Shown here one piece after another: positions 1 through 64,000 of a DNA stretch of 64,000 bases. The notes below the pieces were generated by a model. It made no database searches. It was not told the origin of the DNA and saw only the letters and a list, made by a program, of their open reading frames with translations. Positions within the stretch are counted from its first letter, which is position 1; every line of letters starts with the position of its first letter. The position numbers and the translations under genes are program-made. This stretch comes from Planctomycetaceae bacterium (GTDB taxonomy: Bacteria; Planctomycetota; Planctomycetia; Pirellulales; UBA7805): assembly GCA_902630355.1 (NCBI GenBank), contig CACOUL010000004.1, positions 1 to 64,000 of the forward strand, read 5' to 3'.

Positions 1-134
1 GGGTCTTCGTCGGCGGCGTGCTCTGGTCGTGGCTGCTACGGAGATACGAAAGCCTTGTGCCGGGATACGTAAGCCACATGCTGGTGGACCTCTCGATCTT
101 TATCGTGGGCGCCTCGATGCTCTTCGGGAGCTGA
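1..134 (+). CDS. CPBP family intramembrane metalloprotease, C-terminal end (5' partial)
   Basis: The open frame (third frame) enters from the left edge and stops at TGA 132-134; only about 43 residues are visible. They contain RRYESLVPGYVSHMLVD followed by a hydrophobic stretch. This matches the last conserved part of CPBP/CAAX-like membrane proteases, where a His followed by Asn/Asp near the C-terminus helps form the metal site inside the membrane. In these proteins the segment lies in the last two membrane helices. The assignment rests on a short fragment, so another multi-helix membrane protein is possible. A promoter-like sequence for the next gene starts about 70 bases after the stop. 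Confidence 0.6.
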   Translation, partial: VFVGGVLWSWLLRRYESLVPGYVSHMLVDLSIFIVGASMLFGS

Positions 135-203
135 AAAACAGAGTCCTGATTAGCTTAGGCCGCGAGCGCTGGCGCGATCGCTTCCCACGCCATGCTCAAG
201 TTT

Positions 204-232
204 TTGCACAATTCTTGACGCTTCCATACAAT
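204..232 (+). promoter_or_regulatory. Predicted sigma70-type promoter, copy 1 of a duplicated upstream region
   Basis: TTGCAC (204-209), a 17-base spacer and TACAAT (227-232) form a good -35/-10 pair. A CCGGTGTGGG-GGTGAC block follows, starting 26 bases after the -10 box. The same arrangement recurs at 1206-1275. It would drive the gene at 305. Confidence 0.6.
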
Positions 233-304
233 GAGTGTGTGTTTTAACTCTTTATCTCCGGTGTGGGGGGTGACGGCCACACCTACCATTGAGAGAACAC
301 AGCG

Positions 305-631
305 ATGATGAATGTTTATGCTCGACCAATAATGATCGTATCATTCGTCGTTGCGTCGGTCCTCGGCGCGAGCTTCGTGTTCGCCTTTTGGATGGATCAG
401 AGCATTGCAATTGGAGCGACTCGCTCTGTCCTTTTTGTTGTCATCTTGGCTTGCGTTCACCTCGCCGGATATCTGCTCTACGTTCGGCAATTCGCCGAGG
501 GGTGTACTGGTAACTTTACTACTCCCTCTGCTAGCGCTACCGAAGTTGCACATCGCAAGCCGCGGCAATGGTTTTTGGGTTCGGTTTCAGGTTATATTTT
601 ACTGATTCTCTGGATGTCATTGCATGGGTGA
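305..631 (+). CDS. Small membrane protein of unknown function (possibly the first half of a split gene)
   Basis: The product is 108 residues with an ATG start and no recognised family. Hydrophobic helices lie near residues 8-27, 39-60 and 90-107, so it should sit in the inner membrane. The promoter at 204-232 is correctly placed. The stop TGA at 629-631 is in the same frame as the next open frame (692-1144). The 60 bases between are open and encode another hydrophobic stretch, so this gene and the next may be one membrane protein broken by a single stop. If not, it is a small stand-alone membrane protein. Composition is more AT-rich than the metabolic genes further right. Confidence 0.5.
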   Translation: MMNVYARPIMIVSFVVASVLGASFVFAFWMDQSIAIGATRSVLFVVILACVHLAGYLLYVRQFAEGCTGNFTTPSASATEVAHRKPRQWFLGSVSGYILLILWMSLHG

Positions 632-691
632 CCTTCCCCATTCACTGTTGCAGTTGCAGCATGCTTTCTTCTGGTTCCTGCCATTCTTAGT

Positions 692-1144
692 TTGCGAGAA
701 ATCATTTTCCGCTCAGGCCATGGAGAGCGAGTGATTGGTCCATTATTAATGTTCTCTTTATCCTTTGTATTATTTTTTGTTTTTGCGATAGAGGCACGTG
801 ACCTTCATTTACGGCATAAAATAATGGGCGAACGTTTCAGGTCGGACCAACAACTGCATAAGTTGGCAGCGGGCATCGCGGCATATCGCGAGGCGAATAA
901 CGATGAGTGGCCTGATCGACTCACTGACATCCAGGATTGCATTGACGGAAATTTCGAGACCTTAATCGAAAACCCTTACACGAAAGATAACCCGGGTTAT
1001 GAATACATAAAGCCCGCGGAGAACGCAGACCGTTCAACATCGATTATTCTATATCAACTACGAGACGGAAAACGTGACTTGAGTCTTAACGTTGGCTTCG
1101 GTGATTGTCGAGTATCGGCGAATACGACAGCGGCGAAACAATAG
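692..1144 (+). CDS. Membrane-anchored protein of unknown function (possibly the second half of the gene at 305)
   Basis: The frame is open from just after the stop at 629-631, but the first usual start codon is TTG 692; ATG 749 and GTG 731 are alternatives. A hydrophobic segment (about residues 16-32) is followed by a soluble domain of about 110 residues with a pattern (HKLAAGIAAYREANNDEWP, then ENPYTKDNPGYEY) that recalls pseudopilin-like proteins, where one helix is followed by a small globular domain with an NPY segment. I cannot assign a function. A start within or before the hydrophobic stretch at 632-691 would require joining it to the gene at 305. Confidence 0.45.
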   Translation: MREIIFRSGHGERVIGPLLMFSLSFVLFFVFAIEARDLHLRHKIMGERFRSDQQLHKLAAGIAAYREANNDEWPDRLTDIQDCIDGNFETLIENPYTKDNPGYEYIKPAENADRSTSIILYQLRDGKRDLSLNVGFGDCRVSANTTAAKQ

Positions 1145-1205
1145 GTAGGCCCCCAACAAGTCGTGGCCGCTAGGCCCGGCTTTGCCCACGTCACCTTCGC
1201 TGTTT

Positions 1206-1233
1206 TTGCACAATTCTCATGTTTCCATACAAT
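1206..1233 (+). promoter_or_regulatory. Predicted sigma70-type promoter, copy 2 of the duplicated upstream region
   Basis: TTGCAC (1206-1211), a 16-base spacer and TACAAT (1228-1233). The surrounding bases match the copy at 204-232 closely, including CCATACAATGAGTGTGT. The CCGGTGTGGG-GGTGAC block again begins 26 bases downstream, at 1259. It would drive the MORN-like repeat gene at 1301. Confidence 0.6.
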
Positions 1234-1300
1234 GAGTGTGTTACGTAAATTTTCATCCCCGGTGTGGGCGGTGACTCATGCGCCCGCCGTTGGACGCTTT

Positions 1301-2335
1301 ATGAAGACCCGCCACAGCAAACTTCTGCCGGCTCTCTTGCTGCTGATTTTCGTTGTGCCGTCGGTGGACGCGGATGCCCCCCCCGAGAACGGCAAACACG
1401 TTACATACTACGAAAACGGCCAGAAGGCGTGGGAGAACCATTATAAGAATGGCAAGCAAGAAGGACTTGGGACTGGGTGGTATGAAAACGGCCAGAAGCA
1501 GTGGGAGTCTCACCACAAGGATGGCAAGCGAGAAGGCCTGTGGATAACGTGGCATCTCAACGGCCAGAAGGGAGGGGAGTTCCATTGGAAGAACGGCGAG
1601 CCAGATGGCCTGTGGACTATGTGGCATGAAAACGGCCAGAAGCAACAAGAGGTCCAGTACAAAGATGGCAACTGGGATGGCCTTGTGACTAGTTGGTACA
1701 CAAACGGCCAGAAGAAAGCAGAGGGCAATTACAAGAACGGCACGCAAGAAGGCCTTTGGACTTGGTGGCACGAAAACGGCCAGAAGCAGTCAGAGGGCAA
1801 TTACAAGAACGGCAAGCCAGATGGCCTTGAGACTAAGTGGCACGAAAACGGCCAGAAGGAATTAGATGGCAATTTCAAGAACGGCGAGCCGGATGGCCTT
1901 TGGACTATTTGGAATGAAAACGGCCAGAAGGCGGCCGAGATCCATTTCAAGAACGGCAAGAAAAATGGCCTAGTGACTAGTTGGTATGGCAAAGGCCAGA
2001 AGCATTCTACGTCCCATTGCAAGAACGGTAAGCTAGTCTCCGCATCTGTTTGGAAACCTGATGGCGAGCCTTGTCCTATTACAAGGATTGTCGATGGCTC
2101 AGGCGTCTTTGTTCAATATTATGAGAACGGCCAGAAGGAGTCAGCGGTCCATTTCAAGAACGGCGAGCAAGATGGCCTAGAGACTGAGTGGGATGAAGAT
2201 GGCAATAAGACCCTAGAAATCCAATACAAAGATGGCAAAGAAGATGGCATTGAGACTGAGTGGGACAAGGATGGCAACAAGACGCAAGAAATTCAATGGA
2301 AAGACGGCGAAATAGTAAGCGAAAAAGAGTTCTAA
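1301..2335 (+). CDS. Exported MORN_2/YwqK-type repeat protein
   Basis: ATG 1301 gives a 344-residue protein with a clean signal peptide (hydrophobic core LLPALLLLIFVVPSV). An earlier start at 1163 would bury this signal and overlap the promoter. The rest is about twelve imperfect 24-residue repeats built on (Y/H)ENGQK...E...(Y/F)KNG...DGL.T.W, the variant MORN repeat found in YwqK-like proteins. The repeats are also visible in the DNA as a recurring 72-base unit carrying AACGGCCAGAAG. One irregular unit near residues 240-275 carries an insertion. Such proteins are often annotated as antitoxins, but no toxin gene is present, so the function is open; export suggests a surface or periplasmic binding role. 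Confidence 0.8.
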   Translation: MKTRHSKLLPALLLLIFVVPSVDADAPPENGKHVTYYENGQKAWENHYKNGKQEGLGTGWYENGQKQWESHHKDGKREGLWITWHLNGQKGGEFHWKNGEPDGLWTMWHENGQKQQEVQYKDGNWDGLVTSWYTNGQKKAEGNYKNGTQEGLWTWWHENGQKQSEGNYKNGKPDGLETKWHENGQKELDGNFKNGEPDGLWTIWNENGQKAAEIHFKNGKKNGLVTSWYGKGQKHSTSHCKNGKLVSASVWKPDGEPCPITRIVDGSGVFVQYYENGQKESAVHFKNGEQDGLETEWDEDGNKTLEIQYKDGKEDGIETEWDKDGNKTQEIQWKDGEIVSEKEF

Positions 2336-2465
2336 GGGGCGGGATAAAATGCAAAGAAAGCCGCGCCTAAGGATGCTCTGCTAACGGTTCCGGAACTTCT
2401 GAAGAAATAACAGTTCCAACATTTCTTGAGACACTAGCGCCCCAAGGCAGTGCACGGAAGTAACA

Positions 2466-2861
2466 GTGAGTATTCGTTTAACTTACATCACCGGGAAACT
2501 CGCACTTGTGATCTCCGGGTGCGGTATCCTTATGTGGATGATAGCTGGTGCTTTTCAAATAACAGGAATTGCGGATGGGGCAGCTGAATCCATGTTTTGT
2601 ATTGGTACGTACTTGATACCATTTTGTGTCGTTGGGTTCATACTCGGTGGTATTACACTCTTCTTTCGGCCGGATTGGCCCGCATGTACTGCAATCGTTC
2701 TGGGGGCTTTGGGAACGATTTGGTTGATTGGATCAATAACTGAATTGCGAACCGCCGGATCGGGTCACATCGCGCGCGAATTGGATCGATGGGACTGGGA
2801 TGCCCAGCCGCAGGCCATCGAGTTGTTAGATGATGACGAAAGAACGGAGAAGAAAGAATAA
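2466..2861 (+). CDS. Hypothetical four-helix membrane protein
   Basis: The product is 131 residues from a GTG start. Three to four hydrophobic segments fill residues 8-100, followed by a charged tail rich in Asp, Glu and Lys that should face the cytoplasm. I recognise no family. It shares orientation and AT-rich composition with the upstream small genes. The stop codon lies inside a 15-base sequence that is repeated directly downstream. Confidence 0.55.
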   Translation: MSIRLTYITGKLALVISGCGILMWMIAGAFQITGIADGAAESMFCIGTYLIPFCVVGFILGGITLFFRPDWPACTAIVLGALGTIWLIGSITELRTAGSGHIARELDRWDWDAQPQAIELLDDDERTEKKE

Positions 2862-2884
2862 AAGGCGACAGAAAGAATAAAAGG
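2851..2884. repeat. Short tandem duplication at the 3' end of the membrane protein gene
   Basis: AGAAAGAATAAAAGG occurs at 2851-2865 and again at 2870-2884 (19-base period). The first copy contains the gene's stop codon. Confidence 0.75.
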
Positions 2885-3036
2885 GATCAGGACTCATTGA
2901 TTGAGAGGAATAAAAAAACTGTCCGCAGACTTATCTTGCCCCCAGCGCATGCAATCGCCCACGCCGCGCCTCGTACAACCCCGCAGCACTAGCGCGGCAC
3001 GAGCACACCTGCCAGCGGCCGACTGATAAAAACGAC

Positions 3037-3561
3037 GTGTCACATCCCACCCTCCGTAACATGACGCCGGCCGATGAAACGGCCGTGCTCGCCATGAACC
3101 GGCTGGCCGAGCAGGTCACCAGCCCGCTCGATGCGGAACGGTTTGCCGCCCTGTTCGACATGAGTGATCTGAAACAGCTGGCCCATTCGAATGGTGAGCC
3201 GGTCGGATTCGTACTGGCCATATTCAGTGGCAAGCCGTTTGAAAACCAGAACTATCGTTGGTTCAAACGCTGGTTCACAGAACGCGCCGGACACTTTATC
3301 TATATCGACCGGGTGATCGTCTCACCCGCCTGCCGCGGCCAAGGGCTCGGACGAACATTTTATGCGGCCGTGTTCGATGCGGCACGCCAAAGCCGAATCG
3401 CGCACGTGTGCGCGGAGATGGATCTCGAGCCTCCCAACCATGGTTCGCTGCAGTTTCACCGCAAGCTGGGATTCGTCGAGATCGGCACGCGCGACGTGGA
3501 GAGCGGAAAACGGCTCTCGATGCAGGTGTGTGAGGTGGGCACACAAAGCGAAACCGCATAA
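3037..3561 (+). CDS. GNAT family N-acetyltransferase
   Basis: The product is 174 residues from a GTG start. The acetyl-CoA binding core is visible: IDRVIVSPACRGQGLGRTFYAAV, with the R-x-x-G-x-G/A type loop (RGQGLG), then a helix and the C-terminal FHRKLGFVEIG strand typical of GNAT enzymes. Members transfer an acetyl group from acetyl-CoA to an amine; the substrate cannot be read from the sequence. The gene stands alone, with about 190 bases separating it from the fucosidase gene. Confidence 0.8.
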   Translation: MSHPTLRNMTPADETAVLAMNRLAEQVTSPLDAERFAALFDMSDLKQLAHSNGEPVGFVLAIFSGKPFENQNYRWFKRWFTERAGHFIYIDRVIVSPACRGQGLGRTFYAAVFDAARQSRIAHVCAEMDLEPPNHGSLQFHRKLGFVEIGTRDVESGKRLSMQVCEVGTQSETA

Positions 3562-3752
3562 CCACCATTCCCTGCGGCGCAGCTTTGCAGTGCCGGCTGT
3601 CCGGCTCTCCAGCTGTGACGATAGGAAGATAGATAGTACCCCGAGGCGTGCGGGCCTGTTACATTAACAGTCGCGCAGGCCGCACCGCGGCTCTGCCGTA
3701 AACGATTCCTCACGCGTTGGCGGCCCGACACGGGGCGATGGGAGAGCTTGCT

Positions 3753-6167
3753 GTGAACAGACGCTGTGGCCTGAAACGATTGCTGCTCGCGACTTCTTTG
3801 CTGCTGCCATGTATTGCCCTGGCAGATGAAGCAAGCCGGCACCACATCCGCGACAATGCACCGGCCGACGATTGGGATACGGGCCATCCGGTCGGCAACG
3901 GCCGGCTCGGAGCGACCGCCTTCGGCCGCTTCCCCCAAGAACGCATCCTACTGAACGATGAGACGATCTGGGCCCGCGGACCACAGGGCGTGATGGCCGA
4001 CGATAGCTTCGAGCATCTGGAAAAGGTCCGCACCCTTGAGGCCGAAGGCAAATACGAAGCGGCCGATGCCCACTTCACCAAACACGTCCAAGCCGAACAC
4101 CGGCCCTACAGCTACCAACTGCTCGGCAACCTCTCGATCGAACACACCGGGCACACCGCGCACACCGAACACACAGATAGCCCCGAGGACCAAAAGATCG
4201 ATCGCGCGCTCGATCTGGCCACCGGTTTGGCCACCACGCGCATCGAGCTTCCCGAAAACACGATCACCCGCACCCTCTACGCTAGCGCACCAGACGATGT
4301 CATCGTGCTGCATCTAGTGGCAAGCAAGCCGAAGAGCCTCAACCTGCGGCTCTCGCTCGATCACCCGGGCAAAGTGAACGTGCAGACCCGCGGCGAGGAC
4401 CTGCTGATCGACGGGGTCGCTCGCCGGAAGGTGAGCCAGAATGCGGACGGCACTCCGGATCCGGATGGCACGCATTTTTTAGGCCAGGTGCGGATTGCCG
4501 AGTACGATGGCACGCTCACGACCACGCACGACGCGATTGAACTGAAAGACGCGACCGAAGCGACCATCCTGATTGCCGCTGCCACCAACTTCAATCAGGC
4601 CAACTGCGATGCGCCGCTGCCTGACGGCTGGCAGCAGCGGGCAACCGACGCACTCGACCGAGCCGCCGCCCGCGATGAGCAATCTCTTCGCCGCCGTGCG
4701 GTCGCGGATCACCGAAAATATTTCGACCGCCTGGCGATTGAACTCGGAGAGACGGCACCGGAAATTGCCGCCCTCACCACGCCCGAGCGGGTCGAGCGGT
4801 TCCGCCAGGGCAAGAGCGATGACCCGGACCTGATGGAGACCTACTTCCAGTTCGGCCGCTATCTGCTGATCGCCAGCAGCCGGCCCGGCACGCTGCCGAT
4901 GAACCTGCAAGGCATCTGGAACCCGCACCTCAAAGCGCCGTGGAGTTCTGATTTTCATCTGAATATCAATATCCAGATGTGTTACTGGCCGGCCGAAACG
5001 ACCAACCTCTCCGAACTGCACACCCCGCTCTTTGATCTGATCGAATACTTTCAGCCCCGCGGCCGCGAAATGGCCGAGAAGATGGGTTTTGAAGGCTGGT
5101 GCATGGGCCACGCCAGCGATCTGTGGGCCAACGCCCGCGTGATGAGCGTCACCCCGTTCTGGGGCGGTTCCTTTTACGGTGGCCAGTGGCTCACGCTGCA
5201 CGTGCTGGAACAGTATCGCTTCACCCGCGATCAAGAACTGCTGCAGCGAATGTGGCCGATGCTTACCGAGTCGAATCGGTTTTTACTCAGTTGGTTGATT
5301 CGCGATCCGGAAACCGGCAAGCTCGTCTCGCGTCCCTCCTGCTCGCCGGAAAACAGTTTTGAATATGTCGACGCGGCGGGCGAGAAGAAAACCGCGGCCC
5401 TCTCGTCCGGCAACTCGTTCGACCAGTATCTGGTGCGGCAGAGTTTCAGCGACTACCTCGAGGCGGCCGCAGCGCTCGGCAAAACCGATGAGCCGCTCGT
5501 GAAAGAAGTCAAAGCGGCGCTGGCCGACCTCTATGAACCGAAAATTGCCGACGATGGCCGGCTGATGGAGTGGCGACTGCCCTTCGGCGAAGCGGAACCG
5601 GGACATCGTCATATCTCGCACGTGCTTGGCGCGTATCCGGGCAATCAGGTCGATCTGGCCGCCGACACCCCGCTGCGTGATGCGATTCAAAAGTCGCTCG
5701 ACTTCCGCCTGCAAAGTGGCGGGGCGGCCACCGGTTGGAGCCGGGCCTGGACGATCGGCATGTACGCCCGACTCGGCGATGGTGAGGTGGCCGGCGAGCA
5801 TCTGCAGAAAATACTCGAGCGCTCGACGCTCGATAACCTGTGGGACAACCATCCGCCGTTTCAGATCGACGGCAATCTGGGCGCCACGGCCGCGGTGGCC
5901 GAAATGCTGCTGCATAGCCACGAGCAAACCGACGATGGCACGACTATTTTGCGACTTTTGCCGGCCCTGCCCCCGATGTGGCCCGATGGCTCGGTACAAG
6001 GCCTGCGGGCCCGCGGCGGCTTTGAAGTCGACCTCACATGGCAAGCCGGCAAGCTGAAAGAGGCAAAAATCAAGTCGCTCGCTGGAGAACCCTTTGTACT
6101 CATCGACGGCGAGAGCGAAAAGCGAATGCAACCTGCGCGGGGCGAGAGCGTGACGCACACGCCATAA
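3753..6167 (+). CDS. Glycoside hydrolase family 95 (alpha-L-fucosidase type), exported
   Basis: GTG 3753, preceded by GGGAGAG, gives 804 residues beginning with a signal peptide ([16 protein letters not shown]); the earlier ATG at 3717 would put extra residues before the signal. Family hallmarks are present: the N-terminal [11 protein letters not shown] and [11 protein letters not shown], then NLQGIWNP (from N384) and [13 protein letters not shown] with the paired Asn at about 404 and 406. SPEN (Glu about 533) and QIDGNLG (Asp about 706) match the probable catalytic acid and accessory Asp of GH95 enzymes. GH95 enzymes invert alpha-1,2-linked L-fucose; some members act on L-galactose. It starts a short cluster with a sugar-type symporter and a secreted DUF6786-like protein, suggesting uptake of the released sugar. 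Confidence 0.88.
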
Positions 6168-6213
6168 CAAACTGACTGCGAATTTTTTGAAAACTTATCT
6201 GCGGGGGCCCCTT

Positions 6214-7926
6214 ATGCCAGTTTCTCTCACACTCTTCGCCCAAGCCGATCCGGCCAGCAGTTCACTGAGCGGTGCCGATATCGCCGTGATTGTCATCTAT
6301 ACGGTTGGCATCGTGATCCTCGGTTGCTGGGCCGGACTCCGCAAACGGGGCGGCGGGGAGGCAAAAGAATATTTTCTGGCCGGTGGCACGCTCCGCTGGC
6401 CGGTGATTGGTCTGGCGCTGTTTGCCACCAACATCTCCTGCGTGCATCTGGTGAGCTTGGCGCAGTCGGGCTATGACTCGGGGCTGCTCAACGGCAATTT
6501 TGAGTGGATGGCCGCCTTCACGCTCGTGCTGTTGGGTCTGTTTTTTGCCCCGTTCTACATCCGCTCGGGGGTGACCACCCTGCCCGACTTTTTGGAAAAA
6601 CGCTATTCGCGTCAGTGCCGCGATTGGCTGGCCGTGCTCTCGATCGTCTCGGCTGTGACGATCCATATCGGGTTCTCGTTTCTGACCGGCGGCATCGTAC
6701 TCAAAGAACTCTTTGGCATCGACATGTACACCGGCATTGTCGTGGTCGCGGCCCTGACCGGACTCTACACGATTATCGGTGGACTGATGGCGGTGGTCGT
6801 GACCGAAGCGATCCAGACGGTGGTTTTGGTGCTCGGTGCCGCGGTGATCACCTACTTCGCCTGGGACAAGATCGGCGGCTGGGAGCCGATGGTCGATGTG
6901 CTGCGAGAAAAGGGCGAGGAGGCCAAGCTCTCGATGCTCCGGCCGCACGGCGACGCGGACGGATTGCCCTGGTATGCCGTGTTTCTGGGCTATCCGGTGC
7001 TGGGTATCTGGTACTGGTGCGCGGATCAAACGATTGTGCAGCGGGTGCTCGGTGCCAAAGACGAGCAGCACGCACGGGTCGGGCCGCTGTTTGCCGGGCT
7101 GATCAAGGTGCTGCCGGTATTCATCTTTGTGCTGCCCGGCCTGATGGCGTATGCCCTGGTCGAAAGCGGCGGACTCGACATCGCGTCGCTCACCTCGGTC
7201 AATGAAGCGGGAGAAACCGAGATCGATTCGAAAGGCATTTATGGGGTGATGATCACGCAGCTCTTGCCGCAGGGTCTGGTGGGCCTGATGGTCGCGGCCC
7301 TATTGGCCGCTCTGATGAGCACGGTCGCCGGGGCGCTCAACTCGATCTCAACTCTTTTTAGCTACGATCTTTACAAGCGGTTCCGCCCCGATACCTCGGA
7401 TCGCCGCCTGGTCTTTGTCGGACGTTTAACGGCCGGAGTGGCCCTGGTGGCGGCCATCGGTCTGGTGCCGCTGCTGGATGGATATCCGAGCATTTTTAAC
7501 GGACTCAACGACATTATCGCCCACATCGCTCCGCCGGTCACGTGCGTGTTTGTGCTGGGCGTCTTCTGGCCGCGGGCCTCGGCCGTGAGCGCAAAACTGA
7601 CCCTCTGGTTCGGCTCGGCACTCGGGGCGGGCGTCTTTCTGATTTCCAAACTGGGCGAGGGAACCGCTGTCGCCGAGTGGCTCAAGGATCTGAGCGGAGA
7701 TTCGTTCATGATGATGGCCTTCTATCTTCTGTGCGCCTGCGTGGCGATGCAGGTCGTCTTTTCGCTCATCTGGCCTTCCGGCGAACGAGAACGCTCGAGC
7801 AAACTGTATTGGGCCTCGCCGCTTGAGCCGCTCCGCGAGAAGGGCTGGCCGGGCATCGGCAACTACAAACTGCTGAGCGTGCTGCTGATCGGGGGCATGG
7901 CAGTGCTGTATTACTTTTTCCGGTAA
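6214..7926 (+). CDS. Sodium/solute symporter (SSS family, SGLT-like)
   Basis: The product is 570 residues from ATG 6214; a TTG at 6187 is possible but less likely. About 13-14 hydrophobic helices are visible. Typical SSS/SGLT features are EYFLAGGTLRW after helix 1, TTLPDFLEKRY, GLYTIIGGLMAVV.TEAIQ and WYWCADQTIVQRVLGAKD. The last is characteristic of the sugar-transporting SGLT branch. The gene follows the GH95 gene by 46 bases and precedes the DUF6786-like gene, so it probably imports the fucose or related sugar released outside the membrane. Substrate is inferred from context only. Confidence 0.85.
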   Translation: MPVSLTLFAQADPASSSLSGADIAVIVIYTVGIVILGCWAGLRKRGGGEAKEYFLAGGTLRWPVIGLALFATNISCVHLVSLAQSGYDSGLLNGNFEWMAAFTLVLLGLFFAPFYIRSGVTTLPDFLEKRYSRQCRDWLAVLSIVSAVTIHIGFSFLTGGIVLKELFGIDMYTGIVVVAALTGLYTIIGGLMAVVVTEAIQTVVLVLGAAVITYFAWDKIGGWEPMVDVLREKGEEAKLSMLRPHGDADGLPWYAVFLGYPVLGIWYWCADQTIVQRVLGAKDEQHARVGPLFAGLIKVLPVFIFVLPGLMAYALVESGGLDIASLTSVNEAGETEIDSKGIYGVMITQLLPQGLVGLMVAALLAALMSTVAGALNSISTLFSYDLYKRFRPDTSDRRLVFVGRLTAGVALVAAIGLVPLLDGYPSIFNGLNDIIAHIAPPVTCVFVLGVFWPRASAVSAKLTLWFGSALGAGVFLISKLGEGTAVAEWLKDLSGDSFMMMAFYLLCACVAMQVVFSLIWPSGERERSSKLYWASPLEPLREKGWPGIGNYKLLSVLLIGGMAVLYYFFR

Positions 7927-7950
7927 ATCACCATGCGAGGAGCAGCCCGG

Positions 7951-9186
7951 ATGGGCAGGCACATTAAAAACTTTGCATTTCTTGTATTCCTAGGGGGATG
8001 GATCGTGAGTGCCTATCAGGCGGCTGCGGATGAACGCAATTTTGGCCAGGACGCCAAGTTCCTCGCCGCCCACCAGCAGACCATTATTCTGGGCGATGCG
8101 GCGGGCGGACCGCGGGTGGCAATTGTGCCGGCCTACCAGGGCCGGGTGATGACCTCCAGTGCCAAAGGCGACGCGGGGACCAGCTACGGGTGGATCAACT
8201 ATGGGCTGATTGAAAGCGGCGAAAAGCAGCCGCAGATCCATGTGTTCGGGGGCGAAGAACGGTTTTGGCTCGGTCCCGAAGGCGGGCAATTCAGCATCTT
8301 TTTTGACCGTGGGGCGACGTTCGATTTTGCCGAGTGGCGGACCCCCCCGGTGATCGACACCGCGCCGTTTGCGGTGGTGCAAAAGAACAGCCAAAGTGCC
8401 TCGTTTCGGCATGAGGCGGCGATTGAGAATTATTCGGGAACCCGCTTTGAGTTTCGCATCGAGCGCGAGGTGGAATTACTTCCGGACGATGCGATTCGAG
8501 AGGCGCTCAAACTGGGCGATATGCCGCTGACGGCCGTGGCCTACCGGACCACCAACCGCTTGACCAATATTGGAAAAGAGGACTGGTCCAAGCCATCGGG
8601 CTTGCTCTCAATCTGGATGCTCGGGATGTACAAACATGGCCCAAAAACCACGGTGGTCATCCCCTTCAAAAAAGGGGGTGAATCGGCACTCGGAAAAATC
8701 GTGAATGACGACTACTTCGGCAAGGTGCCCGCCGAGCGGCTGAGCATCGGCGACGGGGTCCTGTTTTTTGCCGCCGATGGGCAATTTCGCAGCAAAATCG
8801 GGCTCAATCCGCAGCGATCGACCCCGCTCTGCGGCAGCTACGATGCGGCCCGCGAGGTGCTGACGCTGGTGCAGTACAACCAGCCTGCGGCCGAAGTGAC
8901 CGACTACGTGAACTCGAAGTGGGAACTCCAAAAGCAGCCCTACGCGGGCGATGTGATCAACGCCTACAACGACGGGCCGGCCGAAGCGGGCGCCGAGCCG
9001 CTCGGACCCTTTTACGAGTTGGAAACTTCGAGCCCCGCCCTGCCGCTTGAGAGCGGCGCCTCGGGCACGCACATCCAGACCACCTTCCACTTTGAAGGGG
9101 ACCGAGACGGGCTCAACGCGATTGCGCAAAAGACACTTGGCGTCTCGCTCGCTGAGATCGAAGCGGGACTCGCGGCCGGCAAATAG
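7951..9186 (+). CDS. Exported protein, DUF6786-like (mutarotase-fold candidate)
   Basis: ATG 7951 has GAGGAG eight bases upstream and opens directly into a signal peptide (FAFLVFLGGWIVSAYQAAA), so I prefer it to ATG 7933. The mature protein has about 390 residues. Features such as YQGRVMTSSAKGDAGTSYGWINY and FGGEERFWLGPEGGQFS resemble DUF6786 proteins, which look like large aldose-epimerase folds; this family call is from memory of the pattern, not a search. Position directly behind a fucosidase and a sugar symporter suggests a role in handling the released sugar in the periplasm, perhaps anomer conversion. No function has been shown for it. Confidence 0.65.
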   Translation: MGRHIKNFAFLVFLGGWIVSAYQAAADERNFGQDAKFLAAHQQTIILGDAAGGPRVAIVPAYQGRVMTSSAKGDAGTSYGWINYGLIESGEKQPQIHVFGGEERFWLGPEGGQFSIFFDRGATFDFAEWRTPPVIDTAPFAVVQKNSQSASFRHEAAIENYSGTRFEFRIEREVELLPDDAIREALKLGDMPLTAVAYRTTNRLTNIGKEDWSKPSGLLSIWMLGMYKHGPKTTVVIPFKKGGESALGKIVNDDYFGKVPAERLSIGDGVLFFAADGQFRSKIGLNPQRSTPLCGSYDAAREVLTLVQYNQPAAEVTDYVNSKWELQKQPYAGDVINAYNDGPAEAGAEPLGPFYELETSSPALPLESGASGTHIQTTFHFEGDRDGLNAIAQKTLGVSLAEIEAGLAAGK

Positions 9187-9204
9187 TTAGGCATGCCGCG
9201 CAGC

Positions 9205-9260
9205 AAAAAACCGCTCAAACCCCAACAGGCGCCAACAGGCGCCAACAGGTGCTTGAGCGG
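9205..9260 (-). terminator. Intrinsic terminator behind tRNA-Pro, with a repeat-filled loop
   Basis: CCGCTCAA (9211-9218) pairs with TTGAGCGG (9253-9260). Read on the minus strand the stem is followed by six T (9205-9210). It lies just 3' of the tRNA. The loop carries about three tandem copies of a 10-base unit, GCCAACAGGC. Confidence 0.7.
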
Positions 9261-9268
9261 TTCTGTAA

Positions 9269-9344
<76 letters not shown>

Positions 9345-9451
9345 ATTTATGTTGCGTTCTCGCAAGGCACCAATCGTAACGCCACCGGCAAAAGAACACA
9401 ACGAATGGCCGGGGTGAACGGGAAGAGATAATGTACTAATGTACACCAATA

Positions 9452-10432
9452 CTAACCGGCCATGCGGTCGTTGCCCTGACGATCGAGCAGGTCGTTGTAA
9501 AGGCGATCGAACTCTTCGCGGCTGGTGAAATGGATCGCAATCGTACCGCGACCTTTGGCCGCTTCGCGAATGTCGACCGACGTGCCGAGGGCCCTTCGCA
9601 GTTTTTGCTCGAGCGGAACCAGATGATCTCGGCTGGAACCCTGCGAGGGGCTGCCGGTCTCTGGTTGCTCCAGCCCGTGCGGATCATCCTCCGCGCGAAT
9701 CCGCTCGGCCACCAAGCGTTCGGTTGCCCGCACGCTCAACTGTTCGTTGCGAATCTGCTTGGCCACTTTGAGTTGTTCCGGCTCCTCCCCGAGAGGCAAT
9801 AGAGCGCGACCATGACCGGCCGAGAGCGATCCATCGCGAATGAGTTCCTGCACCGCCAAGGGAAGTTCCAGTAAGCGAATCAGGTTGGCCACGGTCGAGC
9901 GATCGATCGAAAGCCGTCGGGCCAGCTCGTCCTGCGAGGCACCGAATCGCTCGAGGTACTGGCGGAAGGAGACCGCCTTTTCGAGCGGCCCCAGATCCTT
10001 TCGCTGCAGGTTCTCGACGATCGTCATCTCGGCGACCTGTTGATCGTCTGCCTCGCGGACCGTGGCGGGGACCTCCTGCCAACCGGCCTGGATGGCGGCT
10101 CGCCAGCGGCGTTCTCCGGAGATGAGTTGGTAGCGATCGCCCTCCTTGCGGACCACGATCGGCTGCAGCAGACCATGGTCGCTGAGGCTCTCGGCCAGAG
10201 AGGTGATCTCGTCGGGGTCGAATTCGGTCCGCGGCTGATAAGGGTTGGTATCGATCTGGTAGACGTTGACCTGGATCAGCGTGCCGTCGCCCTCGGTCAC
10301 CGCCCCACGATCGGCCACCGGCTTTTGCACCGGCAGGCTTCCCGATTGGGTGCCCGCAGCAACTTCGCCCAAAAGTGCTTCGAGTCCTCGACCGAGTCGT
10401 CGCTCGGGAGATTTATCCTGGGACTCTGACAT
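9452..10432 (-). CDS. parB: Chromosome partitioning protein ParB (Spo0J family)
   Basis: The product is 326 residues. The start ATG (10432) has a near-perfect AAGGAGGT eight bases upstream. The order is typical: an N-terminal RRLGRGLEALLGE motif that contacts ParA; the ParB/Srx domain with NPYQPR, the GLLQPIVVR strand and ISGERRWRAA (CTP-binding box, about residues 105-115); ENLQRKDLGPLEKA; then a helix-turn-helix (DELARRLSIDRSTVANLIRLL) and SAGHGRALL. ParB binds parS, loads as a CTP clamp and organises the origin region. Unusually, no parA lies next to it; a parS copy sits about 200 bases upstream (10632-10647), so the gene may be silenced by its own product. Confidence 0.95.
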   Translation of the reverse strand: MSESQDKSPERRLGRGLEALLGEVAAGTQSGSLPVQKPVADRGAVTEGDGTLIQVNVYQIDTNPYQPRTEFDPDEITSLAESLSDHGLLQPIVVRKEGDRYQLISGERRWRAAIQAGWQEVPATVREADDQQVAEMTIVENLQRKDLGPLEKAVSFRQYLERFGASQDELARRLSIDRSTVANLIRLLELPLAVQELIRDGSLSAGHGRALLPLGEEPEQLKVAKQIRNEQLSVRATERLVAERIRAEDDPHGLEQPETGSPSQGSSRDHLVPLEQKLRRALGTSVDIREAAKGRGTIAIHFTSREEFDRLYNDLLDRQGNDRMAG

Positions 10433-10631
10433 GACGCGGTACCTCCTTGTACGTGATGCGCGGCCACATGCGGACCGCCTCTGCCACCCGCCACAGGGAC
10501 ATGGGAGAAATCACCCCGAAGCCCCGGCGCAGGCGGGGCGGGATTGTAGCGAGGCGGTGCAGGAGAGTCGAGGTCAGAGTGAAGAAAGTCGAGCCGCGGA
10601 GAAACCGCATCAGCGATTCACAGACTCAACG

Positions 10632-10647
10632 CGTTTCACGTGAAACA
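10632..10647. promoter_or_regulatory. parS centromere-like site
   Basis: CGTTTCACGTGAAACA contains the perfect 14-base palindrome GTTTCACGTGAAAC (10633-10646) and matches the bacterial parS consensus at 15 of 16 positions. It lies in the gap upstream of parB. Confidence 0.9.
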
Positions 10648-10714
10648 CCCATCTTACCTAAACACCGATAGCAGGGCCTGCAGACCTCGCGCCGTGGCGG
10701 AATCCGGCTGCCAC

Positions 10715-12049
10715 CTAGCGGTGCGAATGGATGACCATGCCGGCCAGCAGCTTGGGATAGAAGTAGGTGCTCTTGGCCGGCATCCGCTCGCCATGTTCGC
10801 TGATCGTGCGGATGTGTTCGAGCGAAGCGGGCATCACCAGGGCCCCGAGTCGGTACGGCTCGGCGACTTCACCCGCGCCACCCGGTTCGCTGTTCTCTTC
10901 GATTCCCCGCATGAATTTTTCCACCGAATGCACGTAGCCCGGCTTGGGATGTCCGGCCGCATCGAGCAGCTCGTCGATGATCAGCCGGTGCAGAATGCTC
11001 ACCCCCAGGTCGCGCCAGTCGCTGCTGTGGTCGGGCACCAGTTCACTCATTCGCGCTCGTCCCGCTTCGTTGATCCGGGCCACGGTCCATCGCTCGTCCT
11101 GGGTGGTGAACAGGCCGATGGTCCCCTGATGGTTTTCCTTTTCAATCTCATCCCAGATCGGTTCGGCCAGATCGATCCCCTCGCCCGCGATGCGGGTGGT
11201 GAAACAGGTTTGCAACTTCTCGCAGAGCTCCTCGGCCGTCAAATCCGGAACCCCCCGAAAGAGCCGGTGCGTAGGCTGGACGATCAACCCCGGATCGTTC
11301 ATTCCCACACACATCATCAACACCCCATTGGCCGGATCGCCGGGTGAGAGTTGCCCCTCGGCTTGGAGCTCATCGCGGTAATTGCAGGCCGTCTCATAGC
11401 GGTGGTGTCCATCGGCAATGAACATCGGCTTGGGGCCCATGATGGCCGCCAGTTGCGTGAGCACCTGCAGGTCGGTCACCGGCCACATGCGATGGATCAC
11501 GCCCAAGTCATCGGTCGCCTCGAGCGGCGCATCGCCGGCAATTGCCGCCTCGAGCAAATCTTGCGCTTCGGAATTTTCATCCGGGTAGAGCCCAAAGATT
11601 TGACTCAGATTCGCTTGGCATGCACGCGTGAGTTTGAGTCGGTCGGCCTTGGGACCGGACATCGTTTCTTCGTGCGGATAGATGGTCCCTTCGCCGAAAC
11701 GCTCGAGCCCGCAGCGGGCCATGAACCCACGCCGCTCGACCGAATGACCACAATCGTCAAAAACCTGATGATAGACATAAACGGCAGGATCCGACTCGCG
11801 GAAAAGCATACCCTCCTGCTCCCAGTTTTTGAGAAAACGAGCTGCCCGCGAGTAGACATTGGTTTCCTCATTATCGCCCTGCTCGGCCCGGTTGAGAATC
11901 AACCGCACCACGTTGGCCGGATGCCGCTCGTAGAGTGCATCCTGCATCTCCGGATCGATCACATCGTAGGGCGGAGCCACGACATTACTCAGCGAGCCGA
12001 CGTGGCCGAGGTCGTAACGGAGTCCGGGAAAGGCTTCGATTTTGGGCAT
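10715..12049 (-). CDS. DUF1015 family protein
   Basis: The product is 444 residues, the usual length for DUF1015. Family patterns seen are VVAPPYDVI near the start, NVVRLIL, the YVYHQ strand, EETMSGPKADRL and the conserved IADGHHRYETACNYRDEL block. The biochemical role of DUF1015 proteins is unclear; some are found near serine or one-carbon genes in other bacteria, and here it lies downstream of ahcY. The 206 bases between the two genes hold three inverted repeats. Confidence 0.85.
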   Translation of the reverse strand: MPKIEAFPGLRYDLGHVGSLSNVVAPPYDVIDPEMQDALYERHPANVVRLILNRAEQGDNEETNVYSRAARFLKNWEQEGMLFRESDPAVYVYHQVFDDCGHSVERRGFMARCGLERFGEGTIYPHEETMSGPKADRLKLTRACQANLSQIFGLYPDENSEAQDLLEAAIAGDAPLEATDDLGVIHRMWPVTDLQVLTQLAAIMGPKPMFIADGHHRYETACNYRDELQAEGQLSPGDPANGVLMMCVGMNDPGLIVQPTHRLFRGVPDLTAEELCEKLQTCFTTRIAGEGIDLAEPIWDEIEKENHQGTIGLFTTQDERWTVARINEAGRARMSELVPDHSSDWRDLGVSILHRLIIDELLDAAGHPKPGYVHSVEKFMRGIEENSEPGGAGEVAEPYRLGALVMPASLEHIRTISEHGERMPAKSTYFYPKLLAGMVIHSHR

Positions 12050-12081
12050 GAAACGGGGTTCCTCAAGGGGCAGAGTCTATG

Positions 12082-12198
12082 GGAAAGCTCGGGCAAAAAT
12101 CCCCGAAAACGGGCTTTCCGGGCCGCGTACACTCGGGACTCGCGCGATGGTATCGCGAAGCGGTGCGCAATGGAAGTCCCATGGGATCAACATGGGAC
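12082..12198 (-). other. Three successive inverted repeats between ahcY and the DUF1015 gene
   Basis: GTCCCATG/CATGGGAC (12176-12183 and 12191-12198), CGCGAT/ATCGCG (12143-12148 and 12152-12157) and GGAAAGC/GCTTTCC (12082-12088 and 12113-12119, with an inner TCGGG/CCCGA stem). None is followed by a T run on the minus strand, so they look more like a structured leader or processing region than a plain terminator. Confidence 0.5.
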
Positions 12199-12255
12199 CG
12201 CCGCAGCGAAAACCCAAACCATCCTTCCCCCGAAGCCTGCCGCTTACCGGTGATC

Positions 12256-13587
12256 TTAGTACCGGTAATATTCGGGCTTGAAGGGCCCTTCCTGCGGCAC
12301 ATTGATGTAATCGGCCTGCTCAGCGGTCAGCTCGGTGAGCTTGACGCCCAACTGATCGAGGTGCAGACGGGCCACCTCCTCATCGAGCTTTTTCGGCAAG
12401 ACGTGGATGCCGAGGGAATAGTTATCGGTCTCGTTCCAGAGGGCCATCTGGGCCAGCACCTGATTGGTGAACGAATTGGACATCACAAACGACGGATGCC
12501 CGGTGGCACATCCCAGATTCACCAGCCGGCCCTGCGCCAGAACGAGGATCGAATGCCCATCGGGGAAGGTGTAGCGATCGACCTGGGGCTTGATTTCCAC
12601 ACACTCGACATCGCTTTGCCCGTTGAGCCAGGCCATATCGATTTCGAGGTCAAAGTGCCCAATATTGCAGACAATCGCGTCATTCGGCATCTGCTGCATA
12701 TGGCGGCCCATGATGATATCGCGGTTTCCGGTGGTGGTCACAAAGATGTTGCCCTGCGATGCGGCCTCATCCATCGTGGTCACCTGGAAACCTTCCATTG
12801 CCGCCTGCAGGGCGTTGATCGGGTCGATTTCTGTCACGATCACCCGGGCGCCATAACGCTGCATCGAGTGGGCACAGCCTTTGCCGACATCGCCGTACCC
12901 GGCAACCACCACAACTTTGCCGGCGACCATTACATCGGTCGCCCGCTTGATGCCGTCGGCCAGCGATTCGCGGCAGCCGTAAAGATTGTCGAATTTGCTC
13001 TTGGTCACCGAATCGTTCACGTTGATCGCCGGGACCTTCAGTTCCCCATTCTGATGCATCTTATAGAGGGCCTTGATGCCGGTCGTCGTCTCTTCGGAGA
13101 GACCGCGGATGTTACTCAGATATTCCGGATAACGCTCATGCACCATCGCTGTCAGATCGCCACCATCATCGAGAATCATGTTGAGCGGTTCGCCGGAGGG
13201 GAACGTCAGGGTCTGCTCGATACACCAATCGAATTCTTCTTCGCTCATGCCCTTCCAGGCGTAAACCGGAATGCCGGCGGCCGCAATCGCCACGGCGGCG
13301 TGATCCTGGGTAGAGAAAATATTGCAACTACTCCAGGTCACCTCGGCCCCGAGTTCGATCAGCGTCTCGATCAGCACCGCCGTCTGGATGGTCATGTGCA
13401 GACAGCCAGCAATCCGTGCCCCCTGCAGCGGTTTTTCGGTGCCGTACTTGGCCCGCAGGGCCATCAGCCCCGGCATCTCGTTCTCGGCGAGTTGGATTTC
13501 CTTACGGCCCCAATCGGCGAGTTTCTGAAATTCCTCGGGCGAGCAATCAACGACTTTATGACTTAGCTTGGCTTCAACCTGTGACAC
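12256..13587 (-). CDS. ahcY: Adenosylhomocysteinase (S-adenosyl-L-homocysteine hydrolase)
   Basis: GTG 13587, with CAGGAG seven to eight bases upstream, gives 443 residues; an upstream start would add a tail that does not fit the family. It hydrolyses S-adenosylhomocysteine to adenosine and homocysteine, completing the methyl cycle. Visible are [33 protein letters not shown], the NAD-binding GYGDVGKG and the C-terminal [13 protein letters not shown]-like stretch (here [16 protein letters not shown]), ending KPEYYRY as is typical. The enzyme forms NAD-containing tetramers in the cytoplasm. No SAH riboswitch is recognisable upstream. Confidence 0.96.
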
Positions 13588-13739
13588 GGTTCCGCTCCTG
13601 ATGTGTTCTGAGAGTGACGGGTGCACGACCTCGAAACCCGGTTCGGGCATCCTTGACCTGCTCCCGTATGATACGCATTTCATACCGCAAATCACAGGGC
13701 TTTTTCGGACAAATGTTCAATATCCCCGCAAAATGCGGC

Positions 13740-14414
13740 TCAATCACTCCGGGCAAATGCCCGTACCGCTTCGCGGACAAAATCTCCAACCCGCACTGCA
13801 TCTTTTCGGCCCGGCGCACACTCCACTCCACTGGCCACATCGACTGCTTCGGGATGCACCCGCGAGATTGCATCCCCGACATTCTTCTCGTCGAGCCCAC
13901 CTGCCAGAACGAGTGGCAAGTCACCGAGTTGACTCCTCTCGGCGGCGAGTCGCTCCCAGTCGGCAACCACTCCGGTGCCTCCGTAGTGATCCGGATCATA
14001 GGCATCGATCAGGATGCCCTGTAAATTCACCCCCGGATCACAGCAGGCTGCAAGATATTCTCGAATCGGCCCAAGCCCCCCCGGACCGAGCCGAAAGGCG
14101 CGAATCACCGGCCGACCCCCGAGGGAAAGCAAATACTCGGGCGGTTCGTCTCCGTGGAGTTGGATGAAATCGAGACCCAAATGATCGTAAGCGGTGCAGA
14201 CTTCATCGTCGGTCGCATTCACAAACAGACCCACCCTCGCGACCGACGCGGGCGTTGCCTCGACGATACGGGCGGCCGTCTCAAGCGAAATGAACCGCTT
14301 GCTCCGAGGGTAAAAATTCAGCCCCAACGCATCGGCACCCGCCGCAGAGACCATGCGGGCATCATCGAGGTCGGTCAGGCCGCATATCTTGACACGGAAC
14401 ACGCTTCGGATCAC
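13740..14414 (-). CDS. trpF: Phosphoribosylanthranilate isomerase
   Basis: The product is 224 residues. It catalyses the third step of tryptophan synthesis, an Amadori rearrangement of PRA to CdRP. The (beta/alpha)8 barrel signature is clear: VKICGLTDLDDA with the catalytic Cys, GADALGLNFYPRSKR, VGLFVNA, LDFIQLHGDE, ILIDAY with the catalytic Asp, LAGGLDEKNV and VDVASGVE. No other trp gene is adjacent, so the pathway is dispersed, as in many planctomycetes. It lies upstream of ahcY on the same strand with a gap of about 150 bases. Confidence 0.95.
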   Translation of the reverse strand: MIRSVFRVKICGLTDLDDARMVSAAGADALGLNFYPRSKRFISLETAARIVEATPASVARVGLFVNATDDEVCTAYDHLGLDFIQLHGDEPPEYLLSLGGRPVIRAFRLGPGGLGPIREYLAACCDPGVNLQGILIDAYDPDHYGGTGVVADWERLAAERSQLGDLPLVLAGGLDEKNVGDAISRVHPEAVDVASGVECAPGRKDAVRVGDFVREAVRAFARSD

Positions 14415-14677
14415 TCCGTGGTCTGAAAAAAAGAAACGCCCAGAAATTCATCGCGGCAGACGGATTATAGCGCGAGAACCATCGCCGACCAAGTGCGCAA
14501 AGCCCGCAACTTGACCACATTCTCAGCGCAGCGTTGCTAGCAGAAAACCTGCAGAAACGCCTCTCAAGTCATCGCGGTCGGGAGTCGATGTCGAGTCATG
14601 GTGGGTGCTGCGCAAAGGCCCGCGTAACGGGAACCTTTCCCGAACTTTGGCCGCACCCAAAATCCCGGTAGACCCAC

Positions 14678-15514
14678 ATGCGCCCAGCTCTACTTCAACT
14701 GAAAAAACGCGCCGAAGGTATGCAATCGGCTGCGCTCTACCGGTCGATTGTCATCGGATCGACCATTTTCCTTATCGCCGTTGCGGCGTGCCGCTGGGGA
14801 TCCGATTCGTTCACCGCCGAAACTCAACTCACACTCACCCGCAAGAAAATCCAGTCCGCCTGGCCCTCGAGTGAAGCGTGGCAACAAATCCTCGGCAGGG
14901 CACTCTCCTGGCAGCTCACCGCCACAGGGAAAGGCCGCGGGCTCGAGGCGGTATCACTGCGGGTCGATGCCGATTCCACCCCACTGTTTCTGAATGTCAC
15001 GCTGCGCTACGTCGACCGCGATCGGCAAACCGCAATCGCCGGAGCCAACCACTGGGGCAACCGGTTGATGGAGTACGATTTTGCGATTGCCGACTTTTCG
15101 CAATCTGACGCCACCTGGCATATGTTGCCCGCGCGGAAGGCGGTCCGAGAAATTGCGCCGCTCACAACGGCAACGCTGCTCGGGTGTCTGCTGCTTGCGG
15201 CATTCACACTCGGCCTTTTCTCCCTTTGGTTTCACTATCGCCAAGGCACACTGCAAACCAAACAATCGATCGAAAACGTATTGAAAACGCGTGTGCTCGC
15301 ACATCTGCCCTCTGCCACGGACGCCACTGGCAGCGAAAGAAAAAGTTTATTTCATTCCGCCTGTTTCATCGGCGAGTGGGTTTTGATGGGAATGCTACTC
15401 GCCGCACTCGCAGTGTCGGTGATAGACAAACATTTTGCTCATCAGTTTTTTCACCAACCGGTCTCGGCACTTGCCGACAGCCTGCGACAGCTGACGGCAA
15501 TCACCTGGAGTTAA
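14678..15514 (+). CDS. Membrane protein resembling a polysaccharide chain-length regulator (Wzz-like)
   Basis: The product is 278 residues with a hydrophobic helix near 24-41, a periplasmic segment of about 120 residues with mixed strands and helices, a second helix near 158-185 and a third near 230-250. Two flanking helices around a periplasmic domain, plus an EPS-type neighbourhood, suggest a short Wzz/chain-length determinant protein, but the usual Pro-rich motif before the last helix is not clear. It stops four bases before the ExeA-like gene, so the two are co-transcribed. Start ATG 14678 has a weak ribosome site; ATG 14720 is an alternative. The call is mainly from context. Confidence 0.5.
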   Translation: MRPALLQLKKRAEGMQSAALYRSIVIGSTIFLIAVAACRWGSDSFTAETQLTLTRKKIQSAWPSSEAWQQILGRALSWQLTATGKGRGLEAVSLRVDADSTPLFLNVTLRYVDRDRQTAIAGANHWGNRLMEYDFAIADFSQSDATWHMLPARKAVREIAPLTTATLLGCLLLAAFTLGLFSLWFHYRQGTLQTKQSIENVLKTRVLAHLPSATDATGSERKSLFHSACFIGEWVLMGMLLAALAVSVIDKHFAHQFFHQPVSALADSLRQLTAITWS

Positions 15515-15517
15515 ACG

Positions 15518-17173
15518 ATGTACGAATCCTTTTACGGCTTTTCGACCCGCCCTTTCCACACGGTTCCCGCCAAGGATCGCTATTTTCCTGCCGAGTCGAT
15601 CGAGACCGCACGGACCAATTTGATCCGGTGCCTCGACCGTGCCGAGGGCTGCGGACTGGCGATGGGACCGACCGGCAGCGGCATTTCCATGCTGTGCGAA
15701 GTGATCGCCGAGCACTTCCGGGGCAACCTAGCGACCGTACTGCTTGGCGGATTGCGACTGACCAATTGCCACGAACTGCTCCAGGGAGTTCTTCACGCAC
15801 TCGGACAGCCTCACCTTCGCATGACCGACGGCGAACTGCGGCTCGCAATTGCCGATGCGGTTTCACCTGGCGGAAGCTGCCCGCAGGGTATCGTCCTGAT
15901 CGTCGATGAGGCGCACCGTCTTCCGCTTCGCGTCGTGGAGGAATTGAGATTTTTGACCAATTTGGTGTACGACGCAAAGCCGAGCGTTCGTCTTTTGCTC
16001 GCGGGAGGCAGTGGACTGGAGGAGCGGTTTGCCGACCCTCGGTTGGCGCGCATGAATCAGCGAGTGGCTGTGCGATGCTATCTCTTACCTTTCACCGCCG
16101 AGGAGTCGTTCCAGTTCATTCGCGCGCAGACTGCCTCCGCAGGCACCGACCCGGACCGCCTGTGGGCACTCGACGCACTCAAGGCAATCCATCGCCATGC
16201 CGATGGATGCCCGCGACTGATCAATCAACTCTGCAACCATGCACTGTTGCTCGCCGCACCGGAAAAAGTACCCCAACTCACGGAGCGCGAGGTTGAACGG
16301 GCCTGGGCCGATATGCAGCAAATCCCCACGGCGGGTCATGCCGAATTGGCCCCGGATGCGGGAGAAGCAAGCAGCACGGTCATCGAATTTGCCAGCCTCG
16401 ATGAGGAAGCACCAGATGCGGCAGATGCGAGTGGCTTCTCCTCTCTGCCGACGGAAGAAGAAGCCGATACTGCGGTCGATTCACTAGGGACGCACCCGTT
16501 TGTCGGACAGACCCATCCGGTCGCAGAGTCAGAACCGCTGCCGGAAACTCGAGACGGCGAGAGCAGCCACGAAACGGCCGAGGGCGACCGCCCGCAGAGT
16601 GAAATTTTGGAACATACGTTTTCACACTGCATCGAGGTGACGCCATCGGCGGGTGAAGAGCCGGCAACCGAGTTGCCGACCTCGAGTGAAGCGCATTCAC
16701 CAAACGCAAACCGGCAACCGCCGCCCGCCAACACGGTCCTGGTGACCGAGTATGCGGGCATCGATGCGGGGAATGTCCTGCCGGTGAAATCGGCCCGCCC
16801 GGAGACAGCCACCCCATCCGACGAGAGCCACCCTGCCCGGGAAGCGAGCGTCCCACTCGAGAACCGCACGGATGACCCACTCGGTGCCCCCGTTGACCCG
16901 CACCCTCCTACGGTGGATTCTCCTGCGACGGACGACCAGAAGAGCGCCCCGGTGGCCCACGAGATTCCGCAACCGCACGAGACGTCATGCGAAACGGCAC
17001 ACGAACATGAGACGCTACAGACGCTACAAGAGATGGCGTCCCAATCTCACCCGGCTCAACCGGCTCACCCGCTGATTCCTCTCACGCCCCAAACCGTGCA
17101 TACCCTCGGAGCCGAATTGCAATTTGCCAATGCGGCGAAAAATCCTGCTCTTAAACACCTGGTGCAACCGTGA
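15518..17173 (+). CDS. ExeA/GspA-like AAA protein with a degenerate Walker A motif
   Basis: The product is 551 residues. The first 270 residues match ExeA-type ATPases used in type II secretion and XrtA-type exopolysaccharide systems: MYESFYGFSTRPF start, P-loop region at 50-57, Walker B LIVDEAHRL (Asp130/Glu131), NLVYDAKPSVRLLLAG and the LINQLCNHALLLA helix. The P-loop reads GPTGSGIS: the invariant Lys is Ile56 (codon 15683-15685), so ATP hydrolysis is doubtful. The last 280 residues are a long acidic, Pro/Glu/Ser-rich tail without a recognised domain. It starts four bases after the Wzz-like gene and overlaps the next gene by GTGA. It is probably a regulatory pseudo-ATPase of a polysaccharide export system. 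Confidence 0.75.
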   Translation: MYESFYGFSTRPFHTVPAKDRYFPAESIETARTNLIRCLDRAEGCGLAMGPTGSGISMLCEVIAEHFRGNLATVLLGGLRLTNCHELLQGVLHALGQPHLRMTDGELRLAIADAVSPGGSCPQGIVLIVDEAHRLPLRVVEELRFLTNLVYDAKPSVRLLLAGGSGLEERFADPRLARMNQRVAVRCYLLPFTAEESFQFIRAQTASAGTDPDRLWALDALKAIHRHADGCPRLINQLCNHALLLAAPEKVPQLTEREVERAWADMQQIPTAGHAELAPDAGEASSTVIEFASLDEEAPDAADASGFSSLPTEEEADTAVDSLGTHPFVGQTHPVAESEPLPETRDGESSHETAEGDRPQSEILEHTFSHCIEVTPSAGEEPATELPTSSEAHSPNANRQPPPANTVLVTEYAGIDAGNVLPVKSARPETATPSDESHPAREASVPLENRTDDPLGAPVDPHPPTVDSPATDDQKSAPVAHEIPQPHETSCETAHEHETLQTLQEMASQSHPAQPAHPLIPLTPQTVHTLGAELQFANAAKNPALKHLVQP

Positions 17174-17964
17174 GAGTGGATCTGCAAACCGCGCTGCGGG
17201 AAATCGAAGGACGTGCGGCCGATTTTGGCCCGGCCACTCAGTGGCAAGCAACCCGGGAAGCGACCGCTGAGACGGCGGACGACACTCCTCGGCAGCACGC
17301 GTCTCGGCTATCGTCTCTGAAATCTTCTCGGCGATCGTCTCGGCCGCCGCACCACGACGGCGAACGTAAGGTCAAACAAGCTGACCGAGGCACGTCATCC
17401 GGCGCGCGCAGCAATCGACTCCAAAGCGCCGGGGAGCAAATTTTGCGTCGGCTAGGCCAGCAAGCACAGGCCAGCCTTCTGCTCCTCTGTGAGTCTCCAC
17501 TCTCGGCGTGCGATTCATCAGGGCAGCAGACACCGGGTGGAGCCTGGGCGAAGACGTTTGCCGACCTGCGAGAGGATCCCGTCTTGGCAGTGAAAATCGC
17601 CTCGGCGACAGAAGGCGGTCGAAGCGAGAAGCCCCCTCTAAGCGACACCCAAAGGCGACCGCAAATCATCCAGAGCCATCACCCGGGACTCTGTACCGTG
17701 CAGATCCCCTTCGGGTCGACTGCGTATGGATCGGTCGATGAATGGAATCAGTTGCAACAGCGATTCGGGCTGATCCTCATTGATGGATCGGGAGTCGACC
17801 TCGCAAAACTCAAGCCGTGGATGGCACGTTGTGGAAACGTTCTTTTTTTCGTCGACTACGGAAAGACCTCGCGCAGATGGGGGCGGCAAGTCTGCAAGCA
17901 GGTGGCCGCACAAGGAATCACACCCGTCGGTTGCATCACGCAAGGTCTGGCTGACCGATCTTGA
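17170..17964 (+). CDS. CpsD/BY-kinase-like protein lacking the P-loop
   Basis: The product is 264 residues from a GTG that overlaps the TGA of the ExeA-like gene, so translation is coupled. The C-terminal part looks like the CpsD/tyrosine autokinase fold: FGLILIDGSGVDL replaces the Walker B FDLVIIDTPP region, followed by the ARCGNVLFFVDYGKTSRR strand and VGCI. Where a Walker A GxxxGKS is expected (LLLLCESPLSACDSSG, about residues 103-118) there is no Lys, and no Tyr-rich tail is present. The N-terminal 90 residues are Ser/Arg-rich and probably disordered. With the two genes before it, this resembles a worn-down Wzz/ExeA/kinase set for exopolysaccharide control. Confidence 0.55.
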   Translation: MRVDLQTALREIEGRAADFGPATQWQATREATAETADDTPRQHASRLSSLKSSRRSSRPPHHDGERKVKQADRGTSSGARSNRLQSAGEQILRRLGQQAQASLLLLCESPLSACDSSGQQTPGGAWAKTFADLREDPVLAVKIASATEGGRSEKPPLSDTQRRPQIIQSHHPGLCTVQIPFGSTAYGSVDEWNQLQQRFGLILIDGSGVDLAKLKPWMARCGNVLFFVDYGKTSRRWGRQVCKQVAAQGITPVGCITQGLADRS

Positions 17965-18090
17965 GAGGCCGGATGACAAGGGCGTGGCCGGACCGTAGAA
18001 TCGGGCCAGAATGTGAGACGATCGGACCGATGTCCCTTCTGCGGCACACCTCCCCCAAAAAAATCGACTTTTGCGAAGGAGCCCTGACAC

Positions 18091-19038
18091 ATGCGAACTT
18101 TTCTCGTGACCGGTGGCGCAGGATTCATCGGTTCTCATATTGCAACGGCACTGGTGGAGCGGGGTGACCGGGTTCGCGTGTTCGACAACCTGAGCACGGG
18201 ACATCGATCAAACTTGGATCACCTCGGGGACGCGGTCGAGTTGATTGAGGCAGATCTCCTCGACGCGGCCGCCGTCAGCCAAGCGGTGGAGGGCGTAGAC
18301 TGCGTTTTCCACCAGGCGGCGCTCGCCTCGGTACCCCGCAGCGTAGAAGCACCGTTGGATACGAATGCAGCGTGCGTGACCGGCACCGTCACCCTGCTCG
18401 ATGCGGCACGCCGCGCCGGGGTCAGGCGGCTCGTCTACGCTGCCTCCAGCAGCCTCTACGGCGATAAACCGACCAGCTCGAAGCGGGAAACCGATGTACC
18501 GGAACCGATCTCGCCCTACGGTGCGGCAAAACTTGCCGCTGAGTATTACTGCCATGCCTTCACAGCAACCTACGGATTTGAAACGGTCGCACTGAGGTAC
18601 TTCAACGTCTTCGGACCCCGACAGGATCCCGACAGTCCCTACTCAGCTGTGATTCCGCTGTTCATCACCGCGATTCTCGACAACCGCGCGCCGGTGATTT
18701 TCGGCAACGGCCTCCAGTCTCGCGATTTCACTTTTGTGGCCAATGTCGTCCATGGGAATCTTCTGGCGGCGGATGCCGAAGGGGTTGCAGGCCGCAGCTT
18801 CAATATTGCCGCAGGCCGGAGTGTGAGTCTTCTGGAGATGCTCGCCATGCTCAACAAGTATCTCGGGACCGACGTTCAGCCCGAATTTGCCGATCCGAGA
18901 CCCGGCGACATTCTCGAAAGCCTTGCGGACATCTCCGCAGCTCGCAGGGCATTGAGCTACGCGCCGCAGGTTGAATTTGAAGAGGGGATTGCTCAAAGCA
19001 TTGATTACTATAGGTCGCTTAAAAACGCAGTCACTTAA
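18091..19038 (+). CDS. NAD-dependent sugar-nucleotide epimerase (extended SDR, UDP-Glc/GlcNAc 4-epimerase type)
   Basis: The product is 315 residues; ATG 18091 has GAAGGAG about nine bases upstream. The extended-SDR marks are present: GGAGFIGSH for NAD(P) at residues 8-16, DNLSTGHRSNLDHL, HQAALASVPRSVE, the Ser-rich AASSSLYG, YGAAK (catalytic Tyr/Lys), RYFNVFGPRQDPDSPYSAVIP and SRDFTFVANVV. The pattern fits the WbpP/Gne group of UDP-HexNAc 4-epimerases or GalE-like enzymes. It follows the exopolysaccharide-type trio by 126 bases and would supply a sugar donor for polysaccharide or O-glycan synthesis. Exact substrate cannot be fixed by eye. Confidence 0.85.
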   Translation: MRTFLVTGGAGFIGSHIATALVERGDRVRVFDNLSTGHRSNLDHLGDAVELIEADLLDAAAVSQAVEGVDCVFHQAALASVPRSVEAPLDTNAACVTGTVTLLDAARRAGVRRLVYAASSSLYGDKPTSSKRETDVPEPISPYGAAKLAAEYYCHAFTATYGFETVALRYFNVFGPRQDPDSPYSAVIPLFITAILDNRAPVIFGNGLQSRDFTFVANVVHGNLLAADAEGVAGRSFNIAAGRSVSLLEMLAMLNKYLGTDVQPEFADPRPGDILESLADISAARRALSYAPQVEFEEGIAQSIDYYRSLKNAVT

Positions 19039-19095
19039 CGCAGTCACTTAAAACCAAACAGCCGCTCGACATTGAGAGACAGGCGGATACGACGC

Positions 19096-19659
19096 ATGAT
19101 GACCGACTCGATCCCCGGAACTTCCCCCGAGGCCCGCCGGATTACCGCGCGGCTCCTGCTGCTGCTTAGTGGGCTACTGATCGGTTGCGACTACGTTCCC
19201 AGCAGCACTCCCCCGACTGGCCCAGTGAGCGGGCTGAAACCGGTGGACCGCGCCGGATTCGACCAGGTGATTGCCTCACACGCGGGCAAGGTGATACTCG
19301 TCGATTTTTGGGCTAGTTGGTGCCCGCCCTGTCAGCGTGCATTTCCGCATACCGTGGATCTCTACGCGCAGCATCGTCAGCAGGGATTTGAAGTGGTCTC
19401 GGTCAGCCTCGATGCGGCAATCGACGAAAGCAAAGCACAGCGGTTTCTTCAAACGGTGGGTGCTGACTTCGACAACCTGATCAGCATTTGGGGCAACAGT
19501 CTCAAAAGCTACAGCAAGTTCGAGATTCCTAACGCAATTCCCTTCTACACGCTCTATGACCGACAGGGCCGATTGCGGTATCGATTCTCCCCAGGACAGC
19601 AGGGCAATGAAAATCCCGCGTCGATCGATCAGCGCGTCCGCGAATTATTAGCAGAGTAA
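19096..19659 (+). CDS. TlpA-like thioredoxin-fold lipoprotein
   Basis: ATG 19096 gives 187 residues; TTG 19072 would add an unlikely extension. A signal ending in LLIGC is a lipoprotein lipobox, so the protein should be tethered to a membrane facing the periplasm. The thioredoxin core follows: KVILVDFWASWCPPCQRAF with the WCPPC active site (Cys pair about residues 82 and 85) and the cis-Pro region NAIPFYTLYDRQG. TlpA/ResA-like proteins reduce disulfides, often during cytochrome c maturation. No cytochrome maturation genes are adjacent, so the partner is unknown. Confidence 0.85.
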   Translation: MMTDSIPGTSPEARRITARLLLLLSGLLIGCDYVPSSTPPTGPVSGLKPVDRAGFDQVIASHAGKVILVDFWASWCPPCQRAFPHTVDLYAQHRQQGFEVVSVSLDAAIDESKAQRFLQTVGADFDNLISIWGNSLKSYSKFEIPNAIPFYTLYDRQGRLRYRFSPGQQGNENPASIDQRVRELLAE

Positions 19660-19754
19660 AACCTCGCGACGTCACTGCATCGCCTCGATTCTTGTCGTGG
19701 CGTACAAAAATCATAATTTGATGGGGCTTGCCGGTTGCGACGTTCTTCGCTCCT

Positions 19755-21591
19755 ATGAATGACATGTGGTCATCTCATTTTTTCTGGAAGTTTCTGCTTG
19801 CGTCTGCAGGGATCAATTGCCTCGTCATTATCCTCTTTTCTTCTTTTCTGATGCGTTATTCAGAGAAGTTGCTGATTGAGGAATCCAATAATCGGCTTGG
19901 CTCTGCAATCGCATTTCTAGGATTGGATCTCAACAAAAAACTAGAGACACAAGACAAGGAACAACTTCAGCGGGCGGTCCGCTCGTGGTCAGACAAACTC
20001 GACTTGCGAATTACTGTCCTGGCCCCCAACGGCGAAGTGATCGCAGATTCCTTCTTCCACGATCCGACACAATTCAGGGATACTGAAAACCATAAAGATC
20101 GTGTCGAAATCACCCAAGCTGCTGCCAATGGTCAGGGAAGTTCACAGCGCGTCAGCGCAACGGTGGGTTCATCGCTCAGATATCTTGCGATTCGGGTCGG
20201 CAACAAAACCAATCCAAAGGGATTTGTTCGCGTTGCCATCCCAACTGAGAGACTGAACGCAGCGCTATCGGAAAAACGAAAAAATATTATTTGGGGGGGC
20301 AGTGGCTACCGGTGCGATTGTGTTAGGGGTCAGCATCTGGTTTGGCGGACGAACGGTACGTGCAGTCAAATCAATCGACGCGGCGGTTCAAAAAATCGCC
20401 TTCAACGGCCCACCCGCAAAAGTTTACCTTCCCGATCGAGATGAATTTGGCACCTTGGGCGATCATTTGAATCGCATGAGCATTGATCTCAGCGAGCGAA
20501 TTGATCTTCTGCAACAAGAACAATCGCGACTCGCCACCGTACTGGAAGGCATGGGCGAGGGCGTAATTACGGTCGATTACACGGAACACATTCTTTTTGC
20601 GAACTCCGCTGCTGGAAAGTTGCTTGATTTCGATCCGCAGGAAGCAACCCAAAAACCTTTCTTAGAGGCCATTCGAAATCACGTGCTTCATGAAGCGGTC
20701 GTGCAATCCATTGGGGGAAACACTCCCAAGATCCAAGAAATCGAAGTCGGTGAAAATCATGATCGTATTTTGCGGGCGAGTTTCACTCCGATGCAAGGAG
20801 ATCCTTGCCCCGGCATTGTGATTGTGCTGAATGACTTTACGGACCTTCGCAGACTGGAAATGATGCGACAGGAATTTATCGCGAATGTCTCTCACGAACT
20901 AAAAACCCCACTCTCTGCAATTAAAGCCTATGCCGAAACTTTGCAGAGAGGAGCGATTGAGGATGAAGTTCACCGCAAAAGATTTGTGGAACGGATTGAA
21001 GAACAAGCGGAGCGACTTCATCAGCTGATTCTCGACATGCTTCAACTCGCACGGGTCGAATCAGGAAAACAGGCGTTCGACATTCACGCGATTGCGGTTT
21101 CGGAAACGGTAAAATCCTGCATTGACGATTTCCTGGAGCCAACGCAGTCGCAACAGATCACCCTCACCTACGATCCCCCGAACGAAGATCTTTTTGTGCA
21201 GGCCGATGCAGAAGCCCTGCGGCATATCTTGAACAATCTGATCGATAATGCGGTGAAGTACACGCCCGAGAACGGATCGATCACCGTACGATGGCGACGG
21301 GAATACGAAATGGTTGTGATCGATGTGGTCGACACCGGGATCGGCATTGCGGCGAAAGATCAGGACCGCTTGTTCGAAAGATTTTTCCGGGTCGACAAGG
21401 CACGTTCGCAGGAACTGGGTGGTACGGGCCTGGGACTCTCCATCGTCAAGCATCTCGCGCTCAATTTCGGAGGGCAGGTGGGCGTATCGAGCGAGTTGGG
21501 CAAGGGAGCAACGTTCACTGTAAAATTACCCCTCGCCGAACAGGAATCTCGGAGCAAGCAAATCTTACCCGCATCCCACCCGACTTCTTAA
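19755..21591 (+). pseudogene. phoR: PhoR-type phosphate sensor histidine kinase, interrupted by a frameshift
   Basis: One kinase is spread over two frames. The first frame (from ATG 19755) has a membrane helix at its start, a periplasmic domain of about 150 residues, and loses sense after EKRKNIIWGG near 20300. The second frame resumes with GAVATGAIVLGVSIWFGG (second helix), then HAMP, a PAS-like region (residues DYTEHILFANSAA), HisKA (VSHELKTPLSAIKAYAETL) and HATPase (NNLIDNAVKYTPENG, GTGLGLSIVKHL). The break lies between A6 (20279-20284) and G7 (20293-20299); losing one base in either run restores a continuous protein. It heads the pst operon. It may be a sequencing error, a true mutation or a slippage switch; all catalytic motifs are intact. 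Confidence 0.85.
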
Positions 21592-21644
21592 AAGAAAAAG
21601 AAGGGGAATTACCCTCAATCGGCTACCATTCCCCCGAAATACCC

Positions 21645-21676
21645 CTTCACGTTTTCTTCACATTGGAACTTTACAC
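21645..21676 (+). promoter_or_regulatory. Candidate PhoB/PhoP box upstream of pstS
   Basis: CTTCAC occurs at 21645 and 21656, exactly 11 bases apart, followed by CTTTAC at 21669 (13 bases on). Eleven-base spaced TTCACA-like repeats are the known layout of PhoP/PhoB operators. It lies 76-108 bases before the pstS start. Confidence 0.5.
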
Positions 21677-21752
21677 TGCGTCCGCCTAGGGCTCAGCCCC
21701 GTTGCAGTTCGGGCCCATCATTTTTGTTACCAGCTACGGAGAGACGTGGATT

Positions 21753-22730
21753 ATGAGGATCAAATGTGAAGTGCTTGTTGTGGTTTCGGGTGCCATCATG
21801 TTGCTCGCCACTCTTGCAGGCTGCTCATCGTCGCATTCAGCGGGGGGAGGAGCAGGAACTTCGACAAAGGCTACCGGGGCGGTCAAAGTTGATGGTTCGA
21901 GTACCGTCTATCCTATTACCGAAGCGGTGGCCGAAGAATTGCGGGCGGTCCATCCGCATATTCAAGTCACCGTCGGTATCTCAGGGACGGGCGGGGGCAT
22001 GAAAAAATTCGCTGCGGGCGAAATTGACATCTGCGATGCATCGCGAGCGATCAAACAGAAAGAAGCCGACAAGTGTGCTGCAAAAGGAGTTGAATTTATA
22101 GAATTAGAAGTTGCCTATGATGGTCTTGCCGTCGTCATCAACCCTCAGAATGATTGGTGCGATTGCCTTACCGTGGAACAACTGCGCGAACTTTGGAGAC
22201 CCGAAAGCGCAGTTAAAAAATGGAGTGACCTGAATCCGGACTGGCCGCAGGAGGAAATTCGCCTGTATGGCCCTGGAACCGATTCTGGAACGTTCGATTA
22301 TTTCACGAAGGCCGTCGTCGGAGAAGAAAAGGCGTGTCGCGCTGATTACACGGCAAGCGAAGACGACAATGTGCTTGTCACCGGTGTGATCAATAGCCGC
22401 TATGCCTTGGGCTACTTCGGTTACGCTTATTACTCGGAAAACAAGGGGAAACTAAAACTTCTCGGGGTAGACGGGGGAAGCGGTTGCGTTAAACCTTCTG
22501 TGGAGACGGTTCGCAGCCTGACCTACAAACCGCTCTCACGCCCGCTGTTTATCTACGTAAGCACCGAGTCACTGAAGCAACCCGCAGTAAGAGATTTCGT
22601 GAAATTTTATCTCGAAACGACCGACCAACTCTCCACTGAAGTCGGATATGTACCCGTATCTGACCAAGCTGCCGAAAAAAATCAGCAGTTGTTCCAGAAG
22701 GCGGCTTCGACTGAGAAGGGTGCATCGTGA
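21753..22730 (+). CDS. pstS: Phosphate ABC transporter, substrate-binding lipoprotein
   Basis: ATG 21753, after GGAGAG, gives 325 residues with a lipoprotein signal ([11 protein letters not shown]). The phosphate-binding fold is clear: [17 protein letters not shown] (first phosphate loop), [34 protein letters not shown], and [18 protein letters not shown] (second phosphate loop). It would capture phosphate in the periplasm and hand it to PstCA. A Cys pair in [15 protein letters not shown] and further Cys ([15 protein letters not shown]) suggests disulfides. It follows phoR by 161 bases, a gap that holds the Pho-box candidate. Confidence 0.95.
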
Positions 22731-23674
22731 GCGAAGGAAGACCTGACATTCTTTCCAGCAATCAATCGCTGCTATCAGGAGCCACCACCTCTCCGGTTCG
22801 AAAGATTGGTGAGGGCTTGATTCAGTTTGCACTCTTCCTCTGTGCGGCCGTTTCCGTACTCACGACGATTGGCATCGTGGCGGTGCTACTCATTGAAGCC
22901 TTGCAGTTCTTTCGTGACGTCTCGCCCTGGGATTTTATTTTCGGCACCAAGTGGTCGCCCCTGCTCAAACCGCAGCACTTTGGAATTCTACCTCTGCTCT
23001 GTGGCACCTGCCTTGTGGCGGCAGGCGCGGCGGTTGTAGCAATTCCGATCGGCCTTTGTACCGCCATTTACCTCAGTGAATATGCGCCGAAGTGGGTGCG
23101 AGAAACGGTGAAACCGCTTCTGGAAATTCTTGCGGGCATTCCCTCGGTCGTTTACGGCTACCTTGCCATCGTGTTCGTCTCCCCCATCATTCGCTCGATG
23201 TTTGAATCGGCCAACGTGTTCAACGCGGCAAGTGCGTCGATTGTTGTGGGGATCATGATTCTTCCGATGATCGTCTCACTGAGCGAAGAAGTATTAAGAG
23301 CCGTGCCCCGGTCTTTGCGAGAAGCCAGCTATGCACTCGGGGCAACCAAACTGGATGTCACGCTCAAAGTAGTTGTCCCCGCAGCCTTTTCTGGCATCTT
23401 AGCATCGTTCCTCCTTGCAATCTCAAGGGCTGTGGGTGAAACGATGGCGGTCACGCTCGCTGCAGGAGCAACACCTAAGCTGACGCTCAATCCTCTTGAA
23501 AGCATCCAAACAATGACCGCCTATATCGTCCAGGTAAGCCAGGGCGATACGCCTGCCGGCACGGTGGAATATCGGACTATTTTTGCAGTTGGTTTAACGC
23601 TCTTTTTCACGACCATGCTGATGAACATTTTGGCGCAATGGGTGCTTCGCAGAACGCGGGAGAAATACGAATGA
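22727..23674 (+). CDS. pstC: Phosphate ABC transporter permease PstC
   Basis: The product is 315 residues from a GTG overlapping the pstS stop (GTGA). Six membrane helices fit the PstC topology. Motifs include [22 protein letters not shown], the AIYLSEYAP loop, [16 protein letters not shown] and the EAA-type ABC contact loop [26 protein letters not shown], then [10 protein letters not shown]. It pairs with PstA to form the inner-membrane channel for phosphate. Confidence 0.95.
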
Positions 23675-24543
23675 GTCTGCATGCCACAAAGCATCGCCGC
23701 TGGTCAAAGTTTTTATCGGCTGCATTTGCAACCGTCTGTCTGCTGGCCCTGTTAAGTTGCCTCGCGGCCCTGGTGCTTTTGCTATGGCAGGTATTATCGC
23801 ACGGTATCGATTGGCTGAGTTGGGACTTCATTCGCGATCTTCCCTCGCGATTTCCCGCCAAAGCCGGAATTCGCACTGCATTAGCGGGCAGCCTCTGGCT
23901 GATGGGATTGACCACCATCATCTCAGTGCCGATCGGTATGGGGGCTGCCATCTATTTAGAGGAATATGCTGCAAATAACCGAATGCGAACGATCGTGCAA
24001 ACGAATATTGCCAACTTGGCCGGTGTGCCGTCGATCGTTTATGGCATCCTGGGCCTCGGGCTCTTCGTTCGCTTCATGGCCCTGGAGCGAAGCATCCTTG
24101 CCGGTGCACTCACCCTGTCTCTTGTGGTACTTCCGATTATCATTCTGGCGTCCCAGGAGGCGCTCCGGGCGGTACCCCCATCGATACGTCATGCCTCGTT
24201 CGCATTGGGAGCAACCAAGTGGCAGACGATTTGGCATCAGGTGCTTCCCGCATCGCTGCCCGGAATGATGACTGGGATCATCCTGGCCATGTCACGTGCG
24301 CTCGGTGAAGCGGCACCGCTTTTGGCCATCGGCGCCGTGGCGTATGTGCCATTCGTGCCGAGCAGCCTGAGCGATGAATTTACGGCGCTGCCCATCCAAA
24401 TATTTAATTGGTCAGCACGTCCGCAGGAAGATTTCCATAGCGTCGCCGCCGCCGGCATTATTGTGCTACTCCTCGTCTTGATTTGCCTCAACGCTGTTGC
24501 GGTCTTCGTGCGTTATCGCACAAGCAAACAGATTCGCTGGTAG
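23671..24543 (+). CDS. pstA: Phosphate ABC transporter permease PstA
   Basis: The product is 290 residues from an ATG that overlaps the pstC stop (ATGA), showing translational coupling; the longer frame beginning at 23638 would run into pstC. Six helices are seen, with [43 protein letters not shown], the ABC contact loop [29 protein letters not shown] and [15 protein letters not shown]. It is the second half of the phosphate channel. Confidence 0.95.
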
Positions 24544-24602
24544 CATTCGAATTAGTCTTTGGGTATGATCGCCTCAACGCATTGCATCGAATTGGATTTT
24601 TC

Positions 24603-25493
24603 ATGTCAGCCAGTGAACCATCGATGACCATCTCCACTGATAACGAACAAAGCAAGGTTGTCGGAGTTTCCACAAGACTACACGAGTCGTCCGACCGGAG
24701 ACCTAAACTTGCACGATCCAGCGATGAGCTGGCAGCGGCTCGGTCGAAAATATCTGTATCCAACTTAGACTTCTTCTACGAAGAACAGCAGGCGCTTTTC
24801 GACGTTACGCTTGATGTTCCAGAAAAATGCGTTACGGCCTTGATCGGGCCATCGGGCTGCGGCAAGTCCACCTTCCTCCGTTGCCTCAATCGCATGAACG
24901 ACATGATCGACGGCACGCGACTTAAGGGCAAAATTCTTCTAGACCAAGAAGACATCTATCGGCCGCGGACCGACGTTGTGGAATTGCGGAAACGCGTGGG
25001 CATGGTATTCCAGAAATCGAATCCGTTTCCCAAAACTATTTTTGAAAATGTCGCTTACGGACCCAAGGTTGCGGGAATCCGCAAGCGGTCAGTGCTTCGA
25101 GAAATTGTAGAACACTCGTTACGTAAGGCAGCTCTTTGGGATGAAGTGAAGGATCGCCTAAATCAGTCTGCCCTACAGCTCTCCGGTGGTCAACAACAAC
25201 GACTCTGTATTGCCCGAACTCTTGCAACAAGCCCTGGCGTTCTACTCATGGACGAACCGGCCTCGGCACTTGATCCCGCATCGACGTCTCGAATTGAAGA
25301 TCTCATTTTTGAACTCCGGGAATCCTATACGATTGTGATCGTGACGCACAACATGCAGCAGGCAGCTCGCGTTTCTGATCAGACAGCCTTTTTCTTCCAA
25401 GGCAAGCTGATCGAAGCGGGGGCAACCAATACGCTCTTTACGAACCCCGAAAAAACGCAGACCGAAGATTATATTACAGGACGCTTTGGCTAA
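24603..25493 (+). CDS. pstB: Phosphate ABC transporter ATP-binding protein
   Basis: ATG 24603 gives 296 residues, about 40 longer than usual PstB because of a variable N-terminal tail of about 45 residues. Then come the ATPase parts: Walker [10 protein letters not shown], the PstB-specific [13 protein letters not shown]-loop [21 protein letters not shown], signature [16 protein letters not shown], Walker [14 protein letters not shown] and the switch His in [14 protein letters not shown] hydrolysis here drives PstCA. Sixty bases separate it from pstA. Confidence 0.95.
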
Positions 25494-25499
25494 ACCATT

Positions 25500-26201
25500 A
25501 TGAGCAAGCACTGGCAACGTGACCTTTCTGCGCTGCAGCGCGCAGTTTTGGGAATGTCTTCACAAGTTGAGGAAATGATCGACAAGGCGTGCCGCGCTCT
25601 GCGAGATAGTCGCATCGAACTTGTTGATGAAGTCATTGCCTTAGAAGAGGGTGTCAATGAACGCGAGGTGCAAATTGAAGAAGAGTGCCTCAAAATACTT
25701 GCGTTGCACCAGCCTGTTGCGGTCGATCTTCGTCGGACCGCCATGCTGTTAAAAATCAACAATGACCTGGAACGCATGGCCGACCTTGCCGTGAATATCG
25801 CAGAACGTACGCGATGTCTCTCCAGGTTTGCAACTTTCGCGATCCCAGAGCGTTTCGATTCAATGGCTCGGTTGGCAACCGGAATGGTCAATGCGTCTCT
25901 CGACGCGTTTGTCCATTTAGATTCCGAAGCGGCAAGAGAAATATGCCACCAGGACAATCTGGTCGATGATATCAATCGACAAAACATCGATGAAATGTAT
26001 CGACGGATGCGGCAAGATCCTGAAAGCATTGAACCCGCATTACATTTTTTCTCCTGCTCCAGGCATGTGGAGCGGATTGCCGATTTGGCGACGAATATTG
26101 CGGAAGATGTCATCTTTCTCGTTGAAGGAGAAATCGCTCGCCATCGGACCAGTGAATCTGATGTTCCCTTTGATAGTGAAACGAAGGCAACTCCTCGATA
26201 G
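25500..26201 (+). CDS. phoU: Phosphate signalling complex protein PhoU
   Basis: The product is 233 residues, seven bases after pstB. Two PhoU repeats form a helical bundle with the metal-binding E/D-x-x-x-D type motifs seen as NDLERMADLAVNIAE and RHVERIADLATNIAEDVIFLVEG. PhoU links Pst activity to PhoR, keeping the kinase off when phosphate is plentiful. Its place between pstB and phoB is usual. Confidence 0.95.
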   Translation: MSKHWQRDLSALQRAVLGMSSQVEEMIDKACRALRDSRIELVDEVIALEEGVNEREVQIEEECLKILALHQPVAVDLRRTAMLLKINNDLERMADLAVNIAERTRCLSRFATFAIPERFDSMARLATGMVNASLDAFVHLDSEAAREICHQDNLVDDINRQNIDEMYRRMRQDPESIEPALHFFSCSRHVERIADLATNIAEDVIFLVEGEIARHRTSESDVPFDSETKATPR

Positions 26202-26232
26202 AAATCGATGTGGGACATACGGGACGTATAAG

Positions 26233-26934
26233 ATGAATAATAAGAAGATCCTGATTGTCGAAGATGATCGTTCGCTGGCTGAGGTGATCAGCTATAACCT
26301 TGAGGAACAAGGATTCGATGTTCACGTCTCGAGGGACGGGATGGAAGGCCTGCAATTTGCGCAGTTAAATCTTCCGGACATCGTCATTCTCGATCTGATG
26401 CTTCCCGTGATTGATGGACTGGAAGTTTGCCGACGACTCCGGGCAGACGTTAATACACAAGCGGTCCCCATTCTTATGCTCACTGCCAAATCGGAAGAGA
26501 CCGATCAGGTCGTGGGCTTCAATGTGGGCGCTGATGATTATGTAACGAAACCGTTCAGCATCAAAATTCTCCTCGAACGAGTGAAGGTGCTTCTCCGACG
26601 CTATAACCGAAAAGAAGAAATGGGGGATATCGTTGCAAGCCAGGGCATTGTGATTGATCGGCGCCGGCATTTGGCAACAGTCGATGGACAGGCGGTCCCC
26701 TTGACCAGGACCGAATTTAGCCTGCTCGATACCCTGCTCCGTCAACCGGGCAGAGCTTTCTCTAGAGCGGAACTTATCCAAACCGCTATTGGAGACGATG
26801 CGTTGGTCCTGGACCGCACGGTTGACGTTCATGTCCGGTCGATTCGCAGCAAACTCGGAGATCGTGCGGAACTTGTCGAAACCGTTCGGGGAGTTGGCTA
26901 CCGATTCCATCATCCGGCGACGGCTTTGGTTTGA
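26233..26934 (+). CDS. phoB: Phosphate response regulator (OmpR/PhoB family)
   Basis: ATG 26233 gives 233 residues; a longer frame upstream overlaps phoU out of phase and is discarded. The receiver has the acidic pair at residues 10-12, the phosphoacceptor Asp54 in ILDLMLP and Lys in YVTKPF. The C-terminal winged helix shows LTRTEFSLLDTLLRQPGRAFSRAELI and the recognition helix DRTVDVHVRSIRSKLG, ending GVGYRF. It is the partner of the PhoR kinase at the other end of the operon and would bind Pho boxes such as that before pstS. Confidence 0.93.
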   Translation: MNNKKILIVEDDRSLAEVISYNLEEQGFDVHVSRDGMEGLQFAQLNLPDIVILDLMLPVIDGLEVCRRLRADVNTQAVPILMLTAKSEETDQVVGFNVGADDYVTKPFSIKILLERVKVLLRRYNRKEEMGDIVASQGIVIDRRRHLATVDGQAVPLTRTEFSLLDTLLRQPGRAFSRAELIQTAIGDDALVLDRTVDVHVRSIRSKLGDRAELVETVRGVGYRFHHPATALV

Positions 26935-27083
26935 GACCCTGTTTATAGGCAGACGGCGTACTGGGGCACTCACATTCGCCAATAATTCATTCCCTGCCCT
27001 CTTCTGCACCGCCTGATCCCCCAGGTGTTGCAAACAAATCATTTACGGTTAAAATCACGCCACGAGATTTCAGACGCAACCTC

Positions 27084-27135
27084 TCCTGTGCCAGTATGGC
27101 ACCTCTAGGTCCTGTGTCAGTGCGGCGCCTTCAGG
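27084..27135 (+). repeat. 26-base tandem repeat with paired hairpins before the Na/Pi gene
   Basis: Two units (27084-27109 and 27110-27135) agree at 20 of 26 positions. The first contains the perfect inverted repeat GTGCCA-GTA-TGGCAC (27088-27102). In the second, GUGUC and GGCGC can still pair as RNA using G-U pairs. The repeat ends where the ribosome-binding GGGAG of the gene at 27149 begins. Confidence 0.6.
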
Positions 27136-27148
27136 GAGACAATTCCGC

Positions 27149-28828
27149 GTGGAACTAGCTGTACTAGTCAAATTGCTCTTTAAACTTGTGGGCGGTTTGG
27201 GCATCTTCCTGCTCGGCATGAAATACATGTCGGACGGCATGCAAGCCGTTGCTGGTTCGCGTCTGCGCGGAATGATCAGCCTTGCGACCAATAACCGACT
27301 ATTGGCAACCGGCGTTGGAGTTGTCGTAACCTGTATCGTTCAATCAAGCTCGATCACCACCGTAATGGTTGTCGGTTTTGTGAACAGCGGGGTGATGCAA
27401 CTTGCCCAGGCGCTGGGGGTGATCATGGGCGCCAACATCGGCACTACCATTACCGGTTGGATTCTAGTGCTAAAAATTGGCAAGTATGGCTTGCCAATTT
27501 TGGGGGCAGCAGCAATCGCCTACCTCTTCTCCAAAGGAGATCGCTGGCGATTCTGGTCGATGGCTATTATGGGGATCGGGATGATCTTCTTTGGCCTCGA
27601 ACTCATGAAAGATGCCTGCAGCCTGATCAAAGAGCACCCGAGCTTCGAGAGTTGGTTTCAGAGTTTTCAAGCCGACGATTATTTTGGCGTCTTGGGCTGT
27701 GCCCTCATCGGATGCCTTCTCACCATCATGGTTCAATCGTCTTCAGCAACGCTAGGTATTACAATATCGCTGGCGTCACAGGGCGTGATCAGTTACCCCA
27801 CTGCGGCTGCCTTGGTTCTCGGTGAAAATATTGGCACGACGATAACTGCCTATCTGGCGTCGCTCGGAGCAACCACTAATGCGCGACGGGCCGCTTATTT
27901 CCACATCATCTTCAATCTGGTCGGCGTCCTATGGATTACGGCGATTTTCCATTGGTACATCGATCTCGTACAAGAGATCATTGGCGATGACGTCACTAAA
28001 GTGACTATGGTAGGAGGCAAACCAACTTACGATACCACGGCAACAATCGCTGCAACACACTCGATCTTCAACGTGACCAACACGCTCATCTTCCTTCCCT
28101 TTTTGCCGATCTTTGTAAAGCTGCTTACGAGATTTGTGCCGGCAAAGGCTTACAAAGAGAAACCACATCTCACCGATCTCGACATCCGAATCCTAGACAC
28201 TCCCTTGCTAGCGATCGAGCAATCGCAAAAAGAGATCGAGAAGATGGGGGATGGGTGCGCCAAAATGATGGGTTGGCTCAAAACCCTCTACGAACAAGAA
28301 GATCGAGATCTATCGCTAGGCGAAAGGCTGCAACATCGTGAGCGAGTACTCGATTCGGTCCACGATGAGCTTGCTGTTTTTATTACATCGCTACTATCAG
28401 GAAATGTGCCGCATGCAACGGCCGAAGAAGCACGACTCCAATTAAGAATGGCGGATGAATATGAATCTGTCAGTGACTATCTCGCCAATCTAGAGAAATT
28501 CGATCACAAACTATATGACAAAGAACTTCGATTCACAAAGTCACAAAGAAGTGATCTGCTTGAGTTGAACGGTCTTTTACAGCAGCATCTTGACATGGTC
28601 AACGATTCTCTCAAGCAACGAAACACGAATGTTATTACGAAGTTGGAAACCATTGGCAAACGAATACGCGACTTACTAAAATCGCTTCGTCGTAAACATC
28701 TCGATGCCCTTTCTAGCGGCAACATTCGACCGCAAGTGAGCGTCGCCTATCTCGCCGCGCTCAACGCTTACGCACGCGTGCGGGACCATTCTCGCAACAT
28801 TGCGGAAGCCGTGTCGGGTGAAAAGTGA
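27149..28828 (+). CDS. Na/Pi cotransporter family protein with C-terminal PhoU-like domain
   Basis: The product is 559 residues from GTG 27149, with GGGAG upstream. The transporter half (about residues 1-330) has two inverted repeats carrying the QSS motifs that bind sodium and phosphate: IVQSSSITTVMVVGFVNSG and IMVQSSSATLGITISLA, with MGANIGTTITGW and LGENIGTTITAYLAS. The last 200 residues are helical and PhoU-like (RMADEYESVSDYLANLEKFDHKL). This matches the bacterial NptA/YjbB type, which moves phosphate, often outward when internal levels are high. Location just after phoB ties it to the phosphate island. Confidence 0.9.
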   Translation: MELAVLVKLLFKLVGGLGIFLLGMKYMSDGMQAVAGSRLRGMISLATNNRLLATGVGVVVTCIVQSSSITTVMVVGFVNSGVMQLAQALGVIMGANIGTTITGWILVLKIGKYGLPILGAAAIAYLFSKGDRWRFWSMAIMGIGMIFFGLELMKDACSLIKEHPSFESWFQSFQADDYFGVLGCALIGCLLTIMVQSSSATLGITISLASQGVISYPTAAALVLGENIGTTITAYLASLGATTNARRAAYFHIIFNLVGVLWITAIFHWYIDLVQEIIGDDVTKVTMVGGKPTYDTTATIAATHSIFNVTNTLIFLPFLPIFVKLLTRFVPAKAYKEKPHLTDLDIRILDTPLLAIEQSQKEIEKMGDGCAKMMGWLKTLYEQEDRDLSLGERLQHRERVLDSVHDELAVFITSLLSGNVPHATAEEARLQLRMADEYESVSDYLANLEKFDHKLYDKELRFTKSQRSDLLELNGLLQQHLDMVNDSLKQRNTNVITKLETIGKRIRDLLKSLRRKHLDALSSGNIRPQVSVAYLAALNAYARVRDHSRNIAEAVSGEK

Positions 28829-28905
28829 CCCTTACCCTCACTGTGTGACTGAATAGCCGCATGTACCCGGAATCAACTGCCATCCTCCGCCACGGGAGCG
28901 GATCG

Positions 28906-29232
28906 CTAACCAAAGAGCGCAGCAGCAAAAAATAGCGGTGGGATCGAGCAGAGGAATAACGCACCCGCTATCATCACGCGCGGAATGTGGACTTCGGCAA
29001 CACGCACGGCGAACGGCAAAAAAATGAGTCCGAGTATGCCGGAAAACAGTGCCGTAAATGCGACGAGCACCGCCAGTGCCCGCAATGGGTCGGTGAGGGT
29101 AAAAAAGTAGTCGCAGGCCACCAACGCGATGGCAACCAGTTCACTCATCGCGGCGGTAAGTGTCGAAATGACCCAGCCCACCACAATCGCCCTGGAAAGG
29201 GGCGACGGTTCACTTGGTGGAATTTTGGACAT
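28906..29232 (-). CDS. Hypothetical three-helix membrane protein
   Basis: ATG 29232 has GAGGT six bases upstream and gives 108 residues; longer versions lack a better ribosome site. Hydrophobic helices lie near residues 16-41, 50-75 and 84-106. No family is recognised. It is on the strand opposite to the phosphate operon, downstream of the cysteine-rich gene, but a strong terminator separates the two, so it is probably read from its own or a read-through promoter. Confidence 0.6.
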   Translation of the reverse strand: MSKIPPSEPSPLSRAIVVGWVISTLTAAMSELVAIALVACDYFFTLTDPLRALAVLVAFTALFSGILGLIFLPFAVRVAEVHIPRVMIAGALFLCSIPPLFFAAALFG

Positions 29233-29252
29233 CGACATACCTCGAGAGCTCG

Positions 29253-29288
29253 AAAAAAAAGCGTGAGAGGCCAAATGGCCTCTCACGC
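29253..29288 (-). terminator. Strong intrinsic terminator behind the cysteine-rich gene
   Basis: A perfect 12-base stem, GCGTGAGAGGCC/GGCCTCTCACGC (29261-29272 and 29277-29288) with a four-base loop, is followed on the minus strand by eight T (29253-29260). Confidence 0.92.
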
Positions 29289-29316
29289 CATGAAATCAAA
29301 ACGCGAAAGATCACGC

Positions 29317-29760
29317 TTAGCAGCGATAGCTCGTCACGACAATATCGCCACACTTTTTGATCACGACCTTCACTTTATAGCCGCAACACCACTTGTAAAC
29401 GACCACACCCTTGCAGCAAACGCCGCAGCGATCTGTGACGCAGGGTTCACCCTTGCAGCAGGCTGGCAGGCAAATGGGAATGTCGTAGCAGGTCTTGCAA
29501 CAACACGGGTCGGCTACTTTCAGCGTCGTCTTGACCGGGGGTTCGCATCCGCAGCAGACTTTACGACAGCGACCACGCTGACGGTACGTAATGCAGGGTT
29601 CGGGACAGCAGGCTGCTTTTTCTTCACTCTCACAGGGCTTCGCTTCCGATGCTTCTGCAGCTTTTTCCTGCCCACCGTCTGCGGCGTCGGCGGTTGCCGG
29701 AATGGCCAACAGGCTGACCGCACACAGCATCAGAGACAACAAGATCCAATTCGTTTTCAT
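29317..29760 (-). CDS. Secreted cysteine-rich protein, planctomycete type
   Basis: ATG 29760 follows GAGGAG and gives 147 residues with a good signal peptide (ILLSLMLCAVSLLAIPATADA). The mature part of about 120 residues holds 23 cysteines, many as CC or CCC (CCPEPC, VCCGC, DPCCCKTCYD, GVCCKG, KWCCGY), with basic residues between. It is not a known metallothionein or ferredoxin by spacing. Dense Cys in an exported protein suggests a disulfide-linked envelope component or metal binding. It lies next to the phosphate porin gene, and a second cysteine-rich gene lies on the porin's other side. The 5' leader has two hairpins, GCAGCAC/GTGCTGC and TGGGGC/GCCCCA. Confidence 0.7.
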   Translation of the reverse strand: MKTNWILLSLMLCAVSLLAIPATADAADGGQEKAAEASEAKPCESEEKAACCPEPCITYRQRGRCRKVCCGCEPPVKTTLKVADPCCCKTCYDIPICLPACCKGEPCVTDRCGVCCKGVVVYKWCCGYKVKVVIKKCGDIVVTSYRC

Positions 29761-30279
29761 AACAGTTACACTCTCCTCAAAGGGGTCGGGCAGCACCACC
29801 GTGTGCTGCGAGGCGGGAATGGGGCTCAGACGCCCCATCTGATTTCATTCCCCAGAGTGTAGCCCAAGCAAATCACCTTGTTTACCCCACCCGCAAAGTC
29901 TCACAAAAGCGGGTCAATTATGCATGCACACTTATTGATCCAGCTTGTGTGCTAGCACTCTTTTACCCAGCTTCCGCCGCACGAGTCGGGGGCATTGCGG
30001 CACGGGCGATCGCAACGCTTCTTCAAGCTTCTGAGCCGCATTTCGCCCCCCCACCCTGAGAGGGCAAGACCGCACCGTATCGGTGGAATTGATGCATAAA
30101 CGTGCATTTTTAAGGAATTATGAAGTTTTTTTTTTTGGAAATCCTGATCAAGCAGAATGTCAAACTTTGCCGATTTTAACGGTTGTAGCGGCTATCTGAT
30201 CACAGGCGGCATATGACGCTCAGTATTGAATTGTGATTCTCTCAGTCCCCAATCTCCCGAAGACTCATTTGCAATCCAG
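29761..30279. other. 519-base gap between divergent cysteine-rich and porin genes
   Basis: It must hold both promoters. Seen are two leader hairpins next to the cysteine-rich gene, a GCACAC/GTGTGC inverted repeat near 29925-29950, a small ATGCA/TGCAT stem followed by TTTT near 30093-30112, and a long T run near 30125-30138. I find no clear TTCACA-type Pho box and no convincing -35/-10 pair. Confidence 0.5.
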
Positions 30280-31857
30280 ATGAAACAAAGCATTAGTTTG
30301 AAATTCCTGCGAGATCTTTGGCGGCCGTTGGGGCCATTGGTTGGCCTTCTCGTCGTGGTCGCATTTTGCCGCGGTCTCTCAGCCCAGGAGAATGAGCTTC
30401 AAGAACTCGACGACCCCGACACCCTCGTACGGCAACTCGAGGTACCGGCTGTGGCGAGCGATATTTCCGGATTCAGCCGGGAGAGCGAGCCGCTTGCACT
30501 TGCGAATCTCCCGACAAGCAAGCCAGAGGGGGTTGCCGTAAGCAACGTGTCCCTGACGAGCCTGCTTGAGAGAATCGAAGCGCTCGAGGCTCAGGCAGAA
30601 TCGGCAGACAAGTTGTCCGACGACGTGGTCGAGATCGACATCGTCAAAAAACCGAAGATCAAAATCTTTGGTCGTGCCATGCTGGACTATTGGGCGTTTC
30701 CCTCAAATTCTCCGCTGGTGAACTGGGTGGGTGGTAATTATCCGAATAATCCTCGGGCCTTCATCGGATTTCGTCGTTTGCGACTCGGAGCCAAAGGCCA
30801 GGCCTTTGAGAACATGGAATACAAAATCCAGATGGAGTTCGCTCAGCCCGATCAGATCACCTTCAAGGATGCCTACCTCGGTTGGCTGAATCTTCCCTGG
30901 AATGACAAAATTTTAATCGGCAACCAGAAGCGACCTTATGGACTCGCGCACCTGGACAGTAGTCGTTACATGGTCTTTATGGAACGGCCGTTTGTGGTTG
31001 ATGCCTTCAATAATGATGCACGTCGATTGGGTGTCGAAGCCTACGGCTACTCCGAGAACGAGCGATGGAATTGGCGATACGGTGGATTCGACATGCAGAA
31101 TATTGCGAAGGTTGGCCGTATCTATTCCAACAAATTCGAGCCCGAAGCGGCCGGTCGGATTGCCAATACGATTTGGTACGACGAGATGTCGGATGGTCGT
31201 GGTTACGCTCACTGGGCGCTCTCCGGAGCGGTATGTTTCCCGAATGGCACGGCCACCTCGGCACGATTTAAAACTCGCCCGGAGGCATACTCAGAAACGA
31301 GTTGGTTCGATACGGGACAAATCGCCAATGGAGAAACCTATCAACTTGGCGGCGTGGAAGGCGTACTGAATGTAAATCAACTTTCGGTCGTCGGCGAATA
31401 CATGGGGGTCACCATGCAGCGAACCGGCCAATCCAGTCTCAACTTCCATGGTGGGTACGTGTATGTCGCCTATTGGCTTACCAATGACTACTCACCATGG
31501 AATCGTCAGCGCGGCGTGCTGGGACGCACCAAGCCGAATGAAAATTTCTTCATCGTGCGTACCGATCAAGGTCGCCAAAGGGGCTGGGGTGCCTGGCAGA
31601 TCGCAGGACGCTTTTCTCGAGGCGATTTCAGCGACCAGGGAATCCAAGGCGGTGTCGGTCAGAGTTTTGGTCTTGCTCTCAACTGGTGGTGGAATCCTTA
31701 CGCCCGTATGCAATTCAACTACATCAACGGTTCAATCACCGATCGCAACACCAACACGAGTCGTGGCGGTCCCTCCGGGGGCAATCAAATCGCCACCATC
31801 GGTACGACAAGCGGAAGCTACAACTGTTTCGGAACCCAGTTCATGATCGACTGGTAA
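30280..31857 (+). CDS. Phosphate-selective porin (OprO/OprP family)
   Basis: ATG 30280 gives 525 residues with a long signal peptide (GPLVGLLVVVAFCRGLSAQ). After a linker with a short coiled coil (SLLERIEALEAQAE), the barrel begins at KIFGRAMLDYWAF and has the family patterns RRLRLGAKGQAFENMEYKIQMEF, FKDAYLGWLNLPW, LIGNQKRPYGLAHLDSSRYMVFMERP and the C-terminal NYINGSITD and final strand ending DW. OprO/P porins form outer-membrane trimers that favour phosphate or polyphosphate. The coiled coil before the barrel may touch the cell wall. Its place beside pst and phoB fits an outer-membrane step of phosphate uptake. Confidence 0.88.
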   Translation: MKQSISLKFLRDLWRPLGPLVGLLVVVAFCRGLSAQENELQELDDPDTLVRQLEVPAVASDISGFSRESEPLALANLPTSKPEGVAVSNVSLTSLLERIEALEAQAESADKLSDDVVEIDIVKKPKIKIFGRAMLDYWAFPSNSPLVNWVGGNYPNNPRAFIGFRRLRLGAKGQAFENMEYKIQMEFAQPDQITFKDAYLGWLNLPWNDKILIGNQKRPYGLAHLDSSRYMVFMERPFVVDAFNNDARRLGVEAYGYSENERWNWRYGGFDMQNIAKVGRIYSNKFEPEAAGRIANTIWYDEMSDGRGYAHWALSGAVCFPNGTATSARFKTRPEAYSETSWFDTGQIANGETYQLGGVEGVLNVNQLSVVGEYMGVTMQRTGQSSLNFHGGYVYVAYWLTNDYSPWNRQRGVLGRTKPNENFFIVRTDQGRQRGWGAWQIAGRFSRGDFSDQGIQGGVGQSFGLALNWWWNPYARMQFNYINGSITDRNTNTSRGGPSGGNQIATIGTTSGSYNCFGTQFMIDW

Positions 31858-31889
31858 AACTCAATTGCACTTTTTCAAAGAATCAACCA

Positions 31890-32450
31890 ATGAATAGTGA
31901 ACCATATCGGCCGAGACAGTCTTCGCACCCACAGGGTCGTAAACTGTTGTTTTGCTTTCTATTGCTTGCAACTTGCATCTCGCTCATAGCATCAACTCAA
32001 GCCGCTACCGCAGCACCCTGCGATTGTTTGAGCGAATGCACCACCTGCTGTCCCCAATGTAAAGTCGAGATAAAGAAAGAGGCTGTAAAAAAGCATTTCT
32101 ATACGGTCGAGTGCAAAACCATCTGCATCCCCAGGGTCACGTGTCCCTGGGAGAAACCGTGCGAAAGAATTTGCGATGGGACGTGTCCTTCGGATTGCTG
32201 CACATGCCCCTTTCCCTGCAAAGGCGCACGTACCCGTAAAGTAAAAGTGATTCGTAAATTCGAGTATGAATGTGAAAAATGCAAGTACAAATGGACTCCC
32301 ACGTGCTCCGGGGACGACTGTGATGGTGCGAGTTGCACCGCTGCACCAGGCACAACGAGCAAAGAAAATATCGTCCCTCCATCGCCACCGACCGCAGATC
32401 GTTCGGCACGGATTTCCGACTTCTTCAACTTCATTCCCCTGTGGAAATAG
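31890..32450 (+). CDS. Second secreted cysteine-rich protein, planctomycete type
   Basis: ATG 31890 gives 186 residues; the longer frame starting at 31686 lies inside the porin gene. A signal peptide (LLFCFLLLATCISLIASTQAA) precedes a domain of about 100 residues with 21 cysteines, including CTTCCPQCK, VECKTICIPRVTC, CDGTCPSDCCTCPFPCKG and YECEKCKYKW. The tail is Pro/Ser-rich and ends FFNFIPLWK. It starts 32 bases after the porin gene, so both are probably one transcript. It resembles the protein at 29317 in style but not closely in spacing. Confidence 0.7.
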   Translation: MNSEPYRPRQSSHPQGRKLLFCFLLLATCISLIASTQAATAAPCDCLSECTTCCPQCKVEIKKEAVKKHFYTVECKTICIPRVTCPWEKPCERICDGTCPSDCCTCPFPCKGARTRKVKVIRKFEYECEKCKYKWTPTCSGDDCDGASCTAAPGTTSKENIVPPSPPTADRSARISDFFNFIPLWK

Positions 32451-32516
32451 ACTCCTGTGCCCAAAAAATATCGTTTACGGTTTGCGGCACATGGTCCTCA
32501 CTGCTCGTACACGATT

Positions 32517-32522
32517 TATAAT
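32517..32522 (+). promoter_or_regulatory. Perfect TATAAT -10 element before the MFS gene
   Basis: TATAAT lies 42 bases before the start codon at 32564. No good -35 box sits at the right distance, so this is only a partial promoter call. Confidence 0.35.
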
Positions 32523-32563
32523 AGGATGCAGTTGTAAATCGCGAAGCAAGCTGGGGATGGTAG

Positions 32564-33844
32564 ATGCCTAAAGGAAGTACGACGCGGTGGAACTTTCGCG
32601 TTCTGCTCGGACAGGGTATCTTACTTGACGTCAGTCAAACGCTTTCCAGCCCTCGGTTGGTACTGCCCTTTCTCTATATTTCGTTCGGTGCCCCAGCCAT
32701 CTTTGCCGGGCTATTGATCCCTATCGTGCAGCTTGCGCGAATGATCGGGCAAATCGTCTCAGCGCCCTTCATTTCGGCTGCCGAAATCTGCAAATGGTAT
32801 ATGAGCCTCGGCATTCTCACCGCAACAACTGCGCTGATCGTGGTCGCCTTAACCGCCGATACGGCTGAGGATGCAAAGCACTTTGTCGTTTTAACGGTGA
32901 TTTTTCTGAGTGTTGCCGCCATTATCGGTCTTGGCCAAGGCCTGAGCCGGCTGGCATTTCAAAACATGCTCGGCTACGTGGTACCGCGCAAACTTCGACG
33001 AAACTTACTCTTTTCCCAAACCGGGATCAGTGGGCTCTTGGCGATCATACTTGCGTGGGCAAGTCAGAAATTTTATTTAGGCGCGGCAGGCGAGGAAGCT
33101 GAAGAACATCTGGCACTCCTCTGGGCAGGCATTGCGGTAGCTGTCCTCTCGGGTTTTTTGAGTATGTTGGTCCGGGAATCTGCCGTTGCCGAAAAAAAAG
33201 TAAGGCCAGCAACCGGCAAAGAGAAAAAAAGCATCCTCGCCACACTTCGCGAGGGCATTAATCACGTGAAGCAAGTCGATTGGTTCCGGCAGTTTATCAT
33301 CGCTCGGATTCTCTTTCTTTCAATTGAATTAGCGATGCCGTTTTATGCGATTATCGCTGCGCAAGAGCACGAAAAAACAGAAGATGCCCTCGGTAGTTTT
33401 GTAATCGCAACCAGCCTGGGACTGATGATTGGGGGCTTTTTCTGGCAGCGATTGTCGCCCTGGCCGTTGAGGCGGATCATGGGTCTTGGCGGTATCATCG
33501 CTTTTGTTGCTGCAATGATCGCGTTATTCAGTCACGAGGTTGATCCGAGTGAAAGAAGCCTCTGGCTGTATTATGTCTTTTTTCTGATCGCACTCGCCGA
33601 TCAGGGAGTGGCTTCCACACGGAAAATTTATGTAGCCACCCTCGCGAGTGCGGAAACACGGCCTTACTATATTGCCGTGAGCGATACGCTGGTCGGTGCC
33701 GCGGCCGTTCTCTTTGCATTTTTTCTCGGGGCACTCGCCCACTTCCAGCATGCCCTGTGGCCCATCTTGGTGCTGGCTGGCCTCAATGCTCTGGCTGCCC
33801 TCTACGCGATGCGACTCAAACCGATTCCGGCGGACGCCGATTGA
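32564..33844 (+). CDS. MFS-type transporter
   Basis: The product is 426 residues with about 12 hydrophobic helices and the charged central loop (REGINHVKQVDWFRQF) usual for the major facilitator superfamily. I see no strong subfamily motif; weak similarity to permeases with a YISFGAPAIFAG start does not fix a substrate. It closes the phosphate island on the right, but a link to phosphate is only positional. The next gene (carA) is convergent. Confidence 0.7.
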   Translation: MPKGSTTRWNFRVLLGQGILLDVSQTLSSPRLVLPFLYISFGAPAIFAGLLIPIVQLARMIGQIVSAPFISAAEICKWYMSLGILTATTALIVVALTADTAEDAKHFVVLTVIFLSVAAIIGLGQGLSRLAFQNMLGYVVPRKLRRNLLFSQTGISGLLAIILAWASQKFYLGAAGEEAEEHLALLWAGIAVAVLSGFLSMLVRESAVAEKKVRPATGKEKKSILATLREGINHVKQVDWFRQFIIARILFLSIELAMPFYAIIAAQEHEKTEDALGSFVIATSLGLMIGGFFWQRLSPWPLRRIMGLGGIIAFVAAMIALFSHEVDPSERSLWLYYVFFLIALADQGVASTRKIYVATLASAETRPYYIAVSDTLVGAAAVLFAFFLGALAHFQHALWPILVLAGLNALAALYAMRLKPIPADAD

Positions 33845-33903
33845 AACTGCCTTCGGCTCCCTTCACCGGTCGGCGCCGACCTAGCCGTAAGAATGAAAGC
33901 CGC

Positions 33904-35025
33904 TTAGAGCAGCGAGGCAAAGCGATCAAAAAGATAGTCGCTATCGTGGGGTCCTGCCGAAGCTTCCGGATGATACTGAACGCTGAAGGCAGGCAATTCG
34001 CGATGCCGTACGCCCTCGATCGTTCCATCGTTGAGGTTCCGATGCGTCACCTCAAGTTCCCCGGGAAGACTCTCTTCGGAGACTGCGAAGCCGTGATTTT
34101 GTGATGTGATCTCGACGCGAGACGTCTCCAGATTTTGCACCGGCTGGTTGGCCCCGCGATGACCAAACTTGAGTTTGTAGGTTTCCGCCCCACACGCAAG
34201 CGAAAGGAGTTGGTGACCGAGACAAATCCCAAAAATCGGTTTCTCGCCCAATAAGTCACGTATCGTTTGTATCGACTGCGTTAACGGCTCCGGGTCGCCC
34301 GGCCCGTTGGAAAGAAAAATACCGTCTGGTTTTTCCGCAAGAATCTCCTCCTTGGAGGCAGACCCCGGCAGCACCGTGACCCGAAACCCTCGACTCGCCA
34401 GATGTCGGGGAATATTCCATTTCATTCCAAAGTCCAGTGCCACAATATGTCCGTTCGAATCGCTGGCTGTATCCTCAGACCCGGGAAGCGTCGACCACTC
34501 ACTCAACACCTGATCCCAGCGGACTGCCTCGGTCGGCATCACTTCCTGCACCAGATCGCGACCCACCAGTCCCGGGCTCGCCTGGGCTTTGGCTACCAGG
34601 CTTTCGTTATCCAGGTCGACTGTGGAGAGCACGCCCTTCATTGCGCCTTCGCGACGGATCCGACGGACCAACGCGCGGGTGTCGATTCCTTCGATCGCGA
34701 CAACACCCCATTTTTCCAGATAGGTGGGAAGATCTTCGCTCGCTCTAAAATTGCTGTAGATCAAACTGTTCTCGCGAACGATGAAACCGGAGAGATGGGG
34801 TTTTGCACTCTCTCGATCTTCCTCATTCACACCATAATTACCGATCAACGGATACGTCATGGTAACGATCTGACCGCGGTAACTCGGATCGGTTAAAATT
34901 TCCTGATAACCGGTCATGGAGGTATTAAAGCAGACCTCTCCGTCAACTTCCCCCTCAGCTCCGAAACTGCTGCCTTCAAAAACGGTCCCGTCTTCGAGCG
35001 CGAGTTTGGCTTTCCGGCTGTCCAC
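33904..35025 (-). CDS. carA: Carbamoyl-phosphate synthase small (glutaminase) subunit
   Basis: GTG 35025, preceded by GAAGAGGGGG, gives 373 residues; a TTG at 35079 would add an untypical tail. The N-terminal half carries [33 protein letters not shown], and the C-terminal class I amidotransferase domain carries [25 protein letters not shown] with the catalytic Cys, HRGANQPV and [12 protein letters not shown] with the catalytic His. It releases ammonia from glutamine for the large subunit CarB in arginine and pyrimidine synthesis. carB is not in the window. Confidence 0.96.
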
Positions 35026-35223
35026 TACAGCAACCCCCTCTTCGTGTATTGTTTTGCTCTTGTCCGCCCTACGCGGCAACTCTGAGTACCGTCTGTGAGC
35101 AATGTCAAACCGTACGGCTTATACCGCAATTAGATGCCCTTTTTTCCTCTTTTATGCAATTTTATCCTCGGCTATCCGCAGCGAGTTAAGTTCTAGCACC
35201 GATAGCACCGATAGGAGTGTTAC

Positions 35224-35312
35224 GGCTGTGGGTCTCCGAATTTCCAACCGTTGGTATTTCGGACAGCCAATTGGAGAGTTCCTGTCCCGGCGAGCAGGAA
35301 CTCTCTTTTTTT
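35224..35312 (+). ncRNA. Candidate structured small RNA ending at a strong terminator
   Basis: On the plus strand a nested stem forms: GGCTGT (35224-35229) with ACAGCC (35263-35268), CCGAA (35236-35240) with TTCGG (35258-35262), and CCAA with TTGG at the tip. Five bases later comes the terminator hairpin at 35274-35312. No gene on the plus strand precedes it for over a kilobase. The 5' end and promoter are not clear. Confidence 0.45.
35274..35312 (+). terminator. Strong intrinsic terminator on the plus strand without an upstream gene
   Basis: GAGAGTTCCTG (35274-35284) pairs perfectly with CAGGAACTCTC (35295-35305) and is followed by seven T (35306-35312). Both flanking genes run on the minus strand. 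Confidence 0.9.
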
Positions 35313-35401
35313 ATAGCCTCAGCGCCAGCGACGGGCATAAAACCGGGCCCAGTATACGACCTCTGAACCACATTCCTAGACCCTTCGTCGCTTCTGAGCC
35401 A

Positions 35402-36895
35402 TTATCCGGCTCGCAAACCTCGATCGACTTGATCTTGGTCTCGCAAATAAACGGCCAGGACCGACTCAAACATCTCTCCGCTGATTTTCCAGGCCGGGCT
35501 CTCGTCCGTATGGGCGTTGCCATGCTCGATCAGAAGACGGTACATGAACTTAAATAAATGACGGGGCACGCGTAGATCGCGAAAAGCTTTCACTAGACGC
35601 TCTTCGGTCATACCCTCCTCAAACCAGTTGGCCAGCAAAGGCGTTTCGCCCGCTTCTGCGCACGCCCGCAATCGGGAAGAAGCCACATCGTAGAGCGCCT
35701 CTCCGGTCCATTCCAAGGACGGGATCATGTTTTGCTTATCGAGCCTGGCCCGCTGGAAGAAATCGCGATCCTCACGGTCCAGAAATTCGGCCACCTCGAT
35801 CGGCAAGAGCAGTTTGAATCCGATCCCCGGATGCTTGAGCAATTTGTTATCCAGAAGAGGCCAGAGAAAAGCCTGCATCAGATCGGCTCGGCCGTTGATC
35901 AGATGGGGTTCGTCGATGCGGTCAACTAAAACAGCAATGCCCGTAAATCCCAACGATTGCAAAATCCCTTGTAATTTTCTTAGCAATTCGAAGCGGTCAT
36001 CGGTTCGATCTTTGTTGGGAAGTGGTTGGCCTTCCAATTCGGAAGGCGAAAAATCCAGTAGCAACTGCGCGAGGGCTCGCTTTTGGCTCGGAATGACCCG
36101 CAAATGCCGGGCGACTCCATACGCCCGCAAGAAACTTTTCCCCATACGATAAGCCCGAGGAAACAACCCAGCCACGATCGCAATGTAGGGCCAAGGGCTA
36201 TTGAGTGCGCTGAGACCTGATTGCCACCCCTGAGAAAAAATAATCGCAAGGACCACGATCGGTACCATGAAACAGAGAGCCAAATCCCATCGCCTCCACC
36301 AAGTGCGGAACCGCAACCGTCGTCGCAAACGATGCCAGCGACCTTTGAATGTTTCGGCGGTCGAGCGGTCGTAACAAGCAGCCAGGAGCAGGAGGTCTCT
36401 CGCTTGGTTGCGGTCCAGTGCCTTCAAATCGACCTCGACAGGAAATTCCTGTCGTGAAGTCACAGGGGATAAAATTCCATCGACCAATCGTGTGGTCCCG
36501 AGAGACAAAATGGCGTCGACATGATCCCATAGTTTCCACTCGCCGAGCACGCGATCGGGTTTCCGTCGCCTCGATGGCAGAGTTTCACAAAAGCGATCTA
36601 AAAAAGGATTGAAATCGACGTAATCGATCACAAAAACGCGATCTCGTGGATGCTTGAGGTTATGAAGAAGCAGGTGCTCCACCATTTGCAACCGCATCGC
36701 GGTTTTGCCCGAACCTTTTTCACCAAAGACGATGGACGTGGACGGATCTGAAGGGCTTCCGAAGATTTTTTCCCACGCAGGGTGGAACGTGTCTCGAAGG
36801 CAATGCTCCTTGAACACCCGATCGGTCTGCGCATCCTCTTCGACGAATGGATTCGTCGTGAGTGAGTGGTGGGACAGAAAACGCTGAATGTTCAT
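35402..36895 (-). CDS. Membrane-inserted P-loop ATPase (KAP-like)
   Basis: ATG 36895, after CAGGGGA, gives 497 residues. Walker A GEKGSGKT is at 58-65. Between it and a Walker B-like AVLVDRIDEPH (about 322-331) lie two hydrophobic helices (about 204-222 and 235-247). A P-loop domain interrupted by membrane helices is the layout of KAP-family NTPases, some of which act in phage exclusion or membrane complexes. The last 150 residues are helical and AAA-like. It starts 20 bases after the GYF/zinc-ribbon gene, so the two are probably co-expressed. The KAP link is from architecture, not a search. Confidence 0.6.
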   Translation of the reverse strand: MNIQRFLSHHSLTTNPFVEEDAQTDRVFKEHCLRDTFHPAWEKIFGSPSDPSTSIVFGEKGSGKTAMRLQMVEHLLLHNLKHPRDRVFVIDYVDFNPFLDRFCETLPSRRRKPDRVLGEWKLWDHVDAILSLGTTRLVDGILSPVTSRQEFPVEVDLKALDRNQARDLLLLAACYDRSTAETFKGRWHRLRRRLRFRTWWRRWDLALCFMVPIVVLAIIFSQGWQSGLSALNSPWPYIAIVAGLFPRAYRMGKSFLRAYGVARHLRVIPSQKRALAQLLLDFSPSELEGQPLPNKDRTDDRFELLRKLQGILQSLGFTGIAVLVDRIDEPHLINGRADLMQAFLWPLLDNKLLKHPGIGFKLLLPIEVAEFLDREDRDFFQRARLDKQNMIPSLEWTGEALYDVASSRLRACAEAGETPLLANWFEEGMTEERLVKAFRDLRVPRHLFKFMYRLLIEHGNAHTDESPAWKISGEMFESVLAVYLRDQDQVDRGLRAG

Positions 36896-36915
36896 GGCGA
36901 TCCCCTGAAGATGGA

Positions 36916-37485
36916 TCAATCCCCTGTCGTCTCTGATCCGAATTGTGGAAAACAGTCACCTGCCCGTTTCCAGTCACTCCACCCTTCGCGCCACACGAGA
37001 TGGTCGCGCTCAACCCGCCCCTCTGCAATCCAGGCTCGTATGACTTCCTCCTTGGCGGGACCGTACTGCTGCCCACCCGCCTCAAGACACACCCACCATA
37101 TGGTAGTCGCCGCGTCGACAGGCGGCTGATCCCTCGCTATTTCCGCAGTAGCATCCCCGCCGACATTGCCTGTGGACGAGGAAGCCGAGTCGAACTGCAT
37201 CGCCTCGGTCGGCCGCTCTCCCGCCGCTACATCGGTCGAAGGGGCACCGATCAGTGTGGCAACTTCGGCTGGCAAAACGTCATCGAGATCCTCCAGCGGA
37301 CTGGCCACCGGCAGAGCCGATTGTTCCGCCTGTGACTTTCCATGCAAATCCTTGCTACTCGGACGCGTCGAGGTGAGCGGTATCTGCATGCGCGCACTGC
37401 AGTGGGGACAGATACCCGTTTTACCCGCAAGAAAAGATTTCACATTCAGTTTGTGCCCCTGCGGACAATAAAAGCGAATCCCCAT
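36916..37485 (-). CDS. Zinc-ribbon and GYF_2 domain protein
   Basis: ATG 37485 with AAGGAAAG upstream gives 189 residues. The N-terminus has a ribbon-like FYCPQGHKL...GICPHCSARM with paired Cys. A flexible middle of about 75 residues follows. The C-terminal 50 residues match GYF_2 (WWVCLEAGGQQYGP, VIRAWIAEGRVERDHLVWREGWSDW), a domain common in planctomycetes that likely binds peptides. It probably acts as an adaptor, perhaps for the membrane ATPase encoded just downstream. Confidence 0.75.
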   Translation of the reverse strand: MGIRFYCPQGHKLNVKSFLAGKTGICPHCSARMQIPLTSTRPSSKDLHGKSQAEQSALPVASPLEDLDDVLPAEVATLIGAPSTDVAAGERPTEAMQFDSASSSTGNVGGDATAEIARDQPPVDAATTIWWVCLEAGGQQYGPAKEEVIRAWIAEGRVERDHLVWREGWSDWKRAGDCFPQFGSETTGD

Positions 37486-37645
37486 CTTGCTTTCCTTGGC
37501 AAATAGATCCCAGACATTGACTAAAAGGGCGGAGGACTCGGTCCCCGACAACAAACCAAGAACCGTTTTCTCCAGGCCCCAATCAAGCCTCCACTATAGT
37601 GCAACTCGCCCCCACTGAGAAGCGTTTCAAACGCCCTGCAAGCCT

Positions 37646-38617
37646 CTACTTGTACTCCTCGTGGCAGCGACTACAGGTCTTTTGAATCTCTCCCAAGTTA
37701 AAATGTATTTTGGAAAGATCGCCCTCCGTCGCGCCCTGCTGGAGACCTTTTGCCCCTTCCGTAAGTTTCCCGCTGTAGGTCACGAATTCATCATCATCAT
37801 GGTAGTCGTACTCCGGGAGTGTAATGACCCGTGCAAGTGCAGCAACAATCTGTGACTCGTGAATGATGGCCGAGCGATTTTTCACCATTGTCTCCTGGTC
37901 GACGGACCACATCTTCAGCCCTTCATTGGTCGCCTGGTCGAGTCGCTGCATCAACGCGCGTCGGTCGGCCACGTTGCTCCAAAGCGTCGAGGCGGCTGGA
38001 CTCAAATCAAGGCCTTCCCCCCGGATCAACTGGCCCAGATCCTCGTGCCTGTTTTTTGCCTCCCTGAACCCTTGCGCTGTCGAATCACGTGCACTGCGAC
38101 TTGCCGCTGCAAAATGATCGCGCGCTGCAGCAGCATCGCCTGCGGTCCATCGCTCGGCCTCCGGATGTTCCGCCAGAATGCCAAACAGTACGGCCACCTC
38201 CGCAAATTGCTTCTCAATATCTTTGTGACCGCCGCTCTTGAAGGCACCAATCCTCGCAAGATGTTGTGCCATTTGCGGGTAAATACTTTTTATTTCATCC
38301 TCCAACACAGCGGCTGAAATGAACTCCTCCCAGGCCACCCTTCCGGCACCTGTGCTTCCCTTTTCAGATTGGCCAGAGGGAACATCGACGCCTGTTTCCA
38401 ACCTGCTCCGTGGTTCACGCGATCCCTGTAATCTTTCGGTGGGATCCCCTCGAAAAAGTTTTTCGGTCTCCTCATCCCACTGCTCCGGTGGCACAACGCG
38501 AAGCGGTTCTTTTTCTTTTTTACGCTCCGCCCAAGAAGTGGTGGGAGCGACAAAAGACTGAAGGCAAAATAGAGCCAAAACGAGACGAAAACCGTTTCTG
38601 TATCGCATGCACCTCAT
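37646..38617 (-). CDS. Exported cytochrome c'-like protein with C-terminal CxxCH
   Basis: About 323 residues from ATG 38617 (ATG 38608 is an equal alternative). A signal peptide (LVLALFCLQSFVAPTTSWA) leads to a disordered segment of about 60 residues, then a mainly helical region. The last residues read KTCSRCHEEYK: a single heme-binding CxxCH at the extreme C-terminus, as in cytochrome c'. The second helical half (SQIVAALARVI...GDLSKIHFNLGEIQKTCSRCH) fits that four-helix bundle; the first half may be a duplicated bundle without heme. Such proteins bind NO or carry electrons in the periplasm. No redox partner is nearby. Confidence 0.65.
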   Translation of the reverse strand: MRCMRYRNGFRLVLALFCLQSFVAPTTSWAERKKEKEPLRVVPPEQWDEETEKLFRGDPTERLQGSREPRSRLETGVDVPSGQSEKGSTGAGRVAWEEFISAAVLEDEIKSIYPQMAQHLARIGAFKSGGHKDIEKQFAEVAVLFGILAEHPEAERWTAGDAAAARDHFAAASRSARDSTAQGFREAKNRHEDLGQLIRGEGLDLSPAASTLWSNVADRRALMQRLDQATNEGLKMWSVDQETMVKNRSAIIHESQIVAALARVITLPEYDYHDDDEFVTYSGKLTEGAKGLQQGATEGDLSKIHFNLGEIQKTCSRCHEEYK

Positions 38618-38776
38618 TATGTGAACCCAAGATTGAAAGAGCAAGTTACACGAGCTACGCGAGTGAAATCAAAAAAATCATCGGAAAACGAAAACATCTT
38701 ACGGATTCATTCTGCACCTTCGGCAACTTTTCTCGTAGGATACGTGAAACGCTATTCAAACGAATGAGTCCGACTC

Positions 38777-40423
38777 GTGCCCGAAAAAGATCGTCGCATT
38801 GGCTTCATCGCCCTGCTTTTTGTCTCGGTTGGTGGAATCCTTGGTTCCGGTTGGCTATTTGGACCGCTCTACGCCGTGCAACTCGCCGGCCCCGCCGCAT
38901 TGGTCGCCTGGGTGATCGGAGGGCTTGCGATCATGGTGATTGCACTGAATTTCGCAGAACTGGGGTCCATGCTCCCCTTGAACGGAGGCATCACTCGCTA
39001 TGCACTGCTGAGCTATGGCCGCACCGTAGGATTCTTCGCATCGCTTTCGAGCTGGTTGACGTTCACCGTGATTGTTGCAGCTGAGGTGCAAGCAGTCCTC
39101 CAATATCTTTCTATTTACTTTCCATGGCTCACTGAAAATGTAACGGGAGTTGAGGGTGAAACGACGACTCACCCCCTGAGTTTTCCCGCTGGCTTTCTTT
39201 GCGCGGCGGCCCTTTGGATTCTTTTTTCCTTGATTAACTGGCGGGGAATTCATTTTTTTGCACGCATCAACAGCGGATTGACGTGGATCAAAATCGGCCT
39301 GGTCATTATCGTCACCGTGGCCCTTTTTGCGCTCTCTTTCAGTTGGGAAGTCTTCGATGACCCGAAAGAAGGTGGCTTTTTCCCCAAGGGATGGAGCGGG
39401 GTCTTTCAGGCGCTTGCGTATGGCGGGGTCATCTATGCGTTTACAGGATTTCAACATGCCGCGATTGCGGCCGGGGAATCGAAGAATCCACATCGTGATG
39501 TTCCCATCGCTGTACTCGCTTCGATTTTTTTCTGTCTCGTGTGCTACCTCGCGATACAGTTTGCCTTTCTGGGGGGACTTCGGGAAGTCACTTTTTCATC
39601 GCCCGCGAACTGGACGAATCTGCAGTTCAAGGATCAGGTCGGCCCGATTGCCGGTTTGGTCAAATCGTTGGGTGCGATTTGGTTATTCTATCTTGTCCTA
39701 GGCGGGGCCATTGCATCACCCTTGGGGGCGGGGCTGATCAACCTCGGTTCGAGCATGAGGATTGCGCAGGGAATGAGCCACGACCGCTATCTTCCTCCTC
39801 GCTTGAGTCGCATCGGTCGGCATGGCACCCCGGGTTTGATTATCATTCTTACCTTTCCCGTCGGGCTTTTTCTTTTTTTGCCGTTTCCCGGCTGGCAGGC
39901 GCTGGTTGCTTTTCTAACGTCGGTGGTTGTTTTGGCTTACGCGATCGGCCCTTTGAGCGTCCTGGCGCTCCGGCAGCAAATGCCGGATTTAAAAAGGCCC
40001 TTCCGGCTATGGCTCACATCGTTTCTTTGTCCGCTCGCCTTTGTGATCTGTGGGCTTTTGATTTTCTGGACCGGCTGGGCGATCGTCTGGAAACTTGGAT
40101 TAGTCTTCTCTGTCTGCGGCTGCCTCTTTGTGTCAACGCACCTGCTTCGCAGACAGCCGATGGATTTACTCTCCGCTGTGTGGTTACTGCCCTTCCTCGG
40201 AGGCATCGTACTGATCACGTGGTTAGGAAGCGAACAGGGCGACCATTGGCTCTCTGAGAAGCAGGCCACGTGGACAGTGGCAATCCTCTCGCTGGGCTGC
40301 TTTTACCTGGCAAGAAAATTGACCATCTCCCCGGAAGACACGCAAAAATATTTTGCGCAAATCGAAGCAGCCCGGATCGAAGGAAAGGATGTCGATTCAG
40401 GAGAATTTCTTGAAATGAAGTGA
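38777..40423 (+). CDS. APC family amino-acid permease
   Basis: The product is 548 residues from a GTG start with 12-14 helices. The family start is clear: GFIALLFVSVGGILGSGWLFGPLYAVQLAGPAAL, the substrate-binding GxG region of helix 1. AELGSMLPLNGGITRYA follows, then YAFTGFQHAAIAAGESKNPHRDVPIAV. This resembles aspartate/proton symporter-like APC carriers. The C-terminal 40 residues are cytoplasmic and charged. It runs opposite to its neighbours and is convergent with the fucosyltransferase gene, with 27 bases between. Confidence 0.85.
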   Translation: MPEKDRRIGFIALLFVSVGGILGSGWLFGPLYAVQLAGPAALVAWVIGGLAIMVIALNFAELGSMLPLNGGITRYALLSYGRTVGFFASLSSWLTFTVIVAAEVQAVLQYLSIYFPWLTENVTGVEGETTTHPLSFPAGFLCAAALWILFSLINWRGIHFFARINSGLTWIKIGLVIIVTVALFALSFSWEVFDDPKEGGFFPKGWSGVFQALAYGGVIYAFTGFQHAAIAAGESKNPHRDVPIAVLASIFFCLVCYLAIQFAFLGGLREVTFSSPANWTNLQFKDQVGPIAGLVKSLGAIWLFYLVLGGAIASPLGAGLINLGSSMRIAQGMSHDRYLPPRLSRIGRHGTPGLIIILTFPVGLFLFLPFPGWQALVAFLTSVVVLAYAIGPLSVLALRQQMPDLKRPFRLWLTSFLCPLAFVICGLLIFWTGWAIVWKLGLVFSVCGCLFVSTHLLRRQPMDLLSAVWLLPFLGGIVLITWLGSEQGDHWLSEKQATWTVAILSLGCFYLARKLTISPEDTQKYFAQIEAARIEGKDVDSGEFLEMK

Positions 40424-40450
40424 AGCCGGCGCAACAAACGGAACTATCGT

Positions 40451-41377
40451 TCAGCCCCAAAGGCGGCCCCTCCAGCGCTGCAAACGACGCGTCCATTTTG
40501 TTCTTGCGTAGCGTGCGCGATGGGCAAATCGATCTCGACCGGTAACCCGACGTGGCGACTCGGAAGATTCGACAATCTGCCGCAACCGCTCTCGGATGCG
40601 TTCGGGCCGGGCAAAGTCGGGAAAGGAATCCTCGGGGTACCTCGGTTGGCGGATAACCTCGAGGTAGGCATCATCGTTCTGATCAAGTTCAATGATGCGA
40701 TCAATCACCGCGTCATTGCTCCCAAGATCGTGGTAATTGATAAAGCTGGCAGGATTAAAGTCTCGACCTACCTCCGGGTTTCCCCAATAAATTGGCAAGG
40801 AATCGGCAGCGAACGCGTCGGCAATCTTTTCGGTGACATAACCTGGATACGAACTGTTTTCGTAGGCAATCGTGAATTTATATTGCCGCAGAAAGGCGTG
40901 TTTGTCATCGATGCGTTGGCCTAGATTATTCTTGTAACGCCCCCCGGAATCAACCATTTTATACCGACTCAGCTTAGCGAAGAGTTCGTTTCGCAGACGG
41001 CACGAGGGATTCGAGTAAACGAAATTGCAAAAGCGATCTTTGGTGCGCAAGGCCTTTTCCGGATCCCATTCTGCCGGGACCTGGATGTTGCCCCACAGTG
41101 CCAAGGGGAAGCGATAGTTCCTCGGATCATCAAGATAGTCGAACGAAAATGCATAATCGCAGACGTCGAAATCGGGACGTATATTTTCGCCGGTGATAAA
41201 TACCTTGCGGCATTCATAATGCAAATGGTCCGTACCGAACGGCAAGAAAAAAAGAATGTCCGGCTGATCGGAGTACGACAGCTCATACATCTCTGCGAGA
41301 AGTTCGCTGAACAGATTGCGCTGGCTATTCCATCCGCGATAGTAGTCGGTAAATTTGATTTTGAGCGGCGGCTTCAT
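40451..41377 (-). CDS. Glycosyltransferase family 10 (alpha-1,3/4-fucosyltransferase type)
   Basis: ATG 41377 gives 308 residues. The GT10 donor-binding core is plain: FTIAYENSSYPGYVTEKIADAFAADSLPIYWGNP, with the conserved ENS, YVTEK and the Gly before the acceptor loop. The N-terminal half carries FITGENIRPDFDVCDYAFSFDYLDDPRNYRFPL, as in bacterial GT10 enzymes such as FucT of Helicobacter. The C-terminus is Arg-rich (RARYARTKWTRRLQRWRGRLW), probably a peripheral membrane anchor. It would add fucose from GDP-fucose to a surface glycan. No other glycan gene is adjacent. Confidence 0.88.
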   Translation of the reverse strand: MKPPLKIKFTDYYRGWNSQRNLFSELLAEMYELSYSDQPDILFFLPFGTDHLHYECRKVFITGENIRPDFDVCDYAFSFDYLDDPRNYRFPLALWGNIQVPAEWDPEKALRTKDRFCNFVYSNPSCRLRNELFAKLSRYKMVDSGGRYKNNLGQRIDDKHAFLRQYKFTIAYENSSYPGYVTEKIADAFAADSLPIYWGNPEVGRDFNPASFINYHDLGSNDAVIDRIIELDQNDDAYLEVIRQPRYPEDSFPDFARPERIRERLRQIVESSESPRRVTGRDRFAHRARYARTKWTRRLQRWRGRLWG

Positions 41378-41552
41378 CTGATCGACTCTTTCCAAAGGAG
41401 AACTTGTCCTCACCGCAAAGCGGTCGCGAGGCAAGAATCCACAGTCGATCTATTCTAGAAGCATCCGCGGCAATTCGCGAAGAGCGATTCGGCACCTTCA
41501 TCGGGATAAGGGGTAGCCGGTCGTTTCCCCGCCTTAATCCGACAACCGTGCT

Positions 41553-42524
41553 TTACAGGCAACAGTCGTCACACGGATCGCAGCACGGCTTGCATACGGG
41601 AACCCTCACGGTTTCAGGAACCATCTTGCAAACTTGGACCTGAACCGGTTTCTGAACCTGATGCGGGACACAGACCTTGTAGGTCTCGACCCGTTTTTCA
41701 GGGATCATCCGATACGTGGTGACGTTGTAGGTCCGCTGCTGCTTTTGCGGCACCATACAGGTGTAGCGAACCTGACGCGTCATGGGTACGCACTCGGTTT
41801 CGCAAACCTGCACATTCCTTTCACGTGTCTCCATCCGATAGTTACAGACTCTCACCGTGCGCGTTCGCACTTCGGGTTTACAAACTGTAACCTGGTATTG
41901 GTAAGGCTCCCGGACCTGTTCGGTCTTGTAGCATGTGACGGGAACTTGCTCGGAAACCATCTTCGGTACATACACCGGTCGGCATACGGTGCGCGTCACA
42001 GCGCGACCGCAAGGATCACATGCGGGAACCTGTGTGGCTTGGTTGACCCAGCACCCCGCATCGCGACATACGGTCTTCATGACGGTGACCGGCACCTTGC
42101 GACAGGTGGTACGATAGGCTTGACGCACTTCGACCTGAGGCACTTGGACCGTGTAAGATTGCGGAACCTCCTGCCAGACAGGGACTCGCACCTGGTAGGT
42201 CTGCGCAACGGTTCGCGTGACCGGTCGCATCACGGTATATTTTTCGACGCGGGTCCGTTGTTCGGGAACCATCACGGTCACATCACAAGAACGAGCAGAC
42301 GTTTCTGCAACGCGTTTGTATACCGTGTATTCGCGCTCTCTCGTTTCGTTCCGATATTCCGTCACGGTACACATCTTCGTTTCGGTCACCATCTGCGGGC
42401 GCATGACGGTCCGTTCGATGTACTGGGGAGATGAGGCCGCCTCGGGCTCAGCGGTCCCTTGAGCAAATGCGCTCAAACCGGTAGTCGCAGCAGTCAGGAA
42501 AATGACGCAGATTTTAATTTTCAC
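41553..42524 (-). CDS. Secreted YTV-repeat, cysteine-rich protein (planctomycete cell-wall type)
   Basis: The product is 323 residues with a signal peptide (ICVIFLTAATTGLSAFAQ). The rest is repetitive, with short units built on YTV/YQV and paired basic/hydrophobic strands: EREYTVYKR, VEKYTVMRP, TYQVRVPVW, SYTVQVPQV and many VC..V.VP units. About 20 cysteines are present, ending CKPCCDPCDDCCL. YTV-domain proteins are a planctomycete-specific family found in the detergent-insoluble wall fraction of Rhodopirellula baltica (known from the literature). It is therefore a probable disulfide-linked wall or surface component. Confidence 0.82.
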   Translation of the reverse strand: MKIKICVIFLTAATTGLSAFAQGTAEPEAASSPQYIERTVMRPQMVTETKMCTVTEYRNETREREYTVYKRVAETSARSCDVTVMVPEQRTRVEKYTVMRPVTRTVAQTYQVRVPVWQEVPQSYTVQVPQVEVRQAYRTTCRKVPVTVMKTVCRDAGCWVNQATQVPACDPCGRAVTRTVCRPVYVPKMVSEQVPVTCYKTEQVREPYQYQVTVCKPEVRTRTVRVCNYRMETRERNVQVCETECVPMTRQVRYTCMVPQKQQRTYNVTTYRMIPEKRVETYKVCVPHQVQKPVQVQVCKMVPETVRVPVCKPCCDPCDDCCL

Positions 42525-42881
42525 GGCGAGACTCCACTTCGGGGGCGAGGTTTCTCAGAGACGCGTCTTGGTCACCAGACAAAGTATCAATATATTCCGA
42601 TACGTTCCTGTCAAGCTAATTGCAATCCGGGGGACTGTCAAGTATTCGAGTCCCTCCCGACCGTGCCGCGAAGGGAATCTCACCACAAAATCATCCGGTT
42701 GTAATTGTTATGCCGATGAGAGCATCGCGCACGATCGAAGAAAAACTACCGATTATTGAGGGAGGCGACTGCCTTCAACTCACATGATGCTGCGTGCTAG
42801 CACCGGCAGAAGAATCATCTTGCACTCGTGAGGGCCGCACCGGCGAGGTGCGCGCAAACGCAGACTGGATCGACTCGTATT
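42525..42881. other. 357-base gap upstream of the YTV gene
   Basis: Two TTGACA hexamers lie on the minus strand (42609-42614 and 42636-42641); the first has TATTGA sixteen bases on (42587-42592), a weak promoter candidate for the YTV gene. A GGGACT/AGTCCC inverted repeat is at 42631-42654. No open frame stands out. Confidence 0.45.
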
Positions 42882-43073
42882 TCAGATGAATGACTCGTCG
42901 GAAATTAAGCTCACCGGTCGATTCCAGGCAGCATCGTAATCTTTCGCTTCGATATCGAATTCGTATTCTTTCAGTTCGAGATACATTACGACGCACGCTA
43001 AAACCAATGCCACAAATGCAACGATCAGCATCATGGTATAAATTGTTGCTCGCTGTTTTTCCGATGATTTCAC
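42882..43073 (-). CDS. Small single-helix membrane protein
   Basis: The product is 63 residues from a GTG with GAGGAG ten to twelve bases upstream. One strong hydrophobic helix (residues 13-32) is followed by an acidic tail of about 30 residues (LKEYEFDIEAKDYDAAW). It lies 96 bases after the coiled-coil membrane protein gene on the same strand and is probably its operon partner. No family is recognised. Confidence 0.6.
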   Translation of the reverse strand: MKSSEKQRATIYTMMLIVAFVALVLACVVMYLELKEYEFDIEAKDYDAAWNRPVSLISDESFI

Positions 43074-43169
43074 AGAACTACCACTCCTCTTTCGCGGAGA
43101 GTGATGATGGTTTTTTTCAAACTCAAAGCGGAAAACAATCTTTCCACCGCGCTAAAAATTCGCCGGATG

Positions 43170-44063
43170 CTAGGACGAGAGGTCTGCTGTAAATTTTAAA
43201 TTCCGTCGCGTCTCCACTCGGTCACGCGCGCGAATCTCGCCCTGCTGGCGGCTTCGGTCGACTCGTCCGACCGATTTGTCGGGCGCAGTGCGAACAATTT
43301 CGATCTGCCCCAGATACTGACCACCCCTGTATACTTCCATCTTATTTCCCTGCCGGATTCCATCGTCACTCCCGACGGTGACCTCGACATAGATGTTATC
43401 TTTCATCCGTTTCACCGCGGTAATCACTCCATCGATCGGCGGAGGCGTATCATCAACTGGGGTGTTTTTGGTGAGATCGTTAGCCTGTAGTACCCGCTCC
43501 GCCAAGGCAAGTTCCTCGAGCAATTGACCTTTGCGTTCCTCCAACCGCTTTAATTCGCCCTGCGCCTGATGCAATTGCTCAGTTTGAATGAGATATTTTT
43601 CTAGCTGCTCATCAATGACACCACGGGTCGTGGCAATATCGACCCGCATTTTCTCATTCTCTTCGCGAAGCGCCTCGAGGACGTCTTGCTGCGCTTGGAC
43701 TTTCGCCAGCAAGTCACTGAGCTCTCGTGTCTTCTCAACATAAGTGTCTTCCAGCTGAGCATTCTCGTCTTGCAGTCGTCCGTATTCGGCCTCGAGTTTT
43801 GCAATCTCTTGCCGTTTTGCCGCTTCCTGCGTCGCGATTTGATTCTGCAGATTTTCTTTTTGAGCCTGCAGCTCTACATTTTTTCGTTTTTCGTCTTCGA
43901 GTCGCTTTTTCCAACCTATCTTCTCGCCACGTGGCCCTACATCTTGACGAAGCACTTCATCACGCCAATTCTTATGAGTCGCGTAAATCATGACCGCGAA
44001 AGACATGAAAACCACGCTCATACAGAAGATGAGGAAGACAAATATTTTTCCGACGAGGTTCAT
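43170..44063 (-). CDS. Membrane-anchored coiled-coil protein with MreC-like C-terminal domain
   Basis: ATG 44063 has an excellent AGGAGGGG upstream and gives 297 residues. One N-terminal helix (residues 5-28) anchors it; residues 45-205 are a long Glu/Lys/Gln-rich coiled coil. The C-terminal 80 residues form short strands with DDGIRQGNKMEVYRGGQYLGQIEIVRTAPDKSVGRV, which recalls the beta domain of MreC. Such a shape suits a periplasmic scaffold. Planctomycetes of this group lack FtsZ, so envelope scaffolds like this are of interest, but a cell-shape role is inferred. A strong promoter lies at 44138-44167. Confidence 0.6.
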   Translation of the reverse strand: MNLVGKIFVFLIFCMSVVFMSFAVMIYATHKNWRDEVLRQDVGPRGEKIGWKKRLEDEKRKNVELQAQKENLQNQIATQEAAKRQEIAKLEAEYGRLQDENAQLEDTYVEKTRELSDLLAKVQAQQDVLEALREENEKMRVDIATTRGVIDEQLEKYLIQTEQLHQAQGELKRLEERKGQLLEELALAERVLQANDLTKNTPVDDTPPPIDGVITAVKRMKDNIYVEVTVGSDDGIRQGNKMEVYRGGQYLGQIEIVRTAPDKSVGRVDRSRQQGEIRARDRVETRRNLKFTADLSS

Positions 44064-44137
44064 CGAACCCCTCCTTGAAACCTTCTGCGGGCCAGCGATG
44101 CCAGCCAAAGAAGTCAAAAAACGAGGATATTATTAGA

Positions 44138-44167
44138 AGTATACGTATGTCTTAAATCGACTGTCAA
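44138..44167 (-). promoter_or_regulatory. Predicted sigma70-type promoter for the coiled-coil membrane protein
   Basis: On the minus strand TTGACA (44167-44162) and TATACT (44143-44138) are separated by 18 bases. The transcript would start near 44131, about 70 bases before the ATG at 44063. Confidence 0.75.
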
Positions 44168-44335
44168 ACAAACCTAATGTGCTAGAAATTCTAATCGGGG
44201 CTCTGATCCGTATAAACGGCAAAACCGTTACCAAAAAAACCCCACTTTTGGCCCCTTTGCCGACTGCCGCATCCAATTTTCTGCAATTTTCATCCCGCCG
44301 ACCCGACCCCCCGTGACTGTTTTCCACCATTTTCT

Positions 44336-46072
44336 TCAGGTGGTCTGTCGCCGCAGAGCTGAAAACAGACTCCGGACGAGTAAAAACAAGATAAAAATCG
44401 TACAGCTCGCTCCGAGGATGTCGCCTGCCCGCAGATAAAAACTTTCCAGCGGTTCGAGTTGCGGTCGCACAAAGAGCACTTTCGCTTTACGACGCGGACC
44501 TTGAGAGGAAACCCGCCCCCTGCCATCGATCGAAGCCGAGAATCCCGTGTTTGCGGCAATCAAAAGTGGTAAGCGGAACTCGACCGCTCGAAAGACGCCG
44601 CAAATCAAATGCATATCGAGTGCCGCCGATCCCCAGAACCATCCATCGTTCGTTTGACTCAACAGGACATCGGGAGACTGTTCCTTCATCTCGAGTTCGA
44701 GCAGTTGGCCGCGGATCACATGCGGCAACACGGTTTCATAACAGATACTCGGCGCAAAGCGGGTACCGGAAATTTCGTAAACTGTCGCTTCCTTACCGGG
44801 GGTCAAACCTCCCGGTAATGGAGTCCATTGATAGAGCGAAGGAAAGTATTCGCCCCACGGAACGTACTCGCCAAACATCACAAGATGCATCTTGTGATAC
44901 TGATCCAGGACCTCTCCTTGCTCTCCCAATAAGAGCGACGCGTTGTAGCGATCCACCCGGCCGTCTCCGTAGTGTTCCGCATCGGTTCCCACAACAAGAG
45001 AGATGGGAGAGGCATCGGGTTTATGCATTCTACGGATGCGCTGAATCTCCCTGCCGAGATCTTGAATCTCACGCTGCGAATGCGTCTTCAGCCGATGGAC
45101 CACCTGGGGAAGTTGCCTCGCCGCCTCCAACAACTCGGCCTCCTCACGATCCATAATGCCCCAGGAAATCATCTCGCTCGCGGGGAGCCATGCGTGCTGG
45201 TCGATCTCGATCTGCGGTATCGTCGCCATCGATTCGGGCCAGACGACCATCGCAAGTGGCCCGGGGTCTGCAAGCGCTTCGCGCGTCAACTCCCAGTACT
45301 GCTGAGCGATCATCCGCTGCGATTCTTGTGGGTCACGATCGAAATGTGTGTCGATGTTCCCCTGAATAAGTGCCACGCGAGGCCCCAAACGCCCGGCAGG
45401 TGCTTCGAGTTTCTGATGACCGTAGTAGAGGGCAAGTACCATTGCCGCTGCAACTGCGGCGACTGGCCAGACTGCGCGGTTCGACCCACCATAGCCGATA
45501 ATGCTCGTTAGACCCGCTGTGGCAAACATCATCAAAAAACTCAACCCGTAACTTCCCAGCAGGTCGCTCATCTGAATGATGGCGAGCCAACCATGCTGAG
45601 TATGTGCCAAGGCCCCCATCAAAAATCCAGTGATGATGTGGGCTCGAATGAATTCCAAGCCGGTCCAGACGAGTGGTGCGGCAAACAGGAGCGGAATTCG
45701 CAACTGATGAACGGCAACACGGGAAAGAAAGACGAAGGCGGGAAGGTAGCAACCCAAGTAGGTGGTCAGGGCAAGCCATCCAAAGATGGCCGCCACGTGA
45801 GGAAGCATAATCCAATAAAAGGTCGCGCCATAAAAAAGCCAACCAATGGCATACAGGATGAGATACGGACGACGACCCGACAGCTTTGAGGTACGAATCA
45901 GGAGCAACCATCCGCACGGGGCCAACCAAGCGAGCAGTCCCCAGTCGACTGGAGGAAAAGCAAGCCAAAGCAGGATGCCGCTTGCAAGTCCCAGCATCCA
46001 CGTCGAATGGAACCAACGTGGTGGTAATCCGAGGGCATTATCCGACGCCCGCTCCGTCTTTTCGCTTCTCAT
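44336..46072 (-). CDS. lnt: Apolipoprotein N-acyltransferase
   Basis: About 578 residues from ATG 46072; TTG 46102 is possible. Six to seven N-terminal helices (residues 20-215), with the LAFPPVDWGLLAWLAP start, precede the periplasmic nitrilase domain. The catalytic triad is readable: Glu in VVWPESM, Lys in YHKMHLVMFGEYVPWG and Cys in PSICYETV. The last helix follows at about 545-565. The enzyme adds the third acyl chain to lipoproteins and supports a true outer membrane with lipoproteins such as PstS and the TlpA-like protein here. It lies downstream of moeA on the same strand. Confidence 0.92.
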   Translation of the reverse strand: MRSEKTERASDNALGLPPRWFHSTWMLGLASGILLWLAFPPVDWGLLAWLAPCGWLLLIRTSKLSGRRPYLILYAIGWLFYGATFYWIMLPHVAAIFGWLALTTYLGCYLPAFVFLSRVAVHQLRIPLLFAAPLVWTGLEFIRAHIITGFLMGALAHTQHGWLAIIQMSDLLGSYGLSFLMMFATAGLTSIIGYGGSNRAVWPVAAVAAAMVLALYYGHQKLEAPAGRLGPRVALIQGNIDTHFDRDPQESQRMIAQQYWELTREALADPGPLAMVVWPESMATIPQIEIDQHAWLPASEMISWGIMDREEAELLEAARQLPQVVHRLKTHSQREIQDLGREIQRIRRMHKPDASPISLVVGTDAEHYGDGRVDRYNASLLLGEQGEVLDQYHKMHLVMFGEYVPWGEYFPSLYQWTPLPGGLTPGKEATVYEISGTRFAPSICYETVLPHVIRGQLLELEMKEQSPDVLLSQTNDGWFWGSAALDMHLICGVFRAVEFRLPLLIAANTGFSASIDGRGRVSSQGPRRKAKVLFVRPQLEPLESFYLRAGDILGASCTIFILFLLVRSLFSALRRQTT

Positions 46073-46183
46073 GCTCGTAGTCCTGGCACTTGTAATCGGC
46101 AAACGCGTTTACCGAACGCCTCAGGGAAACCATAAAGGGGCGGAACGATTCCGACCATAGCGGTTTGGAGAGGGCGCCGTTTC

Positions 46184-47452
46184 TCAGTCGAGCGGTAAAA
46201 AGGCGACCCGCGCTTTCGCCTCATAGGCAACCGTGCTTGGCGGAAAGACGGCCAGTGCATTGGCCTCGCTCAGTGCTCTGAGATCTGCTGACCCCTGCCA
46301 GCGAACGCATTTGAGCATGGGCCCCTGGGGGTTCCAAAAAAGCTGCGCGGGGTGATACACGGCCCGATCGCCCACCCGATCAAACCGATCGGTTAAGGTA
46401 GCCGTCGGCAGAGAAGCGTGATCAAGCGACTCTCCCCCCATCTTTTTCAGCGCACTATTAACAAAGAGATGGAAACAGACAAAACTGCTCACCGGATTTC
46501 CGGGGAGTCCAAACACGAGAGTCTGTCGCGCATTTCCTGCCTTACCGAACCAAAGGGGCTTACCCGGTTTGACGCGCACCTTATGAAAAATAGTCCGTAC
46601 ACCGAGGTCCTCCAAAACCTGGGGCACAAAATCGCGCGTGCCGGCAGAAACGCCCCCCGAGAGAATCAGTACATCGGCTTGTAGTCCGCATTCGATCATT
46701 TGCCGCAATACTTCCGGTTCATCACGTCCGATGCCGAGGTCGGTCACATCCAGACCGAGTTGCCGGCCGCAGGCGATGAGCATCGGTCCATTGCTATTGC
46801 GAATTTTTCCCGGCCCCGGGAGTAAACCGGGAGCGACTAATTCATCTCCGGTCGGCAGTACCGCAAGCGTGGGCTTGGATACCACGCGAACTTCCTCGCG
46901 ACCCATCTGCGCGAGCAAACCGATATCGGCGGAGCGCAACCGCGTTCCGGCAACAAGCACTCCCTGGCCGCGAACGAGTGATGTTCCCCGGGGCATCACA
47001 TTTTGCCCTTCTTTCACCGACTTGGTGTTGAATCGGGCAACACCAAGCGGGATACCCGGCTCATCGAGAACATCGACTTGTTCCGTCATCACCACCGCAT
47101 CGGCCCCCCGCGGTATGGCAACTCCGGTCATCACGCGGACCGTCCGACCGGCTTGCACCTCACACGTTGGAACCTGACCGGCGGTTACCTCCTCCACAAT
47201 TTCCAATTCCACCACACTGCCTTCAGGCTGCAACCCGCGAATCGCAAAGTCTGAGGAGCGGACAGCGTATCCATCCACAATCGACTGGTCACGTTGAGGC
47301 ACATCCTGATCACTTACGATGTCTTCATTCAGCACGAAATCAAGCGCGCGATCCACGGCAAGGAGTTCGGATTTTCGCGGCGTCACCTCGCATTGGATCG
47401 CCTCGAGTGCCTCTTGGACCGAAATCATATGTGCGAACGGAATCGAGCCCAT
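46184..47452 (-). CDS. moeA: Molybdopterin molybdotransferase
   Basis: The product is 422 residues. It inserts molybdate into adenylated molybdopterin. Seen are RDQSIVDGYAVRSSDF, VRVMTGVAIPRGADAVVMTEQV, LPTGDELVAPG, the SGGVSAGTRDFV loop (usually GGVS.GDYD; the first acidic residue is Thr here, the second Asp is kept), VRVKPGKPLWFG and FGLPGNPVSSFVCF. The C-terminal domain IV is present. It lies 26 bases after the pabA/trpG gene; no other molybdenum cofactor gene is in view. Confidence 0.94.
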   Translation of the reverse strand: MGSIPFAHMISVQEALEAIQCEVTPRKSELLAVDRALDFVLNEDIVSDQDVPQRDQSIVDGYAVRSSDFAIRGLQPEGSVVELEIVEEVTAGQVPTCEVQAGRTVRVMTGVAIPRGADAVVMTEQVDVLDEPGIPLGVARFNTKSVKEGQNVMPRGTSLVRGQGVLVAGTRLRSADIGLLAQMGREEVRVVSKPTLAVLPTGDELVAPGLLPGPGKIRNSNGPMLIACGRQLGLDVTDLGIGRDEPEVLRQMIECGLQADVLILSGGVSAGTRDFVPQVLEDLGVRTIFHKVRVKPGKPLWFGKAGNARQTLVFGLPGNPVSSFVCFHLFVNSALKKMGGESLDHASLPTATLTDRFDRVGDRAVYHPAQLFWNPQGPMLKCVRWQGSADLRALSEANALAVFPPSTVAYEAKARVAFLPLD

Positions 47453-47478
47453 CTTTCATTGATTCCACTGAGTGATCG

Positions 47479-48066
47479 CTACATGCTGACAGAAAGAAAC
47501 TGACTGAGAATCGTGCTGCCATCAAGGGTCAAAAAACTTTCCGGATGGAATTGCAGTCCGAAGAGCGGATACTCTTGATGTCGAATACCCATAATTTCTT
47601 TTTTTCCATCGCGATCGAATGACCACGCTGTCACTTCAAATTCCGGACTGAGGGTATCGGGTTCGACGATCAGACTATGATAGCGGGTTGCCGTGATCGG
47701 ACTTGGTAGCCCCGCAAAGAGCCCTTTGCCATCGTGGTGGATGTCATCGGTTTTACCATGCATCAATTGGCCGGCACGCACGATCTTGGCACCGAACGCC
47801 TGCGCAATCGATTGGTGCCCCAAACAGACTCCGAGCAATGGAATTTTACCCGCCAGTTGATCCGCTGCCTGCAGAGAGATACCTGCTTCATTGGGCGTAC
47901 ATGGCCCTGGGGAGATAATCACATGCGACGGCTGGAGCGAGAAAATTTCGTCGACCGAAATCGCGTCATTCCGCCGCACAAGAAGATTCAGATCGGGATC
48001 GTATTCGCCGAGTCTCTGTACGAGGTTGTACGTAAACGAGTCGTAGTTATCGATCAATAAAATCAT
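47479..48066 (-). CDS. pabA: Anthranilate/aminodeoxychorismate synthase glutaminase subunit
   Basis: The product is 195 residues, a free-standing class I glutamine amidotransferase: [43 protein letters not shown] with the catalytic Cys, [23 protein letters not shown], and FHPES with the catalytic His. It supplies ammonia for anthranilate (TrpG) or aminodeoxychorismate (PabA) synthesis; many bacteria use one protein for both, and motifs alone do not separate them. It is divergent from nadA. Confidence 0.9.
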
Positions 48067-48213
48067 TGTCTAACTGAGCCAATCGCCTCTCGAAGGATGC
48101 GGTGATACGTGCAAAGGCGTCACCCTGATGAGAACCTCTATTATCTCGCAGAAAAAAAGATTCGCCAGGGTGGTACCTCGGGGACTCGCCTTACGTAAAG
48201 GAAGAAGCGTACA

Positions 48214-49392
48214 ATGGGGGCAGACAAAAAACACTCAATTGCACGTTTTCTCATGCCCACCACGAGCGACCCACTTCCCACATACGCTCTGCCCCCCTTC
48301 AAGGAGTCGGAGAACGCCGAACTATCGGCACGCATCGAAGCGGTTCGCCAAAAGTGGGGCGAGCGACTGGTGATTCTGGGGCACCACTATCAACAGGATG
48401 AAGTGATCGCACACAGCGATCTACGTGGGGATAGCCTGGGATTGAGCCAAAAGGCGGCAGCGAGTGAGCACTGCCGCGTCATCGCATTTTGCGGCGTTCA
48501 CTTTATGGCGGAGACGGCCGACATTCTTGCCAATCGGCCCGAGAAACTCCAAGACCGCGGTGGCGAGCGCGTTTCGGTCTTGCTTCCCGACATGGCTGCC
48601 GGGTGTTCGATGGCCGATATGGCGGAAGTCGATCAAGTCGAGGCAGCGTGGTCCGAATTGAGTGAGCACGTCGACACAAAAAAAATAGTTCCCGTCACCT
48701 ATATTAACTCAGCCGCATCGCTCAAAGCCTTTTGCGGGCGTCATGGCGGGATTGTCTGCACATCGAGCAATGCAGAGAGCGTCTTGCGATGGGCATTCGA
48801 ACGTGGCGATCGCGTCTTCTTTTTTCCCGATCAACACTTGGGCCGGAACACGGCCATGTCGATGGGAATCGACCCCGCCGAGATGCCGGTCTGGGACCCG
48901 TATGCGGATTTCGGAGGGGGCAATGAAGCTGCCGAATTGCAGCAAAGTCGCGTCCTCCTCTGGAAAGGGCACTGCAGCGTGCATCAAATGTTCACTGCGG
49001 CCCACGTTGCCCAATTCCGACAACAGTACCCTCAAATAAAAATCTTGGTGCATCCCGAGTGTCCTCGTGAAGTATACGAAATTGCCGATGAAGCGGGCTC
49101 AACCGCGAAGATTATTGATGTGGTCCGCCAGGCCCCTGCCGGCACTCAATGGGCAATTGGCACCGAATTGCATTTGGTGAATCGCCTCAAACAGGAACAT
49201 CCCGAGCAAGAGATTCACTTTCTCTCACCGGTGGTCTGCATGTGCGCTACCATGTACCGAATTGACCTGGCGCACCTTTGCTGGACGCTCGAAAATCTTG
49301 ATGCGGGAACACCCGTCGGCACAATCGAGGTTGACCCTGAAATCGCCCGTTGGTCTTTAGTCGCACTCGAGCGCATGCTCGAGTTAAGTTGA
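48214..49392 (+). CDS. nadA: Quinolinate synthase
   Basis: The product is 392 residues; ATG 48214 has AAGGAAGAA upstream. It condenses iminoaspartate with dihydroxyacetone phosphate to quinolinate for NAD synthesis, using a 4Fe-4S cluster. The three expected cluster cysteines lie in DMAAGCSMADM, LWKGHCSVHQMF and SPVVCMCATMYRI. Other motifs are LGHHYQQDEVIAHSDLRGDSLGLSQKA, TYINSAASLKAFCG and FFPDQHLGRNTA. The last nine bases overlap the 3' end of the convergent cyclophilin gene. Confidence 0.95.
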   Translation: MGADKKHSIARFLMPTTSDPLPTYALPPFKESENAELSARIEAVRQKWGERLVILGHHYQQDEVIAHSDLRGDSLGLSQKAAASEHCRVIAFCGVHFMAETADILANRPEKLQDRGGERVSVLLPDMAAGCSMADMAEVDQVEAAWSELSEHVDTKKIVPVTYINSAASLKAFCGRHGGIVCTSSNAESVLRWAFERGDRVFFFPDQHLGRNTAMSMGIDPAEMPVWDPYADFGGGNEAAELQQSRVLLWKGHCSVHQMFTAAHVAQFRQQYPQIKILVHPECPREVYEIADEAGSTAKIIDVVRQAPAGTQWAIGTELHLVNRLKQEHPEQEIHFLSPVVCMCATMYRIDLAHLCWTLENLDAGTPVGTIEVDPEIARWSLVALERMLELS

Positions 49393-50514
49393 GGCCGGTG
49401 CTTCGCCAGGAACGTACGGGGTAGGGCGGTACTCGTGGTCCCTGCGTCGCTCGACCTGGGCCTTCAGAATTTTGTCGGCTTCGATCGAGGGGTCCATTTT
49501 TTTACTCGGATCGCGTCGCTGAAGTTTTGCAAGGACATCCATCCCGTCGGTGACTCGACCGAAAACAGTATGTTTTCCGTCGAGATGGCTGGTTGGCGTC
49601 AAACACAAAAAGAATTGCGAACCACCCGAGTGCGGCTCGGCCGAGCGGGCCATGCTAAGGCTCCCACGGAAGTGCCGACGGGGATCTCCTTCGAGGCACT
49701 CGCTGCGAATCGTATATCCTGGACCACCCGTGCCATCTCCCTGAGGACATCCCCCTTGGACCACATGATGGGGAATCACGCGGTGAAAGTCCAAACCATC
49801 ATAAAATCCTTGATCGATGAGATGGATAAAATTAGCGACGGTTTCGGGTGCATCGTTTTCAAAAAGTTCTAATTCGATGTCACCTTGCGAAGTGGAAAGT
49901 TTTACCCGTGGGAGATCGTCGGCAATCTGCTCTGCCTCCCGAATGCTTCGTTCTTCATTCCATGCAGCCTCCCGCACCGGAATGGCATCAAACAACTCTC
50001 GATTACGGCGAATGAGTGACTCTTTTTCATTTGCACGCTCCAAACAATCTCTTGCAACCTCGAATTGATTTGTCATGTACGCGGCAACTCCGGTTGCCAC
50101 TAAAATCGGACGTTCCTGATAGCCATTCTCCATCAGCAATTGCCCAATTCTCGCCATGCGTTCAAAGTCATCCAATGCCTCAAGCCCTATCAGGCGAACC
50201 TTTAGAAAGTTGGCAGCCTCTTTTTTCCTCTCACCGTTGTCTACCAACTCAGCTTCTGCAGCAGCGGTAAATTTCATCAATGCATCATTTCCGTCTCGGA
50301 TCGCCTCCAGATAGCGAGCGCGGAGCGGGGCGACCTCTTCTCCTGCGGCCACTGCAAGTTGGTTGCGGATTTGCTGCAAGGATACAATTTTATCCTTCCA
50401 TGCAGCGAGAGATTCGGTGTAGGCATCGTCGCCACTTTTCGCATTCACTTCCTGAAGCGGGATGGCGACAAACGCATAAAAAACAAAAATGGTCACAAAA
50501 CGCAATAAATTCAT
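49384..50514 (-). CDS. Exported cyclophilin-type peptidyl-prolyl isomerase with helical N-terminal domain
   Basis: The product is 376 residues. A signal peptide (FVTIFVFYAFVAIPLQEVNA) precedes a helical region of about 170 residues that looks TPR-like (YMTNQFEVARDCLERANEKES), then the cyclophilin domain from about residue 205: VKLSTSQGDIELELFENDAPETVANFIHL, YDGLDFHRVIPHHVVQGGCPQGDGTGGPGY, SLSMARSAEPHSGGSQFFLCL and LDGKHTVFGRV. The catalytic Arg in FHRV and the QFF motif are present. It should help protein folding in the periplasm. It overlaps nadA by nine bases at the 3' end. Confidence 0.9.
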   Translation of the reverse strand: MNLLRFVTIFVFYAFVAIPLQEVNAKSGDDAYTESLAAWKDKIVSLQQIRNQLAVAAGEEVAPLRARYLEAIRDGNDALMKFTAAAEAELVDNGERKKEAANFLKVRLIGLEALDDFERMARIGQLLMENGYQERPILVATGVAAYMTNQFEVARDCLERANEKESLIRRNRELFDAIPVREAAWNEERSIREAEQIADDLPRVKLSTSQGDIELELFENDAPETVANFIHLIDQGFYDGLDFHRVIPHHVVQGGCPQGDGTGGPGYTIRSECLEGDPRRHFRGSLSMARSAEPHSGGSQFFLCLTPTSHLDGKHTVFGRVTDGMDVLAKLQRRDPSKKMDPSIEADKILKAQVERRRDHEYRPTPYVPGEAPAST

Positions 50515-50533
50515 CTCTTCACTCTCGGTACCG

Positions 50534-50567
50534 TGTCGTCGATGACGATGACACTGTCGTCGATGAC
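50534..50567. repeat. Short tandem repeat in the cyclophilin/rsmD divergent gap
   Basis: TGTCGTCGATGAC occurs at 50534-50546 and 50555-50567 (21-base period), with GATGACAC between. The elements are partly self-complementary. It lies just upstream of the cyclophilin start. Confidence 0.6.
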
Positions 50568-50715
50568 ACTGTGATGGATATTAAAAAAATGATTCCGGCC
50601 ATAATGATTCCGTCCATGAGGCCACTCCCTATCATTCAACTATCGCCTATCGATCGTTGCAAGGCTCTGTACAATAGAAAAGTCTCCGTCCGACCGGCCA
50701 AAGAAAATAAATTCC

Positions 50716-51330
50716 ATGGCAGCGAACCCGAAAGGGAAGAAATCGAAATCGCCAGATGCTGCTTCTCCGATGCCGTTGCGGATCGTGGGGGGCAAGTTCC
50801 GTGGACACAAAATCAATTACCACGGTGACCCGGTCACCCGACCGATGAAGCATCGTGTGCGGGAGGCCATTTTCAACCTTGTTGGTCCGACCGTCGAGCA
50901 GTTGCACGCGATCGACCTTTTTGCCGGTACTGGGGCATTGGGACTCGAGGCGCTCAGTCGCGGCGCACAGAGTGCCACATTCGTTGAACGCCATTTTCCT
51001 ACGGCGGCAACCATACAGAGCAACATCGATCAGTTAAATGTTGCACCGCAATCAAAGATCGCGACTTCCGATGTCTTCGTGTGGAGTCGGAAGCGATTGG
51101 ACTTTCCTCCCGATCCATGGCTTGTGCTCTGTGCACCTCCCTACGACCTTTTTGTATCTGCAACCGACAAAATGATTCAACTCGTTACCGCGTGGGTCGA
51201 AATAGCGGCCCCGGGAAGCCAAATTGTCGTCGAGTCCGATGATCGATTCGATTACACCAAGCTGCCCCTGCTTGCGGACTGGGATGTGCGACATTACGCT
51301 CCGGCCACCATTGCCCTTTTTCGCAAATAA
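50716..51330 (+). CDS. rsmD: 16S rRNA (guanine(966)-N2)-methyltransferase, RsmD family
   Basis: The product is 204 residues. After a Lys-rich N-terminus come LRIVGGKFRGHKI, RPMKHRVREAIFNLV, the SAM-binding DLFAGTGALGLEALSRGA and FVERH. The catalytic motif IV, usually (D/N)PP(Y/F) in this family, reads APPY (LVLCAPPYDLF); the acidic/amide residue is absent. The protein should methylate G966 of 16S rRNA if active. The cupin gene follows by 16 bases. Confidence 0.88.
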   Translation: MAANPKGKKSKSPDAASPMPLRIVGGKFRGHKINYHGDPVTRPMKHRVREAIFNLVGPTVEQLHAIDLFAGTGALGLEALSRGAQSATFVERHFPTAATIQSNIDQLNVAPQSKIATSDVFVWSRKRLDFPPDPWLVLCAPPYDLFVSATDKMIQLVTAWVEIAAPGSQIVVESDDRFDYTKLPLLADWDVRHYAPATIALFRK

Positions 51331-51346
51331 GCAAAAGGAGGACTGG

Positions 51347-51721
51347 ATGGATATCCAGAATATTGATCGCGTGCCCGCATTCCGGACAAAAGATGGTTCG
51401 GAGATCAGAGAACTGCTCGCGCATCGAAACTCAGCGATTCGAAACCAGAGTTTGGCTGAGGCGCGCTTGCCGGAAGGTACGGGAACCATTCCGCATCTTC
51501 ATCCGCAAACAGAAGAAATTTACTACATCTTGGAAGGCGAGGCCGAGATGATTATCGCAGACGAACGACAAAGCGTGGGTGTCGGTGACGCAATCGCAAT
51601 ACCCCCGGGAATCGTGCATCAAATCGTGAACCGGGGTGTTGGCACGTTGAAATTTATCTGCTGCTGTGCGCCCGCGTACGAAGATGCCGATACCGTGATG
51701 CTTGAGGGCGGAACGACGTAG
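51347..51721 (+). CDS. Small cupin-domain protein
   Basis: ATG 51347 with AAGGAGGA upstream gives 124 residues; longer frames run into rsmD. The cupin motifs are complete: G..PHLHPQTEEIYYILEGEAEM with two His and Glu, and GDAIAIPPGIVHQIVNRG with the third His. It should be a metal-binding beta barrel; cupins of this size include isomerases, dioxygenases and sugar-binding proteins, and the substrate cannot be read. Confidence 0.85.
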   Translation: MDIQNIDRVPAFRTKDGSEIRELLAHRNSAIRNQSLAEARLPEGTGTIPHLHPQTEEIYYILEGEAEMIIADERQSVGVGDAIAIPPGIVHQIVNRGVGTLKFICCCAPAYEDADTVMLEGGTT

Positions 51722-51986
51722 GAGTCACCACCGTAGTTGATTATCAAACCACCTCAAACCTGCGAGGGGCGGACAGAAAAAATCACAACCCTTCAAAACT
51801 CCGAATATCACGAACCGCATAACCGCTACAAATTTACAGCGGGCCTCCAAATTGCATTGATTCAGCCGCTGCGAGCTTCCCGGAGTCGGTGAAACCCTTG
51901 ATGGGCAGGGCGTTTAAGACCGATTTCTATCTTAAGGGACCGCAGTATCTGGGCGGACCGTTGACCCACGCCGGAGGGAATCGGTG

Positions 51987-54116
51987 ATGCATCCGCAGAA
52001 TGGCCTCAAATGGCCACACTTCTTGATTCTCACGCTCGTGTTCGTCCTCGGCATCCTCGTCCCACTCTCCTGGCATCGCCAACGTGGTCGGCACCCGATC
52101 GAACCACTTAGCGGTCGCAATCAGTTGTATCGGCAACCGGCTGTAGATCCTTCGACAGACGAGCAACATTCTTTTTGGCGCTTCGAGTCGGTCGCACATG
52201 GCAAATCCGATCTCAACCCGAATAACAGCGAATCGCCCTACCGCCGATGGAGTCCGATTGCAGATCCTGCACCGCGCTACACTGCATCAGCATGGCCCAC
52301 TGCCCACACGCTGTTAAGTCGACTTCATCGCCTCGCGCAGACCGAAGTCACCCGCGTCTGGGCACAAAATGTAACCGATCAATTATCCGCTTTGGAGCAC
52401 TGCACGAGCCTCACGAGCGAACAGGCGCCCGAGATCTTTAGTGCGATTCAAAAGTTAATCGACAGCGCGGTTGAGATTGCCCCTGAGATAGACGACCGCG
52501 GCACACTCTATGAGTTGAACGCCACTCGCTACGACCTCATCCGCAGACTGGACGTCTGGAAAGCGTCCTATCAACTGACCACCCACTTTCCACAGGGAGT
52601 CTTGCCGAGCGGTCAACCGTTCCTCACTGCTTCGCTCGTCAGTGGGGGAGACGATACGCCTAACGCAGATTTTTGTACGGTGAAGCTCTCCAACCTGCTC
52701 GCTGCCATCGAGCAATATGAGTTTTCGCGGCGAGGAAGCGACGCGACGCAGTTGGCTAGCGCCATCGACCCGCTTCTCAAGTCGGCAAATGAATCACAGC
52801 GAACTCTCGGCACCGTAATCGATCAGCACTACCGCAATGCGAACCTCCGGATTGTGGCAACTGGTAATCTGATGAACCGATTGTTACCACCCACGCGCAA
52901 CGACGCAGGTAAAATCGACGATACCATTCTCGGTGTCCCGGTGTGGGGTAATAGCAGAACGCGGACGTCGCTTCGTACTCGTTTAATCCCCGATCCCCAC
53001 CAGATTCGTATCGGCATGGAAGCCTGGGGCCACGTCTTTTCTGACACGGTAGCGTCCAACCGAAGCGTCTACCTTTACAACGAGGGTGAAACGGCGTTTC
53101 TGGTCCGCAAATTAATCCTGATTGACCACCACGGAGTCAAAGCAAAACCGACGATCGCCCATGCCATCAGTGAAACGGAGTTGATCGACATCGAGACTGA
53201 CTACGACAACATCCCGTTTGTCGGCTCGTGGGTTCGAAAAGCGGCCCGGAAAAAACATGCCGAGGGACATGATCAAGCGCTCAATGAGACCGAATCTCGG
53301 GTCGCCACCCAAGCGCGGCGGACATTCGATCAACAACTCGACCCCCGACTCCGTAAAGGAATTGACGGATTTTATTACGAACTATGGAAACCACTCGATC
53401 GACTGGGGCTGGAACCGACCGCCGTGCAGTTGTATACGACCGAAAAACGCGCGACGGGCCGCTTACGCCTCGGGCACTCGCAGCAACTTGCGGGCTGCTC
53501 AGCACGACCGCGGGCCCTCTCTAACAGTCTGCTGAGTATGCAATTTCACGAAAGTGCAATCAATAATGGATTTGCTCAACTCGATCTGGCTGGAAAGAGT
53601 TTTTCTCTTCACGATCTCTACCTGCACGTGATGGAAAAAATGGGAAGAGACCCGGAGGAGGTCCCCGAGTCGATGACCAAAAAAGTACACGTTACATTTG
53701 CCTCACAAGATCCCTTTTCCGTTCGCTGCGAAGACGATCGAGTGACGCTGGTCATGTCGCTGAAAAAAGTGACCAAGGGCAGCAAGTACAAATGGTTGAA
53801 TCTCCGCATTACGGCCGACTATGGCATCGAAAGCGAGGGAAACCGAGCCTATCTCGTGCGTCAAAATGCCATTCGACTCGAAGGAAAGAAATTACGCACA
53901 CGTGACCAGATTGCCCTGCGGGGTGTGTTTAGCAAAGTGCTTTCCCGCGGAAACGAAATTCCCCTGATGCCGAAAAAAGTGACTGAAAATCCGCGGATGG
54001 AAGACGTCGTGGTCACGCAAAAGCAAATCCGCGACGGCTGGATCGGAATCGCGCTCGGCCCTCGGGACCCGCAGACCGCGAACCTGCAGCATCGCCCCGA
54101 AACGCGCAATCGCTAA
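51987..54116 (+). CDS. Large membrane-anchored protein of unknown function
   Basis: ATG 51987 (or GTG 51984), after GGAGGG, gives 709 residues. One N-terminal hydrophobic helix (residues 11-30) is followed by a long extracytoplasmic region. The first 300 residues are mainly helical. The middle begins with HQIRIGMEAWGHVFSD and includes a helical stretch with a KHAEGHDQALNETESRVATQARRTFDQQL pattern; the end is strand-rich (VHVTFASQDPFSVRCEDDRVTLVMSLKKV). I recognise no Pfam-type domain. The style (anchored, about 700 residues) fits large planctomycete-specific envelope proteins. Confidence 0.6.
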   Translation: MHPQNGLKWPHFLILTLVFVLGILVPLSWHRQRGRHPIEPLSGRNQLYRQPAVDPSTDEQHSFWRFESVAHGKSDLNPNNSESPYRRWSPIADPAPRYTASAWPTAHTLLSRLHRLAQTEVTRVWAQNVTDQLSALEHCTSLTSEQAPEIFSAIQKLIDSAVEIAPEIDDRGTLYELNATRYDLIRRLDVWKASYQLTTHFPQGVLPSGQPFLTASLVSGGDDTPNADFCTVKLSNLLAAIEQYEFSRRGSDATQLASAIDPLLKSANESQRTLGTVIDQHYRNANLRIVATGNLMNRLLPPTRNDAGKIDDTILGVPVWGNSRTRTSLRTRLIPDPHQIRIGMEAWGHVFSDTVASNRSVYLYNEGETAFLVRKLILIDHHGVKAKPTIAHAISETELIDIETDYDNIPFVGSWVRKAARKKHAEGHDQALNETESRVATQARRTFDQQLDPRLRKGIDGFYYELWKPLDRLGLEPTAVQLYTTEKRATGRLRLGHSQQLAGCSARPRALSNSLLSMQFHESAINNGFAQLDLAGKSFSLHDLYLHVMEKMGRDPEEVPESMTKKVHVTFASQDPFSVRCEDDRVTLVMSLKKVTKGSKYKWLNLRITADYGIESEGNRAYLVRQNAIRLEGKKLRTRDQIALRGVFSKVLSRGNEIPLMPKKVTENPRMEDVVVTQKQIRDGWIGIALGPRDPQTANLQHRPETRNR

Positions 54117-54180
54117 TCGCAGGGGCGTTTGCTGTCCCCTCCCTATTTCAACGGCGATTTGACCTCTAAAATCGTCGCCT

Positions 54181-55386
54181 ATGAAGATTGCTTATCTTGA
54201 TTGTGCCAGCGGGATCAGCGGCGATATGACGCTCGGCGCCCTCGTCGATGCGGGGATTGACTTGGAGACGATTCAAGCCGGGATCGATTCCCTTGGCCTG
54301 AAGGGATGTCGCCTCTCGTCGCAGGAAGTCACCAAAAACGGATTCCGGGCCACCCAGGTGCAAGTGTACCATCCGCCCGAGCACAAACATCGACACCTGT
54401 GTGATATTCACGCAATGATCGATGCGAGCGATATCACCCCAGGACAGAAGGAATTGGCAAAAAATATTTTCCGTCGACTGGGAGAGGCGGAAGCCAAAGT
54501 CCACGGAACCACTCTCGAGAAAGTTCACTTCCACGAAGTGGGAGCCGTCGACTCGATCGCCGACATTGTGGGTGCCGCGATCGGTTGGAATCTTTTGCAA
54601 GTGGACCGAATTTGTGCGTCGCCGGTTCCCACGGGAACCGGGTCGATTGAAATTGCCCACGGACGTTGCAGCCTTCCGGCACCTGCGACCACCGAACTTC
54701 TCAAGGGTATCCCCCTCGCTGAATCTCATGTGGATGCTGAATTGACGACACCGACCGGCGCGGCCATTCTCGCCGAACTGGTCGATTCCTTCGGCCAACT
54801 GCCCGCCATGGCCATCGAGACGATCGGCTGCGGTGCGGGACAGCGGGATCTTCCGGGACAGCCCAACCTCCTCCGCCTGATCTTGGGCACGGCGGCTGAT
54901 GCGGCGACGACCAGCGAAATGATCTGGGTGGTGGAAACACAACTCGACGATGCAACGGGAGAATGGATTGGACACTTGAAGGAGACCCTATTGGCGAGTG
55001 GAGCGGTCGATGCCTTCTGCACATCCATTCAAATGAAGAAGAATCGGCCCGGAATTCTTCTCACGGTACTCTGCCACGCTGTGAATCTACAGCAAATTGA
55101 AACGACAATCCTGCAAAACTCGACAACGCTCGGTTTGCGAAAATGGTCTGCCGAGCGGACCGTCCTCCCCCGAAGAGTGCATCGGGTGAGTACGCCCTGG
55201 GGGGAAGTGGCGGGCGTCGTCGCGCAGCGACCGTCTCAGCAGATGAGTTTCGCTCCCGAATACGAGGACTGTCAGCGACTCGCCGAGCAGGCAAATGTCC
55301 CGCTTATTGAAATCTATCGCGCGGCCCAGCAGGCCTTCGAGCCGGGGGGCGTGCCGCCATTTTCATCCGAGACTACCGATCCTTAG
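54181..55386 (+). CDS. larC: Nickel-pincer cofactor biosynthesis protein LarC
   Basis: The product is 401 residues in one frame. It inserts nickel into the pyridinium-3,5-bisthiocarboxylate mononucleotide cofactor in a CTP-dependent step. The family start [25 protein letters not shown], the His-rich [63 protein letters not shown] and [13 protein letters not shown] are all present. In some lactobacilli the gene is split by a programmed frameshift; here it is continuous. No larA, larB or larE is in the window. Its stop shares bases with the convergent gene. Confidence 0.92.
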
Positions 55387-57452
55387 GATGCACTCGAGGC
55401 GGCAACCAGTGCATTCGCCTCGGCCACACTGCGGGCCGGCTGCCGACACGTGAAATTCTCGCAGTAAAAGAGTTCCCACGCATGTCCAGCGGACGGCCGA
55501 CCGGTAAAGAGCGGGTCCAAAAACCGACTCGTCGCATCCCGCTTCGGGTCGACGCGGCACGCAAGCACGTGAGCGGGCAAGTAAGCCTGCCGAAGTGACT
55601 GCACAACCTGGGACATTTCTTCCCCCGGTGTCCCTGCCGCCATCACCCATTGTCGCGGCGGTGCATGATGCCTCAGCAGGGCGAGTAGCGTTTGCCCCTG
55701 TGCCAGGGGGGCTCTCCGCAACGTATCGGCTGCCGCCTCGAGTGCCCGCGCCGCTGTGTGCCGCATCGCATCGTTGCCCAGCAGATTGCCGAGTCGCAAA
55801 AATCCTTCGGCTGCCAAAGCGTTGCCGTTCGGCGTTGCCTGATCGAAAAATTCTTTTCGGCGGACAATCAAATTTTCCTGATCCCGAGCGGTGAAAAAGA
55901 ATCCACCTTGCTCGGAATCTTCGAATCGGCTCTGCAACTGCTCGGCTAATCGCACGGCACGATCGACCCACGCCTCCTCAAACGTACACTCGTAAAGTGT
56001 GATCCAGGCTCCCAGCAGAGCCGCATAGTCATCGAGAAAACCCTCGCCCTCCATCACTCCACGCCGCCAGCAGCGCACAAGTCGACCGTGCGAGTCACTC
56101 ATTTGCTCGTGAATCATCCGACCGGCACGCCTTGCGGCATCCAGGTATTCGGGAATCCCCAGCACCACTCCGGCCCGTGCCAAAGGGTCGATCATCAGGC
56201 CGTTCCAATCGGTCAGTACCTTGTCATCCAGGCCCGGATGAATCCGTTGCTCGCGAACCTCGAGTAACCGCTGGCGTGCATCCTGCAAATCGTTGACGAT
56301 TTTTCTTTCGTCACCGTCGATCGATTGGGCAAATTCCTCCACCGTCTCCGATACGTGAAGGATATTCTTGCCCTCAAAATTACCGACCGCCGTCACACCG
56401 TAGAACCGACAAAAAAGATGCCCCAGATCACTTCCGAGCGACTCGATAATCTCCTCTTCTGACCAGACAAAAAACTTACCCTCCTCGCCCTCACTATCGG
56501 CATCCTGAGTGCTGTAGAAGCCTCCGTCAGGGTGCTGCATCTCTCGCAATACATAATCGAGAGTCTCGCAAAGTGTGCGGCGATAGCGGTCGCGACCGGT
56601 CGCCAGATAGGCCTCCAGATAGCAACCGGCGAGAAGCGCATTGTCGTAAAGCATCTTTTCAAAATGCGGAACCTGCCAAAATGCGTCAACCGAATAGCGA
56701 TGAAAACCACCACCCAGATGATCGTAGATCCCACCATTGGCCATTTTGTTCAAACTGAGTGTCGCGATTTCCTCAAGCGTTTTTTCCCCGAAGCGCCGCG
56801 CGAGTCGAAAGCAAAGATTAATCTCAAGCGGATGAGGGAATTTTGGAGCGCCGCCAAAACCACCGTTTGTGGAGTCGAACGCGGCTTCGAGTGCTGCGGT
56901 TGCCTCCCGAAAGAGTGCGTCCGGTTGAAGCGATTCCCCGACCGACGGGTGATCGACAGCCTGCAGACTCTCGGTTAATCGCGATGCCTGTTCGGTCACC
57001 TGCGGCCGACGATCCCGCCACGCTTCGGCGACGGAGAGGAGTACCTGATCGAATCCGGGCATCCCGTGCCGGGGTTCCGGAGGCCAATAGGTTCCTCCAA
57101 AAAAAGGCTGTCCATTCTCGGTGAGAAAAACAGACATCGGCCAGCCTCCGCGGCCGGTAAGCGTCTGCACCGCCTGCATGTAGATGTGATCCAGGTCGGG
57201 CCGCTGCTCACGATCGACTTTGATCGAAACAAAGTAATCGTTGAGAATTTTTGCGATTTCCGCATTCTCAAAACTCTCCCGCTCCATCACGTGGCACCAA
57301 TGACAGGCGGAGTAACCGATGGAAAGAAAGATCGGCTTCCCATCGCGACGGGCAAGTTCAAAGGCAGCATCACCCCAAGGATACCAGTCCACCGGATTAT
57401 TCTGGTGCTGCAGCAAATAGGGACTCGTGGCTTCCGCAAGCCGATTGCTCAT
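55383..57452 (-). CDS. DUF255/YyaL-like protein with thioredoxin-like N-terminus
   Basis: ATG 57452 with GGAGGG upstream gives 689 residues, the family size. The N-terminal thioredoxin-like domain has [43 protein letters not shown] with the CxxC site and [14 protein letters not shown]. The remaining 500 residues form an (alpha/alpha)6 barrel similar to glycan-processing enzymes ([46 protein letters not shown]). Function is uncertain in bacteria; the human relative is SPATA20. It ends in the same TTAG as larC and lies 32 bases after panB. Confidence 0.9.
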
Positions 57453-57484
57453 GAACTCAACACCCTCCCTTCGGCGACTCGCAT

Positions 57485-58273
57485 TCACTCGAAGGATTGT
57501 TCATCGGCAGGAAAGTTGCCGTTGCGCACATCGGTACAATAATCTTCAGCAACTGCAACGATTTGTTCGCCGAGTGCCGCGTAGGCCTTGACGTGCTTCG
57601 GGACATTCCCGTCCGGAATCCCCAAGAGGTCTTGGATCACGAGAATTTGGCCATCGCAACCGGCACCTGCACCGATTCCGATGGTGGGGATCGTCAGCTG
57701 ACGGCTGACCTCCGTTGCCGCTGCAGCCGGAACACACTCGAGAACCAACGCAAATGCCCCTGCCTTCTCCATTGCCAGAGAGTCGACAAGCAATTGCTTC
57801 TCATCACGCTGCACGCGATACCCACCCATCTGATGAACCGCTTGCGGGTGGAGCCCGCAGTGGGCCATCACCGGGATTCCGGCTGCCGTCAACGCAGAAA
57901 TTGCTTCCGCATCTGCGGCGCTTGACTCCAACTTGACTGCCTGCGCTGCCGATTCTTTCAGGACCCGGGCCGCATTGGCAATCAACTTCTCGGTGCCCAC
58001 GAATTGTGCTGGAAATGGCAGGTCGACCACGACCAACGAAGAGGGAGCGCCCCGACTCACCATCTCGGCATGGTAAATCATCTGATCCAGCGTCACCGGC
58101 AGGGTATTCTCGCGACCCTGGACGACCATGCCCAAACTATCTCCCACCAGCAACCCGTCGACTCCGGCTGCTTCCAGCAACTTCGCTACTGTGTAATCGT
58201 AAGCGGTGAGCATCGCGATCTTCTCACCGCGTTTTTTTTTCTCAACAAAAGCAGGAACACTCATTTGGGGCAT
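57485..58273 (-). CDS. panB: 3-methyl-2-oxobutanoate hydroxymethyltransferase
   Basis: About 262 residues from ATG 58273; starts at 58282 and 58264 are also possible. It makes ketopantoate in pantothenate/CoA synthesis. The barrel motifs are [44 protein letters not shown] (metal Asp), [31 protein letters not shown] (usually GH.GLTPQ), [10 protein letters not shown] and [15 protein letters not shown]. No other pan gene is adjacent. Confidence 0.95.
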
Positions 58274-58648
58274 CGATCCCATCGCCTCCCGATCGACTTT
58301 GTTAAAACCGCGTCTGCAGGAAACGACCCTGTCGCATCCCATTCCTTCTCGCGGATTCTTTTTCAGAAACTCGCGCGATCCTCAAGCAGTGACCGCCGGT
58401 GCGAAGGTGCATTGTGACGGGCATAGGGACGTGTGGCAACCAGTCGGACGAACGTAAAACAATTCCGGTACACGCAACCGGAAACTCGAATGTCGGTCTT
58501 TTTTATGAAAAAAGCCCCTTTTTACCCCACAATCGTAAAAACGTCTTGGAACTTATTCCGGTCACCATCTCTGCACCTCATCGCGTGCGTCGTTTACAAT
58601 CATCATTGAGCGCAAACCTACCTGATTCCCTCCCACACTACGATAATT
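58274..58648. other. 375-base gap between divergent panB and SDR genes
   Basis: The region must contain both promoters. I see no clear -35/-10 pair, inverted repeat or open frame of interest. Confidence 0.5.
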
Positions 58649-59410
58649 GTGTCCGCATCGTACCCTCAAAATCCTGTCGCTTTAGTTACCGGTGCCGGCG
58701 CACCGCGCATCGGAAAATGTATCGCGCGCGTCCTTGCCGAAAAAGGATATCAATTGGCCATTCATGCCAATACGGCGATCGACGAGGCCGAGGCGGCCGT
58801 TCGCGAGTTTGAAAAGAACTCCGTTCAGGCAATCGCAGTGAAGGCCGATCTGAAAAATGAATCCGAAATTGAAAAAATGGTTTGCGAGATCACCGATCAT
58901 TTCGGCCATATTGAAGCTCTGGTCAACACAGCAGGCATCTGGAAATCGGGCGATCTTGAAGATATCCGTGCCGACGATGTGCGGGAACATTTTGAAGTCA
59001 ATGCCCTCGGCACCTTTCTGTGCTGCCAACGGGTCGGGATGCAGATGGTGTCGCAGGATCACGGGGGCAGCATCGTCAATATTGGCGATTGGAGTACGAT
59101 CCGCCCTTGCGGAGATTATGCCGCTTACTATCCCTCAAAAGGCACGATTCCGACGATCACGCGCTGCTTCGCTGTCGAATTAGCACGTCGGAATCCTTGT
59201 GTGCGGGTCAATGCCGTTCTGCCGGGCCCGGTACTCTTTCCTGAAGACATGCCCGAAGCTGAGCGCAAGGCGGAAATCGCAGGTACGCTGGTCAAGCGCG
59301 AGGGGCATCCTCAAAACGTGGCAGATGCAGTGCTGATGCTCCTCGAAAATGATTTCATTACCGGCGTCTCGCTGCCGGTCGACGGCGGTCGTAGCATTTA
59401 CTCGGAGTGA
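58649..59410 (+). CDS. Short-chain dehydrogenase/reductase
   Basis: The product is 253 residues from a GTG start. Classical SDR features are TGAGAPRIGKCIARVL for NAD(P) (residues 14-29), NTAGIWKSG, the catalytic Ser region IVNIGDWSTIRP, YYPSK (Tyr/Lys) and VNAVLPGPVLFPEDMP, ending VSLPVDGGRSI. It resembles pteridine- or 3-oxoacyl-reductases. The fadJ-like gene follows almost directly, which could mean a role in acyl chain metabolism. Confidence 0.85.
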   Translation: MSASYPQNPVALVTGAGAPRIGKCIARVLAEKGYQLAIHANTAIDEAEAAVREFEKNSVQAIAVKADLKNESEIEKMVCEITDHFGHIEALVNTAGIWKSGDLEDIRADDVREHFEVNALGTFLCCQRVGMQMVSQDHGGSIVNIGDWSTIRPCGDYAAYYPSKGTIPTITRCFAVELARRNPCVRVNAVLPGPVLFPEDMPEAERKAEIAGTLVKREGHPQNVADAVLMLLENDFITGVSLPVDGGRSIYSE

Positions 59411-59421
59411 GAACAAAGTCC

Positions 59422-61548
59422 ATGTCTGCTACCATCTCGCGATCGAACCTAGAAGACACGATTGCGATCCTCACGCTCGATATGCCCGAAAAGGGTGCAA
59501 ACATTCTATCGAGCCATGTGCTTGAAGAACTCGAATCGCACCTCAACGCGATTGAGAAGGAAGACAAACTTCAAGGCTTGATTCTCTGCAGCGGCAAACC
59601 GGGAACATTTATCGCCGGCGCTGATTTGCGCGAATTTGTTGCGTCGCTCGACGTCGATCGCCAGCAAATTGTTTCCCTCTGCCGCAGAGGGCGTTTGCTT
59701 TTTTCCAGACTACGAGAACTACCCTGCGTCACGATTGCGGCAATCGATGGTATTTGTCTGGGCGGGGGTGCGGAGTTGGCAATTGCGTGCGACCGTCGTT
59801 TGGTATCGAATTCGCCGGCAACGCAGTTCGGCTTTCCGGAGGTTAAACTCGGCTTGTTCCCGGGTTGGGGTGGCACGGTTTGGACCCCGCGGATCGTCGG
59901 GCTCTATAACGCGGTTGAGATGATTACGAGTGGAGAATCAATCTCGTCTCATCAAGCGGTTGAAATGGGATTGGCTACGGCAAGCGTTCCCGCAGAGCAA
60001 CTCCTGGAAGCTGCCACCCGGATGGTCCGCCAGGAATCACAATCGGGCGATTTTCTTGAAGATCGCAAGCGGTCGTCAGAACCGATCGTAATCAGTGAAA
60101 CGGAAATGGGGTTTCTCGGTGTCACTGCTGCCGGCTTCATCGAGCAAAAGACAAAAGGGCATTACCCCGCACCGCTTGCGGCGCTCGAGGTACTTCTCGG
60201 TGGGGCGTCGCTTGAACCGGAAGCTGCCGGTGAAATCGAATCCGAGGAAATGGCCAATCTGTTCGGATCGCCGGTCAATCGCTCGTTATTGAACGTATTT
60301 TTTCTGACGGATCGAAATAAAAAACAGACCGGCAGCATCGGGAAATCAACAGAGTTACGTACGGCGGGAGTGATCGGTGCCGGCGTCATGGGGCAGGGAA
60401 TTGCCGCAGCAAATATCAAAAGAAAAATACCTACGCAACTCACCGATACGTCGGAAGAAGCACTCAAGCAGGGCATGCAAAAAGTACTTGAGGAAGCCTC
60501 CTACAATCGCGAACTGAAAGGCCCCGATGTCGAACAGGCCCTTCGCCTGGCACCGCTTCTTGACGCTGTTCCGGATGCCAAGGATATGGCGGAATGCGAC
60601 CTCGTGATTGAAGCAGCCGTTGAGAAAGTGGAAATCAAAAAACTTATTTTTGGTCATCTCGAAGATGCGGTCGACTCAGCCACGGTGCTGGCAACCAACA
60701 CCTCCACCATTCCGATCGACACCATCGCGACCACATTGAAAAATCCTGAGCGGTTCCTCGGGATTCACTTTTTCAATCCCGTGCGAAAGATGCCGCTCGT
60801 CGAAATTATCCGGGGTTCGAAAACTTCGGACGAGGCAATCGCAATGGCTTTCCATTACGCCAAAAAAATCAAAAAAACGCCGATCCTCGTGCGGAGCGGT
60901 CCCGGATTTTTGGTCAATCGTCTCTTGCTGCCTTACATGAGCGAGGCAGTGGAACTACTTGCCGAAGGTGTCCAGCCGCGTCGCATTGATCGGGTGGCGA
61001 CGCAATTCGGAATGCCGATGGGCCCCATACGCCTATACGACGTGGTGGGACTGGATGTCGCAGCGCATGCCGGAAAGACGATGATCGAGGCGTTTCCGGA
61101 CCGAGTGCTCGATGCCCCTCTGCTTGTAGCGATGGTGGATGCAGGCCGCTTGGGAGAAAAATCGGGGCGCGGATTTTACAGCTACGAGAATAAAAAGCGG
61201 CGGGCCGAAGAAGATGCGGAACTCGGCCCGCTCATTGCGCAACACAAGAGGGAGGATAGCGATCTGACCGACGAGGAAATTCAAGATCGCATCCTGTTCC
61301 CGATGCTTCTTGAGGCAACGCGGGTACTCGATGAGCAAATAGTCGAAAATGCGCGAGATGTGGATTTGGGCCTGATTATGGGAATCGGTTTTCCACCGTT
61401 TCGCGGTGGTCTTTTGTTCTGGGCCGATTCGGTCGGTAACGCCGCGATTTTGGATCGACTTGAGAAGTACCAACAGCTCGGAGATCGCTACCAACCCACC
61501 GAGCGCTTTCTCCAGCTCGCGAAGACGAATGGCAAGTTTTATGACTAG
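59422..61548 (+). CDS. fadJ: Bifunctional enoyl-CoA hydratase / 3-hydroxyacyl-CoA dehydrogenase (FadB/FadJ type)
   Basis: About 708 residues from ATG 59422; GTG 59407, overlapping the SDR stop, is an alternative. The N-terminal crotonase half has GTFIAGADLREF, GICLGGGAELAIACDRR and FPEVKLGLFPGWGGT, carrying both catalytic Glu. The NAD domain starts with AGVIGAGVMGQGIAA, then NTSTIPIDTI, LGIHFFNPVRKMPLVEII with the catalytic His, and the C-terminal GPGFLVNRLLLPYM and MGIGFPPFRGGLLFWAD. It carries out two successive steps of fatty acid beta-oxidation. The thiolase partner is not in the window. Confidence 0.92.
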   Translation: MSATISRSNLEDTIAILTLDMPEKGANILSSHVLEELESHLNAIEKEDKLQGLILCSGKPGTFIAGADLREFVASLDVDRQQIVSLCRRGRLLFSRLRELPCVTIAAIDGICLGGGAELAIACDRRLVSNSPATQFGFPEVKLGLFPGWGGTVWTPRIVGLYNAVEMITSGESISSHQAVEMGLATASVPAEQLLEAATRMVRQESQSGDFLEDRKRSSEPIVISETEMGFLGVTAAGFIEQKTKGHYPAPLAALEVLLGGASLEPEAAGEIESEEMANLFGSPVNRSLLNVFFLTDRNKKQTGSIGKSTELRTAGVIGAGVMGQGIAAANIKRKIPTQLTDTSEEALKQGMQKVLEEASYNRELKGPDVEQALRLAPLLDAVPDAKDMAECDLVIEAAVEKVEIKKLIFGHLEDAVDSATVLATNTSTIPIDTIATTLKNPERFLGIHFFNPVRKMPLVEIIRGSKTSDEAIAMAFHYAKKIKKTPILVRSGPGFLVNRLLLPYMSEAVELLAEGVQPRRIDRVATQFGMPMGPIRLYDVVGLDVAAHAGKTMIEAFPDRVLDAPLLVAMVDAGRLGEKSGRGFYSYENKKRRAEEDAELGPLIAQHKREDSDLTDEEIQDRILFPMLLEATRVLDEQIVENARDVDLGLIMGIGFPPFRGGLLFWADSVGNAAILDRLEKYQQLGDRYQPTERFLQLAKTNGKFYD

Positions 61549-61654
61549 AGTCGGTGGGCAAGGCGACGTACAATCGGATCTAATGAGTCCTGGGACTCGG
61601 AAGTCGTTCGTTGCATCACCCAATTTTGTGACATAAATGAATGGGAAGGGAGTT

Positions 61655-62695
61655 ATGAATCGCAGTCTATTTTTCGCAAGCAGTCTCGTGGTATTTCTCG
61701 CCGTAGGCGGATTGGATAGCGCCGAGGCGGATCAGAAGGCAGCAATCGAAAATATTGAGAAACTCGGCGGCACCGTGCGGCCCGTCGCAGCAAACGACCC
61801 GTCGAAGGAAATTGACTTTCACCTTTCGGGAAAAGATCTGAATGACGAGGGTCTTGCAAGCGTTGGGGAAGTCGAAGGGGTGATATGGCTTAATCTAAAA
61901 GACACCAAGATCACCGATGCAGGCCTGAATCATCTTGGCAAGCTCAAACAGTTGAAGAAACTGCATTTGGAGCGAACGGCGATCACGGATGCAGGACTCG
62001 ACAACCTCAGCGGACTTTCCGACCTTGAATATCTGAATTTGTACGGCACGAAGGTCACCGATGCCGGGTTGGAAAAGTTAGCAGGACTTAAAAATCTCAA
62101 GCAACTCTACCTGTGGGAAACGAAGGCCACGGAAGAAGGCGCCGATCGCTTGAAACAGGCAATTCCCGAACTCGTCGTGAACTTGGGGGCCGAACTCAAG
62201 CCCGTTAAAGTAGAGCCCGTCGATGAACCTGACGGCGAGGGTGGAGCGGCTCCGAAAGTCGCCTTGGCGGAAGGACAGTTTCTTCGCGTGCGTCATCTCG
62301 GCGAGGACAAAATTCTGACCTTGGCCGAAGTGGAAGTGATTGAGAAGGACACGGGAAAAAAACTGCATACCGACGGGAAGGCGAGCCAATCCTCGGTGGA
62401 ATATGGCGCCGAGGCATCGCGTGCGATCGACGGAAACTCCGAACAGTCATTCGGGGAAAACAGCGTGACCCACACGCAACAGGAAAACTATCCTTGGTGG
62501 GTTCTCGATTTAGGCAAGATGGCACCGGTGGGTAGAATTAAGGTCTGGAATCGTTCTGACTGCTGTGGTGAGCGGCTTGAGGGCGCAATCGTTGAACTGC
62601 TCGATGCCAATCGTAATGTGGTCTGGAGCGAGGCGATCGAAGGTGCCAAAGACGGTAGCGTTCACGAGTTTGCCAAAGAATCGTCCGAATCCTGA
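61655..62695 (+). CDS. Exported leucine-rich repeat protein with discoidin-like C-terminal domain
   Basis: ATG 61655 gives 346 residues with a signal peptide (LFFASSLVVFLAVGGLDSAEA). Residues 60-155 are four to five LRRs of the RNI-like kind common in planctomycetes (LKDTKITDAGLNHLGKLKQL, LERTAITDAGLDNL, LYGTKVTDAGLEKL). After an acidic linker, residues 215-335 look like an F5/8 type C (discoidin) module: LTLAEVEVIEKD, KASQSSVEYGAEASRAIDGN, PWWVLDLGKMAPVGRIKVWNRSDCCGERLEGA. This pairs a protein-binding and a probable carbohydrate-binding part on a secreted protein. Confidence 0.8.
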   Translation: MNRSLFFASSLVVFLAVGGLDSAEADQKAAIENIEKLGGTVRPVAANDPSKEIDFHLSGKDLNDEGLASVGEVEGVIWLNLKDTKITDAGLNHLGKLKQLKKLHLERTAITDAGLDNLSGLSDLEYLNLYGTKVTDAGLEKLAGLKNLKQLYLWETKATEEGADRLKQAIPELVVNLGAELKPVKVEPVDEPDGEGGAAPKVALAEGQFLRVRHLGEDKILTLAEVEVIEKDTGKKLHTDGKASQSSVEYGAEASRAIDGNSEQSFGENSVTHTQQENYPWWVLDLGKMAPVGRIKVWNRSDCCGERLEGAIVELLDANRNVVWSEAIEGAKDGSVHEFAKESSES

Positions 62696-62892
62696 ACCTG
62701 CCATAAGGGCAGTTTTTCCGGACACAGCCTGTCAGTTTCGGCAATCTCGCGACATCATCCGGCCTCCGTACGCCGTATAAACTGCCGTGATGGCGATTGT
62801 TAGCGATTTTTGTCAGAGATGCCTCGCTTTGGTATTTTAATTGCACACCGTGGGGAGCGGACCCCGAGTACATCGTTTATTTTTGCTCCATC

Positions 62893-63279
62893 ATGCGTGC
62901 TGAAACTCCCTCAATCTTAATCACCGACAACGATCAGCAGTTCCGCGATACGATACTCGAAGTGTTGCGGCCGACGGGATATCGTACGCTCGAGGCAATC
63001 GATGGCATGGAGGCGATGCAAATAGTGCAAGAGCAAGAGGTACACGTCGTACTTCTTGATATGCACATGCCGCGTCAGAATGGACTGGAAACGCTAAAAC
63101 GCCTCAAAAGTTTTAGGGCGATGCTTCCCTGCATCCTGCTATCGGCCGAAATGGATGACCGACTCGAACGGGAGGCCCGTCAAGCGCAGGCATTTGAAGT
63201 ACTCCGCAAGCCGGTAACTCGCATCGATCTGACCGGTGCAATCGAGCAGGCCCTCCATGCGACCTATGGGATCGGCTAG
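62893..63279 (+). CDS. Single-domain response regulator receiver
   Basis: ATG 62893 gives 128 residues, just a receiver domain. Acidic residues at 12 and 14 (ITDNDQQF), phosphoacceptor Asp56 in LLDMHMPR, Ser in CILLSAEMD and Lys in VLRKPV are all in place. There is no output domain, so it probably acts by protein contact or relays phosphate, as in CheY/Spo0F-like proteins. No kinase gene is adjacent. Confidence 0.85.
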   Translation: MRAETPSILITDNDQQFRDTILEVLRPTGYRTLEAIDGMEAMQIVQEQEVHVVLLDMHMPRQNGLETLKRLKSFRAMLPCILLSAEMDDRLEREARQAQAFEVLRKPVTRIDLTGAIEQALHATYGIG

Positions 63280-63338
63280 AGCGGCTTGCACGCTTCGCGG
63301 AACATTTGAGCCTCTGCACCCGGTCATTTGCCCGGCCG

Positions 63339-64000
63339 TCACGTTCCCCGGCAATGGAAGTCGATCACGATGGGCAAGTGGTCAGACGCCACTTTGGCAA
63401 TTTGGCTGCGAACGACGCGAGAGTGGGTAATGCGGATGCCGGCGTTTGAGAAACATTTGTCCAGCGAACCGACCGGTAAGTAGGCAGGAAAAGTCCGATA
63501 TCGGGATATCGGATGCGTCTCGTGTTCAAATCCACTCTCCCCGAGCACACCACCTGCCAAATTGTTGCGCCAGTCGTTCGAATCGCCCGCAATAATAGTT
63601 GGCAACTCTTCGCTGCGGCGAAAAAGGTGATGGCGACAAAGATGCCTTACCTGTTGCTGGCGCTCCTGCTCTGCCAACCCCAGGTGCCAATTGACAATCC
63701 GCACGGGCCCTTCGGGCGAGTCGACCACCATCAATTGAGCGCCTCGAGCTTTCTTTCCGGGCAAACCCAAGGAGATATTGTGCCGCTCGAGAATGGGCCA
63801 TCGGGCAAGTAGCAGGTTTCCATACCCGCCTTTTTTCAGTCGAACATTCAACTGGAAGAGCGAACCGACAGAAAAAAATTGTTTTGTGAAAAGTTTTGGC
63901 TGATCGTGCAAACGAGAGCGGGGCACGCCACGATCAACCTCCTGAAGACAAAGAAAATCGGGGTTCTCGTTTTCGATCACCTCCATGATCCGCGGCAACC
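63339..64000 (-). CDS. Endonuclease/exonuclease/phosphatase family protein (5' partial)
   Basis: The frame runs off the right edge; about 220 C-terminal residues are visible. The EEP fold signs are FLCLQEVDRG with the metal-binding Glu, GGYGNLLLARWPI, VRIVNWHLGLAE with the catalytic His region, IIAGDSNDW (usually GDFN) and VASDHLPIVID with the final Asp-His pair. Such enzymes cleave phosphodiesters in nucleic acids or lipids; the substrate is unknown. Confidence 0.85.
   Translation of the reverse strand, partial: LPRIMEVIENENPDFLCLQEVDRGVPRSRLHDQPKLFTKQFFSVGSLFQLNVRLKKGGYGNLLLARWPILERHNISLGLPGKKARGAQLMVVDSPEGPVRIVNWHLGLAEQERQQQVRHLCRHHLFRRSEELPTIIAGDSNDWRNNLAGGVLGESGFEHETHPISRYRTFPAYLPVGSLDKCFSNAGIRITHSRVVRSQIAKVASDHLPIVIDFHCRGT

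Follow-up and report, generated by a model that had tools for sequence, protein, structure and literature searches.

A form of the XrtA-type ATPase without the Walker A lysine is conserved in one clade of the planctomycete order Pirellulales, where it ends a stepwise series found in living species. Sequence comparison indicates that two P-loop losses took place in succession, that of a neighbouring kinase-like protein first and that of the ATPase lysine later. BY pseudokinases as a kind are already known (EcpK, HfsB; PMC12004946), and our data extend this recent idea to a whole planctomycete order. The natural series runs from both P-loops intact, through the kinase alone dead, to the ATPase lysine also gone, and offers ready-made test proteins for the ATP-requiring steps of polysaccharide assembly by BY-kinases and XrtA-associated ATPases. 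A dead kinase beside a lysine-less ATPase points to a machine that may serve as a scaffold rather than one that burns ATP.

The locus and its protein families

The window is a stretch of 64,000 nucleotides and belongs to contig 4 of a metagenome-assembled planctomycete genome (G000, 70.5% complete); the order is called Pirellulales here after the labels of named relatives (Planctomycetaceae/Pirellulales). On its + strand, three ORFs that encode 278, 551 and 264 amino acids (aa) are tightly coupled, by a 3-base gap (15515-15517) and then a GTGA overlap (17170-17173), as the first-pass annotation had described exactly to the base. The features discussed here are:

14678-15514, + strand: PCP (Wzz)-like membrane protein, 278 aa (ORF, AF2 model, KpsE as best PDB match, TIGR03007 matches in relatives)
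15518-17173, + strand: XrtA/PEP-CTERM-type AAA ATPase, Walker A Lys replaced by Ile, long acidic tail (AAA_22, TIGR03015)
15665-15688, + strand: ATPase P-loop GPTGSGIS, residues 50-57, with Ile at residue 56 (sequence, order alignment)
15905-15910, + strand: ATPase Walker B D130-E131 (LIVDEAH), kept (sequence, order alignment)
16340-17170, + strand: acidic tail of the ATPase, ~276 aa, probably disordered to judge from its composition
16379-16399, + strand: VIEFASL, recurrent proximal tail motif of the ATPase (motif count in order tails)
17170-17964, + strand: BY pseudokinase, CpsD/Wzc kinase fold (AF2 model, profile chain, alignment)
18091-19038, + strand: NAD-dependent sugar epimerase adjoining the trio, a conserved neighbour (Pfam Epimerase, 1.6e-64)

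The ATPase matches AAA_22 (Pfam, 4e-13) and, over positions 1-267 of 269, TIGR03015 with 117.6 bits, below the curated cut-off of 324.5; the latter score indicates a homologue, not an equivalog, of the XrtA-associated ATPase. The ATPase domain had no match when its sequence was searched against the PDB, and literature searches on the ATPase and on planctomycete co-polymerases returned no functional study. We take the protein to resemble the ExeA/GspA family (AAA_22 domain, N-terminal MYxxF motif, Walker B DEAx), from which it differs in its long acidic tail with recurrent end motifs, its polysaccharide-type neighbours and its lack of the P-loop Lys.

The PCP-like protein of the window matches neither the Wzz/GNVR nor the TIGR03007 profile, and a Pfam search returned nothing for it or for the kinase-like protein, neither of which has a significant profile match of its own; two order homologues of the PCP-like protein (L055 and L062) give weak TIGR03007 matches. 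Its AF2 model (pLDDT 72.6) comprises TM1, a short α/β periplasmic base domain, TM2 and a third, C-terminal TM, and so contains the TM-α/β periplasmic domain-TM arrangement of a PCP. The best PDB matches of this model are chains of the PCP KpsE (E 2.1e-4, probability 1.00), with low TM-scores of 0.3-0.4. Within the genus the protein has 278-302 aa and no coiled coil, compared with 477-533 aa in the sister genus.

Together with the kinase-like protein (see below), the trio is read as an XrtA-type chain-length protein, ATPase and tyrosine kinase (TIGR03007/03015/03018), an assignment that holds through relatives. The Wzz/ATPase/CpsD set of XrtA type proposed in the first-pass annotation is thereby upheld by profile matches, in part those of relatives, and by models of window proteins; the two proteins on either side of the ATPase were modelled with folds that match PCP (KpsE) and Wzc/CapB, respectively. 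As in the XrtA/PEP-CTERM trio, the genes are adjacent and three families are recognized by profile, the ATPase in the window and the PCP and kinase in order relatives. However, the profile scores of the window trio and its relatives all lie below the curated cut-offs, the kinase is dead here, the ATPase Lys is lost and the PCP is much shortened. Moreover, the trio stands outside the exosortase/EPS locus, which has its own Wzc elsewhere in the genome.

The order PCP, ATPase, kinase-like protein, epimerase is kept in all congeners with locus-spanning contigs and in the sister-genus genome G003. ATPase orthologues are present in the sister genus and in every congener assembly but G008, whose contig begins within the ATPase gene, so that the N-terminus is absent from that assembly. 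Across the order the kinase-like gene lies 3' of the ATPase in 66/111 loci with enough sequence, the epimerase in 36/85 loci. The surroundings of the trio are housekeeping genes (TrpF, AHCY, DUF1015, ParB) and not an EPS cluster; because the epimerase is the sole glycan link of the trio in the genus, a polysaccharide role is assigned by homology. In the same genome, contig 2 has the exosortase locus, which includes genes like Wza and Wzc, and contig 36 has another Wza/Wzc locus, whose Wzc keeps an intact GDGKT. Conventional polysaccharide machines thus reside elsewhere in the genome, and the trio stands apart from them among housekeeping genes. Further along the window, at 19728-21591, a histidine kinase gene is split into ORFs of 238 and 429 aa that overlap, where relatives (e.g. 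L047) have a single ORF of 635 aa, possibly a frameshift in the assembly; phosphate-transport (pst) genes lie 3' of it.

Loss of the Walker A lysine in the ATPase

Codon 56 of the ATPase (15683-15685) is ATT and encodes Ile, such that GPTGSGIS departs from the Walker A pattern GxxGxGK[ST], while a Walker B of the hhhhDE type (LIVDEAH) is present; both had been noticed in the first reading of the sequence. Two congeners share the change, residue 56 being Ile (ATT) in the window, Val (GTT) in G005 and Ile (ATT) in G006. Two further congeners, G007 and G009, have GATGMGKT, and the sister-genus protein (G003) has GASGTGKT. The ATPase profile is matched in 188/197 genomes of the order, and the protein is near-universal in Pirellulales. 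Its P-loop Lys is kept in 119/119 other order orthologues compared and is missing only in G005 and G006 among the 126 loci examined; it is also found in all of ~35 homologues from beyond the close group.

The three Lys-less species form one clade in the ATPase tree (support 100/99), and four flanking genes recover the same clade with full support. A single loss on the stem of this clade would be the simplest reading. The trio is syntenic in the genus, and close relatives are intact in the ATPase only, not in both proteins as recent decay or error would have had it; the loss is common to three species.

Within the Lys-less clade the AAA domain has dN values of 0.125-0.225 with dS > 2 (saturated), and is therefore under purifying selection. 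All three species keep the P-loop glycines, Ser57, D130/E131, R182, R186 and R233. Of ~29 columns with conservation of 97% or more across the order, two alone are altered in every one of the three species, K56 and D240. Residue 240 (window 16235-16237) is Asp in 116/119 of the order and Asn in the Lys-less species; D240N is possibly coupled to the loss of Lys. Arithmetic on branch lengths shows that the ATPase branches of the clade are ~1.6 times faster than the flanking genes predict. The Lys-less ATPase has been retained, under a constraint that is mildly altered, and is no pseudogene.

Other departures from the canonical site occur in the order. Five ATPase homologues (L086, L205, L212, L223, L229) keep the P-loop Lys but have DD in place of the Walker B DE, and in the sister-genus genome G002 (L038:6203-6260) the ATPase is apparently short of ~59 residues at its N-terminus, the entire P-loop among them, through a deletion or an assembly artefact.

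The kinase-like protein and the order of losses

The pattern GxxGxGK[ST] is absent from the kinase-like protein of the window, in agreement with the first-pass annotation. Alignment reveals no Walker A, a degenerate Walker A' (PVLAVKIA) and a retained Walker B-like FGLILIDGSG; the C-terminus (...GCITQGLADRS) is no Tyr-rich tail. A single homologue (L226) of the 67 from the order has as many as two Tyr in the last 25 residues. A GxGK[ST] or [DE]GK[ST] remnant is kept in ~6 of the 67 homologues sampled (L059, L061, L172, L181, L182, L187), the remainder having a partly lost P-loop (L158, L162, L188) or nothing recognizable.

The well-preserved L061 has as its best match TIGR03018, the XrtA-associated tyrosine autokinase (65.8 bits, 3.3e-18). 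In profile comparisons the kinase-like protein of the window's clade matches the order family (99.3%, 2.2e-20), which in turn matches true BY-kinases (99.8%, 2.6e-29); since the direct comparison of the window's clade with true BY-kinases was not significant, the order relatives are needed as a bridge. All of the top 48 PDB matches to the AF2 model (mean pLDDT 75.3) are chains of Wzc, CapB, VpsO, BceF and Etk (best E 1.7e-6), a result that is supportive and not fully independent because the AF2 alignment contained two true BY-kinases. Judged by the criteria used for EcpK (PMC12004946), the protein classifies as a BY pseudokinase. In some Pirellula-like genomes (L076, L079, L080) the kinase-like gene is cut to 159 aa.

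Neither the sister genus (G003) nor many other lineages of the order have the kinase P-loop, a distribution which indicates that it was lost early and repeatedly across Pirellulales. The parallel loss in two neighbours suggested by the first-pass annotation does not stand: G007 and G009 pair an equally P-loop-less kinase-like neighbour with an intact ATPase P-loop, which rules out simultaneous loss.

A possible scaffold and its alternatives

We lean towards a reading in which the trio is an XrtA-type PCP accessory complex that came to depend on a pseudokinase scaffold and then on the Lys-less ATPase as a static assembly factor. In this model the polysaccharide co-polymerase accessory complex would consist of the PCP in the membrane, the ATPase of AAA type and, docking on the PCP from the cytoplasm, the BY pseudokinase. 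The order of events can be read from living species. The kinase part lost its P-loop early and repeatedly in Pirellulales, and in the simplest account scaffolding would have taken the place of phosphorylation, as proposed for EcpK with EpsV; the PCP then shrank to its base domain in the genus, the coiled coil being gone; and last, a clade with three or more species lost the Walker A Lys of the ATPase, while selection held the remainder of the site. The Lys-less ATPase would have no efficient hydrolysis cycle and would act empty or weakly nucleotide-bound, its AAA domain supplying interfaces through the retained Walker B, R182/R186 and R233. A static nucleotide-bound state would also be compatible with the retained Walker B and arginines. 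Operation without ATP cycling is plausible for this system. A mechanism of binding or assembly, already voiced in general terms in the first-pass annotation, has in EcpK (PMC12004946) a precedent, supported by experiment, as far as the kinase part is concerned. More tentatively, the assembly of PCP, BY pseudokinase and Lys-less AAA protein could be structural throughout, none of its own parts hydrolysing ATP, with living intermediates across the order.

Removal of the Walker A Lys usually abolishes nucleotide binding or hydrolysis in P-loop NTPases. This speaks against a retuned motor, in which the ATPase still binds and perhaps slowly hydrolyses ATP with another group in place of Lys. The retention of the P-loop glycines, Ser57, the Walker B pair and the three arginines under strong purifying selection favours such a motor. 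However, no replacement Lys or Arg was found near the P-loop in the Lys-less clade, where the only two basic columns gained (101 and 214) lie outside the motif in sequence, and we consider a retuned motor rather unlikely. It is also unlikely that the ATPase forms mixed rings with an active paralogue, as no second member of the ATPase family was found in the near-complete congeners G005 and G006.

Decay would make the trio vestigial and the Lys loss an early step of pseudogenization. The stepwise disappearance of kinase P-loop, PCP coiled coil and ATPase Lys would fit, as would the faster ATPase branches, but this explanation is largely refuted by the selection data and is improbable: the frames are intact in three species at saturated synonymous divergence, dN is well below dS, and Walker B, arginines and tight gene coupling are all kept. 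An error of sequencing or assembly at the Lys codon might be suspected since all genomes concerned are metagenome assemblies. It can be dismissed, because the window, G005 and G006 are separate assemblies that agree on a non-Lys residue through codons two or three bases away from AAA/AAG, none of them at one base.

The static scaffold that we favour has its closest counterparts in EcpK/EpsV of Myxococcus xanthus and HfsB/HfsA of Caulobacter, pairs of a BY pseudokinase and a PCP-2 for which a scaffold role was proposed by the authors (PMC12004946). As in these pairs, the BY-kinase fold of the window stands alone, lacks both the catalytic Walker motifs and a Tyr tail, and has a PCP as its partner. 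The window operon differs by adding an AAA-type ATPase, itself without the Walker A Lys, and by a Walker B-like strand that is still recognizable in its pseudokinase.

In the proposed complex the acidic tail of the ATPase, with its short end motifs, might tether partners. Residues 276-551 contain 49 D+E versus 10 K+R. The 280-residue acidic tail singled out in the first-pass annotation is thus present (~276 aa) but is not peculiar to this protein: a tail of more than 100 residues occurs in 125/126 loci of the order (median 260), a distribution that marks it as ancestral there. Just past the AAA domain, [VI]x[EQ]F[GA] is found in 69/118 tails (0.66 in shuffled tails), and [FYL]xxL[FL]xx[LM] at the extreme end in 101/118 (0.46 in shuffled tails); as these patterns were chosen after inspecting the sequences, the contrast is descriptive. 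The two motifs resemble two docking sites on a tether. The window's tail retains the proximal motif, and the C-terminal one is blurred in its clade. In order tails such as L061, L172, L181 and L182, a proximal VxEFGxL and a C-terminal basic/aromatic R-x-E-F/Y-x-x-L-F-x-x-L-R are carried on an acidic linker.

Follow-up and report, generated by a model that had tools for sequence, protein, structure and literature searches.

A predicted small RNA gene beside carA, conserved among Planctomycetes and preceded by a putative sigma-28 promoter

Introduction

Divergent or cis-antisense RNAs of metabolic operons are complementary to the leader of the neighbouring gene. Closer in behaviour to the RNA described here, by analogy, appear to be the sigma-28-dependent small RNAs of Escherichia coli and Campylobacter. 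UhpU, MotR, FliX and FlgO of E. coli are derived from UTRs, are expressed under sigma-28 and have outputs beyond flagella that include metabolism and ribosomal genes (PMC10578931). In Campylobacter, the short RNAs CjNC1 and CjNC4 are reported to depend on sigma-28, have a predicted Hfq-independent action on flagellar mRNAs and are described as conserved within the thermophilic species (PMC4626219), whilst CJnc170/FlmR of Campylobacter jejuni is described as FliA-dependent and as adjusting flagellar output, a function that was tested there (PMC11187230). Among Planctomycetes, Rhodopirellula-1 is also a candidate structured RNA without an Rfam accession, listed as a probable cis-regulator whose status as an RNA is ambiguous and which is present in Proteobacteria too (Weinberg 2010, PMC2864571).

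The RNA considered here lies in the window, the whole 64-kb stretch of planctomycete DNA that was analysed. In contrast to the E. coli RNAs it appears to have its own promoter and terminator and no same-strand parent mRNA, and in contrast to cis-antisense RNAs of metabolic operons it carries invariant letters and survives without its neighbour. It occurs in two planctomycete orders and beyond, unlike the distribution described for CjNC1 and CjNC4, and is possibly distinct from Rhodopirellula-1; the evidence for it is comparative, unlike that for FlmR. A search of the open literature surfaced no described planctomycete small RNA of such a kind.

Results

The locus and its fold

The plus strand of the window at 35274–35312 forms a perfect 11-bp stem followed by a T7 tract, with a nested hairpin directly 5′ of it. 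The original prediction had called this a textbook intrinsic terminator, and the 11-nt arms (35274–35284 and 35295–35305) are indeed 100% complementary, enclose the loop TCCCGGCGAG (35285–35294) and lead into seven T residues (35306–35312). The nested stems it had listed were likewise all located 5′ of the terminator: GGCTGT (35224–35229) with ACAGCC (35263–35268), CCGAA (35236–35240) with TTCGG (35258–35262), and CCAA (35244–35247) with TTGG (35251–35254). It had also placed the site more than 1 kb downstream of any plus-strand gene and between two minus-strand neighbours, and this holds: the nearest real plus-strand gene upstream, for an MFS transporter, ends at 33844, 1.38 kb away, and the minus strand carries carA, for the small subunit of carbamoyl-phosphate synthase (33904–35025; TIGR01368, 510 bits), on one side and an ATPase-like gene (35402–36919; sub-threshold AAA_22 match) on the other. 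The likely carA start is a GTG at about 35025, the longest frame beginning at 35079. Among 48 loci the ATPase-like gene adjoins the RNA in L001–L006 and L008 only. The sole tRNA found in the window is a tRNA-Pro (tgg) at 9269–9344.

Between 33500 and 37500 a consensus scan returned seven terminator-like sites against a shuffle mean of 4.2, a count that is not decisive alone, but the site at 35274–35312 is the best of them and far stronger than the others. The plus strand of 35195–35315 folds at −47.9 kcal/mol, compared with −31.65 ± 3.65 for shuffled sequences (z −4.45; 0 of 200 as low), and the minus strand of the same region also folds well (z −4.01), as hairpins would. Covariance model R2 matches 35221–35313 with 85 bits (E 2.2e-18) and, together with alignments of 30 and 45 sequences, defines a predicted plus-strand RNA of ~90 nt at roughly 35221–35312, with a putative 5′ end.

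Rfam 15 contained no family that reached its gathering score at the place of the RNA in the window, the best chance match (5.3 bits) falling on the other strand and outside the RNA, and gave no match at E ≤ 1 in 12 related loci. The set searched presumably includes the 6S families, and no 6S RNA was matched in the window or in those 12 loci; the length measured from the conserved GGCTG ranges from 77 to 106 nt among copies.

Conservation and covariation

The search pattern that yielded the copies in L116–L194 requires GGCTGTGGGTCTCC, CAGCC and CGGCGA, and a regular expression for similar strings was also used in collecting copies, so the invariance of those letters is partly due to selection; copies found by BLAST and by covariance-model matching provide less biased views. 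After duplicates, N-containing sequences and misses of the expression had been dropped, 112 distinct copies were kept from 90 early and 79 later loci, 111 of which entered the promoter alignment and 108 the weight matrix. The members of alignments A1 and A3 were chosen by hand.

The 5′ hairpin (35224–35268, plus strand) consists of a GGCTG/CAGCC stem, an internal loop in which TGGGTCT faces one nucleotide, a CCGA/TCGG stem and a variable tip, and its GGCTGTGGGTCT is near-invariant, some copies having been selected on that string. In the copies read, the 5′-side segment UGGGUCU (35229–35235 in the window) lies opposite a single A, U or G, and it too is near-invariant, columns 9–15 of A3 being invariant or more than 90% conserved. 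The segment CGGCGA of the terminator loop (35288–35293) is invariant in A1 and A3, and also formed part of the search pattern for L116–L194. A run of at least four T residues follows the terminator stem, on the plus strand, in 109 of the 112 copies. GCGC occurs no more than 3 nt after the T run in 67 of the 112 and is absent from the window; it lies outside the expected RNA. The spacing between the two invariant elements takes all three residues modulo 3 and stop codons occur in every frame; a short protein gene was ruled out by these stops and by length differences that are not multiples of three.

The original prediction had proposed covariation analysis as a check and had staked itself on conservation of stems beyond the terminator. 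Those stems are conserved, and the covariation in A3 (45 sequences) is strong: across three helices 97.7% of cells pair, 155 cells are changed on both sides, and the covariation score of 0.531 compares with 0.223 for shuffled alignments (reached by 0 of 500) and with at most 0.191 when the alignment is slid. Most of the signal comes from the terminator stem, in which ten of the 11 pairs show changes on both sides. The GGCUG/CAGCC helix is almost fixed, four of its five pairs never varying; this is silent on pairing and points to a constraint on the letters themselves. In all, 18 columns of A3 are invariant.

Distribution

With a 111-nt query, BLAST detected the RNA in 70 of 196 genomes of the window's order at E ≤ 0.01; covariance model R1, built from 30 copies, detected it in 110 of the 196 at the same threshold, 106 of them at E 3.8e-10 or better. 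R1 gave no match among the listed genomes of family f7 of this order. Only one genome outside the order, G252, was convincing in the phylum samples (392 genomes each). In the order to which G252 belongs, model R2 found the RNA in ten of 59 genomes, all ten among the 13 of family f68, and two of the f68 copies are identical in sequence to contigs titled Sedimentisphaerales. These large model searches scored 10–21 candidates per genome under stricter filters, so that copies can be missed. As a control, unrelated stretches totalling 1.6 Mb from two genomes of the order scored no higher than 16.6 bits, whereas the window scores 85.

A scan of named species with a degenerate pattern yielded at least 118 stretches, and 78 of 80 among the matches listed look like family members. 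Named carriers include Blastopirellula marina DSM 3645 and Lacipirellula limnantheis, and at least 19 contigs titled Phycisphaerae, Phycisphaerales, Sedimentisphaerales or Tepidisphaeraceae carry the RNA. The comparison suggests an RNA much older and wider than the carA locus of the window. In one phylum sample the pattern occurred in 11 of 392 genomes, the occurrence in G305 being read as chance. Weak model matches outside the order (L054–L062) and L063 were set aside as chance too, conserved letters being missing where they were inspected, as were pattern matches outside the phylum, in contigs titled Dormibacterota (L115) and Arthrobacter (L160), which are without the terminator or promoter.

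A two-box promoter resembling the sigma-28 type

The original prediction had proposed a promoter search between 35080 and 35220. A scan for sigma-70 promoters found none in that region, and a two-box promoter came from comparison of the copies only. When upstream regions are aligned on CGATA they read TAAAGT-N16-CCGATA, with the 16-nt spacer fixed. In the window these correspond to a −35-like TTAAGT at 35186–35191 and a −10-like CCGATA at 35208–35213, both on the plus strand; columns −23 to −18 are informative across 109 upstream regions, and CGATR is present in 109 of 111 copies. The distance from the −10-like box to the start of the RNA varies, mostly between 13 and 17 nt, and with conserved, covarying stems and a promoter so placed in most copies, the claim of a small RNA now appears well founded. 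The tandem TAGCACCGA at 35194–35211 duplicates the CCGATA box at a distance of 9 nt in the window's genus.

The E. coli sigma-28 consensus is given as TAAAGTTT-n11-GCCGATAA (PMC2859248); the promoter of the RNA resembles it but has a spacer 2 nt longer. Similar boxes, with spacers of 15–17 nt, precede eight of the 13 flagellin loci L255–L267 (at most 2 of 60 shuffles reach each score); no such site was seen before the other five, nor before nearly all of L268–L283. The weight matrix, applied to 0.8 Mb each of G080 and G165, gave 30 and 40 strong sites, only one and five of them before a called gene. Only one G080 site has a called gene start no more than 250 nt away, and it lies upstream of fliS (PF02561, 1.2e-17); none of the five genes in G165 was assigned to flagella. 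Searching seven genomes for the exact promoter pattern was uninformative genome-wide, with one to three sites per genome in six of the seven and several in the reversed control as well.

A FliA/WhiG match at E ≤ 1e-20 is present in all 196 genomes of the order (187 above the curated cut-off), and many genomes have FliA without the RNA. Some carriers (such as G009, G043, G069, G073 and G144) have much weaker FliA matches, several of these assemblies being incomplete. FlgM and FlhA matches were each found in 16 of 16 genomes tested. In the window's own genome, FliA (266.6 bits) has FlgM ~1 kb downstream and an FlhA-like gene ~0.4 kb upstream; at G000:C7:20299-24761 (L284:6300-10762) a FliA/WhiG gene has FlgM downstream of it and, upstream, an FlhA-like gene with a broken match to FlhA (3–423, 470–678). 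The flagellin domain PF00669 was found in 11 of 17 hand-chosen genomes; it was not found in G000 or in the 99% complete relative G004, nor in G020, G021, G029 and G066, all six of which carry the RNA. A tie of the RNA to flagellin itself was dropped in view of these carriers, and so was the idea that they are non-flagellated, FlhA and FlgM being present. We infer that the promoter would be of the sigma-28 type, driven by FliA.

Arrangement with carA

The gene carA lies divergently beside the RNA in 46 of 48 loci, some of them from closely related genomes. In the named set, among the matches listed with at least 500 nt of flank, carA lies no more than 1 kb away in 39 of the 48 loci that have no Phycisphaerae-type title and in six of the 18 that have one; in the remaining 12 of those 18 it does not adjoin the RNA. 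The RNA thus persists without an adjoining carA, and is therefore not merely a carA leader. In L036, L125 and L128 (two titled Thermoguttaceae) a glutaminyl-tRNA-synthetase-like gene, named by eye, stands in carA's place; L139, L149 and L178 (two titled Phycisphaerae) have an adenylylsulfate-kinase-like neighbour, also named by eye, on the terminator side.

On the minus strand beyond the terminator, 50 of 74 carA-adjacent loci have a hexamer that agrees with TATAAT at five or six positions (29 perfect), compared with 15 of 74 for the plus strand, 17% of shuffles and eight of 35 other loci, the carA-adjacent list having been drawn by hand with a few Phycisphaerae-titled carA loci left among the others. 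The window's counterpart, TATACT at 35351–35356 on the minus strand, is a candidate −10 box for carA, the enrichment being confined to carA-adjacent loci. In some genomes, for instance at L018 and L146, where the carA match begins 50 and 38 nt before the conserved GGCTG and next to the −35 box of the RNA, there is little or no space between them for a carA promoter. These comparisons support the earlier proposal that the RNA is antisense to the far upstream leader of carA. Transcription of carA probably runs leftwards across the entire RNA gene, and the carA leader would then be the RNA's complement. The window has another block conserved within the genus at 35097–35127, between carA and the RNA, to which pieces of G005 and G002 are 90% and 87% identical; it contains TGTCAA and TTATAC and may be an additional promoter or leader element of carA.

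Discussion

The computational evidence establishes, at the level of comparative genomics, a conserved, structured plus-strand RNA gene with a predicted promoter and terminator of its own. With a predicted promoter and terminator of its own, no reading frame and a conserved fold, the locus shows the features of a stand-alone small RNA ended by a terminator. We infer, beyond the gene itself, its transcription, its sigma factor, action in trans, protein binding and an effect on carA.

Our proposal, which as a whole we consider rather probable, is of a stand-alone sigma-28 small RNA acting in trans through two loops, with a cis effect on carA. A promoter of the sigma-28 (FliA/WhiG) type at 35186–35213 would start a transcript of ~90 nt, ending at the intrinsic terminator at 35274–35312. 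Two hairpins would form in this RNA, one at the 5′ side whose internal loop is near-invariant and one in the terminator whose loop is invariant, and the RNA would work in trans through both loops. In Pirellulales there may be a second effect, in cis: the carA leader, started beyond the terminator, would be fully complementary to the RNA, and sigma-28 activity would then lower carbamoyl-phosphate synthesis through antisense pairing or polymerase collision.

For the trans partner we tentatively prefer a conserved protein, which seems somewhat likelier than base-pairing on two grounds: the paired GGCUG/CAGCC stretch varies as little as the loop does, and sequences complementary to the conserved words show no excess at gene starts or in flagellar loci. 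Complements of the conserved 7-mers showed no enrichment at 1043 gene starts (524 and 519 from 0.8 Mb each of G080 and G165), a sample of about one eighth of two genomes in which a crude frame caller was used and the 5′-most starts were taken, and complementary 8-mers showed no clear excess in flagellar loci. This absence weakens the case for base-pairing with many mRNAs; a few specific mRNA targets are quite possible, and pairing with such a small set is our second, less favoured choice for the partner.

The alternative that survives best, although we think it somewhat unlikely, is a trans-acting antisense RNA in which GGGUCUCC or CGGCGA masks the ribosome-binding sites of a small number of mRNAs. 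The complement of GGGUCUCC is GGAGACCC, in which a GGAG resembles a Shine-Dalgarno sequence; seeds are typically segments that are unpaired and invariant, and masking of mRNAs is common among small RNAs ended by terminators. The sigma-28 small RNAs of E. coli (PMC10578931) and Campylobacter (PMC4626219, PMC11187230) are reported to act on mRNAs. Set against masking are the missing enrichments at gene starts and in flagellar loci, and the fold, in which the CUCC and the GGCUG side are largely paired.

It is unlikely that the promoter belongs to a sigma factor other than FliA and resembles flagellar promoters by convergence. The spacer 2 nt longer than that of E. coli, the weaker −35 box in the f68 copies and the weak FliA matches of some carriers would fit such a factor, but flagellin and fliS genes of the same order share the boxes with similar spacers.

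A purely cis-acting antisense RNA of carA, with no function in trans, is very unlikely. The RNA is nested in the putative carA leader and the synteny is kept even in L052 and L389 of another order, yet an antisense RNA needs no fixed letters, against the 18 invariant columns of A3, and loci titled Phycisphaerae and Thermoguttaceae carry the RNA without an adjoining carA. Marginally more improbable is a functional RNA on the opposite strand, that is, a structured carA leader such as an attenuator or riboswitch, of which the plus-strand appearance would be the mirror image. The divergent carA in most loci, the stability of the minus-strand fold and the probable passage of carA transcription through the region agree with such a leader; however, the T run lies on the plus strand in nearly all copies, the promoter boxes are plus-oriented with fixed spacing, and copies exist where carA does not adjoin. 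That there is no RNA, and that the locus is a chance terminator or a DNA element, is scarcely credible given the covariation, the deep conservation and the promoter.

The stand-alone, FliA-driven small RNA that we favour could belong to a regulatory family predating the split of Pirellulales and Phycisphaerae, serving as an output of the FliA/FlgM switch through an RNA-binding partner, a wider reading that we regard as doubtful in its entirety. The loop letters, which hardly vary, suggest a partner that could be fished out with tagged RNA. A conserved single-locus RNA with named carriers would offer a handle on post-transcriptional control in Planctomycetes, and possibly on how the swarmer stage is linked to metabolism: if the proposal is true, an RNA inside the carA leader would couple the programme of the motile cell to the supply of pyrimidines and arginine.
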